This document shows, one piece after another, positions 1 to 40,786 of a stretch of DNA of 40,786 nucleotides. Numbering within the stretch: the stretch's first letter is position 1; every line of letters starts with the position of its first letter. Under the pieces are notes generated by a model. It saw nothing but the letters and a program-made list of their open reading frames with translations. It had not been told where the DNA came from and did not search any database. The position numbers and the translations under genes are program-made. The DNA comes from Verrucomicrobiales bacterium (GTDB lineage Bacteria; Verrucomicrobiota; Verrucomicrobiia; Limisphaerales; UBA9464): contig SYMJ01000241.1 in NCBI GenBank assembly GCA_005805505.1, positions 1 through 40,786 of the forward strand. The letters are read 5' to 3'.

Positions 1-228
1 GACCCGGCGTTCCCCGGCCCCCCGGTGCTTCCGGATCACCGACCGCCCGGTGAGGGCACCGGGCCTACAACATGTCCGTTGCCAACCAATAGCCCACCGT
101 GTAGGCCGGGTCCCAGGACCCGGCGTTCCCCGGCCCCCCGGTGCTTCCGGATCACCGACCGCCCGGTGAGGGCACCGGGGCCTACAACACGTCCAGACCG
201 CCCGGTGAGGGCACCGGGCCTACAACAA
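1..228. repeat. REP-like hairpin cluster: 116-bp direct repeat (1-~72 and 117-~188) plus a third partial copy (196-~228)
   Basis: GCCCGGTG-aggg-CACCGGG(C) hairpin occurs at 45-64, 161-180 and 200-219, each followed by cctac (GTAG on the minus strand). An oppositely oriented GTAG+GCCGGGTCC-ca-GGACCCGGC hairpin lies at 101-124. The block sits just beyond the 3' end of the pilT-like gene. Confidence 0.85.
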
Positions 229-231
229 GAT

Positions 232-1314
232 TCATTTGCCGTTCGGCTTGAAACGATCGGGGTCTCGGGCCCGGGAAATCGCGGCATCGTAAGAAATTAG
301 ACACTTCGAATAGAGGTCGTAGAGACAGTTGTCCATCAGCACCGAACCATCCCGGCCGCCCAACTGCATAATCGTGTAAAGTTGATGCAATTGATTCTCG
401 CGAATCACCGACCGAGCGGCCGCAGTCATCATCAAGAGTTCGTAAGCCAAGACTCGGCGAGTCCGATCGATGGCAGGCATCAGATCCTGGGCGATGACGC
501 CCTGAAGAGAATTGGCCAACTGCAGCACAACCTGTTTCTGAGCGCTCCCCTCGAAGATCCCGACGATCCGCTCCAGCGCATGCATCGCGCTGGGGGCATG
601 GAGCGTAGCCAGCACCAGATGCCCGGTTTCCGCTGCGGTGAGCGCGGTCTGGATCGTCTCATGGTCGCGCATCTCGCCGATGCAAATAATGTCGGGATCC
701 TGCCTCAGGGCGTGGATGAGCGCATGGTTAAAGGAACGCACATCGGTCAGCACCTCCTGCTGCACCACGATGGCCCGACGGTTTTCATGAACCCGTTCGA
801 TGGGATCTTCAATGGTCAGGATCTTGCAGCGCCGCTCCCCATTGATGAGGTCGACCATGTAGTTCATGGTCGTGGTCTTGCCCGCTCCGGTGGGACCAGT
901 GATCAGGATTAACCCGTTGGTCTTACGAGCCAGTTCATCGATGCGAGACGGAAGGCCAAGTTCCTCGCGAGTCGGAAAGAGCTTTCCACAGAACCGGCAA
1001 CTCAGCTCGGTGACCCCATTGCGCCGGTAGAACGTGACCCGGATCCGACCGGCCACCGCGTGGCGGATGGAAATACACAGTTCCCAAAGCTGATCAAGCT
1101 TCTGCCGCTGCAAGTCGGTCAGGAGCGATTGGGCCATGACTTCGCAGTCCTCGGGCGACACGGCGTCTTCATCGGCCAGGAGGATCTCGCCGGTCACCCG
1201 AAAGGCGGGCGGAACTCCGACGATCACATGCAAATCGGAGGCACCCATCGACACGGCTTCGATGAGCAGTCGATCCATCCGGGAGTGGATGGCGTCGGCG
1301 ATATGAGGGTTCAT
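232..1314 (-). CDS. PilT/GspE-family secretion/twitching ATPase
   Basis: 360 aa; Walker A GPTGAGKTT, LTIEDPIE, Walker B/His-box region IICIGEMRDHETIQTALTAAETGHLVLATLHA typical of PilT. Confidence 0.93.
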   Translation of the reverse strand: MNPHIADAIHSRMDRLLIEAVSMGASDLHVIVGVPPAFRVTGEILLADEDAVSPEDCEVMAQSLLTDLQRQKLDQLWELCISIRHAVAGRIRVTFYRRNGVTELSCRFCGKLFPTREELGLPSRIDELARKTNGLILITGPTGAGKTTTMNYMVDLINGERRCKILTIEDPIERVHENRRAIVVQQEVLTDVRSFNHALIHALRQDPDIICIGEMRDHETIQTALTAAETGHLVLATLHAPSAMHALERIVGIFEGSAQKQVVLQLANSLQGVIAQDLMPAIDRTRRVLAYELLMMTAAARSVIRENQLHQLYTIMQLGGRDGSVLMDNCLYDLYSKCLISYDAAISRARDPDRFKPNGK

Positions 1315-2087
1315 GATCTAAGAAATCGTCGAAAAACACCGGCGCACCGCTCCAGGAAGCCCGGGCGCTGAGAACGGCTCAAACCATCGCTCGCTGCCAG
1401 GGAATCGGGCTGGATTTGCCAAGCCTGAGTGAAGGAAACCCGGGCCTCGTCATGGAAACTCAGCAGAAGCTGGCAGTCTCCCGCCAGTAGCCATGGCGAA
1501 ATCTCACCCGGGGCCAGACTGCAGGCGTCGCGGGCCGATTGCAGCGCCTTGGCGAACTGGCCGTGGAATCGGCGGATCCGCCCGATCAACCAGAGGCAGG
1601 TCCAGTCGGACGGAAGAATACTGCGGGCCCGTTCGAAGCAATGGTCAGCCTGTTTTTCGCGGCGCGACAAGAACACATCGCCCCGAGCCAGCCAGACATA
1701 GGCCGAATCACCCCGCTCCTCAATGCTGGCATCGGAGAAGGCGATGGCATTGTCGTGGTCCCCCAAGCGCCCGAGAGCGACGGCCTTCGCGGCCAACAAC
1801 TCCGGCGCCTGCGGGAATCGCTCCAGAGCCTTGTCGGCCCACAACCGGGCTTCACGGAATTCGCCCAACTCAATCAAAGACCGCACCTGCCCCGCCCAGG
1901 CCGGAATGCTCGTCGGATTGTGCTCGAGCACGCGGGCGAAAAGCCGCAGGGCCAATTCGAAGTCACCCAGGCAGAATGCGCGCGCGGCCTCCGACGACCA
2001 GTGTGTCTCTCCGGCCGCCGGCCGCAGAGACTGCTGCCCGGAAGAGTCCGGACCTGTTTCAAATTCCAGTTTCCCAAAGCGGCTCAT
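1311..2087 (-). CDS. TPR-repeat protein
   Basis: Likely start MSRFGKLEFETG at 2087; TPR-like repeats (ALRLFARVLEHNPTSIPAWAGQVRSLIELGEFREA...). 4-nt ATGA overlaps with both neighbouring genes. Confidence 0.8.
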   Translation of the reverse strand: MSRFGKLEFETGPDSSGQQSLRPAAGETHWSSEAARAFCLGDFELALRLFARVLEHNPTSIPAWAGQVRSLIELGEFREARLWADKALERFPQAPELLAAKAVALGRLGDHDNAIAFSDASIEERGDSAYVWLARGDVFLSRREKQADHCFERARSILPSDWTCLWLIGRIRRFHGQFAKALQSARDACSLAPGEISPWLLAGDCQLLLSFHDEARVSFTQAWQIQPDSLAASDGLSRSQRPGFLERCAGVFRRFLRS

Positions 2088-3040
2088 GGCTGTGTTTGAT
2101 CGTGGAAAAACCATCGGCCATAGACCCGACCTAGGAAATCGGAATGTCGCACCGCCGACATGCGGTGGAAGGCCTCTGCGAAGGGTGCCTCGGCATTGCG
2201 GCGGACTCCGCCGACCATAACGCCCTGCCGTGGCACCCGCACCGTGGGCCAAACAAACCACTGTCCGGGTTCCACCACTTGCTCGCCCTCCATCGGCATG
2301 CCCTCCAGGCGCGGCACCTCACGACCGTTGACTCGCACCAACTTCGGCGTGAAGACGATCCGGTCGCCCGGAAGCCCAAACACCCTGCCGAAAGTTGGGC
2401 CCGGCGCGAAAACCCAGGCAATCTCCTCCTGAGGTTGGATGCGGAACCCCTCTTGATGGAATGCGATCAAATCCCCGCGCTCCACTTTGGAGACCCGGAC
2501 CCGAGGGTTGAACACCGCAGCCATGGTTTGATCCTCAGTGGTGATTCGCAAGGGGGTGGCCACGCGAAGCCGGAACTGATCGAAGCCCGGCAGGTAGACC
2601 AACCAGTAATAAATCGCCCAGCACACCAGCGGCAGCAGGATCCGCTCGGCGAGGCTGGCCGGGTGGCCCTGGTTCGCTTCATGCTGACGCAGCATCAGGA
2701 AGGCCAGTCCGCTGGAATGGCAGGAAGCCATGCCTCCCAAAAACCATCCCATGGTCGGATTGCACAGCAGGATCACGGTGGCCACCGCGCTCAGCCACCA
2801 ACCCACCAAGAAGACCCGGCCCAAGGTCCGCTGACCCAACAGCGCATAACCTCGGCCCGGAATGAGGGCTGCCAAGAACCACTGGAATCCCGTCACCAAC
2901 CTCATCCATTGGCCTAGCGGGCTACTCCTCCACATCCGCCGGAGCGCCAGCCCGAGACGATCGATCGACTGGCCCAGTCGCGGGGAGATCCACCGACGCC
3001 CAGCGCGCGGCGGGTAATAGCTTGAGGTCTCGGAATCCAT
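2084..3040 (-). CDS. Signal peptidase I (S26)-like membrane protein, probably catalytically inactive
   Basis: 318 aa; several hydrophobic segments; RGDLIAF and GRVFGLPGDRI match S26 boxes, but the SM-box Ser, the Lys before GLPGD and the GDN..DSR box are not recognisable. Confidence 0.75.
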   Translation of the reverse strand: MDSETSSYYPPRAGRRWISPRLGQSIDRLGLALRRMWRSSPLGQWMRLVTGFQWFLAALIPGRGYALLGQRTLGRVFLVGWWLSAVATVILLCNPTMGWFLGGMASCHSSGLAFLMLRQHEANQGHPASLAERILLPLVCWAIYYWLVYLPGFDQFRLRVATPLRITTEDQTMAAVFNPRVRVSKVERGDLIAFHQEGFRIQPQEEIAWVFAPGPTFGRVFGLPGDRIVFTPKLVRVNGREVPRLEGMPMEGEQVVEPGQWFVWPTVRVPRQGVMVGGVRRNAEAPFAEAFHRMSAVRHSDFLGRVYGRWFFHDQTQP

Positions 3041-3061
3041 CCGCCGAAGAAGTTGGGAACC

Positions 3062-3262
3062 TCAGTGCTGCTGCTTGTTGTGCAAGGTCACATCCTCCTC
3101 CGGTTCATAATATCCAGAGGTGTGCCGCAATTCTTGGGTTTTTCCGATCATCTGCTCGAAGAACCGGAGGACCTCGACACAGCCTTTGCCTTGGAACCCT
3201 TCGACATGAATTTCGACCTCTCCGGTGGGGCCTATGGTGATTTCGTATTCGCGCGCTTTCAT
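3062..3262 (-). CDS. DUF2997 family small protein
   Basis: 66 aa MKAREYEITIGPTGEVEIHVEGFQGKGCVEVLRFFEQMIG...; the GF(K/Q)GK.C core is characteristic of DUF2997. Confidence 0.8.
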   Translation of the reverse strand: MKAREYEITIGPTGEVEIHVEGFQGKGCVEVLRFFEQMIGKTQELRHTSGYYEPEEDVTLHNKQQH

Positions 3263-3317
3263 GGGGCTGTTGGTCGGTTGGAATCTACTGGGGGGATGAC
3301 TGCGTCAGGACCGCACC

Positions 3318-3791
3318 TTAATTCTGCCAATGTCGGACCCGGAGACGGATAGACTGATTCTGTTCTACGGTCTCCTCGACCAAATCCATCCCCTTGCCCG
3401 CCATCTCGGATTTGAGCTTCGCCAACACATAGTGCTGAACCGTCCGACCGGCGATCTCGTCGCCAATGGCACGCAGCTGCACCTCGGAGAGTCCCTCTCC
3501 GGTGACACACACCGAATCACGCCCGCGGGCATCACGGCTGAACTCGACATTCACCCCGTCGCGAGCCAACTGGATCCGCTGATCCCGACCCAACGTGCCC
3601 GTCACGGCCGAACAGTTCGGCACATCGAGGGTCACTGTGTTTGAGCCGGTACGGAGGTCCTGGTTCAGGCCTTGTTGGGCGACCTCTCGGGCCACGCTGA
3701 AACCCATCGACACCGCCGCCGAGGCGACTGCGGCGCTAATGGCAGGCCAAGAACTAACGACGATGGGGGCGATGATGGCGACGGCACTCAT
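3318..3791 (-). CDS. Probable DUF1257 (Ycf35)-like protein with a hydrophobic N-terminus
   Basis: 157 aa; C-terminal half (IRLRVRHW ending) resembles the DUF1257 tail; located between the DUF2997 gene and the Ycf46-type AAA gene. N-terminal third is hydrophobic, Ala/Val-rich. Confidence 0.55.
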   Translation of the reverse strand: MSAVAIIAPIVVSSWPAISAAVASAAVSMGFSVAREVAQQGLNQDLRTGSNTVTLDVPNCSAVTGTLGRDQRIQLARDGVNVEFSRDARGRDSVCVTGEGLSEVQLRAIGDEIAGRTVQHYVLAKLKSEMAGKGMDLVEETVEQNQSIRLRVRHWQN

Positions 3792-3869
3792 AGTTTTTTG
3801 GGGGATGTCAGGACGTTATGTGGTTGGACCGGGCTCGCTTAGATTCGTCACGCAGGATCGATCCAATGA

Positions 3870-5435
3870 TCAGAACTCCATCTTTCTCGGCAAATGTTCC
3901 CCCAGACCCGCGTTGCGGGGAGTGCTGGCATTGCGCGCCCGACCCTCGGCCCAACTGCGAAGCCGGTTGATTTGCTCATCCATGGTGCGGGCCAGCGGGA
4001 CGGTTTGACGGATGGAATTCAGGACATGCTCGGTCGTCAGATCTCCCCCATCGTAGAAGGCCTCGTACAAAGCGCTGTTGATGGCTTCTTCAATCTCGGC
4101 ACCACTGAAGTCGGTTGAGGCTGCCGCCAAGACGGGTAAATCAAAGTTTTCGGGAAACCGACCCCGCCGCCCGATGTGTACTTTAAAGATATCGGCGCGC
4201 TCGGGTTCTGCTGGAAGATCCACGAAGAAGATCTCGTCGAGGCGGCCTTTGCGGAGCAACTCCGCCGGTAAGTGCGAGATGTCATTGGCCGTGGCGACGA
4301 CGAACACCGGCGCATTCTTCTCGCTCAACCAAGTGAGGAAAGTACCAAAGACGCGGGCGGCCGTGCCCCCATCACTCGAACCACTCCCCTGGGAACCGGA
4401 AAAGGCCTTGTCGATTTCGTCTACCCACAAGATCGCCGGGGCAACTGACTCAGCGACCGCGATGGCGCGGCGCACGTTCTCTTCCGACGAGCCCACCAGG
4501 CTTCCAAACATCCGCCCCATGTCGAAGCGCAGCAACGGCAACTGCCACTGGCTCGAGATGGCCTTAGCGCAAAGGCTTTTGCCGCACCCCTGCACGCCCA
4601 GCAGCAGCACTCCCTTGGGGAACGGTAAACCAAAGATCCGCGCTTCCGGCGAGAAGGCCGATGACCGTTTAACCAGCCAGTCCTTGAGAATGGTCAGGCC
4701 ACCCACGCTGCTGAAGTTCTCGGTGGTGGCGTAATACTCCAGCAGGCCGCTCTTGCGGATAATTTGCTGCTTCTCGGCGAACACCTCGTTGACGTCGTCT
4801 CCGCAGAGGCGCGCGTCCTTAACGATGATCTTGGCGAATACGTTCTCAGCCTCGCCGAGCGTCAAACCCAGGGCCGCTTGCAGCAACCGATCACGACCCG
4901 CCGCGTCGAGATTAATGACCACTTCCTTGATAGAGCGCACATCCTCCAGAATTCGATCCAGCAACGCACCCAGGTCTTCCTTAGTGGGCAATGGGAAACT
5001 CAAGACGGTAATTTCCTTGTCCAATTCCGCGGGAATCTCCAGCAGTGGCGACACTAGGATGACCGTCTTGAAACTGTTCTTCAGGTTCAGCGCGATATCC
5101 TTGAGCTTACGGATGACGGCGAAATTGGACTTCGCTAGGAACGGATGAAAATCCTTGAAGAGGAAAATCGCCGGTTCCACCTGTTCGAGCACCTGATCCA
5201 GAGCGGCCAGCGGGTCTTTGGTGGCACCCGAGCGCCCCTTCTGACTTTGGATATTCGTGCCCGCCGCTATGATGCCCGTGGAATAAGACCACTCGAAGGC
5301 CTTCTTGCCCCGGCGGGCGGCGATGTCCATCACCACAGGGATCACGCGCAGCTCCTCGCTGGTCTGGATATAGATCAGCGGATACCGAGCTCGGATGAGC
5401 ACCTCGAGTTCAGAGGCAAACGTGTTGGAGGTCAT
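3870..5435 (-). CDS. Ycf46-type AAA+ ATPase
   Basis: 521 aa; N-terminus LEVLIRARYPLIYIQTSEELRV and FLFKDFHPFL are Ycf46 hallmarks; Walker A GVQGCGKS, Walker B ILWVDEIDKAF, sensor VATAND, arginine finger region RKGRLDEIFFVDLP. Confidence 0.92.
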   Translation of the reverse strand: MTSNTFASELEVLIRARYPLIYIQTSEELRVIPVVMDIAARRGKKAFEWSYSTGIIAAGTNIQSQKGRSGATKDPLAALDQVLEQVEPAIFLFKDFHPFLAKSNFAVIRKLKDIALNLKNSFKTVILVSPLLEIPAELDKEITVLSFPLPTKEDLGALLDRILEDVRSIKEVVINLDAAGRDRLLQAALGLTLGEAENVFAKIIVKDARLCGDDVNEVFAEKQQIIRKSGLLEYYATTENFSSVGGLTILKDWLVKRSSAFSPEARIFGLPFPKGVLLLGVQGCGKSLCAKAISSQWQLPLLRFDMGRMFGSLVGSSEENVRRAIAVAESVAPAILWVDEIDKAFSGSQGSGSSDGGTAARVFGTFLTWLSEKNAPVFVVATANDISHLPAELLRKGRLDEIFFVDLPAEPERADIFKVHIGRRGRFPENFDLPVLAAASTDFSGAEIEEAINSALYEAFYDGGDLTTEHVLNSIRQTVPLARTMDEQINRLRSWAEGRARNASTPRNAGLGEHLPRKMEF

Positions 5436-5674
5436 GGAGAAGTCGATTCAGTGGAGGGGGAGGCGTCGCTCGAATCCAGCGCGGTCTGAAGAAAAAACGC
5501 CAGTTCCGGAGTCAAGTTGTGGGCAAGGATGCGCCCGTCGGTCAGCAGCATTAGCTCCGAAATCACCGGAACCAACTCAGGGCCTGGAACAGAAATAGTG
5601 GACCCGGATGGTTCCGGCCCCGCGGTCAGTCCACAGGGCTCGGTTTCATTTGATCCTTCAGAGAGCGGCGTCAT
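5432..5674 (-). CDS. Small uncharacterised protein (80 aa)
   Basis: 4-nt ATGA overlap with the ycf46-like start; compact C-terminal core LVPVISELMLLTDGRILAHNLTPELAFFLQTAL behind a low-complexity N-terminus. Confidence 0.6.
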   Translation of the reverse strand: MTPLSEGSNETEPCGLTAGPEPSGSTISVPGPELVPVISELMLLTDGRILAHNLTPELAFFLQTALDSSDASPSTESTSP

Positions 5675-5686
5675 GCAGTGAGTCTT

Positions 5687-6655
5687 TCAGTCAATGAACC
5701 GCAGTCCGGCCTCCATCCCAATACGGGTGGCCTCCTGGGCCTCACTCAACCGGCCGGGTGCCTTCAGTTCCGCATGACGGCTGCTGAACCAACCCGGCCA
5801 GAAGCCGGTCCTCAAGCTCACCTCCACCTGGGGCAGGTGCTCGGCCATCCACGCCGCAGCCGGGCGCCAGCAGCATTCGAGGTGCCCCGGCAAAAGGAGG
5901 TGCCGCACAATCAGGCGGGTCTGCCCCGCCGCCCAGAGCAGGTTGTCCTGGACGGTCGAGCAGTAACCCTCCACGCGGGCGATGCGACGAGCGCAATCGT
6001 CGTTGCCAAACTTGAGGTCTGCCACCCAACTATCGAAGATCCCATCCAACAGGGCATTGGACACCGAAGTGCCATGGGCGTTGGTTTTCCACACCACAGG
6101 CAATCCGTCCGGCAGGGCCGCCACGAGTTCCAAGGCCGAAGCCAAATGAATCGTCGGCTCGCCCCCGAGGATCATCAGGCTGCGCACCGCACCGGATTCC
6201 CAAGCCCGACCGATGCGGCTCAGCAGAGCCTCCCGCTCGAGCCCTTCGGGAACGGAACCCGCCGACGCATCCCAACTCTCGCGACCGGTGTTGCAGAAAT
6301 CGCACCGGAGATCGCACCCGCTGAAGGCCACCGCAAAGACCGGACACAAATCAGATTCATCCCCCACTTCGATCTGGGCACTGAAAATACGCCCCACGGG
6401 ACCGGCATGACAGGGGCCTCTTTGGCCGGCCAGACGATCCACCCCGCAGCGATGCGCGCACCAATGACAATGACGCAATTGTTCGCGTGCGATGGCGGCC
6501 CGTTGGGATGCCAACCCAGCGCGCGAACCCGTCTCCGAGTGCCCGGGTCCAACACATCGAATCGGGTTCCGGCCGCGGCTCGGGCTCGCAACATAAAACC
6601 CCTCTCGCAAACCCGGTTTCTGGACCGAAGACAGGCTCAAAAGAGTTGCCTCCAC
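5687..6655 (-). CDS. Radical SAM protein, PflX/COG1313-like
   Basis: CHWCAHRCGVDRLAGQRGPC N-terminal Cys motif plus the radical SAM cluster CDLRCDFC and LGGEPT; GTG start predicted. Confidence 0.85.
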   Translation of the reverse strand: MEATLLSLSSVQKPGLREGFYVASPSRGRNPIRCVGPGHSETGSRAGLASQRAAIAREQLRHCHWCAHRCGVDRLAGQRGPCHAGPVGRIFSAQIEVGDESDLCPVFAVAFSGCDLRCDFCNTGRESWDASAGSVPEGLEREALLSRIGRAWESGAVRSLMILGGEPTIHLASALELVAALPDGLPVVWKTNAHGTSVSNALLDGIFDSWVADLKFGNDDCARRIARVEGYCSTVQDNLLWAAGQTRLIVRHLLLPGHLECCWRPAAAWMAEHLPQVEVSLRTGFWPGWFSSRHAELKAPGRLSEAQEATRIGMEAGLRFID

Positions 6656-6885
6656 CAGGGTTTTAAGTCGGCACCGATCGGCGGAGCGCCACCCGCCGGA
6701 TTCGCGAGGCTCGCTGTCACGCGCGCTCGCAAATCTTCCGGAACCGGCGTCTGGGACCGGTCCCAGGCGATCAGCGCCTCAGGAGTCTCGAAGTCGACCG
6801 GCGTCCGACCCTCCGTGTGCTGAGTGGACGCACTTTCCAAGTTCGCCTGAGTGACTGTTTGAAGTCGTTGGGACGGGGTGCTCAT
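6637..6885 (-). CDS. Small hypothetical protein next to the ECF sigma factor
   Basis: 82 aa ORF between the ECF sigma and radical SAM genes, overlapping the latter by 19 nt; contains TPVPEDLRARVTASLANP, reminiscent of short anti-sigma N-termini but no HxxxCxxC motif. Confidence 0.5.
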   Translation of the reverse strand: MSTPSQRLQTVTQANLESASTQHTEGRTPVDFETPEALIAWDRSQTPVPEDLRARVTASLANPAGGAPPIGADLKPWWRQLF

Positions 6886-6909
6886 GGGGGAATTGGCAAA
6901 AATAGGGGT

Positions 6910-7539
6910 TTAGCCGGTCTTGACGAATGCAGCCGAGAAGGCTCGGCGGGCTCGGTGCAGTTTACCACGGACGGCATCGGAACTCTGTTGGGTAATCTCG
7001 CCGACCTGTTCGTAGCTCAGATCTTGATCAGCGACCAAGAGCAGCAGGCACCGGTACTCCTCCGGCAGGCAGTCTAAGGCGTTTTGAATTCGTTGACCCA
7101 GTTCCTTGGTCTCGAGGGCACGGAGAGGGTCCCCAGCCGTGGAAGGCTGAGACTCCAAGAGCGAGGTGTCGTCGGTGAGGTGGATATTTCGCGCAGACCA
7201 TCGCTGCCGCAAGTTGGTGCAATGGTGGAGGGTGATCCGGTAGAGCCAGGTCCGGATCTCGGAGTCACCCCGGAAAGATCCAAAATTCCGGAAGGCCTTC
7301 ACGAACACGTCATGGGCGGCGTCTTGCGCCTGCGCCGCATCCCCCAGAAACCGCAACGCCAAATAATACACCGGCTGCGCATGGGCTGCGTAAACCGCCT
7401 CGAAATCGGCCGACAACCCTCTGTGTTCACCCACACCGCCCCCGACTTCAGGATCCTTCCCCTGCTCTACGCAGGCGATCTCCTTGGGTTCGGGCGCGAT
7501 CATCACCTCCTTTGGACAAGGCCACCGCCCAAGTGTCAC
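6910..7539 (-). CDS. ECF-family RNA polymerase sigma factor
   Basis: Region 2 AQDAAHDVFVKAFRNFGSFRGDSEIRTWLYRITLHHCTNLRQR; region 4 LPEEYRCLLLLVADQDLSYEQVGEITQQSSDAVRGKLHRARRAF. Start codon uncertain. Confidence 0.9.
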   Translation of the reverse strand: MTLGRWPCPKEVMIAPEPKEIACVEQGKDPEVGGGVGEHRGLSADFEAVYAAHAQPVYYLALRFLGDAAQAQDAAHDVFVKAFRNFGSFRGDSEIRTWLYRITLHHCTNLRQRWSARNIHLTDDTSLLESQPSTAGDPLRALETKELGQRIQNALDCLPEEYRCLLLLVADQDLSYEQVGEITQQSSDAVRGKLHRARRAFSAAFVKTG

Positions 7540-7668
7540 GCAGGAAAAAATTCCATCGAATCACTTCGGGTGCGCCCTCAACCGCGAAACCTCGTCGGAG
7601 TTGTGCCCGGCGATCCATTCCTCCCCAATCCTTCCCTCCAAGACGTTTGATGCCTAGGGTTCGCGCCT

Positions 7669-8439
7669 GTGTTTCGGCCGTGCATTGATTTGCGCAATGG
7701 GAAGGTGGTCCAGATCGTGGGGGGAACCCTCGACGATGCGGGCACCTCGACGCTCACTCGCTTCCAGTCGGAGCACCCGCCCTCCTGGTATGCGGAACTC
7801 TACCGGAAGGACGGCCTCACCGGCGGGCATGTCATCGCCTTGGGTCCGGGCAACGAGTCCGCCGCACGCGATGCCCTCGGCGCGTGGCCCGGCGGCCTGC
7901 AGTATGGCGGTGGCGTGAACCTCGACAACGCGTCGACCTGGCTGGAGGCCGGGGCCTCTCAGGTGATCGTCACCTCGTGGGTTTTCCGCGACGGACTCCT
8001 CGACCGCCAGCGCCTGGCCGACCTGGTTGACCGCGTGGGCAAGGAACGTCTGGTGCTCGACCTGAGCTGCCGCAAGCGCGACGGCCGCTATTGGGTGGTG
8101 ACCGACCGGTGGCAGCGATTCACCTCGCTGGAGGTCAACGAGGCGGTCTGCCACGACCTAGCCCAATCGTGTTCCGAGTTTCTCATCCATGCCGTCGATG
8201 TCGAAGGCCTGTGTCAGGGCATCGACCTTGGATTGGTCGAATCGCTCGCCCGTTGGTGCCCCATCCCGGCGACGTATGCCGGTGGGGCCAAGTCGATGGA
8301 CGACCTTAAAACGGTGGAACACGCAGGCGGCGGCCGGATTCACCTGACCATTGGATCCGCCTTAGACATCTTTGGCGGCTCCGGCGTGCGCTACACCGAC
8401 TGCGTCGAGTTCAACAAATCCAGCACCCACCCACACTAA
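7669..8439 (+). CDS. hisA: Phosphoribosylformimino-5-aminoimidazole carboxamide ribotide isomerase, eukaryotic (HIS6) type
   Basis: GTG start; FRPCIDLRNGKVVQIVGGTL and YGGGVNLDNASTWLEAGASQVIVTSWVF, matching the fungal/plant HIS6-like form rather than canonical bacterial HisA. Confidence 0.85.
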   Translation: MFRPCIDLRNGKVVQIVGGTLDDAGTSTLTRFQSEHPPSWYAELYRKDGLTGGHVIALGPGNESAARDALGAWPGGLQYGGGVNLDNASTWLEAGASQVIVTSWVFRDGLLDRQRLADLVDRVGKERLVLDLSCRKRDGRYWVVTDRWQRFTSLEVNEAVCHDLAQSCSEFLIHAVDVEGLCQGIDLGLVESLARWCPIPATYAGGAKSMDDLKTVEHAGGGRIHLTIGSALDIFGGSGVRYTDCVEFNKSSTHPH

Positions 8440-8444
8440 TCTCC

Positions 8445-8699
8445 ATGATCCCAAAACATGTTCGCCTTTTCATCAAGCCCGGTTGTCCCTGGTGCGACGA
8501 AGCCATCGAGTGGCTCGACGCCCGCAAGATCGGCTATGAAACGCTCGATGTGATCCGCGACGCGGCCGCCCGGGCGGAGATGCGCGAATTGACCGACCAG
8601 ACCAAAGCTCCCTCCATTGAGCTGGATGGCCATGTGCTGGCCGACTTCGGGGCCGATGAGCTGGAAGCGTGGATGGCTCAGTTGGGCTACGCGGTGTAA
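8445..8699 (+). CDS. Glutaredoxin-family protein
   Basis: 84 aa, VRLFIKPGCPWCDEAIEWLDARKIGYETLDV; CPWC active site. Confidence 0.9.
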   Translation: MIPKHVRLFIKPGCPWCDEAIEWLDARKIGYETLDVIRDAAARAEMRELTDQTKAPSIELDGHVLADFGADELEAWMAQLGYAV

Positions 8700-8765
8700 T
8701 CAGGCTCACGACGCGGAGGCGCCGCAGTGAGGCACGTCTCTTGGCCTATCCACGAACCACTCCGC

Positions 8766-11700
8766 TCACGGATTGGCCGCACCCGGCGATCCACCGATCC
8801 GAGTAGAGACCCTCCAGTCTCCGGGTTGATCGGAGTAAGCCTGAACGCTCCGAAGTTGCAGAGTGTACCCGCGGCCATCGGCTTCGACTGGCCAAGGGGC
8901 GGAATCGTCGTAGGCGAGCTTAAGCACCAGCGTGCCGTCAGCCGCGTGGATTCGCAGCGTGTCGCCGCCATTACCCAAGCCAAACCCAAACTCGCCCAGC
9001 GGCTTGGGCCCGAGCGGAAACGTCCGCTGAAACCGGAGACTGTCCTGACAGAACACGGCGTATCCGCCGGCAGGAATCACTCCACTAGAAACCACACTCA
9101 CGTGAGTATCGGTGACATCGCGCAGAAGCCATCCGGTGAGATCCACGGCCTCGGTCCCCGGATTGTGCAACTCAAACCAATCGCCCGAATCGGCGGCGGC
9201 CGACGGATTGTATTGAATCTCACTCAAGATCAACGGAGGCCGAGCCGGAGCCACCGGAGAATAGGCCTCCAGACGCACGGTCAGCGTGTTGGTTCCTGTT
9301 GAGGGATTAAATTGCCAGCGCGGCCCCGTCACATCGACGCCCCAACCGCTCCAACCGACGACACGAAATCCCGGTGCGGGAATTACCGTGGCCACCACGG
9401 GCGCGTCCCGAAAAAAGGTTCCCACCCAGGGAGGCGGCGCGGCCACCGAGCGATTCAACCTCACCTGCCCCGCCCCGGCCGGCGAAACGACCGCCTGCAG
9501 TTGCGCCAACCCCTGCTTCAAGCCGAAGTGATCGAGGCAATCTTGCCGGAGCTTGGCGGGGCGTCGGCGAGCGAAGTCGCTCAAGGAATCGAGGTTCTTT
9601 TCCCAGGTCGCTGCCGTGAAGGGTTCGTACTCCAATTGGTAAGGCTTGCCGTAACCGCGCTTCTGCAACTCGGCGAAGCTCCAGCGTTGGAGATGCCGCG
9701 GAATTTCGGGCCGGATCACCGCGGCCATGGAACGGATCGTCGCCTCCACCCGCTCTTCACGAAAAGGCCCGTTCAGAAAGTCCGCACAGCGCTGGATAAA
9801 GCGGGTCCGCACCCCGGGGTTGGTCAGCAACCGGCGGAGCATCAAGGTGCGCCCACCTTCATTAGGCCAACCGGTGCCTGAGCCGGTGCTGGCAGTCGAG
9901 AAGGCAAAGATATTGTCATAGTTCCCGTAATCGCGGGCCATGGCCGGCACGTAGACCTCGGGCCTCCACAAATTGAAGCCGTAGTCCTGATCGTAGACGA
10001 TCCATCGGAACCGCCCGTTCGGAACCCGGGGGCGCCAGCACTTGATGTTGCCGATGTCGAAGTTCTGGAAGTAGACCAGCGAGGCTTGGTAATCGAGGAA
10101 GTTGTCCAAATCGAGGTACCGGTCGAGGAGCGTTTGGAGATTAGTTTGGATCGTCAGGTCCTTCGAGGACACGAACGAGCGCATCGCCGTGTAAGTCTGG
10201 CTGTCACCGGCAATCACCGCGCCGTAGCCCTCGATCAGGTCGAGCCCACCGCGGGGCACCTCATGGTTCCCGATGATGTGATGCTCATTCAGCTTCTCTC
10301 GCAGGTTGTGAATCCCCCAGTAGTCGCCATTGAGGTACACCACGGTTGGCCGGTAGGCCTGGGTGTCGAGGCCGGTGTCCGCGATCAGGCGCTCCATCAT
10401 CGCGTCGCGCATGAGCGTGAACTGGCCGTTCACGAAGTAACTGCCATACGAAGTCACCGGCCCGAATTGGGTGATGGGCGACCGCACCGCCGTCTGGTGG
10501 GTGCTCTGGTTGTCGTTGCCGGAATTGCGCAGCACCAAAGCCTCGAACTGCTCCATCGGTCGGTCCGGAAAGAAGCGGTACGCCAAGTTGCCATCCCCGT
10601 ACTTGGCCCGTGCCGAAAGCGCGTAGGACTTCTGCGGATAACCCCGCGAACCCCATCCGCCATACACCGACATCCCCACCTTTTGACGAACCTTGGACTG
10701 GCGGTCGGTGTCGAAGAATTCGAAACCCACCTCGATCTCCCGATCCTTCCAGGCGTTGGACCCCGAGTACGGATAACTCTGGAGCACCTGCCCGCTGGTG
10801 CTGAGCACACCCGTGCCCATGCCAATGAGATAGCCGTTCTTGAAGTCGAAGTTCGAGGCCGCCGCCGCCAGCGAGATAACGGGCAGATCGTGGGAAACCC
10901 CGAAAAAATAACTTCGCAGCGACTCCGCACTGGAACGCGCCTCCAAATAAGCCTTAGCCCGAACCACCTGAGAGCGTTGGATGCGCAGCGGACCTGTCCA
11001 CGTCGGCGAGACAACCGTGACGGGGTCGCCATTGGTCGTGTAGCGGATCAGGGCATTGGTCGGTGAGGCTTGCAAATTGAGCACCACCTCGGCCCCCGCA
11101 GCGTAGAAACCCGAATCTACCGAGAACACGGGCGGCGGCACCGGAGGCCCCAGCGAAACAACCCCATTGGCAGCACCGGGTGTCGCCTGCGACTTGGAAT
11201 ACACCGTCCACTCCCCAGCTTCTGGATTGGGAGGTCGGCCCAGCGACTCATTGGGGCCCAATCGAGGCACCACCACCTGGTCCACGACCCGCCCCTCGGC
11301 ATCGCTCAACGTCAGGGTCTCGCCGGCGGCATCGAGGCGGAAATCGGTGTGCAATTCGTTGCCGGGGCCGATGCGATCGAGATCTGAAGCATAGACCACG
11401 AGGGATTGCCCGGGCTGGATCCACCGCTCTGGGAATCGCCATCGCCCCGGCTTCAGCGGGTCCTCTGAGAGGGCGAATCTCGCCAGCGCAATGGCTCGGT
11501 CCTGCGGATTGGAAATCTCAATCCAATCCCAGAAGGCCCCAGCGGCATCGGGAAACACCGCGGCGTTGTCGCTCATCACCTCGGTGATCTGAAGCAACCC
11601 GGCGGCAGAACCTTCGGTCAGGATGCGGTAGAAGAGGAGCGTTGTTCCGGCAGGTTCAGGAATGCGCACCTGGAAGCGACCCAGTGCCGACTCGTTCACC

Positions 11701-11939
11701 GTGGCCGTGGAGTCCAACGACCACACCATCGGGGTTTGCCACCCGGCGGCGACTTGCACCCGATAGTCCTTCGGGTCATCGGAATTGGCCGTGAACTCGA
11801 AAACGAACCCTTTGCCAGCGGAACTCTGAATCGACTCGCGCAGGATGAGCGGCGCGAGGGGCTGCGCCAGTAACCACACGGGAAACACAGCGGACAGCAA
11901 AGCCACCCACCAGTGCTTCCCGTGTGAGAAAATTTTCAC
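8766..11939 (-). CDS. Secreted lamin-tail-domain / CotH-kinase-family protein
   Basis: About 1057 aa from the likely GTG start (VKIFSHGKHWW...); two LTD-like domains (LLQITEVMSDN..., LILSEIQYNPSAA...), CotH-like core (KSYALSARAKYGDGNLAYRFFPD...; IVYDQDYGFN). GTGA overlap with the upstream TPR gene stop. Confidence 0.85.
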   Translation of the reverse strand: MKIFSHGKHWWVALLSAVFPVWLLAQPLAPLILRESIQSSAGKGFVFEFTANSDDPKDYRVQVAAGWQTPMVWSLDSTATVNESALGRFQVRIPEPAGTTLLFYRILTEGSAAGLLQITEVMSDNAAVFPDAAGAFWDWIEISNPQDRAIALARFALSEDPLKPGRWRFPERWIQPGQSLVVYASDLDRIGPGNELHTDFRLDAAGETLTLSDAEGRVVDQVVVPRLGPNESLGRPPNPEAGEWTVYSKSQATPGAANGVVSLGPPVPPPVFSVDSGFYAAGAEVVLNLQASPTNALIRYTTNGDPVTVVSPTWTGPLRIQRSQVVRAKAYLEARSSAESLRSYFFGVSHDLPVISLAAAASNFDFKNGYLIGMGTGVLSTSGQVLQSYPYSGSNAWKDREIEVGFEFFDTDRQSKVRQKVGMSVYGGWGSRGYPQKSYALSARAKYGDGNLAYRFFPDRPMEQFEALVLRNSGNDNQSTHQTAVRSPITQFGPVTSYGSYFVNGQFTLMRDAMMERLIADTGLDTQAYRPTVVYLNGDYWGIHNLREKLNEHHIIGNHEVPRGGLDLIEGYGAVIAGDSQTYTAMRSFVSSKDLTIQTNLQTLLDRYLDLDNFLDYQASLVYFQNFDIGNIKCWRPRVPNGRFRWIVYDQDYGFNLWRPEVYVPAMARDYGNYDNIFAFSTASTGSGTGWPNEGGRTLMLRRLLTNPGVRTRFIQRCADFLNGPFREERVEATIRSMAAVIRPEIPRHLQRWSFAELQKRGYGKPYQLEYEPFTAATWEKNLDSLSDFARRRPAKLRQDCLDHFGLKQGLAQLQAVVSPAGAGQVRLNRSVAAPPPWVGTFFRDAPVVATVIPAPGFRVVGWSGWGVDVTGPRWQFNPSTGTNTLTVRLEAYSPVAPARPPLILSEIQYNPSAAADSGDWFELHNPGTEAVDLTGWLLRDVTDTHVSVVSSGVIPAGGYAVFCQDSLRFQRTFPLGPKPLGEFGFGLGNGGDTLRIHAADGTLVLKLAYDDSAPWPVEADGRGYTLQLRSVQAYSDQPGDWRVSTRIGGSPGAANP

Positions 11940-12709
11940 AACCGGCTCTCCAGTTTTCGGGCGCGGCGAATCCACACTGCATTGCGAGATTTCTCGAAGG
12001 CCGGGGAATGGTTCTGGTCGGCCAGCACTTCATCGATCTCGGCTTGGGCCTCATCGACCATCCCTCGCGAGGCGAGCAACTCGGCATACTGGACGCGGGC
12101 CCTGGGATAGCTGTTGTTTTCGAGCACGCGCTTCCAATTCAGGAGAGCGGCGTCCACTTCGCCGAGGGCCGTCTGGGTCTCAGCCAAGGCCATGAGTGTG
12201 TAGCCAAAATCGTGTCGCGGGTCGGACTTCAGAATCTTCTCCAAGAGGGGCTTGGCCTCGGCGGCTTTGCCTTGTCGTAGGAGGCACTGCCCCAAATGGC
12301 TAACGGTGTCGTCATCCTCCGGATCCCGCTCCAAAGCCCGCCGGTAGGAGGCCTCTGCCTTGGTCAGTTTGCCCTGCGAAAAATAAAGATCGGCTAAATC
12401 TGAATGATCGCGGGCCTTGTCGAGGTGATGAATGCGGCTCTCCAGTTCCTTAATCCGGCGGCGATCGGCCGCACCCGGCAATTCGAAGCCTCGGAGTCCC
12501 ATTCCGCCGCTGGCTGATGCCTGCGCCCGATACACCATGAAGTAATAAAACACCGCGCTGAAGACGCTGAAGAAGAGGATACACGCCGCCCAGATCCACT
12601 CTTCGCGGCGCAAGGCATCCACCATCATCCAAAGCTGAAAAGCAGCCCCGATCAGCAGGAGAGGGTTCTCCAGGGACAACTGCATCAAATCGTTAATCAA
12701 GCCGATCAT
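11936..12709 (-). CDS. Membrane-anchored TPR protein
   Basis: Likely start MIGLINDLMQL; N-terminal TM segments (WIWAACILFFSVFSAVFYYFMVY) then TPR repeats. Confidence 0.8.
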   Translation of the reverse strand: MIGLINDLMQLSLENPLLLIGAAFQLWMMVDALRREEWIWAACILFFSVFSAVFYYFMVYRAQASASGGMGLRGFELPGAADRRRIKELESRIHHLDKARDHSDLADLYFSQGKLTKAEASYRRALERDPEDDDTVSHLGQCLLRQGKAAEAKPLLEKILKSDPRHDFGYTLMALAETQTALGEVDAALLNWKRVLENNSYPRARVQYAELLASRGMVDEAQAEIDEVLADQNHSPAFEKSRNAVWIRRARKLESRL

Positions 12710-13053
12710 CGCCTTAAGACTAAGCCGGAACGATTCCGTTGGGAAGAAAGGGACCGCGCCGCGGATTCTTTCGCAAGACGAGGCGAGAGCGAAGGCACGG
12801 GCCATACTGAGGTTTGCGCTTAAGGCCCGTAACGAGCGAACAACGACGCTCTTGCAGAAGGAGACGCAGCCAGCACAACCGATTTAATGGAATTGTTCCC
12901 GCTAATCCCTACTCCAAAAAAATAAAATACTCGGAATGAAAACCCAGGCGCTCTGGTAGCGAAGGCGTCGGGGCCATCCCGGTCCTGTTCCAGTCGTCCG
13001 GCGATTTTCCCGCCGCTGTAATCCATTGAGATCGAGTCCAGTTTTACCGTTTC

Positions 13054-13959
13054 ATGCCTCTCATGACATCCGCCACCGTGCGCATTCCGGGGACGACCGC
13101 CAATTTGGGCTCGGGCTTCGATACTCTGGGACTGGCCGTCGCGCTCTACAACCGGGCCACGGTCCGCCGCCGGGACGACCGACGTGTCGAGATCACTTCC
13201 CCCATCGCCGAGGATGCGCGGGCCGGAGCCCTCGCCATGCTGGAGGAGGCCGCTGCTGCGTTCTTCAAAAAGACTCGCTCCCAACGCTTCGGAGTGGATC
13301 TTCACCTGGCCGGCGACGTGCCGATCGCGCGGGGGCTCGGATCTAGCGTCACCGCCCGACTCGGCTGCGTGGCCGGACTCAACGCCCTAGCAGGCAGCCC
13401 GCTAGATCGACAAGGATTGCTAGAAGTCGTGGCGGCTCTGGAAGGCCATCCCGACAACGCGGCTCCGGCGGTCTTTGGTGGATTCACGGCCGCAGGATTT
13501 GTCGGTTCTGAGGTCCGATGCATTCGGGTACCACTCCCGAGTCGGATCCGCTTGGTGACCCTGATTCCGCACTTCGAGGTCAGCACGCCGGAGGCTCGGA
13601 AGCGAGTGCCGCAGACCTTTTCCAAGGCCGATACGATTCATATTCTCAACCGAGCTTCCCTGGTCACCGCCGCATTCGCCACGGGCCGACTGGAGAGCCT
13701 TCGAGGCTGCTTCGATGACCGCATCCACCAACCCTATCGGGCTGCGCTCATTCCAGGCATGGACGCCATTCTGGCGGCCGGCGTGAAAGCCGGAGCCATC
13801 GGTGGCTGGCTCAGCGGCAGCGGCTCCACCTTGATGTGCTTGGCCTTGGACAACCCCGAAGCCATCGCAGCGGCCATGCAGCGAAAAATGCCCAAGGCCG
13901 CCGTCCACATTCTCAAGCCCGACAACGCGGGCCTGAAGGTGAGCCTCAAAAAAGGCTGA
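13054..13959 (+). CDS. thrB: Homoserine kinase
   Basis: GHMP kinase motif PIARGLGSSVTARLG, N-terminal VRIPGTTANLGSGFDTLGLAV, C-terminal GAIGGWLSGSGSTL. Confidence 0.93.
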   Translation: MPLMTSATVRIPGTTANLGSGFDTLGLAVALYNRATVRRRDDRRVEITSPIAEDARAGALAMLEEAAAAFFKKTRSQRFGVDLHLAGDVPIARGLGSSVTARLGCVAGLNALAGSPLDRQGLLEVVAALEGHPDNAAPAVFGGFTAAGFVGSEVRCIRVPLPSRIRLVTLIPHFEVSTPEARKRVPQTFSKADTIHILNRASLVTAAFATGRLESLRGCFDDRIHQPYRAALIPGMDAILAAGVKAGAIGGWLSGSGSTLMCLALDNPEAIAAAMQRKMPKAAVHILKPDNAGLKVSLKKG

Positions 13960-13969
13960 ATTTTCAGCC
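13948..13969 (-). terminator. Rho-independent terminator of the glutamine synthetase operon, overlapping the thrB stop codon
   Basis: Minus strand: GGCTGAA-AA-TTCAGCC (13969-13954) followed by TTTTTT (13953-13948). Confidence 0.75.
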
Positions 13970-13992
13970 CGTCCAAGGAGCCGATCTGAAAC

Positions 13993-15339
13993 TCAGATTT
14001 GCTCGAAGTAGCGCTGCTTTTCCCAGTCGGTCACCGCGTTGCTAAAAGCCTGATGTTCGAGGCGGGCGTGGTGCACTGAAAAGTCGACAACCCCGTCGCC
14101 GAAGGCCTCGCGGGCCAGGCGCGACCCGTTGAAGAGGTCGGCAGCCTCGATCAGACTCGAGGGCAGGCGCGGCAACTTCGGATCGATATAGGCATTGCCG
14201 GAATACGGCTCACCGCAGTCGAGCCCCTCATCGATGCCCGCCAACCCCGCCGCAATCATGGCCGCAAAAGCCAGGTATGGATTGGCATCAGCCCCGGGCA
14301 TGCGGTTCTCCGGGCGGTAACCATTACCCTGCCCCACCACGCGGAACCCGGTGGTCCGGTTGTCCTGGGCCCAAGCCATGCGGGTCGGAGCCCAGCTCCC
14401 GGCCTGATAGCGTTTGTAGCTGTTAATCGTCGGACCGTAGAACAGGCACAACTCAGGAGAATATTTCAGCAACCCGCCCAAGAATTGCCGGAACATCGTG
14501 GAACCCGTCTTGGCCTTCGGATCCCAGAACAAGTTGCGGCCGGCCTTCCACAGGCTCATGTGAATATGACAGGAGTTCCCCGCCTCGGTCGGTGCCACCT
14601 TGGCCATAAAGCTCACCGACTTGCCGTGCTGTCCGGCGATCTCTTTGACCCCCTGCTTAAAGACGACATGTCGATCGGCCATCTCCATGGCCTCGCCGTA
14701 GGTGAAATTAATCTCATGCTGACCCCGGCTCCACTCGCCCTTGCTGCTCTCGATCGGCACACCCGCGGCCGTGAGTCCGTTGCGGATGGCCCGCATCAGC
14801 GGCTCATCGCGGCCGGGCTGCATCAAGTGGTAATCGATGCGGTAATCGCTCGAAGGTTTGAGATTCCGATAACCGGCTTCGAAGGCAGCACCGTAAGTCT
14901 GCTCATAGAGATAAAACTCCAACTCGCTGGCGCAGAAGCAGGTGAGCCCGCGTTCCTTGAGCCGATCCAACTGGCGGCGCAACACCGAGCGCGGAGCTTC
15001 GGCCACCGGCGACCCGTTGGCGTGGCGGAAGTCGCAAAGGACCAACGCCGAACCCGGAAGCCAGGGCATCAGCCGGAACGTGGCCGTATCGGGCAGCATC
15101 TCAAAATCACCGAAACCCGAATCCCAATTGGCGACGGCAAACCCATCCAGCGGATCCATGTCGAGGTTGACCGTGAGCAAGTAGCTACAGCCATGGGTCC
15201 CATGGGACACCACTGACTCCAGAAAATGGCCTGCATGGAAACGCTTGCCCACGAGTCGGCCAAACGGATCGGGGATGGCCACGAGGACCGTGTCGACGGC
15301 ACCCGACTTAACCTGGGCCTTGAGCTGTTGGAGAGTCAT
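13993..15339 (-). CDS. Glutamine synthetase family protein (PuuA/GlnA4-like gamma-glutamyl-amine ligase)
   Basis: Start MTLQQLKAQVKSG; SMAKVAPTEAGNSCHIHMSL-type motif (SFMAKVAPTEAGNSCHIHMSLW), NRTTGFRVVGQG, ENRMPGADANPYLAFAA; sits in a catabolic-looking operon. Confidence 0.87.
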   Translation of the reverse strand: MTLQQLKAQVKSGAVDTVLVAIPDPFGRLVGKRFHAGHFLESVVSHGTHGCSYLLTVNLDMDPLDGFAVANWDSGFGDFEMLPDTATFRLMPWLPGSALVLCDFRHANGSPVAEAPRSVLRRQLDRLKERGLTCFCASELEFYLYEQTYGAAFEAGYRNLKPSSDYRIDYHLMQPGRDEPLMRAIRNGLTAAGVPIESSKGEWSRGQHEINFTYGEAMEMADRHVVFKQGVKEIAGQHGKSVSFMAKVAPTEAGNSCHIHMSLWKAGRNLFWDPKAKTGSTMFRQFLGGLLKYSPELCLFYGPTINSYKRYQAGSWAPTRMAWAQDNRTTGFRVVGQGNGYRPENRMPGADANPYLAFAAMIAAGLAGIDEGLDCGEPYSGNAYIDPKLPRLPSSLIEAADLFNGSRLAREAFGDGVVDFSVHHARLEHQAFSNAVTDWEKQRYFEQI

Positions 15340-15367
15340 ACTGAGATGGAGTGGGAAGAGATGCTGG

Positions 15368-16795
15368 TTATTCGGCCACGTACACGTTCTTAACCTCTGA
15401 GTAGCCTTCCATCGCAGCCATGCCGAGGTCGCGGCCCAGCCCGCTCTGCTTGAAGCCTCCGAACGGAGCCTCCACATGAACGCTGCTGTGACTGTTGATA
15501 GAGAGCACGCCACTCTGAATCGCTCGGGTCACCCGAAATGCGCGAGAGAGATTGTTTGTCCAGACCGAGCCGCTCAGGCCATACGGCGATGCGTTCACGT
15601 CGCGCAGCATTGCCGCCTCGTCATCAAACGGAACCACCGCTGCAACCGGGCCGAAAATCTCCTCGCGCCAGCAGCGGTCTTCGGGAGCGACACCCGTGAG
15701 GATCGTGGGCTCCAGATAGAAGCCCGCCGAGGGCAAGCGCCCTCCCCCGCACACCACCGTGCTGCCGCACCGTCGCGCGTCTGCAAGATAGTCTTCGACC
15801 ACCTGCCGCTGCGCGGAGGAGACCAAAGGGCCCAGTTGGGTTGCCTCATTCAAAGGATCGCCCACGATGAGCTTGCGGGTGGCCGCCGCGAATCGTTCCA
15901 CGAATTGTTCGTACACCGGGCGTTCGACATAGACCCGGCTTCGGGCGCAGCAGTCTTGGCCCGTGTTAGCGAAGACGGACATCGGTGCGGCATCGGCCGC
16001 CTTCTCCCAGTCGGCATCAGCGAAGATAATGTTGGGTGATTTACCCCCCAATTCGAGCGAGATCCGAGTCAGGTTCCGCGCGGCCAGCTCCATGATCCGG
16101 CGCCCCACCTCGGTGGAACCGGTGAAGGACACCTTACGGACCAGCGGGTGAGTCACCAACGCGTCACCCAGAGTTCCGCCAGGACCGGTGATTACCTGCA
16201 GAACGCCCGCGGGCAGTCCGGCCGCGTGGGCCAGTTCTCCCAATTTCAGCGCGGTGAGCGGCGAAATGGAGGCTGGTTTCAGCAACACGGCATTCCCGGC
16301 GGCCAGCGCCGGAGCTACCTTCCAGCAGGCGATGGCAAAGGGGAAATTCCACGGCACGATGGCTGAGATGACTCCCAGCGGTTGGCGCAGTGTGAAGTCG
16401 AGGCCTCCGCGGGCGACCGGAATGGTCTGACCGTAGAACCGGCTAATGCCTCCCGCGTAATATTCAAAAACCCGCGCCCCCAGAGCGACTTCATCTCGTG
16501 CATCGGCCAGTGGCTTGCCCACCTGCAGAACCTCTAGCCGAGCCAACTCCTCGGCATTTTCTCGGATCACAGCGGCGATCTTAAAAAGCACCGAGGCTCG
16601 CTTGCCCGGGGCCAAATCACGCCAACCACTCTCAAACGCCTGGTGGGCAGAGATCGCGGCTGCATCGACTTCCTTCACCGTGGCGGCATCGATTTCCGCG
16701 AATACTTCGGCCGTGGCAGGATTAATCAATCGCGTCTTCGGAGTGCCGTCGACCCCGATGTAGCGGCCGTCCAGAAACAATTGGTGAGGAATCAT
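15368..16795 (-). CDS. NAD(P)-dependent aldehyde dehydrogenase
   Basis: 475 aa; SFTGSTEVGRRIM, LELGGKSPNIIFADAD, FANTGQDCCARSRVYV with catalytic Cys, EIFGPVAAV. Confidence 0.93.
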   Translation of the reverse strand: MIPHQLFLDGRYIGVDGTPKTRLINPATAEVFAEIDAATVKEVDAAAISAHQAFESGWRDLAPGKRASVLFKIAAVIRENAEELARLEVLQVGKPLADARDEVALGARVFEYYAGGISRFYGQTIPVARGGLDFTLRQPLGVISAIVPWNFPFAIACWKVAPALAAGNAVLLKPASISPLTALKLGELAHAAGLPAGVLQVITGPGGTLGDALVTHPLVRKVSFTGSTEVGRRIMELAARNLTRISLELGGKSPNIIFADADWEKAADAAPMSVFANTGQDCCARSRVYVERPVYEQFVERFAAATRKLIVGDPLNEATQLGPLVSSAQRQVVEDYLADARRCGSTVVCGGGRLPSAGFYLEPTILTGVAPEDRCWREEIFGPVAAVVPFDDEAAMLRDVNASPYGLSGSVWTNNLSRAFRVTRAIQSGVLSINSHSSVHVEAPFGGFKQSGLGRDLGMAAMEGYSEVKNVYVAE

Positions 16796-16845
16796 GGGAG
16801 GAGTTGAGGAAAAGGATTGGGGAAGCAGGTATGGAGCGTCGTTTG

Positions 16846-18000
16846 TCAGAGAACTTCGAGGTACAGAGCTCGCAAGTCTTCGATAGTGACTGGCACGGCA
16901 TTGGTCCGGTGGCAGGGGTCTTCCCAGGCCTGGGCCACCAGTGCGTCGAGATGCTCGGGGCGCACCCCGTGCTGCGAGAGCTTCTTATTCAAGCCCAACC
17001 CCGCCAAGAAGGACTCCACGAAGGCGATCGTAACTTGGTCTACTTCGACGTCGGAGAGTTTGACTACCTCCAGCCCAGCGGCCTGTCCCACACGTCGGTA
17101 TATCCCCGGACGGCGCGCACTACAGAAACGCATGCTGGCCACCAAGCACAGGGCGTTGGCCAATCCATGGTGCATTCCGCAGATGGAAGACAGCGGGTGC
17201 GCCAATGAGTGGACCACTCCCAGATCCTTCTGAAAAGCCACAGCGCCCATGGCTGCCGCCACGAGCATATGGCCGCGGGCTTCCAGGTCCTTGCCATCGC
17301 GATACGCCTTGGGAAGCGCTTCAAAGATCAACCGAACCCCCTCGAGAGCAATGCCATCGCACATCGGATGGAAAGACGGACAGGTGAAGCTTTCGATGCA
17401 GTGGGTCAGTGCATCGGCCCCGGTCGCAGCGGTCAGGTGAGGCGGCAATCCCACCGTCAGCGCTGGGTCCAGGATCACCAGTTTGGCCAACATTTCAGGA
17501 TTGAAGAGCACCGCCTTACGGTGAGTGGAATCGAGGGTGATCACTGAGCTGCGCCCCACCTCACTACCAGTGCCCGCGGTGGTGGGGATGGCCACCAACG
17601 GCAGCAGGCCACTCCAGTCGGACTCCTCGTAGAACTTCGAGAGATCGTAGCCGGGGCGAAGCGCCAACAGACGCGCGGCCTTACCGGCATCCAAGGGGCT
17701 TCCACCGCCAATGGCGATCACCCCGTCGCACTGATGATCCCTCAGAGCGGCGGCCGCCTGACGCACATCTTCCTCGACCGGATTGGGATGAACCCCATCA
17801 AAGACGAACCACGTCTTGCCTTGATTATCGGCACCCATTACCGCAGCGAGCTGGGCGAAAGCATCGGTCTTCACCAGTCCCCCATCGGTGACCACGAGCG
17901 GACGGTGCACACCCAGTTTAACTAGGGCAGCCGGCAATTCAGCCAGCGCGCCAGCGCCGTAGAGAGTTCGAGTCGGGAAAGAAAAGGCAGTCAGGCTCAT
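16846..18000 (-). CDS. Iron-containing alcohol dehydrogenase
   Basis: 384 aa; IAIGGGSPLDAGKAARLL, PTTAGTGSEVGRSSVIT, GVVHSLAHPLSSICGMHHGLANAL metal-binding His motifs. Confidence 0.93.
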   Translation of the reverse strand: MSLTAFSFPTRTLYGAGALAELPAALVKLGVHRPLVVTDGGLVKTDAFAQLAAVMGADNQGKTWFVFDGVHPNPVEEDVRQAAAALRDHQCDGVIAIGGGSPLDAGKAARLLALRPGYDLSKFYEESDWSGLLPLVAIPTTAGTGSEVGRSSVITLDSTHRKAVLFNPEMLAKLVILDPALTVGLPPHLTAATGADALTHCIESFTCPSFHPMCDGIALEGVRLIFEALPKAYRDGKDLEARGHMLVAAAMGAVAFQKDLGVVHSLAHPLSSICGMHHGLANALCLVASMRFCSARRPGIYRRVGQAAGLEVVKLSDVEVDQVTIAFVESFLAGLGLNKKLSQHGVRPEHLDALVAQAWEDPCHRTNAVPVTIEDLRALYLEVL

Positions 18001-18049
18001 GTTGTTTAGGTCGAAGGAGATTGTTGCAATCGGGTCATTGGGCCAAGGG

Positions 18050-18793
18050 TCATCCCTGAACGAAATGGTGCAGAAAATTGTGCAAAATTTTCTGTCCCCA
18101 GGGTGTCGACTGCAAGTTGTCCAACACCTCGTCTAGATTAAAACGAACACGCGGGCGCCACAACTCGCGTCGTGGATTCCAAATTAAGCGAAGTATTTCA
18201 GGATCCGTCTCTGGGTGGAACTGGACCCCATGGAGCAGTTGCGTGGAGTCTTGAATTCCCTGAATTGGTGCAAAGGTGCCGGCCACCGTATGGGTCACCC
18301 CACTTGGAAGATCGGACACCACATCGGAATGGCTCGAGAGCACATCAAAGCTGTCTGGAATTTTATCAAACAACTTCGACATTCGACCAGCTGGAGTGAG
18401 TGTCACCGGAGTATTTCCCAGCTCCAGGCCTTGCGGATCTGGCGCCACCTTCGCTCCCAAAACTCGGGCCATGAGTTGGTGGCCATAGCACACCCCAAGA
18501 ACCGGCACCCCGGAATCTCGGCATCGAAGAATCCACTCGCCCAACTGCACGTTGACCGGGTCGTCATTCCAAGCATCTCGGGGCGAGCCACTGAGAATGA
18601 CCCCGTCCCATTCCGCCGGCGAATGCAACGGATTGATGTCCGATTCGACACCGACCCTGCACCACTCCACCGGCATAGATTTGGGAGTCCACCGGGTAAA
18701 CCAACCGCAGACATCCCGACGGAGATCCGGCTCCAAACCCGGCGGCCAAATCACCGAATCCACCAACAACACCCGTCTAGTGCGCATTGCCAT
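18050..18793 (-). CDS. Class I glutamine amidotransferase-like (gamma-glutamyl hydrolase type candidate)
   Basis: VLGVCYGHQLMARVLGAKV nucleophile elbow and GVQFHPETD catalytic His/Glu. Confidence 0.88.
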   Translation of the reverse strand: MAMRTRRVLLVDSVIWPPGLEPDLRRDVCGWFTRWTPKSMPVEWCRVGVESDINPLHSPAEWDGVILSGSPRDAWNDDPVNVQLGEWILRCRDSGVPVLGVCYGHQLMARVLGAKVAPDPQGLELGNTPVTLTPAGRMSKLFDKIPDSFDVLSSHSDVVSDLPSGVTHTVAGTFAPIQGIQDSTQLLHGVQFHPETDPEILRLIWNPRRELWRPRVRFNLDEVLDNLQSTPWGQKILHNFLHHFVQG

Positions 18794-18959
18794 TGTCTTC
18801 CAACAGGAAACGGCACCCGGTCAACCCATTGCCAGAGGATTCTCGCGACAAGCCAAACTAGACACTTTTGAAACCCTGAGCACCGACATTACTACTGAAG
18901 ACTTCCTCATCCTAAACAGTCCTAAACAGCCAGTCCCAATCAGCGATTCATCGAGAAAC

Positions 18960-19937
18960 TTACCCGAGCGCATCGACCCGTAGATCTCGAAGCGTCGACA
19001 GATCTGACCAAGGTGCACCACGGATAGGACGCGCCCCGTCTCGGCGTTTAGACCCAAAGGACGCACGGTATCGGAAGAAAACTGCATCAACGAACTTGCG
19101 GGAGCCCAGCGCCACCCCATCGGTCAAGTGTCGGACCCTGAGTCGCAGGATTTCAGCCTCGCTCAACTTTCCTCCCTTCAAGAGCACCGAACGAATGGTT
19201 TCCCGATCCAATTCCCGCTTTGAGCTATGCCCACCAACGCCTGCCTGAACGAACATAGATTCCCTATAACGAGCTGCTGCTTGCCCCCAATTCGGCATCG
19301 AGAAAACCCTCATAATTCCTCGTTGCAAATCCCTTTGCCCTACCAAAGCCGCCGAGTAGCCGCAGAATCGATAATCCTTAGGATCACCCACCAGACCTGC
19401 CCGCACTGGATTGAGATCAATGTAAGCAGCGACCGTCCGCAAAGCCCTAGGCGAGTCCTCCACCAGCACACTTTTGAAGCGTTCCGCCCAAAGAGTACCA
19501 AAGCGTTCCGTCCGTCGATTGTACCAGCGACTGAAACGCTGTTTGAATTCCTTCATAAACACCGACACATCGCCCATTCGCCCTAGAAGCGTCTGGCGAA
19601 TGTGTCCCGGCATCTGGCCCTTGCCCTGCCCCATCATCGCATCCCGCGCCAGAACCACCAAAAAACCTTGCGACCCATAGAAACCTTCGGCCCTAAGGAA
19701 CAGCTCCTCATCACTCAACGCCACAGCCTTTGGAACCCGCAACAGCAGATGGAAATGATTCCCCATCATGCAATAAGTGATCACCTCCAACCCGCAGAAC
19801 CGAGCCAGCGGCATCAACAGATCCACCAACCGAGCCTTGCACAAATCATCCAGCAGCATCTGCCCGCCCACCGTCCGTGAAACGCAGTGGTAGACAGCAC
19901 CTTCAGAGCCCCCCCCTTTAATCCGCGCCAACCTCAT
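18960..19937 (-). mobile_element. REP-associated tyrosine transposase (RAYT, Y1_Tnp / TnpA_REP family)
   Basis: GAVYHCVSRTVGG N-terminus, HUH-type GNHFHLLLRVP, YIDLNPVRAGLV, FGTLWAERFKSVLVED motifs. Confidence 0.88.
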
Positions 19938-20055
19938 ATTTTGAAATCTAGACCCTGAGACCCAAGCAAGTCAAAAATATTGAACCTGTCACTTTATTTG
20001 GGTTTGACTGGTTGACTGTTGGGAACTGGTGCTCTATCGAATGCTCCTTCACTTT

Positions 20056-21297
20056 ATGAGGGTTTTAAATTCTTGGGTTTCGTTCGCTTTGGGTTCGTTG
20101 GTGGCTTTGTCTGCTTTCGGGGCGGATTGGCCTCAGTGGCGGGGTGATTCCCGCAGGGACCATTCTCCAGACAAGGGCTTGCTGGCTCAGTGGCCTCAGG
20201 AGGGGCCAAAACAGGTCTGGTCATTCAACAATGCAGGCTTGGGTTATGCCGGCTTCGCGATTGCGAAAAACTCTCTGTTCACAATGGGTCTGCGGGATGG
20301 ACAGGAATTTCTGATAGCAGTGGATGCTTCCACTGGAAAAGAATTGTGGAGCTCTTCAGCGGGCCAAAAATACCCGAATGGTTGGGGAGATGGCCCTCGA
20401 ATGACTCCGACGGTGGATGGTGATCGAGTCTTCGCAATCGGTGGACAGGGCTTGCTGATTTGCGTCGAGGCCAAGAACGGAAAATTAATCTGGTCCAAGA
20501 ATCTGGTGACCGATCTGGGCGGTCAGCTCCAAGATTGGGGTTATACGGAATCCCCACTGGTGGTGGGCGATATTGTGATCTGTACCCCGGGCGGAGCTCA
20601 GGGAACTCTCGCAGGGTTGGACAAATCCTCCGGTGCAGTCCGATGGCGCACTTCAGGGCTTACGGACAAGGCTCAGTATTCTTCTCCAATCTTGATCCAA
20701 CACGACGGCCAACCTCAGGTCGTCCAGTTGGTGATGAATCGCTTCTTCGGGGTTTCCCCCAAGGATGGCTCCGTTCTATGGAAGAAAGACTTTCCAGGAC
20801 GGGTGGCCGTCATTCCTACCCCCATCTATGAGGACGGGATCGTTTATGTGACCGCTGGATATGGTGTGGGATGTGAGGCGGTTCGCCTGGGCACAAATAA
20901 CTCAATCGCTCCACTTTACTCCAACAAGGTGATGAAAAATCACCATGGCGGGGTTGTTTGCGTCGACGGATACCTTTACGGCCACTCCGACGGGGCCGGT
21001 TGGGTCTGCCAAGAACTCAAAACCGGCAAAGAAATATGGTCCCACAAGGGTTTTGGGAAGGGATCAGTCACCTACGCCGATGGAAAGCTCATTTGCCTCG
21101 ATGAGCGCAATGGGGATGTCGCTCTGGTGGAGGCCAGTATTCAGGGGTGGAAGGAGTTGAGCCGCTTCAAACTGGCTCCTCTGAGCTCCAAACGGAGTTC
21201 TCAGGGGGGGATTTGGCCGCACCCGGTCGTCGTCAACGGACGACTCTACCTGCGCGATCAGGAGTTGCTCCATTGCTTCAACGTGAAGTCCCCGTGA
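20056..21297 (+). CDS. Secreted PQQ-like beta-propeller repeat protein
   Basis: Signal peptide then ADWPQWRGDSRRDHSPDKGLLAQWPQEGPKQVWSF; repeated LIAVDASTGKELWS / LICVEAKNGKLIWSKNL blades. Start uncertain (20029-20056). Confidence 0.85.
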   Translation: MRVLNSWVSFALGSLVALSAFGADWPQWRGDSRRDHSPDKGLLAQWPQEGPKQVWSFNNAGLGYAGFAIAKNSLFTMGLRDGQEFLIAVDASTGKELWSSSAGQKYPNGWGDGPRMTPTVDGDRVFAIGGQGLLICVEAKNGKLIWSKNLVTDLGGQLQDWGYTESPLVVGDIVICTPGGAQGTLAGLDKSSGAVRWRTSGLTDKAQYSSPILIQHDGQPQVVQLVMNRFFGVSPKDGSVLWKKDFPGRVAVIPTPIYEDGIVYVTAGYGVGCEAVRLGTNNSIAPLYSNKVMKNHHGGVVCVDGYLYGHSDGAGWVCQELKTGKEIWSHKGFGKGSVTYADGKLICLDERNGDVALVEASIQGWKELSRFKLAPLSSKRSSQGGIWPHPVVVNGRLYLRDQELLHCFNVKSP

Positions 21298-21415
21298 CGG
21301 TCTCTGGATTGAAGATCAATGACCGGTAGGCCTCTATCTCTCTATTGGCCGACTCTTCTTCCCCTGCTCCTTTTGGCTTGCTCCGCCGATTCCCCACCCA
21401 CTAGGCCACTGTTCA

Positions 21416-22249
21416 TTACTCCCGCGAGGCATGAAGGTCGCACCAAAACTCGCGTCCATGGGAGGTCCAGTGCCGATAATGGCGGTGCCACAGGGCTTTG
21501 ACCGCATCACCGGACACCCATGTTCCCGTCAGGTTTGATCCAAAATCGCCTGAGGAACCGATCGGAAAATCACGACCCGGAAACCGCCGGGACCGCTGCC
21601 CCAATGCCCGGATCCGTTGATAACCCGCCAGTTTGCGGATGAGGCGGAATGGCCACGCCCGATGCGCCGTCAGGATTCTGGGAAATTGTGCCGTCCAACC
21701 CAATGGCCCAGACCAATCGTCGATCGGAAGCAATGAACTTTGCTCCACTAGCATAAATCGTCGGTAGCCCAGCGCCTCACAAGCATCCACCAAGGCCACA
21801 TCGGAGACCTCCACCGACAGGTAATCGGGCAAGCCCACTTCGCGGAGTCCATCGAGGCAGAAATGGTCAGCACTTTCGATGTCCACTTTGAGGTAGTGCG
21901 GAACCCCGTGTTGACGCAGTAGATCTCCAAAGCGGAGGGCGGGCACTGTCACCTTCCGATGCCGATGGCCGCCGCGAGCCGCGCTGGCCACGTCGAGTGC
22001 GCTCCATTCCGGATGATCTTCGTTGATCCAGAACTCCACTTCGCCAGGTTCTCCCGCCACGGCCACGTTCTGAATCACCAACCGGCCATCGCGAACGGCT
22101 TCTGGAAAACGGGCCGCTACTTGACCACAGAAAGCCTCGTTGGCCTCAACGGCAACGACTCTGAAACCGCATTCGAGATAGAATCCCGCGTCGTCACCAT
22201 TGTTCATCCCCACATCAAAGATGAGGTCCGGAGTGGGTGACGTGTTCAT
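21416..22249 (-). CDS. FkbM-family methyltransferase
   Basis: LIFDVGMNNGDDAGFYLECGFRVVAVEANEAFCGQV SAM motif; YLKVDIESADHFCLDGL typical of FkbM. Confidence 0.9.
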   Translation of the reverse strand: MNTSPTPDLIFDVGMNNGDDAGFYLECGFRVVAVEANEAFCGQVAARFPEAVRDGRLVIQNVAVAGEPGEVEFWINEDHPEWSALDVASAARGGHRHRKVTVPALRFGDLLRQHGVPHYLKVDIESADHFCLDGLREVGLPDYLSVEVSDVALVDACEALGYRRFMLVEQSSLLPIDDWSGPLGWTAQFPRILTAHRAWPFRLIRKLAGYQRIRALGQRSRRFPGRDFPIGSSGDFGSNLTGTWVSGDAVKALWHRHYRHWTSHGREFWCDLHASRE

Positions 22250-22702
22250 TGGGGGAAAAGCTAATGACGCCCGCGCTTGGAGAACAGATTTTTGGTAAGA
22301 GCACCGGGCTCCACGAATCGAACCTCGGAAACCAGATCGTAAATCGGCGAAGGGGCGACTGATTGAGCCCCAGATCAGCTAGCAGCCCGATTTCCCACCG
22401 GCACGAAAAGCGACAATCAGCCATCAAGTCTGTTTAACGCACCGTTATCCACCATTTGTTCAAATCCATACTTATCAGCGTCAAAATTTTCCTAGTACTG
22501 CGACCTCCCTTGACTTGAAGCGCACCGGCTGAAATCTCGTAACCCAAGGTTCATGCAATCGTGACACTCCATAAAATCGCTTTTTAAATTTCCGGCATCG
22601 CCTGGTAGGCGAATCGTCAGAAACAAAGGCGTTTTGGGGGAAAACGGGGTCCATCGGCTACTAACCCGGCCGGCGGTATCTGAGGCAAACCTTGTAACAA
22701 CC

Positions 22703-25700
22703 ATGAAACGCAAAATCCTAAAACTGACGGGAATGCTAGCGCTGATCGCAAGCGCGGCGCCGACCTTGACTGCGGACTACGCATCAACGGTCTCCAACCT
22801 CAAGCCGGTCGCCTTCTGGCGCCTGAATGAGACCACGCAACCTCCCGCTGCTGACGTAGCGGTGAACGCCGGTTCCCTGGGCAACGCTGCCGTTGGTTAC
22901 TATTTGGGGACAGCCCAGCACCCGGTTCCAGGCGCACTCAATGGCCGCACCGACAGCGCCGTGGGCTTCGATGCCACTGCCAACTCGGTGACCATGGTAC
23001 CCTACATGCCGGAAATGAATCCCAAGGCCCCCTTCACGGTGGAAGCCTGGCTGAGCCCGAATATCGAGCACGCTGTGGGATCCGGCACCCTGACTTGCGC
23101 CATCTCTAGCGGCCAATTTGCCGCCCCCCGCACCGGTTGGTTAATCTACCAATCTGAGAGCGGTTGGAACCTCCGCATGTACAACAACAACGGAACGGCC
23201 ACCTCGGTGAACATCAGTGGTGGAACGGCTCCCGTGTCTGGAATGTGGTACCACGTGGCGGCGGTTTACGACGGTGCGACCGCCAAGTTGTTCGTCAACG
23301 GTGCCAAGGCGGCTGAAGCAGCCCAAACTAGCTATGTGCCCGGCCAATCAGGCGGTTTCGCTATTGGCGGCCGCGCGGACGGTTCCTTCTGGTGGAATGG
23401 TTCCGCCGATGAAGTGGCTCTCTACAGCAAAGCCCTGACGGCTGAAGAAGTCTCCGCTCACTACGCCAACGGCACCGCCACCAGCCCGAGCGCCACCTAC
23501 CAGAGCCTCGTTCTGGCCCAGGCTCCCATCGCCTACTACCGACTGAACGAAGGAGCCTACACGGCACCGGCCAGTGTGCCTCCGGCCGCCAACACCGGAA
23601 CGGCGGGCGCTGCCATCGCAGGTTCCTACAACCCCGGCATGAAGGCGGGCGCGGAGGCCCCAAAGCCCCCGATTTACACCGGGCTCGAAGCCTCCAACGT
23701 CGGTGGCGGGTTCAATGGTGCGGCCGGCTACGTCGGCACTCCGTTCCAGATGAATGACCTGACCGAATTCACCATGATGGGCTGGATCCAGCGCGGAGCC
23801 ATTAAGAGCGGTCGTGGCGGCTACTTCGGCCAGAACGACCTGCTCGAGTTCGGCGACGTGGATGGCGGTGCCAACATCGAGCTGTGGGTCAACGCCCGGG
23901 GCGGCAACATCAAGGCTGCTTATCCCTTCAAGGACAACGATTGGGGCCACTTCGCCGTCATCGGCAGCGCCACCTCCACCGTCCTGTATGCCAACGGCAA
24001 AGAAATCGGCCGTCTGAGTGGCCCGGTGGCCAGCTACGGCACCAGCAGCTTCAACTTCAATATCGGCGGAGGCGGCATCTTCAACGCGGCCGGCGACTAC
24101 TTCAAAGGCAACATCGATGAAGTCGCGGTTTTCGATAAGGCGCTGAGTGCGGCCGACATCCAGTCGATTTACTTCTCGGCCAATGTGGCTCCGACCATCA
24201 CCCAGCAACCGACCCTCCCGAGCCGCACCCTCTATGCGGGTTACTCGGTCAGCTTGACGGCTGCCGCCAGCGGCACCCCACCGCTGACCTACCAGTGGCG
24301 CAAGGACGGCCAGAATCTGGCCGGCAAGACCTCGACCACCCTGTCGCTGACCGGCGTGACTGCAGCGGATGCAGGCGCCTATGACATCGTGGTGACGAGC
24401 ACCTACGGCTCCACCAGCAGCACCCCGGTCGCCCTGGTGGTGACGCCTGCCGACACAGTGGCTCCGACGCTCCAGTATGCGGCGGGCGTTGCCAGCTTCG
24501 ATAAGGTGCGGGTCTGGTTCTCGGAACCCTTGGATCCGACGACCGCTCAGTTGGCGGCCAACTACAAGATCGAAGGTCTCACCGTCACCGGTGCTGCCTT
24601 GAAGGCCCCGGCGGGCAGTATCGGCGACAACATCGTCGAACTGACGACCTCCAAGCAGACCGCCGGTCAGAGCTACAAGATCACGGTCACTGGCGTGAAG
24701 GATCAGATGGTACCCGCCACCGCGATTGCCGCAAACTCGACGATCAGCTTTGGCTCCTGGCAACTGGCTTCCGGCGCGCTGCGCTTCGAGCACTACGACA
24801 ATCTCCCGAGCGCTAGCGACGCCGCCATTACAACCGCACTGGATGACCCCCGCGTGGTCGCCGGCACACCGACAACGCTCGGAACCATCACCGGTCGTTT
24901 CGACACCCGCACGGTGTTCCCGGATGACAGCCATGAAAACTACATGGCCCGAATCACCGGCTTCATCACCCCGACCGAGTCGGGTGACTACTACTTCTTC
25001 GTGGCCTCCGATGACGCATCCCGCGTTTATCTCAGCGCGAATGAAACGATGCCCAACCCGGCCACCGACACCCCGATCGTCAATGAACTGGGTTGCTGCA
25101 AAGGATTCCTGGAACCCGAATCGGGATCAACGCAAACCACGGCCGCCCCGATCAACCTGCTGGCCGGCAAGAAGTATGCGATCCTGACGCTGCTCAAGGA
25201 AGGCGGCGGCGGCGACTGGCTCAAGTTGGCTTGGCGCAAGTCCACCGATACCACTGCGTCGGCCGCATTGGCCCCCATCGAGGGCAAGTACCTTTCCACC
25301 TACGTGGATCCGAATGCCGAAGTGGAATTCACCAAGCAGCCGACCAATCAGGAGGGCGCTCTCTCCACTTCAGCGGTCAACTTCCTGACCCAGGCCTTCA
25401 CCTCCAGCGACGGCGGCTTCACGGTCACCAACACCACCCCAGAGCCTCCGGGCCCCTGGGTGTATGACCCGGCCAATGGCGTTTGGTCGGCCGACGGTTC
25501 CGTGGACGGTTGCGGCGGCCCTTACAACTCGCGCCTGAATTCGGCGACCTACACGGTGCCGGAGTCCCTGGCCGTGACCCTAAACTTCTCGCACCGCTAT
25601 TCCTTCGAGGGTGACTTCTATGATGGCGGCCAAGTGCTCGTCAGCGTCAACGGCGGGGCCTTCACCGTGGTTCCGGGTGACAACTTCACGGCCAATGGCT

Positions 25701-26341
25701 ATGCCAACAGCGTGATCCAGGGAAGCGGTGTCCTCAAGGGGCTGCGCGCCTTCAATGCGGATTCTGCGGGCTATGCGGCTGGCAGCTTCATCACCAGCTC
25801 CGCGATCCTTGGCACCTTTACCAAGGGCGACAAAATTGTGGTCCAATTCCTGGGCGGCTGGGACGACTGCTCCAAGGCCAGCACCCCGAGCTGGCAAATC
25901 AAGGAAGTCAAACTGACTGTCAGCTCGCCGCCCACCGCGGTGACCTTCGACGGCACCGCCAAGGTGACCCGCCAAGGTGTGGCCACCTCGTTCAGCTACC
26001 AATGGCAGCGCAACGACGGCTCAGGCTTCGTCGACATCGCCAACGCGACCGGCACCTCGTACCGGTTCTTCCCGACCACCCCGTCGGATATCGCCGCGAG
26101 CTACCGCCTGTTGGCGGGTGTCCCGGGCAAGATGGTCTCCAGCTCCGACGTGAAGGTCACTCCTCCGCGCCCGACGCTCTCGCTCAGCCGCACCGCCGAC
26201 GTGATCACAGTCACCTTCACAGGCAGCCTGCAGTCGTCCACCTCGCTCACCGGACCGTTCTCCAACGTGACCGGCGCGACGAGCCCCTACGCGGTGCCCG
26301 CCCCAACCGGCGGCAGCCTGTTCTTCCGCAGCATCAAGTGA
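22703..26341 (+). CDS. Large secreted LamG / Ig-like / PA14-like multidomain surface protein
   Basis: 1212 aa from MKRKILKLTG signal peptide; two LamG-type repeats (SNLKPVAFWRLNET..., LAQAPIAYYRLNEG...), Ig-like domain PTITQQPTLPSRTLYAGYSVSLTAAASGTPPLTYQWRKDGQNL, PA14-like ARITGFITPTESGDYYFFVASDDASRVYLS. Confidence 0.9.
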   Translation: MKRKILKLTGMLALIASAAPTLTADYASTVSNLKPVAFWRLNETTQPPAADVAVNAGSLGNAAVGYYLGTAQHPVPGALNGRTDSAVGFDATANSVTMVPYMPEMNPKAPFTVEAWLSPNIEHAVGSGTLTCAISSGQFAAPRTGWLIYQSESGWNLRMYNNNGTATSVNISGGTAPVSGMWYHVAAVYDGATAKLFVNGAKAAEAAQTSYVPGQSGGFAIGGRADGSFWWNGSADEVALYSKALTAEEVSAHYANGTATSPSATYQSLVLAQAPIAYYRLNEGAYTAPASVPPAANTGTAGAAIAGSYNPGMKAGAEAPKPPIYTGLEASNVGGGFNGAAGYVGTPFQMNDLTEFTMMGWIQRGAIKSGRGGYFGQNDLLEFGDVDGGANIELWVNARGGNIKAAYPFKDNDWGHFAVIGSATSTVLYANGKEIGRLSGPVASYGTSSFNFNIGGGGIFNAAGDYFKGNIDEVAVFDKALSAADIQSIYFSANVAPTITQQPTLPSRTLYAGYSVSLTAAASGTPPLTYQWRKDGQNLAGKTSTTLSLTGVTAADAGAYDIVVTSTYGSTSSTPVALVVTPADTVAPTLQYAAGVASFDKVRVWFSEPLDPTTAQLAANYKIEGLTVTGAALKAPAGSIGDNIVELTTSKQTAGQSYKITVTGVKDQMVPATAIAANSTISFGSWQLASGALRFEHYDNLPSASDAAITTALDDPRVVAGTPTTLGTITGRFDTRTVFPDDSHENYMARITGFITPTESGDYYFFVASDDASRVYLSANETMPNPATDTPIVNELGCCKGFLEPESGSTQTTAAPINLLAGKKYAILTLLKEGGGGDWLKLAWRKSTDTTASAALAPIEGKYLSTYVDPNAEVEFTKQPTNQEGALSTSAVNFLTQAFTSSDGGFTVTNTTPEPPGPWVYDPANGVWSADGSVDGCGGPYNSRLNSATYTVPESLAVTLNFSHRYSFEGDFYDGGQVLVSVNGGAFTVVPGDNFTANGYANSVIQGSGVLKGLRAFNADSAGYAAGSFITSSAILGTFTKGDKIVVQFLGGWDDCSKASTPSWQIKEVKLTVSSPPTAVTFDGTAKVTRQGVATSFSYQWQRNDGSGFVDIANATGTSYRFFPTTPSDIAASYRLLAGVPGKMVSSSDVKVTPPRPTLSLSRTADVITVTFTGSLQSSTSLTGPFSNVTGATSPYAVPAPTGGSLFFRSIK

Positions 26342-26364
26342 TCTAGCGGAAACGGTTTCTTACA

Positions 26365-26395
26365 GCCCGGGAAGGTTCGCCTTCCCGGGCTTTTT
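26365..26395 (+). terminator. Rho-independent terminator of the LamG gene
   Basis: GCCCGGGAAGG-TTCG-CCTTCCCGGGC-TTTTT: perfect 11-bp stem, UUCG tetraloop, T tract, 24 nt after the stop. Confidence 0.95.
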
Positions 26396-26514
26396 GTCGC
26401 CTTAACGCCCCGATTGGACGAACCCCATCGCCGGGAGAGCCCTCTGCCCTAGCTAAAAATCTGGTCTCCCAGTTTGCCGACCCGATGGAGGCAAGCCATC
26501 TTTCAGGTCACGAC

Positions 26515-27165
26515 ATGATGATCACGTCCCCTGAGCAACTCCTCGGTGCCCTGAATTGGCGCTACGCCACCAAGAAATTCAACGCATCGGCCCTCATCCC
26601 GGCCGAACTCTGGAACACCCTCGAAACAGCCCTCGTCCTAGCTCCTTCGAGCTTCGGCCTGCAGCCGTGGAAATTTGTGGTGGTCACCGATCCCCAGGTT
26701 AAAGCCCAGCTGGTGCCCCATTCTTGGGGACAATCCCAACCGGCCGACTGCTCTCACATGGTGGTTTTTGCGGTTAAAACCGGTCTGGATCAGGGCCATG
26801 TGGATCAATTTTTGGCCCGTCAAATCGAAGTCCGCGGCGGATCCTTGGAGGCCTTGGCCGGCTACCGCGGCATGATGCTGGGAAGCCTTCAGAAAGCGGC
26901 CGATGCGGGCTACCTCGACGTCTGGCAAACCCATCAGCTCTACATCGCGCTGGGGCAGTTCATGACGGCGGCGGCATTGCTGGGTGTAGATACTTGCCCG
27001 ATGGAAGGCATCGCTCCGGTAGAATACGACCGAATCCTGGGACTCACCGATTCCGGCTACAAAACCGTGGTCGCCTGTGCAGCGGGTTATCGCGCGGATG
27101 ACGATAAATATGCGTCCCAGAAGAAGGTCCGCTTTCCCGTCTCCGAGGTAGTGAAGCACGTCTGA
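26515..27165 (+). CDS. Nitroreductase-family NAD(P)H-dependent oxidoreductase
   Basis: LLGALNWRYATKKFNASALIP, LAPSSFGLQPWKFVVVTDP, GVDTCPMEGIAPVEYDRIL (NfsB-like). Start could be 26485. Confidence 0.9.
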   Translation: MMITSPEQLLGALNWRYATKKFNASALIPAELWNTLETALVLAPSSFGLQPWKFVVVTDPQVKAQLVPHSWGQSQPADCSHMVVFAVKTGLDQGHVDQFLARQIEVRGGSLEALAGYRGMMLGSLQKAADAGYLDVWQTHQLYIALGQFMTAAALLGVDTCPMEGIAPVEYDRILGLTDSGYKTVVACAAGYRADDDKYASQKKVRFPVSEVVKHV

Positions 27166-27176
27166 GTGTCGACCAC

Positions 27177-27218
27177 GCAGCCGGTGACCCTCCGCCCCCG
27201 CCGGAAGGTCACCGCTGC
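27177..27218. terminator. Candidate hairpin between convergent genes
   Basis: gcag-c-CGGTGACC...GGTCACCG-ctgc; arms 27182-27189 and 27207-27214; no T tract, so tentative. Confidence 0.35.
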
Positions 27219-27385
27219 AGCTCTGGCTTTGGCCGCGCCCGCCGACATTCCCTGAGCCCTTTTTTGTCAGTCCTGCCCCTCTGGACCGCATTGAGCGATG
27301 GAGGGCCCGCGGTTCCATCAGTCGCGGCGCAGTTCCCAACAACAAACTTAAACACCGTCGATCAAACACCGTCGACCGAGGGAAA

Positions 27386-28444
27386 TCACGGCTGGCGACG
27401 ACGCGGGCGGCTTGGGTTCTCTCCATCAGCACCCCCGCCTTTTCCGGAAGGTAGCGAGTAAGTCTCGGTGGCGGTTTGACCGTCCCCATCGGCCCAATCG
27501 AAGGTCACGGTCTGGTTGGTGTTCATGCGATATCGAAGGTGATGCGTTTGGGTAGCGGTCTTCACCTCGACATGAAAGTGATTGGAAGGACTGTGATCAA
27601 ACCCCGTGATCCGAGCCCCGCGCCACGGCTGCAGCGCCGGTCGCACCGGAAACGCCCGGGGCTGAGGGTCCACCTGTCCCTCTCGCTCAACGACCTCGCC
27701 GTGGAATCCGCCGTTGAGGTAGGGGTACTTCCGGGTGGCATGGTAATGGTAACCGAGGGCCGGAGTGCTGTGACCGTTGAAGGTATCTAGCGGACCCACC
27801 GGAGATCCATCGGGTTCGGTAAACCCGTAAATCCAATAGCCGTCGAGGGCGACGGCAATGGGCTGCCCCGGACCCACCCGCTCCTGCAAGTGAGTTGGAG
27901 CGATGTGGTAATGATAATCGTCGGCGCGGCCGCAGTGTCCGCCGAATTCGTCCAGCTCGCCGGCCAGGAGGGTGTCGGTACGGCCATCGTTCTTGATCGG
28001 ATTGAAAATCGGCACGCCGTTGACCGCCATCGCGATGGCCCCGCGAAAGAAATGGTCTTTGGCCGACAACGGTTGCGCGGCCGGCACCGGAAACCGCGGA
28101 ATCCTCCACGCATTGTCACCCACATAAGGCTGCGGCAAGGGCACCTGCTGCTGCCAGGCGGTGATGCCCACCATCATGCGATGATCGGGCATGCCATCGC
28201 TCTCCACGATCCAATGGGTGGCATTGGTTGAAGCACGAACCTTCGGACCAAACCGGCCGAACAAGCTCAAACGTTGAGCCTCAGCATCAGCCACCTTGAG
28301 CGGCAATCGGGACCGACGGAGAGAACTGCTTTGCGGACGCACGTCCCCGTGGGGTGTCTCGACATCGGAAAGGTCATGAGCCCAGAGGCCCGATCCACCG
28401 ACCAGCAGGGTCAGCAACGCAGTGAGGCAATGGAGTGGTTTCAT
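27386..28444 (-). CDS. Secreted YHYH-domain protein
   Basis: MKPLHCLTALLTLLVGGSGLWAHD signal peptide; DDYHYHIAPTHL and LGYHYHATRKYPYLNGGFHG repeats; FDHSPSNHFHVEV. Confidence 0.88.
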   Translation of the reverse strand: MKPLHCLTALLTLLVGGSGLWAHDLSDVETPHGDVRPQSSSLRRSRLPLKVADAEAQRLSLFGRFGPKVRASTNATHWIVESDGMPDHRMMVGITAWQQQVPLPQPYVGDNAWRIPRFPVPAAQPLSAKDHFFRGAIAMAVNGVPIFNPIKNDGRTDTLLAGELDEFGGHCGRADDYHYHIAPTHLQERVGPGQPIAVALDGYWIYGFTEPDGSPVGPLDTFNGHSTPALGYHYHATRKYPYLNGGFHGEVVEREGQVDPQPRAFPVRPALQPWRGARITGFDHSPSNHFHVEVKTATQTHHLRYRMNTNQTVTFDWADGDGQTATETYSLPSGKGGGADGENPSRPRRRQP

Positions 28445-28835
28445 GGAAAACATAACGAAGCAGTTTCGGCAACGACGCGGAAGAATCTCATTCAATGCAA
28501 CATCGCGGCTCCCTCGTTCTTTCCGATCAGGCAGGAAGTCCGGAAAATCGCTAACCCTCCTCAAATCTTTTTCCGAGGAGGTTTGAGCTGTAGAGGCGAT
28601 GCACGCTGTTGGAATTCCTGCCCAGTTCGACGTTCAACCCATGCCAAATTCTCGATGGAGGGAGTGGTGATCGGCCTTGTATGCACACGGAGTCATTCCT
28701 GATGTCCGACCGGAAGCCGATCCTCATCTCCAAGACGCAACCCATGCTGAAAGAAGCAAGTTGTGCCGTATTTTTCAGGCCCACCACTTCTGCGTGGCAA
28801 GACCCCCAAGGCCACCGCCACCATCCTCTCCAAGA

Positions 28836-30089
28836 ATGCGTGGACACGTGGTCATTGTGGGAGGTGGAGTCATCGGGCTAAGTACGGCCTATTACTGTGC
28901 CAAGGCCGGTTACTCAGTGACGGTCATCGATCGAAATCCGCCAGCCCGTAACGGCTGCTCTTTCGGCAACGCCGGCATGGTGGTGCCTAGCCATTTCATC
29001 CCGTTGGCCGCGCCAGGCATGGTCGCCTTAGGCCTCAAGTGGATGTGGAATCCAGAGTCCCCATTCTACATCCGCCCCCGCTTCGACCCGCAACTCTTCG
29101 AGTGGGGATGGCGTTTCTGGCGAGCCAGCACGGCCGCACGGGTCCAGAAGGCCGCGCCGCTGCTCCGGGACATCAGCCTGGCCAGCCGGGCGGCGTTCGA
29201 AGAATTGGCGGCCCTACCCCACTTCGACTTCGGCCTCGTGAAAAAGGGCCTGCTCATGCTGTGCCGCAGCCAGCACGCCCTCGACGAAGAAGCCCATACC
29301 GCGACCCAAGCCCGCGCTTTGGGCATCCCGGCCGACGTCCTCGATGCCCGGCAAACCGCGGCTCTGGATCCGGCCATAACGATGACTGTGGCCGGATCGG
29401 TCCACTTCCCGCAGGACTGTCACCTGAGCCCCGACCGCTTCATGGCCGGCTTGCAACACGAACTCGAACGCCTCGGGGGCCAGTTCCGTTGGAAGGCCGA
29501 AGTGCGCGGCTGGCAAACCGAACACGGTCGGGTTCGAGCAGCCTGGGTCGACGGCGAAGCTCTGGAAGCCGATGAGTTCGTGCTGTGCGGTGGATCTTGG
29601 TCGCCTCAAACAACCGCCCAACTCGGACTCAATTTGCCCATCCAGGCGGGCAAGGGTTACAGCCTGACCCTCCGAAACCCCCGGGAATTGCCGAACCTTT
29701 GCTCCATTTTCACCGAAGCCCGGGTGGCCATCACCCCCATGAACGGCCAGCTTCGCTTTGGGGGAACCATGGAAATTGGAGGCCTCAACGACACCATCAA
29801 CCCGGTCCGAGTCCGGGGCATTATCAAGTCGGTGCCGAAGTATTTTCCGCGATTCGAGGAAAGCGATTTTGAGGGTATCGAACCGTGGTTCGGCCTGCGC
29901 CCGGTGCCTCCGGATGGGCTCCCCTACATCGGTCGAACAAAGCGACTGGCCAATCTCTCCCTAGCCACCGGACACGGCATGATGGGTATCAGCTTGGCTC
30001 CCATCACGGGACAGCTCATCGCTGACACCCTCACCGGGGCTCGGCCTCGCTTCGACCTATCGCTCCTCTCACCCGATCGGCATTCCTGA
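28836..30089 (+). CDS. FAD-dependent D-amino-acid dehydrogenase-like oxidoreductase (DadA family)
   Basis: MRGHVVIVGGGVIGLSTAYYCAKAGYSVTVIDRNPPARNGCSFGNAGMV Rossmann/DadA N-terminus; WFGLRPVPPDGLPYIGRTKRLANLSLATGHGMMGISLAPITGQLIAD. Confidence 0.9.
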   Translation: MRGHVVIVGGGVIGLSTAYYCAKAGYSVTVIDRNPPARNGCSFGNAGMVVPSHFIPLAAPGMVALGLKWMWNPESPFYIRPRFDPQLFEWGWRFWRASTAARVQKAAPLLRDISLASRAAFEELAALPHFDFGLVKKGLLMLCRSQHALDEEAHTATQARALGIPADVLDARQTAALDPAITMTVAGSVHFPQDCHLSPDRFMAGLQHELERLGGQFRWKAEVRGWQTEHGRVRAAWVDGEALEADEFVLCGGSWSPQTTAQLGLNLPIQAGKGYSLTLRNPRELPNLCSIFTEARVAITPMNGQLRFGGTMEIGGLNDTINPVRVRGIIKSVPKYFPRFEESDFEGIEPWFGLRPVPPDGLPYIGRTKRLANLSLATGHGMMGISLAPITGQLIADTLTGARPRFDLSLLSPDRHS

Positions 30090-30201
30090 TGAGGTTTTTG
30101 GACGAGGGTTTTTGAACGATGGGTCTGGAGAAGTGGATCGAATCGGTGGATCAGATGGGGCAAAGCGGATGGGTTAAAAACACGATGGGTTAAAAACGGA
30201 C

Positions 30202-30228
30202 GGGGGCCGGCCTTTTGAGCCGACCCCC
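30202..30228 (-). terminator. Candidate bidirectional/minus-strand terminator hairpin
   Basis: GGGGGcCGGCcttttgaGCCGaCCCCC; on the minus strand it is followed by CGTCCGTTTTTAA. Confidence 0.4.
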
Positions 30229-30433
30229 AAGTGACGGAAGCAATTACGCCTTCACTCTAGGCGCTATAACCACGACGAGGCAAACACCCAACCCCTACCC
30301 GCGCCCCGCCGTCAGCACGCTTCCTTTGCCAACCCTTAGCGGATAGTTACCAACCACCTACTCCGACTCGGAAACTTCCGGATTGCTCAAAGTATTTTAA
30401 GAAATCTCGGCCGGAGCCTAAAGCTCTGGAAAA

Positions 30434-31072
30434 TCACCGAACAGCCGGCTCAGAAATCCTCAACATAACCTCATTCCGCCGAAGAACCGAGGGGGTCCAA
30501 GGCGGGTCGAAGTAGCCATACACCGGCATAGCATCGACGACCGAAAGCCCCCGAGCCGCCAGCCAGGCCTGCAATTCACCCAGAACTGCCACCTCCCGCT
30601 CGGAGGACCGGGTTCCGCGGAACCGATAAATAGCAAACCGGCCGGCCGAAACCTCCCGTCGGCGCAAGGCCCCATCATTGGGCACAGGCACGGACGTCGC
30701 CGCCATCGCCTTGGGCATGACGAAGGCCATCACCCGTTGAGATGCCGGGTCGGCGGTCGGAGACCCAGCCATGTAGACCGGCGTGGTCATGGCGATTTTT
30801 TGCTGGGACTGATTACGCCCGGTGATAAATCCGAACAATCGACCGAAACTGCCGTCTGAATTGCCCATTCCCGACCCCATGGTGGTCTCCACCCATTGCA
30901 TCGCGGGATACTCCCGAATCTGGAACGCTCCATCGGACTCCAGCACCCGGTACGGAGCGGTTTCATATCCGGCCCGAATCACCTGACACCCGCCGGCCGA
31001 CACCAAGATCACGGCCAACAGCGCCGCCGAAGAAAGAGCAATCCACTGGGTCTTCATGAGTTTCATCTTCAA
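30434..31072 (-). CDS. SOUL-family heme-binding-like lipoprotein
   Basis: Lipobox-like VSAGGC; YETAPYRVLESDGAFQIREYPAMQWVET and QQKIAMTTPVYM are SOUL signatures. Confidence 0.88.
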   Translation of the reverse strand: MKMKLMKTQWIALSSAALLAVILVSAGGCQVIRAGYETAPYRVLESDGAFQIREYPAMQWVETTMGSGMGNSDGSFGRLFGFITGRNQSQQKIAMTTPVYMAGSPTADPASQRVMAFVMPKAMAATSVPVPNDGALRRREVSAGRFAIYRFRGTRSSEREVAVLGELQAWLAARGLSVVDAMPVYGYFDPPWTPSVLRRNEVMLRISEPAVR

Positions 31073-31144
31073 CCGGGATCGGTCAAACGCAACTGCGACG
31101 CAGTCCGTTACGCCCCCTCCCTCCCGGCCGTGGGCAGGCTTATT

Positions 31145-32590
31145 TCAGGCCAAAACCGCTCGAATCACCTCTCCGTGGACATCGGTCAAACGGCGATTTG
31201 CCCCCTGGTGAAGGACATTCAGTCGCTCGTGGTTCAGACCCAACAAGTGCAATGCCGTGGCGTGAAAATCATAGGTGGTGGTGATGTCACGGGCCGCCTT
31301 CCAAGACCACTCATCGCTTTGGCCGTAAGACACTCCCGGGCGCACCCCCGCCCCAGCCATCCAACCGACGAAGGTCCCACCATTGTGATCGCGACCTTCA
31401 CTGCTCTGGGCAAAAGGCATCCGTCCAAATTCCGTGTTCCAGAGGACCAAGGTGTCTTCGAGCAACCCGCAAGACCTAAGGTCCTGAAGAAGTCCGGCAA
31501 TCGGAAGATCCGTCGACGCGCACATGGGCGGGAGTTCCTTAGCCATATTGGCATGGTTGTCCCAATTGCCCGTGGGCCCACCGGTACCACTCCAAACTTG
31601 AACGAAGCGAACCCCGCGCTCCACCAACCGACGGGCCATCAGGCAACGGCGACCAAACTCCTCAGATTCAGGGCGATCCATGCCATAAAGCCGGCGAGTG
31701 GCCGGACTTTCTACGCTCAAATCGAAGGCCTCCGGCGCACTCAATTGCATGCGGGCAGCCAACTCGTAGGCTTGGATTCGAGCTTCTAAACGCGGATCTG
31801 AATCATTGGACTCGAGGTGCCGGCGATTCCACTGTTGGAGCAAGGTCAACCCTTCGCGACTGGCCTCCGGCGTGACGCTCAGAGCGGAGGCGGGTGGCCT
31901 CAGATAAGCCATCGGGGACGGGTTGCCTGCATGAATGAGGGTTCCCTGATGAGCCACGGGCAGAAATCCCGCCGAGAAATTGCCCCGCTGATTGTACGGG
32001 AGCCCTTTGGTGTCTGGCAGCACCACGAAGCCCGGAAGGTTGTCGGCCTCGCTGCCCAGGGCATAGCCGACCCAGGCCCCGAAGGCGGGGAATCCGGGCA
32101 ACAAAGACCCGGTGTTCATAAGGTAACTGGCCGGCCCGTGGACATTGGTCCGAGACTGCATGGCCATCAGGAAGGCTATGTCATCCACGCATCGCGCCAG
32201 GTTCGGCATCAGGTCGCTGACCCAGCGCCCACTCTGGCCGTGCTGCCGCAGAGGGACCGGCGGTTTGAGCACCTTACCCGGTTCACTGGTTGGGGCCTCG
32301 ATCCGCACACTAGAACCAGGATCGAAGGGTTGACCGGCCCGACGGAACAACTCCGGTTTGTGATCAAAGAGGTCCATCTGGCTGGCCCCGCCATTCATGA
32401 ACAATTGGATCACCCGCTTGGCTCGGGGCCGGTGGTGCGGACGGTGCCCCACGGCTTGAGGATCTAGGCGAGAAGCGTTGTCGCTGGCCAAGAGTTGGCC
32501 CAAAGCAACACTTCCAAAACCAGCCCCCAACCGACTAACAAAGTCGCGCCGAGAAACCCCGGGGCCCAGATTCAATCCAGTGGTGTTCAT
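31145..32590 (-). CDS. DUF1501 domain-containing protein (Tat-type leader)
   Basis: GVSRRDFVSRLGAGFGSVALGQLLA; IQLFMNGGASQMDLFDHKPEL; GRDHNGGTFVGWMAGAGVRPGVSYGQSDEWSWKAA. Confidence 0.93.
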   Translation of the reverse strand: MNTTGLNLGPGVSRRDFVSRLGAGFGSVALGQLLASDNASRLDPQAVGHRPHHRPRAKRVIQLFMNGGASQMDLFDHKPELFRRAGQPFDPGSSVRIEAPTSEPGKVLKPPVPLRQHGQSGRWVSDLMPNLARCVDDIAFLMAMQSRTNVHGPASYLMNTGSLLPGFPAFGAWVGYALGSEADNLPGFVVLPDTKGLPYNQRGNFSAGFLPVAHQGTLIHAGNPSPMAYLRPPASALSVTPEASREGLTLLQQWNRRHLESNDSDPRLEARIQAYELAARMQLSAPEAFDLSVESPATRRLYGMDRPESEEFGRRCLMARRLVERGVRFVQVWSGTGGPTGNWDNHANMAKELPPMCASTDLPIAGLLQDLRSCGLLEDTLVLWNTEFGRMPFAQSSEGRDHNGGTFVGWMAGAGVRPGVSYGQSDEWSWKAARDITTTYDFHATALHLLGLNHERLNVLHQGANRRLTDVHGEVIRAVLA

Positions 32591-35262
32591 GGTAGGAACA
32601 GAAACTCGTTGCTGTTGAACAGCAGCCGGCAGGCGTTGGCCAAACCATACTGTTGCGCGTAGCGAGCCAGCGACTCCCTTTCAGAGGGCGTGGGTGGGCG
32701 ACCCCAAACCCAAGCAACGGCCTCCTCCCACGGAATCTCGCCTCCGCCCCCGATTTCTTTGCCACGGGCCTCCAGAGCCCGGGCCCAGTGCTCCGCCTGA
32801 CGAATGGAAAAGTCATGGTTCCACAAGGCCAGCGCCTGCTGAAGGGTCACCGAGTTGTCCCGAGCGGGCACCAGTTGATCACCCGCCGGACAGTCCAGAG
32901 CTTCCATCCAGGGATCGGGCAGCGTCCGGAACAAAAAGCGGTGCACGCTCCGTCGCCGACCCTCAGGCGCATCCGGATCGAATCGCGTGTAGTCCACCCG
33001 GGGTGTCACATGAATACCCGGCTTCAAGTCGAATTGACGGTCACCCGGCCCGCCCATCCTCAAGTCCAGTCGCCCACTAATGAGCAGCATGCCGTCTCGC
33101 ACGCATTCGGCGTCCAACCGAGTCCGATTCATCCGGCTAAGCCACTGATTCTCCCCATCGGAGGCTGCCGCGACCTCTGTGCCCACGGCGCCCTTCTGGC
33201 TGCTCTGGCGGTAGGTCGCGCTGGTGAGCAGCAAGCGGTGCAACGCCTTGAAGGAACCTTGGGCCTCATCTCGAAACCATACGGCCAACCAATCGAGCAA
33301 CTCCGGGTGGGACGGCGCGGCGCCCATGCGACCAAAGTCGTTGGGAGTATTGACCAAACCGCGTCCGAAATGGTGGAGCCAGACCCGATTGACGATGGAG
33401 CGCCAGGTTAACGGATTGTCTCGATGGGACAGCCAACGGGCCAGCGCTGCGCGCCGATCCCCTTCCTCGGATCCCTCTGACACCGCAAACCGGGAGGGCA
33501 GGCCTGCGATGCACGACAAGGTCCCCGGACCGACCTCTTCACGAGGCTGGGTAATTTCGCCCCGGTTCAAGCGGTGGATCGTCCGGGGCCGCAAGGACGG
33601 TTTGAGTCCCCCGTCGGGTTCAAAATTACTTGCGGCGGCGTAGACCTTCGACGGCTCGGGCAACGTAGCCAATTGCTCCCGAAGACGCTCCCTTAAAACG
33701 AAGGTCGCCACCAAGCGCTGTTGATCCCGGGTCCACTCCTTGGGCGAATGCTCGAGGATCGAGTCGATCTGGGCCGGCACCACTCGACTGGCCTGACCTG
33801 ACGCGTCGGTCACCGAGACACGGAATCGGCCGATCACATGCGACTCTCCATGAGCCTGGCGCAAGATCAGGCTCAGTTGGTCTCCAGGACGGGACTGAAG
33901 CGGTTCGGCCAACTCAAAGACCGCGCGGTGCGGTTGCCCCTCCTTGGGATGAATACCCCAGGCCGTCTTTTCTTGGCCGTCGATGGCATGAGCCGCCGTC
34001 CATCCATCCTGGTCGAAACTGGACGTGGCTCGCGCCCAACGGAGCCGCCGGGGTTCCGTGGCTCCCACAGAAAAAACCCATAATTCAATTTCGCTCAGGT
34101 GAAGATTCCCATTTTGCTCATTCCGACCCGGACCTCGATGGGGCAACGAATCGTCCGGCAAAAGTTCCAACTGAATCGCACTCACCGGACGCCCGCCGGC
34201 AGACCGCGTCAGCGTGTAAACGTCTCGTTCGGGCCGAGTTCCGCTGACCCGATATGAGCCGTCCGATTGCCGTTGGAGCGTGGCCTTGCCTGCCGAAACA
34301 AACGTCTGAGCCTCCCAGGTTGCCCAGACTGCAGGTCGCACACGGCGCTGGTCCGACCACTGCCGAACCTCGTCGCGAACCTGGGGTGATTCCAGCAAGT
34401 CCGCGTCACCCCGCTCCAACTGACGTTGCTGGTGCATCCAACGCTGCCGCCGGACGTGCACCGACGGGTCCCGATCAAAGACCCGGTTCGCGCGTTCGAC
34501 GCCAGAGAACACCGCCTGCAGGGCGTAATAATCCGACTGCGGAATGGGATCAAACTTGTGGTCGTGGCATCGGGCGCAATGAACCGTGGTACTATTAAAC
34601 ACCGAGAGGACCGTACTGATCATGTCATCGCGATCCACATACCGACCTAATTGGCGATCGAGCGTGTCCTCTCGAATGTCGCGCAGGGAACTCTCGTCCC
34701 AAGGGCCCGCGGCGATCATGCCTAGTGCGACGGTGGCCTCGGGGCGATCGGGATACAGCACGTCTCCAGCGACCTGCTCCTCGACGAAGCGTCCATAAGG
34801 CCGGTCGGAATTAAATGCCTCCACCAAATAATCCCGGTACGGCCAAGCCTGTTCGCGAATGCGGTCCTGATCGTGGCCGTGTGTCTCAGCAAAGTGGACC
34901 ACGTCCATCCAGTGACGAGCCCAGCGTTCCCCGTAGCGGGGCGACGCCAGCAGCCGATCGATCTCCCGCTCGTAGGCCTGCGGCGATGTGTCCGCCAAGA
35001 ATCGCTGATAGTCGCTCGGCGACGGGGGCAGACCGATTAAGTCCCAATAAATCCGCCGTAAAAGCGTCGACCGATCGGCTTCCGGGGAGGGCTTCAGGCC
35101 CCGCGCCTTCCATTGCGCCCGAATAAAAGTATCCACTGGCTGGAAAACCTCGGCCTCGGCCTCGGTAACCCGGGGCGAACGCAGTGGCGCGTACGCCCAA
35201 TGCGGTTCGACGGCCCAAACGGCCATGCTCGTCCAAATTAGGAGGATCCACAGGTATCTCAT
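32587..35262 (-). CDS. DUF1549/DUF1553 domain-containing secreted protein
   Basis: MRYLWILLIWTSMAVWA signal; LLRRIYWDLIGLPPSPSDYQRFL, RYGERWARHWMDVVHFAETHG; HCARCHDHKFDPIPQSDYYAL; LPSRFAVSEGSEEGDRRAALARWLSHRDNPLTWRSIVNRVW...FGRGLVNTPNDFG. 4-nt overlap with the DUF1501 start. Confidence 0.93.
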   Translation of the reverse strand: MRYLWILLIWTSMAVWAVEPHWAYAPLRSPRVTEAEAEVFQPVDTFIRAQWKARGLKPSPEADRSTLLRRIYWDLIGLPPSPSDYQRFLADTSPQAYEREIDRLLASPRYGERWARHWMDVVHFAETHGHDQDRIREQAWPYRDYLVEAFNSDRPYGRFVEEQVAGDVLYPDRPEATVALGMIAAGPWDESSLRDIREDTLDRQLGRYVDRDDMISTVLSVFNSTTVHCARCHDHKFDPIPQSDYYALQAVFSGVERANRVFDRDPSVHVRRQRWMHQQRQLERGDADLLESPQVRDEVRQWSDQRRVRPAVWATWEAQTFVSAGKATLQRQSDGSYRVSGTRPERDVYTLTRSAGGRPVSAIQLELLPDDSLPHRGPGRNEQNGNLHLSEIELWVFSVGATEPRRLRWARATSSFDQDGWTAAHAIDGQEKTAWGIHPKEGQPHRAVFELAEPLQSRPGDQLSLILRQAHGESHVIGRFRVSVTDASGQASRVVPAQIDSILEHSPKEWTRDQQRLVATFVLRERLREQLATLPEPSKVYAAASNFEPDGGLKPSLRPRTIHRLNRGEITQPREEVGPGTLSCIAGLPSRFAVSEGSEEGDRRAALARWLSHRDNPLTWRSIVNRVWLHHFGRGLVNTPNDFGRMGAAPSHPELLDWLAVWFRDEAQGSFKALHRLLLTSATYRQSSQKGAVGTEVAAASDGENQWLSRMNRTRLDAECVRDGMLLISGRLDLRMGGPGDRQFDLKPGIHVTPRVDYTRFDPDAPEGRRRSVHRFLFRTLPDPWMEALDCPAGDQLVPARDNSVTLQQALALWNHDFSIRQAEHWARALEARGKEIGGGGEIPWEEAVAWVWGRPPTPSERESLARYAQQYGLANACRLLFNSNEFLFLP

Positions 35263-35495
35263 GGGATACTGACGAGCATGCCCATCCCGGATCCGATGAC
35301 CAGCGAGGATCCATTCCTGACGAGAAAACCTCGGCTGAAAACAACCCAACCTACCCCCACGGATTGCAAATTGAAGCCCCCTCAGAGGGGGAGAAGGCCC
35401 TGGGTAATGCAGTCGGGTCCCGCCCCTCACTCGGAGTTCCACCGTTGACCCCTGCGCGGGCTTACTTAGCCTCAGCAGCCGTGAGCCGATTTTCC

Positions 35496-36557
35496 ATGCG
35501 TCTGTTGCTGGTGATGACTTGTCTATGGATCGGGGTAATGAATTGCCCCGCGCCCTTGATCTATCGACCCGGTGAGGGCTGGACCTACGAAGCCGTGGGC
35601 GCCGGGGCGGCCTGGCAACGCAAACGGGCCAAAGACCAATTGGTGGTGGCTCAAGAGGCTTTTGACGCTGGCCAGTACCGACTTGCCCTCAAGGCCGCCA
35701 AACACACCACCAAGACTTGGCCGCTTTCGGATTCTTCCGGCCGCGCCCAGTACCTGATCGGCCGCTGCTACGAAGCCCGGAAGATGGATGAGCGCGCCTT
35801 CAAAGAGTACCAGAAGGCACTGATCAAATATCCCAAGTTGGACAACTACTCAGAGATCCAACAACGCCAATTCGAGATCGCCAACCGCTACCTCGGCGGA
35901 CAGTGGTTCAAACTGTGGGGCTACATCCCCTTCTTTCCGTCGATGGACCGCACCGCCAAGCTGTTCGATCAGGTTAACAAGAATGGCCCCTACAGCGAAA
36001 TCGGACCCAAGGCATTGATGAACATCGGTGCCGCCCGGGAAAAGCAGAAGGACTTCCGCCAGGCGGTGCGCGCCTACGAGCGGGCCGCCGACAAGTACTA
36101 CGATCGCCCCAAGGTGGGTGCCGACGCCATGTATGCCGCGGGCATCGCCTGGAACCGCCTGGCCCGGCGCGCTGAGTACGATCAATCCATCGCAGGCAAC
36201 GCCATCAACTTCCTTAATGACTTCAAGGCGCTCTATCCCGACGACCAGCGGTCCGAGGAGGCCACGAAGATCGTCGCCTCACTGAAGACCGAGCAGGCCC
36301 GGGGCGCTCTGAAGACCGCCGAGTTCTACGAGAAGTACAAGCGCTACCAGGGTGCGCTGGTCTATTACAACGAAGCGCTCTTGATGGACCCGAACTCCAC
36401 GTTTGCGGCCCAGGCTCGCGAACGGATCGAATTCCTCAAGCCCAAGGCCCAGAAACAAGTGCGGCGGTGGTCCGAGGTCGATGCCCGCCAATTGCAGCGT
36501 GAGCGCGTCAACGCGACCAACGCACCCGCCAGCCAGACCCAAAAACAATCCAAATGA
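35496..36557 (+). CDS. Outer-membrane assembly lipoprotein-like TPR protein (BamD/YfiO-like)
   Basis: TPR repeats with AKDQLVVAQEAFDAGQYRLALKAAKHTTKTWPLSDSSGRAQYLIGRCYE...; ATGA overlap with the LptE-like gene. Confidence 0.78.
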   Translation: MRLLLVMTCLWIGVMNCPAPLIYRPGEGWTYEAVGAGAAWQRKRAKDQLVVAQEAFDAGQYRLALKAAKHTTKTWPLSDSSGRAQYLIGRCYEARKMDERAFKEYQKALIKYPKLDNYSEIQQRQFEIANRYLGGQWFKLWGYIPFFPSMDRTAKLFDQVNKNGPYSEIGPKALMNIGAAREKQKDFRQAVRAYERAADKYYDRPKVGADAMYAAGIAWNRLARRAEYDQSIAGNAINFLNDFKALYPDDQRSEEATKIVASLKTEQARGALKTAEFYEKYKRYQGALVYYNEALLMDPNSTFAAQARERIEFLKPKAQKQVRRWSEVDARQLQRERVNATNAPASQTQKQSK

Positions 36558-37090
36558 GCACCGCAGCCAACCCCACCCGCTGGTCGACCATGGCCTCCTT
36601 GCTCGCCGTGACCTTGGGACTCGTGGTCGGCTGTGGTGGTTACTCACTAGGCCCCAGCAATGGACAATCGGCGGGTGTTCGAGCCATTCGCATCGGCCAC
36701 GTCGCCAACGGGACCGACGAGCCCCGCCTGGCCGACGCGGTCAGCCACGCCCTCCGCGCACAAGTCCATGTCGATGGCACGTTTCGCTTAGCCACCCAGG
36801 ACGACGGCGACATTGTCATCACCACCGCACTTCAAAAATTCCAGCGCAATCCTCTGACCTTCCAATCGAAGGACATCATCGCCACCCGCGACTATGACGT
36901 TGTCCTCACGGCCCACGTCAAAGCGATCGAGGTAGGCAGCGGCAAGGTGTTGCTCGATCAGGAAGTCATCGGACGGACCTCCATTCGCAGCACGGCAGAC
37001 TTGGGTTCCGCCGAGCGTCAGGCCGCCCCTCTGCTAGCCGAAAACCTCGCACGCAACATCATCAGCCGCCTCTCCGAAGGTTCCTGGTGA
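36554..37090 (+). CDS. lptE: LPS-assembly lipoprotein LptE-like
   Basis: Lipobox-like LVVGCGGYSLGP followed by VRAIRIGHVANGTDEPRLADAVSHALRAQV...; typical LptE size and order. Confidence 0.78.
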   Translation: MSTAANPTRWSTMASLLAVTLGLVVGCGGYSLGPSNGQSAGVRAIRIGHVANGTDEPRLADAVSHALRAQVHVDGTFRLATQDDGDIVITTALQKFQRNPLTFQSKDIIATRDYDVVLTAHVKAIEVGSGKVLLDQEVIGRTSIRSTADLGSAERQAAPLLAENLARNIISRLSEGSW

Positions 37091-38394
37091 TTCCTGCTCC
37101 CCTAATGGCCACCGCTTCGTTCTGTCGGCGGACTCTTCTCGCCCGAATAGGCACCGCTCTCGGGGCCGCCATCCTCCTCGGCTCAGCGACACACGCCGCT
37201 GAAACTCAGGCCAACGACTGGCCCGGGTGGCGGGGTCGAAATCGTGATGGTCATGCCGCCGATCCTTTGCCTGCGCGTGTCGATTCCGCCCCCAAGCCGC
37301 TCTGGCGCAAATCCATTGGTCATGGGTATTCCGGAGTCGTCGTGTCGGGCCAGCACCTGGTCTTTCTGGACGATTCCAGCGGTCAGGAAACCGCCCATTG
37401 CCTCGATGCCGCGACCGGTCGGGAATTGTGGTCTCAGCCCTTCGCCGAGCAGTACTCCGATGAATTCGAAGCAGGCCCTCGATGCACACCACTCATCGAT
37501 GGCAATCGGATCTATGTGCAGAGCTGCTTTGGTGAGTTCGCCTGTCTTTCTCTCGACGACGGCAAGAAGCAGTGGGGCTTCCATTTTCGCGACTACGGAA
37601 TGTTCTGGGTGAAGGACCGCTCGGGTGGCCCAGGAGCCGCAAACCGACGGGGCAATTCCGGATCGGCAGCCATCTCGGGCGATCGAATCTTCATCCAGAT
37701 CGGCTCAACCAATGGGGCGAGCATCGCCGCCTTCGACAAACTGCAGGGCCGACTGCTCTGGAAATCCCAGAACGACCTCACCAGCTACGCCTCCCTGATA
37801 ACCGGAACCTTGGGCAATCGCCACCAAGTGATCGGCGTCACCTGCGAGGGATTATTGGGATTAGAGGCTACCTCCGGAGACGCCTTGTGGCGGGTCCCCT
37901 TCAAGACCGGAGCCAACCGCAACGTGCTCACCCCGGTGCTCGACGGCGACGGCATCGTGTTTGCCAGCTACACCACCGGACTGCGACGGGTCGTTATCGA
38001 GGCTGATGGATCGAAAGTCCGAGCCAGGCAGTCCTGGCTCAATGCGAACCTCAAGATCAACTTGTCCACGCCTGTTCTCGTGGGACGACACCTTTACGGT
38101 CATGGCCCCGACAAAGATTTCGTCTGCGTCGATGCCTCCACGGGAGCAATTCAGTGGCGACACACTGGCTTCAACCAATACGCCTCGACCTTGGCTTCGG
38201 GTTCCCGATTGCTGGTGCTCAACGATACGGGTGAAGTCATTCTGCTCGAGGCCAGCCCCACTCGGTATACAGAACTCGGCCGCTTTCAGGCCTGCGGCAA
38301 GACCTTCAGCCATCCGGCCTACGCCCACGGCGTCCTCTACACCCGGGATAGTCGCGAACTAGTCGCCTGGCCCCTCCAGCCCTCGGCGCGCTGA
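37087..38394 (+). CDS. Secreted PQQ-like beta-propeller repeat protein (BamB-like fold)
   Basis: NDWPGWRGRNRDGHAADPLP, HCLDAATGRELWSQPF, FVCVDASTGAIQWRHTGF; GTG start overlaps the lptE stop (GTGA). Confidence 0.87.
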   Translation: MIPAPLMATASFCRRTLLARIGTALGAAILLGSATHAAETQANDWPGWRGRNRDGHAADPLPARVDSAPKPLWRKSIGHGYSGVVVSGQHLVFLDDSSGQETAHCLDAATGRELWSQPFAEQYSDEFEAGPRCTPLIDGNRIYVQSCFGEFACLSLDDGKKQWGFHFRDYGMFWVKDRSGGPGAANRRGNSGSAAISGDRIFIQIGSTNGASIAAFDKLQGRLLWKSQNDLTSYASLITGTLGNRHQVIGVTCEGLLGLEATSGDALWRVPFKTGANRNVLTPVLDGDGIVFASYTTGLRRVVIEADGSKVRARQSWLNANLKINLSTPVLVGRHLYGHGPDKDFVCVDASTGAIQWRHTGFNQYASTLASGSRLLVLNDTGEVILLEASPTRYTELGRFQACGKTFSHPAYAHGVLYTRDSRELVAWPLQPSAR

Positions 38395-38421
38395 GTCCAG
38401 CCCCTCAAGAGCTTCCCTCCA

Positions 38422-39216
38422 TTGAAACCGATCCTCCTCGAACTCGGCAGCTTCCGGCTTCACTCCTTTGGCCTACTGGTGGCCCTTGGTTTCCTCGCCG
38501 GATCCTGGATCGCCAGTCGTCGGGGGCGGGCCATGGGCCTGGATCCTCAGGCCATCCAAGACATTGTGTTTCCCTGGCTGCTGGTGGGCGGCCTGATCGG
38601 CGCACGCATCCTCTACGTCCTCAGCTATTGGCAACGGGATTTTGCCGGGCAACCCCTCGTTGAGGTACTGGCCATTTGGAAAGGGGGGCTCGTGTTCTAC
38701 GGAGGTCTGATCGGAGCCACGATCGCCGGAGCCATCGGAATTCGCCGCAAGGGGCTACCGCTTTGGGCCACGGCGGACTGCCTGGCAATCGGTCTGGCCC
38801 TGGGGCACTTCTTTGGACGCTTGGCCTGCCTGCTCAACGGCTGCTGCTTTGGGCGGGCGTGTGTCCTGCCCTGGGGCATTCGCTTCCCGGCCGATCACGC
38901 CACCGGTGGCGTCTGGGTGCACCCCTCTCAACTGTACGAGGCCGCCCTCAACCTCCTGCTGTGCGGAGGTCTCATCGTCTGGCAATCCCGACGCCCGCAT
39001 GGCCCTGGGCAACTCTTTGCCCTCTACCTAATGGCCTATTCGGGAATCCGGTCTTTCACCGAATATTTTCGCGGAGATTACGGCGTCCAGAGCGCTCCCA
39101 CGGCCGGCGTGTTTACCCCGGGCCAATCCACCAGCGTGTTTATTTTTGCTGCCGGACTTGCCGTGTGGTTTCTGCGACGGCCCCGCTCCGGTTCCACCGG
39201 TCCGCGCGTCGACTAA
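38422..39216 (+). CDS. lgt: Prolipoprotein diacylglyceryl transferase
   Basis: TTG start; LHSFGLLVALGFLAG, GGLIGARILYVL, WKGGLVFYGGLIGA, FFGRLACLLNGCCFGR, HPSQLYEAALNLLL. Confidence 0.95.
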   Translation: MKPILLELGSFRLHSFGLLVALGFLAGSWIASRRGRAMGLDPQAIQDIVFPWLLVGGLIGARILYVLSYWQRDFAGQPLVEVLAIWKGGLVFYGGLIGATIAGAIGIRRKGLPLWATADCLAIGLALGHFFGRLACLLNGCCFGRACVLPWGIRFPADHATGGVWVHPSQLYEAALNLLLCGGLIVWQSRRPHGPGQLFALYLMAYSGIRSFTEYFRGDYGVQSAPTAGVFTPGQSTSVFIFAAGLAVWFLRRPRSGSTGPRVD

Positions 39217-39232
39217 CCAACGGACAAGCCGT

Positions 39233-40786
39233 TCATGACAGCCGGTTCAGTGCACTAATCACCGCCTGAATCGAAGCCAGTTCGATGTTCGTGTTCACGC
39301 CCGCTCCCCAGCGGGTCATGCCTTCGGCGGCGCGGATCTGGATGTAGGCGATGGCGCTGGCCGCCTCCCCCTCCGAGAGCGAGTGCTGTTTAAACTGAGT
39401 GACCTCGAACCGAGGAACACCCGCCTCGGCCAAGGCATGGACAAAGGCGGCAATTGGGCCATTGCCACGACCGCGCATCGACACTTCCTGCCCCCCGCGC
39501 CTCATTGACGCCCGGCATTCAAAGAGACCATCCACGCCATCGGCATGGAAGTGAATGAGCGACCAAGGCTCGGTCCGTTGGACGTACTCCACCCAGAACA
39601 TGGCTTTTAGTTCCTCGCCCCGGACCTCCCGGCCCAACGCATCCACCTGATCGTTGGCAATGGGACCAAACTCCCGCTGCATGTCCTTGGGCAATTCGAT
39701 GCCGAACTCCGTCTCGAGCAAGTAAGCCACGCCGCCCTTGCCCGACTGACTATTAACCCGGATGACCTCGCGGTACTCGCGACCAATGTCTGCAGGATCC
39801 AGTGTGAGGTAGGGAACATCCCACTGACTGCGCGTGCCGGTCTCCCACTCGGCCAAGCCTTTCTTAATGGCATCCTGGTGAGAACCGCTGAACGCCGTGA
39901 AAACCAACTCGCCGGCGTAAGGCTGCCGCGGCGGCACCGTCAAGCCCGTGCAACGCTCATAAACCTCGCGGATCTGCCCCAAATTGGAGAGGTCGAGATT
40001 CGGATGAATGCCGAGCATGTAGAGGTTCAGGGCCACCGCGACCACATCCAGATTGCCCGTGCGCTCGCCGTTGCCGAAGAGAGTTCCCTCCACCCGGTCC
40101 GCGCCGGCCAAGAGCCCCAGTTCGGTGGCGGCCACACCCGTGGAGCGATCGTTGTGGGTGTGCAGGCTGACAATGAGGCTGTTCCGGTCGCGGATGTGGC
40201 GGCACATCCATTCGATCTGATCGGCGTACACATTCGGCGTCGCCACCTCCACCGTGCAGGGCAAGTTCAGGATCATCTTCCGCTCCGGGGTCGGCTGCCA
40301 CACGGCCATCACCGCTTCGGAGATATCCAACGCGAACTCCAGTTCGGTGGCGCTGAAGCTTTCCGGAGAATATTGCAACCGGACATCCGTGCCCTTCAAC
40401 CGGTGCAGGCGCTCTTGGACCCAACGCGCTCCCTGGATCGCGATGGCCTTAATCTCTTCGCGACTTTTCCCGAACACGACTCGGCGCTGAGCGGGCGAGG
40501 TGGAATTGTACAGGTGGATGATCACCCGTTTGGCACCCATCAACGACTCGATGGTCCGCTCGATCAAATCTTCCCGGGCCTGGACCAGCACCTGGATGGT
40601 CACGTCTTCCGGAATCCGATTTTCCTCGATGAGCCGCCGATTGAAGGCGAACTCGGTGTTCGATGCCGATGGGAATCCGACCTCGATCTCCTTGAAGCCG
40701 CAGTTCACCAGCGTCTGGAAGAGCTCGAGCTTCTGGGCCACATTCATGGGTACCGCCAGCGCCTGATAGCCGTCGCGAAGGTCGAC
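39233..40786 (-). CDS. leuA: 2-isopropylmalate synthase, 5' end truncated by the window edge
   Basis: Frame stays open to 40786 (VDLRDGYQALAVPMNVAQKLELFQTLVNCGFKEIEVGFPSAS); SLHTHNDRSTGVAATELGLLAGADRVEGTLFGNGERTGNLD; C-terminal allosteric-like domain. Confidence 0.95.
   Translation of the reverse strand, partial: VDLRDGYQALAVPMNVAQKLELFQTLVNCGFKEIEVGFPSASNTEFAFNRRLIEENRIPEDVTIQVLVQAREDLIERTIESLMGAKRVIIHLYNSTSPAQRRVVFGKSREEIKAIAIQGARWVQERLHRLKGTDVRLQYSPESFSATELEFALDISEAVMAVWQPTPERKMILNLPCTVEVATPNVYADQIEWMCRHIRDRNSLIVSLHTHNDRSTGVAATELGLLAGADRVEGTLFGNGERTGNLDVVAVALNLYMLGIHPNLDLSNLGQIREVYERCTGLTVPPRQPYAGELVFTAFSGSHQDAIKKGLAEWETGTRSQWDVPYLTLDPADIGREYREVIRVNSQSGKGGVAYLLETEFGIELPKDMQREFGPIANDQVDALGREVRGEELKAMFWVEYVQRTEPWSLIHFHADGVDGLFECRASMRRGGQEVSMRGRGNGPIAAFVHALAEAGVPRFEVTQFKQHSLSEGEAASAIAYIQIRAAEGMTRWGAGVNTNIELASIQAVISALNRLS

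Follow-up and report, generated by a model that had tools for sequence, protein, structure and literature searches.

The Ycf46, Ycf35 (DUF1257) and DUF2997 proteins are functionally obscure, though plastids and cyanobacteria, as well as plasmids and phages, have kept them. In Synechocystis the operon of slr0374 (Ycf46) responds to shortage of iron, sulfur or nitrogen and to salt, high light and oxidative stress (PMC7496141), and a DUF2997-ycf35-fed7 gene cluster is found in cyanobacteria (PMC4284462). These cyanobacterial and plastid sets are among the known systems closest to the locus presented here, the points of likeness being a Ycf46-type AAA+ protein, DUF1257, DUF2997, a neighbouring Fe-S protein and stress-responsive expression. 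PilT, TPR, pseudo-signal-peptidase, radical SAM and ECF sigma components are, however, undescribed there, and the DUF1257 protein of our locus is divergent, with a hydrophobic N-terminus. Plasmid AAA-DUF1257-DUF2997(-DUF3150) sets, as in Manganitrophus and Geminocystis, likewise keep these genes adjacent or nearly so, but have no ECF, radical SAM, SPase-like, TPR or PilT gene annotated alongside.

The window, by which we mean the whole 40,786-nt stretch analysed, is part of contig SYMJ01000241.1 of a Verrucomicrobiales bacterium and carries ten same-direction ORFs on its minus strand between positions 232 and 7539 (Table 1). An initial annotation of the sequence had described these co-directional ORFs, a largest gap of about 78 nt and three ATGA junctions; all ten ORFs lie where it placed them, the widest intergenic space is 78 nt (3792-3869, between Ycf46 and DUF1257L), and the overlaps at 5432-5435, 2084-2087 and 1311-1314 are all present. 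Two of its statements need adjustment: the ECF ORF listed at 6910-7539 is a real gene with a start that is most likely GTG 7506 or ATG 7503, and the cluster, said to be led by its own ECF sigma factor, does have a promoter motif before that gene but probably has two promoters rather than one. It knew of no described system of this composition, and our literature search found no publication describing one.

Table 1. Features of the cluster, in order along the minus strand.
Feature	Position	Strand	Basis
P1, predicted ECF-type promoter GCGTGACACTTGGGCGGTGGCCTTGTCCAAA	7511..7541	-	PWM 36.0 bits
ECF sigma factor	6910..7506 (ORF listed to 7539; start corrected)	-	PF04542, PF08281
orf82, small ECF partner, C-terminal WWxRLF tail	6637..6885	-	co-occurrence with ECF; alignment
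rSAM, PflX/AmmeMemoRadiSam-like radical SAM protein	5687..6655 (start uncertain, about 6595-6655)	-	PF04055
orf80, small protein	5432..5674	-	co-occurrence with rSAM; alignment
Ycf46-type AAA+ ATPase	3870..5435	-	AAA 1.6e-27; alignment
P2, predicted P1-like promoter within the cluster GCGTGACGAATCTAAGCGAGCCCGGTCCAAC	3823..3853	-	PWM 17.5 bits
DUF1257L, divergent DUF1257/Ycf35 protein, hydrophobic N-terminus	3318..3791	-	G228 orthologue; hhalign
DUF2997 protein	3062..3262	-	PF11211 2e-12
Membrane pseudo-signal-peptidase (SPase-like)	2084..3040	-	PF10502 3.7e-6; model; Foldseek
TPR protein	1311..2087	-	TPR families; consensus
Dedicated PilT-family ATPase	232..1314	-	TIGR01420 372 bits

Sequence evidence supports regulation of the cluster by its ECF factor. 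Looked for upstream of the ECF genes, the standard GGAAC -35 element gave nothing consistent; k-mer enrichment then yielded GCGTGAC and GTCTAAT, which form the motif GCGTGAC-N16-[TG]GTC[TC]AAT with a spacer of exactly 16 nt. This motif lies upstream of the ECF gene in 56 of 64 loci and upstream of DUF1257L in 33 of the 44 loci carrying that gene (none in reversed controls for either), and none of the eight remaining cluster genes has a site at a distance of up to 150 nt, again with reversed controls at zero. A PWM scan found exactly two sites in the window, P1 and P2, the next-best scoring 2.6 bits; P2 falls inside the 78-nt gap and P1 ends 4-7 nt before the two candidate ECF start codons. It is because the promoter occupies 7511-7541 that the ECF start is placed at 7506 or 7503 and not at 7539. 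The distance from -10 to start codon is fixed at 4-5 nt, and the ECF transcript is probably leaderless. Since the motif, among the cluster genes, precedes only ECF and DUF1257L, we read the cluster as probably a single regulon under its own control, with a further promoter inside it, which agrees with the regulated system proposed at first annotation; the -35/-10 pair at fixed spacing before the sigma gene is the mark of an autoregulatory promoter as far as sequence evidence goes. The arrangement recalls autoregulated ECF/anti-sigma operons of the RpoE-RseA type in that the ECF gene is followed by an obligate small partner and preceded by a predicted autoregulatory promoter whose -10, GTCTAA, is ECF-like, but it differs in its -35 (GCGTGAC, not GGAAC), in the closeness of the start codon to the -10 and in a partner with no recognised anti-sigma domain.

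Co-conservation beyond the strain, on which the initial annotation had made its reading depend, was found. Among Verrucomicrobiota loci with adequate flanks gene order is maintained in 46 of 48, ECF and orf82 occur together in 42/42, DUF1257L, DUF2997 and the pseudo-signal-peptidase form one unit in 27/27, and PilT accompanies TPR in 35/37, all these being counts over related, mostly MAG-derived loci that are not independent. The small orf80 is present in 31 of 33 rSAM-bearing loci and in no locus without rSAM. Reduced variants (L102, L121, L128) have only ECF-orf82-Ycf46 at the locus, and where TPR-PilT is missing from a locus it is located elsewhere in the genome. Of 21 genomes tested for the ECF factor, 12 have an orthologue, each of them a single one. 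One of the loci, L115, lies in the cultured Geminisphaera colitermitum TAV2. The ten genes are thus, as judged from these comparisons, a conserved system with sub-modules apparently inherited as units. Outside the class, the rSAM-Ycf46-DUF1257L-DUF2997-SPaseL-TPR-PilT core is partly or wholly present (G195, G147, G228), and the out-of-class clusters (L153-L155) have no motif, the best site scoring 8.7 bits, so that ECF regulation seems to be limited to the class and the gene core to be older.

At the head of the cluster, the ECF protein matches sigma-70 region 2 (E 5e-13) and region 4_2 (E 6e-11) above cut-off, with no match to region 3. Neither orf82 nor orf80 matched any family in profile searches; orf82, inseparable from ECF but with no anti-sigma domain match, is a candidate anti-sigma factor or adaptor. 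The radical SAM protein (PF04055, 2e-8, with weak matches to AmmeMemoRadiSam and PFL activases) has a CX3CX2C motif and a conserved upstream Cys set, with C43, C46, C50, C62, C94, C98 and C101 kept at at least 97% across 45 orthologues. The conserved core of orf80 is ElliLpDGrilaHnlTP, and this protein may be a radical SAM substrate or adaptor.

The annotated identities of the Ycf46 and DUF2997 proteins stand. In Ycf46 the Walker A, Walker B, sensor 1 and Arg motifs are intact; its nearest solved proteins are CDC48/p97 (E 1e-58), it has full-length matches of 46-53%, N-terminal domain included, to cyanobacterial and Treponema AAA proteins, and full-length paralogues exist in the class. The DUF2997 protein scores 47 bits against a cut-off of 24 and has an invariant Cys28 in GFxGxxC. 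The DUF1257-like call is less direct: the window protein itself fails to match Pfam DUF1257 (PF06868), but its G228 orthologue exceeds the cut-off (about 23.3-23.4 versus 22.2 bits). Aligned with true DUF1257 in hhalign, the DUF1257L profile gave E 2e-4 and a probability of 48%, and its low-confidence AlphaFold model (pLDDT 69) matched nothing. DUF1257, DUF2997 and Ycf46 also occur elsewhere without PilT.

The membrane pseudo-protease of the initial annotation is borne out by both fold and residues. The protein has a YYPPR N-terminus, predicted membrane helices and an S26 (Peptidase_S26) beta domain, and its model (pLDDT 86) finds SpsB in Foldseek at 4.4e-6, giving a signal peptidase I fold, but unlike SpsB/LepB it has extra N-terminal helices and conserves neither the catalytic Ser nor the Lys in 30 orthologues. 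The TPR protein, with an MSRFxxLEF N-terminus, has no obvious signal peptide. The PilT-like motor, also as annotated, exceeds the pilT_fam cut-off of 319 bits and keeps intact catalytic motifs, with Walker A/B, Asp and His boxes invariant. That it is the cell's ordinary PilT was considered and rejected: the cluster proteins form their own clade (support 100/100, long stem) apart from canonical PilT, which is at G000:C42. The cluster resembles type IVa pilus and T2SS motors in its ATPase, but contains no secretin, prepilin peptidase or pilin gene, and the known pilus and T2SS sets have neither a Ycf46 module nor an ECF sigma factor of their own.

A link to such filaments comes from the regulon outside the cluster. 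An exact motif search of 245 genomes gave 70 sites (reversed pattern 0), mostly before ECF; the others precede GspE (four, plus one truncated), GspF-GspF operons (four), TolC-like OEP (three), ABC ATPase (two) and histidine kinase (three) genes, TPR-PilT in trans and a membrane TPR. GspE/GspF/prepilin-type operons, laid out as GspE-GspF-GspF-prepilin, are preceded by the motif in nine genomes. The site lies upstream of regulon GspE in 7/8 ECF-positive genomes versus 0/5 ECF-negative ones; in G135 ECF and GspE are both there and the site is missing. Within the order, both regulon GspE and Ycf46 were found in five genomes, Ycf46 only in four, GspE only in five and neither in nine, which is not striking alone; the GspE link, as read from sequence, is carried by the motif and not by co-occurrence. 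The GspE assembly ATPase, GspF platform and prepilins of relatives' regulons are not in the cluster and were not found in G000 (only 80% complete) or G116, of the window's own family, and the GspE orthologue was not found in G056 or G096 either, so that the filament link rests on relatives.

We give about even chances to reading the cluster as core of a self-contained ECF regulon that serves an envelope type IV filament, either a pilus or a T2SS-like pseudopilus; its regulation is well supported by the motif data, while we infer the filament function. The promoter sites support a scheme in which ECF, with its obligate partner orf82, would act at P1 to transcribe its own operon and at P2 to give a second transcript (DUF1257L-DUF2997-pseudo-SPase-TPR-PilT); in other genomes it would also drive the GspE-GspF-prepilin operon through this motif. 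An envelope signal may free the sigma factor, and a dedicated PilT-type retraction or disassembly motor would then be made with a TPR adaptor. The pseudo-SPase may bind prepilin-like or signal-peptide segments with no cleavage, Ycf46 would be an AAA+ unfoldase targeted by the small adaptors DUF1257L and DUF2997, and the radical SAM protein might modify a partner, possibly orf80, the components jointly remodelling, clearing or re-setting filament parts at the membrane. Against a filament count the TolC, ABC and kinase targets, the ECF-orf82-Ycf46-only loci, G135 with its missing site, the occurrence of DUF1257, DUF2997 and Ycf46 elsewhere without PilT, the failure to find regulon GspE in the window's own family, and the lack of secretin, prepilin peptidase and pilin genes in the cluster. 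A bolder form, possible but doubtful, is an undescribed envelope nanomachine in which a dedicated PilT-family motor would work with a signal peptidase that has lost catalysis and with a Ycf46-DUF1257-DUF2997 AAA+ remodeller. Matured by a radical SAM enzyme and run by its own autoregulated ECF regulon, such a machine would extract or recycle prepilin-like membrane proteins.

The cyanobacterial precedents suggest another course, unlikely but far from fanciful: a redox or stress proteostasis module, with Ycf46-Ycf35-DUF2997 as a stress-induced AAA+ unfoldase allied to Fe-S chemistry (radical SAM here, ferredoxin Fed7 there), and PilT, TPR and pseudo-SPase repurposed for membrane positioning with no filament role. 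The stress-responsive slr0374 operon, the DUF2997-ycf35-fed7 cluster, the invariant Cys of DUF2997 and the ability of ECF-orf82-Ycf46 to stand alone at a locus speak for this, but the motif also precedes GspE/GspF/prepilin operons, TPR-PilT is retained elsewhere when absent from the locus, and the PilT catalytic motifs are intact. Rather improbable, in our estimate, is a secretion device (T2SS-like GspE/GspF/pseudopilin with TolC/ABC) instead of a pilus, Ycf46 and the pseudo-SPase being chaperones of an exported substrate: the TolC-like, ABC and GspE-GspF-GspF-prepilin targets would suit it, as would binding of signal peptides by the pseudo-SPase, yet TolC targets are confined to three genomes and ABC targets to two, and a PilT-family retraction ATPase is not known as part of a standard T2SS.

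There is a slim chance of a role in anti-phage defence or as a contractile-injection accessory, raised by a PADLOC match of the AAA domain to the defence ATPase IetA (2e-20) and by a Treponema succinifaciens plasmid where Ycf46 lies in a VgrG/DUF4157 locus with a 4Fe-4S protein and gpV, DUF2997 being nearby. The IetA match spans only the shared AAA fold, however, no IetS protease partner was matched among the ten cluster proteins, the remaining PADLOC matches are weak P-loop and radical SAM ones, the cluster has no tail or baseplate genes, and order and regulon are stable over the class, unlike shuffled defence islands. We attach similarly little weight to the motif being the operator of another dimeric regulator (GACA...TGTC half-sites) with ECF merely one target: it has partial inverted symmetry, and L081 bears it with no ECF detected nearby, but the 16-nt spacer and the -10 to start distance are fixed, ECF-less genomes have no GspE-upstream site, and all matches among 25 scanned genomes fall in ECF-bearing ones. 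That the genes are mere neighbours co-located through shared ancestry, as the relatedness of the loci might suggest, is barely credible, being largely contradicted by the order and all-or-none modules kept in distant taxa and by a shared promoter that also acts in trans.

Beyond the initial annotation, the analysis adds a predicted second promoter within the cluster, regulon members away from it, and modular variants of the locus. For a poorly studied phylum, the self-contained ECF regulon would add a sigma-controlled filament or secretion regulon, with a promoter sharp enough for target prediction. Here one regulon ties Ycf46, DUF1257 and DUF2997 to a sigma factor, to a motor and to a membrane partner, and if the envelope nanomachine were true, their plastid and cyanobacterial counterparts may form the core that does the remodelling in similar membrane machines. 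With one regulon and so sharp a promoter, the function of Ycf46, Ycf35 and DUF2997 becomes testable outside photosynthesis.

The ten co-directional genes of the initial annotation were all recovered where it had placed them, on one strand, with the ATGA junctions it described and a largest intergenic gap of 78 nt. They run in the order ECF (sigma factor), orf82, rSAM (radical SAM), orf80, Ycf46, DUF1257L (the DUF1257-like protein), DUF2997, pseudo-SPase (signal-peptidase-like), TPR and PilT. The grouping also holds outside the strain, since neighbourhoods of Ycf46 orthologues in relatives carry the same ten genes in identical order. A locus scan with one genome per species gave 80 loci, most of them from MAGs and almost all carrying a Verrucomicrobiota label; the isolate Geminisphaera colitermitum TAV2 is among them.

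Gene order is kept in 46 of the 48 loci with sufficient flank, and within these the cluster genes behave as modules. ECF and orf82 (together in 42 loci) and DUF1257L, DUF2997 and pseudo-SPase (27 loci) are never separated, while TPR and PilT (35 loci) and rSAM and orf80 (31 loci) each show two exceptions; because related loci share common ancestry, these counts are non-independent trials. A short variant, ECF-orf82-Ycf46-TPR-PilT, recurs, and two genomes (G040, G096) have a Ycf46 locus without TPR-PilT and a same-clade TPR-PilT pair elsewhere. Outside the class, genome G228 carries Ycf46-DUF1257L-DUF2997-SPaseL-TPR-PilT with rSAM on the opposite strand, and genomes G195 and G147 have rSAM, Ycf46, DUF1257L, TPR and PilT together, plus a DUF2997 gene. 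In 17 of the 48 loci, orf82 and rSAM are separated by a rhomboid-family membrane gene (seen in L032, L065-L072 and others), whose product may be a candidate for release of the sigma factor via intramembrane proteolysis.

Enrichment of k-mers 5' of the ECF gene revealed GCGTGAC and GTCTAAT, spaced by strictly 16 nt. Across the 80 loci the derived weight matrix matches 100 sense-strand sites, vs 2 antisense, 2 reversed and 4 complement control matches. Within 150 nt upstream, the motif precedes ECF in 56 of 64 loci, a count that is partly circular as the matrix was trained on ECF sites, and DUF1257L in 33 of 44, which, like the sites outside the cluster, is free of that circularity. None was found at this distance from the other eight genes in the loci scanned, and the reversed control gave 0 in every case; in three loci the motif lies 153-210 nt upstream of rSAM (L081) or TPR (L099, L130). 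The window holds exactly two sites, the next best across 40.8 kb scoring 2.6 bits.

Promoter motif sites in the window
Feature	Position	Strand	Weight-matrix score (bits)
P1, before ECF	7541-7511	-	36.0
P2, before DUF1257L, within the 78-nt gap	3853-3823	-	17.5

These sites support autoregulation by the ECF factor together with an internal promoter. In 49 of 54 cases the first in-frame ECF start codon lies 4-5 nt past the -10 octamer, which suggests that the ECF mRNA is leaderless and corrects the annotated start of the ECF gene.

An exact-consensus search of 245 genomes of the order, some of the same species as loci among the 80, found 70 sites in 56 genomes, and the reversed pattern gave 0 sites in any of the 245. 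Flanks were inspected for 69 sites (genome G318 being listed twice), the 70th (G067:C2) being a known ECF site. ECF follows 34 of the 69, and a truncated ECF one more. A GspE-type ATPase lies downstream of four sites, plus one contig-end site of identical sequence, and a GspF-GspF operon of the same kind downstream of four, making nine genomes combined; the GspE operon encodes GspE-GspF-GspF-prepilin-like proteins. Single sites precede DUF1257L, an in-trans TPR-PilT pair, another GspF-like gene and a membrane TPR protein. Beyond these, a TolC-like OEP (three genomes), an ABC ATPase (two genomes) and a histidine kinase (L319, L320 and L321, of one genus) recur as targets, the last hinting at sensory input into the regulon; part of the other sites probably arose by chance. 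The ECF promoter was also seen before the membrane TPR protein gene at L114:4608, L089:6781 and L311, in two loci upstream of ECF.

Of 21 genomes tested, 12 have a single clear ECF orthologue each and the rest have none. Where a genome has the regulon GspE, the site stands upstream of that gene in seven of eight ECF-bearing genomes (G005, G055, G101, G067, G040, G022 and G088), being absent there in G135, and in 0 of 5 ECF-less genomes (one-sided Fisher probability 8/1716 = 0.005, by hand). This sequence pattern supports control common to the cluster and the GspE/GspF/prepilin operons in relatives.

No described system of this composition was found, in agreement with the initial annotation; the search covered open-licence PMC papers, so a subscription journal may hold one. 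Cyanobacterial Ycf46 (slr0374) is part of a stress-responsive operon (PMC7496141) and a DUF2997-ycf35-fed7 cluster has been described (PMC4284462), but neither matches the composition seen here. Plasmids group AAA, DUF1257 and DUF2997 genes likewise, although without the full ten. A Treponema succinifaciens plasmid (NC_015386.1; L270, L272, L273) carries a 4Fe-4S activase-like protein, a 53% identical Ycf46 and DUF2997 within a VgrG/gpV/DUF4157 locus, a composition unlike the cluster; the module may additionally serve contractile injection systems. At L045, L046 and L047 a Ycf46 paralogue, a true DUF1257 and DUF2997 adjoin genes that by eye encode a RecB-like nuclease and a DnaN-like clamp, a context resembling replication or mobile elements.

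Directly 3' of the PilT stop, window positions 1-232 hold GC-rich direct repeats, with CCGCCCGGTGAGGGCACCGGGCCTACAAC at 43-71 and 198-226 and related copies in between, which look like REP-type elements. The ORF at 18960-19937 resembles, by eye, a REP-associated (Y1-type) transposase and is possibly related to them.

Family scans returned ECF sigma, radical SAM, AAA+, DUF2997, S26-like, TPR and PilT, and no family match for orf82 (82 aa) or orf80 (80 aa). The DUF1257-like protein of the window misses Pfam DUF1257, but its G228 orthologue is above the cut-off, and it aligns with the profile of true DUF1257 proteins at E 2e-4 (probability 48%); we call it a divergent DUF1257. DUF2997 has one invariant Cys, and the radical SAM protein a CX3CX2C motif with a conserved upstream Cys set. 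In Ycf46 the Walker and Arg motifs of the AAA domain are intact, and the domain is closest, among solved proteins, to CDC48/p97. The cluster PilT keeps its catalytic motifs and forms its own clade (support 100/100, long stem), separate from the canonical PilT adjoining PilB in genome G000. The SPase-like protein (model pLDDT 86) matches SpsB structurally, and both the Ser and the Lys of the catalytic dyad are unconserved across 30 orthologues.

The cluster proteins may jointly act on a type IV filament, the weakest step of this mechanism being the filament link in the window's own family, where the GspE operon was not found. PilT would be the motor and TPR its adaptor, the pseudo-SPase would bind membrane segments without cutting them, and Ycf46 would act as an unfoldase with DUF1257L and DUF2997 as its adaptors.
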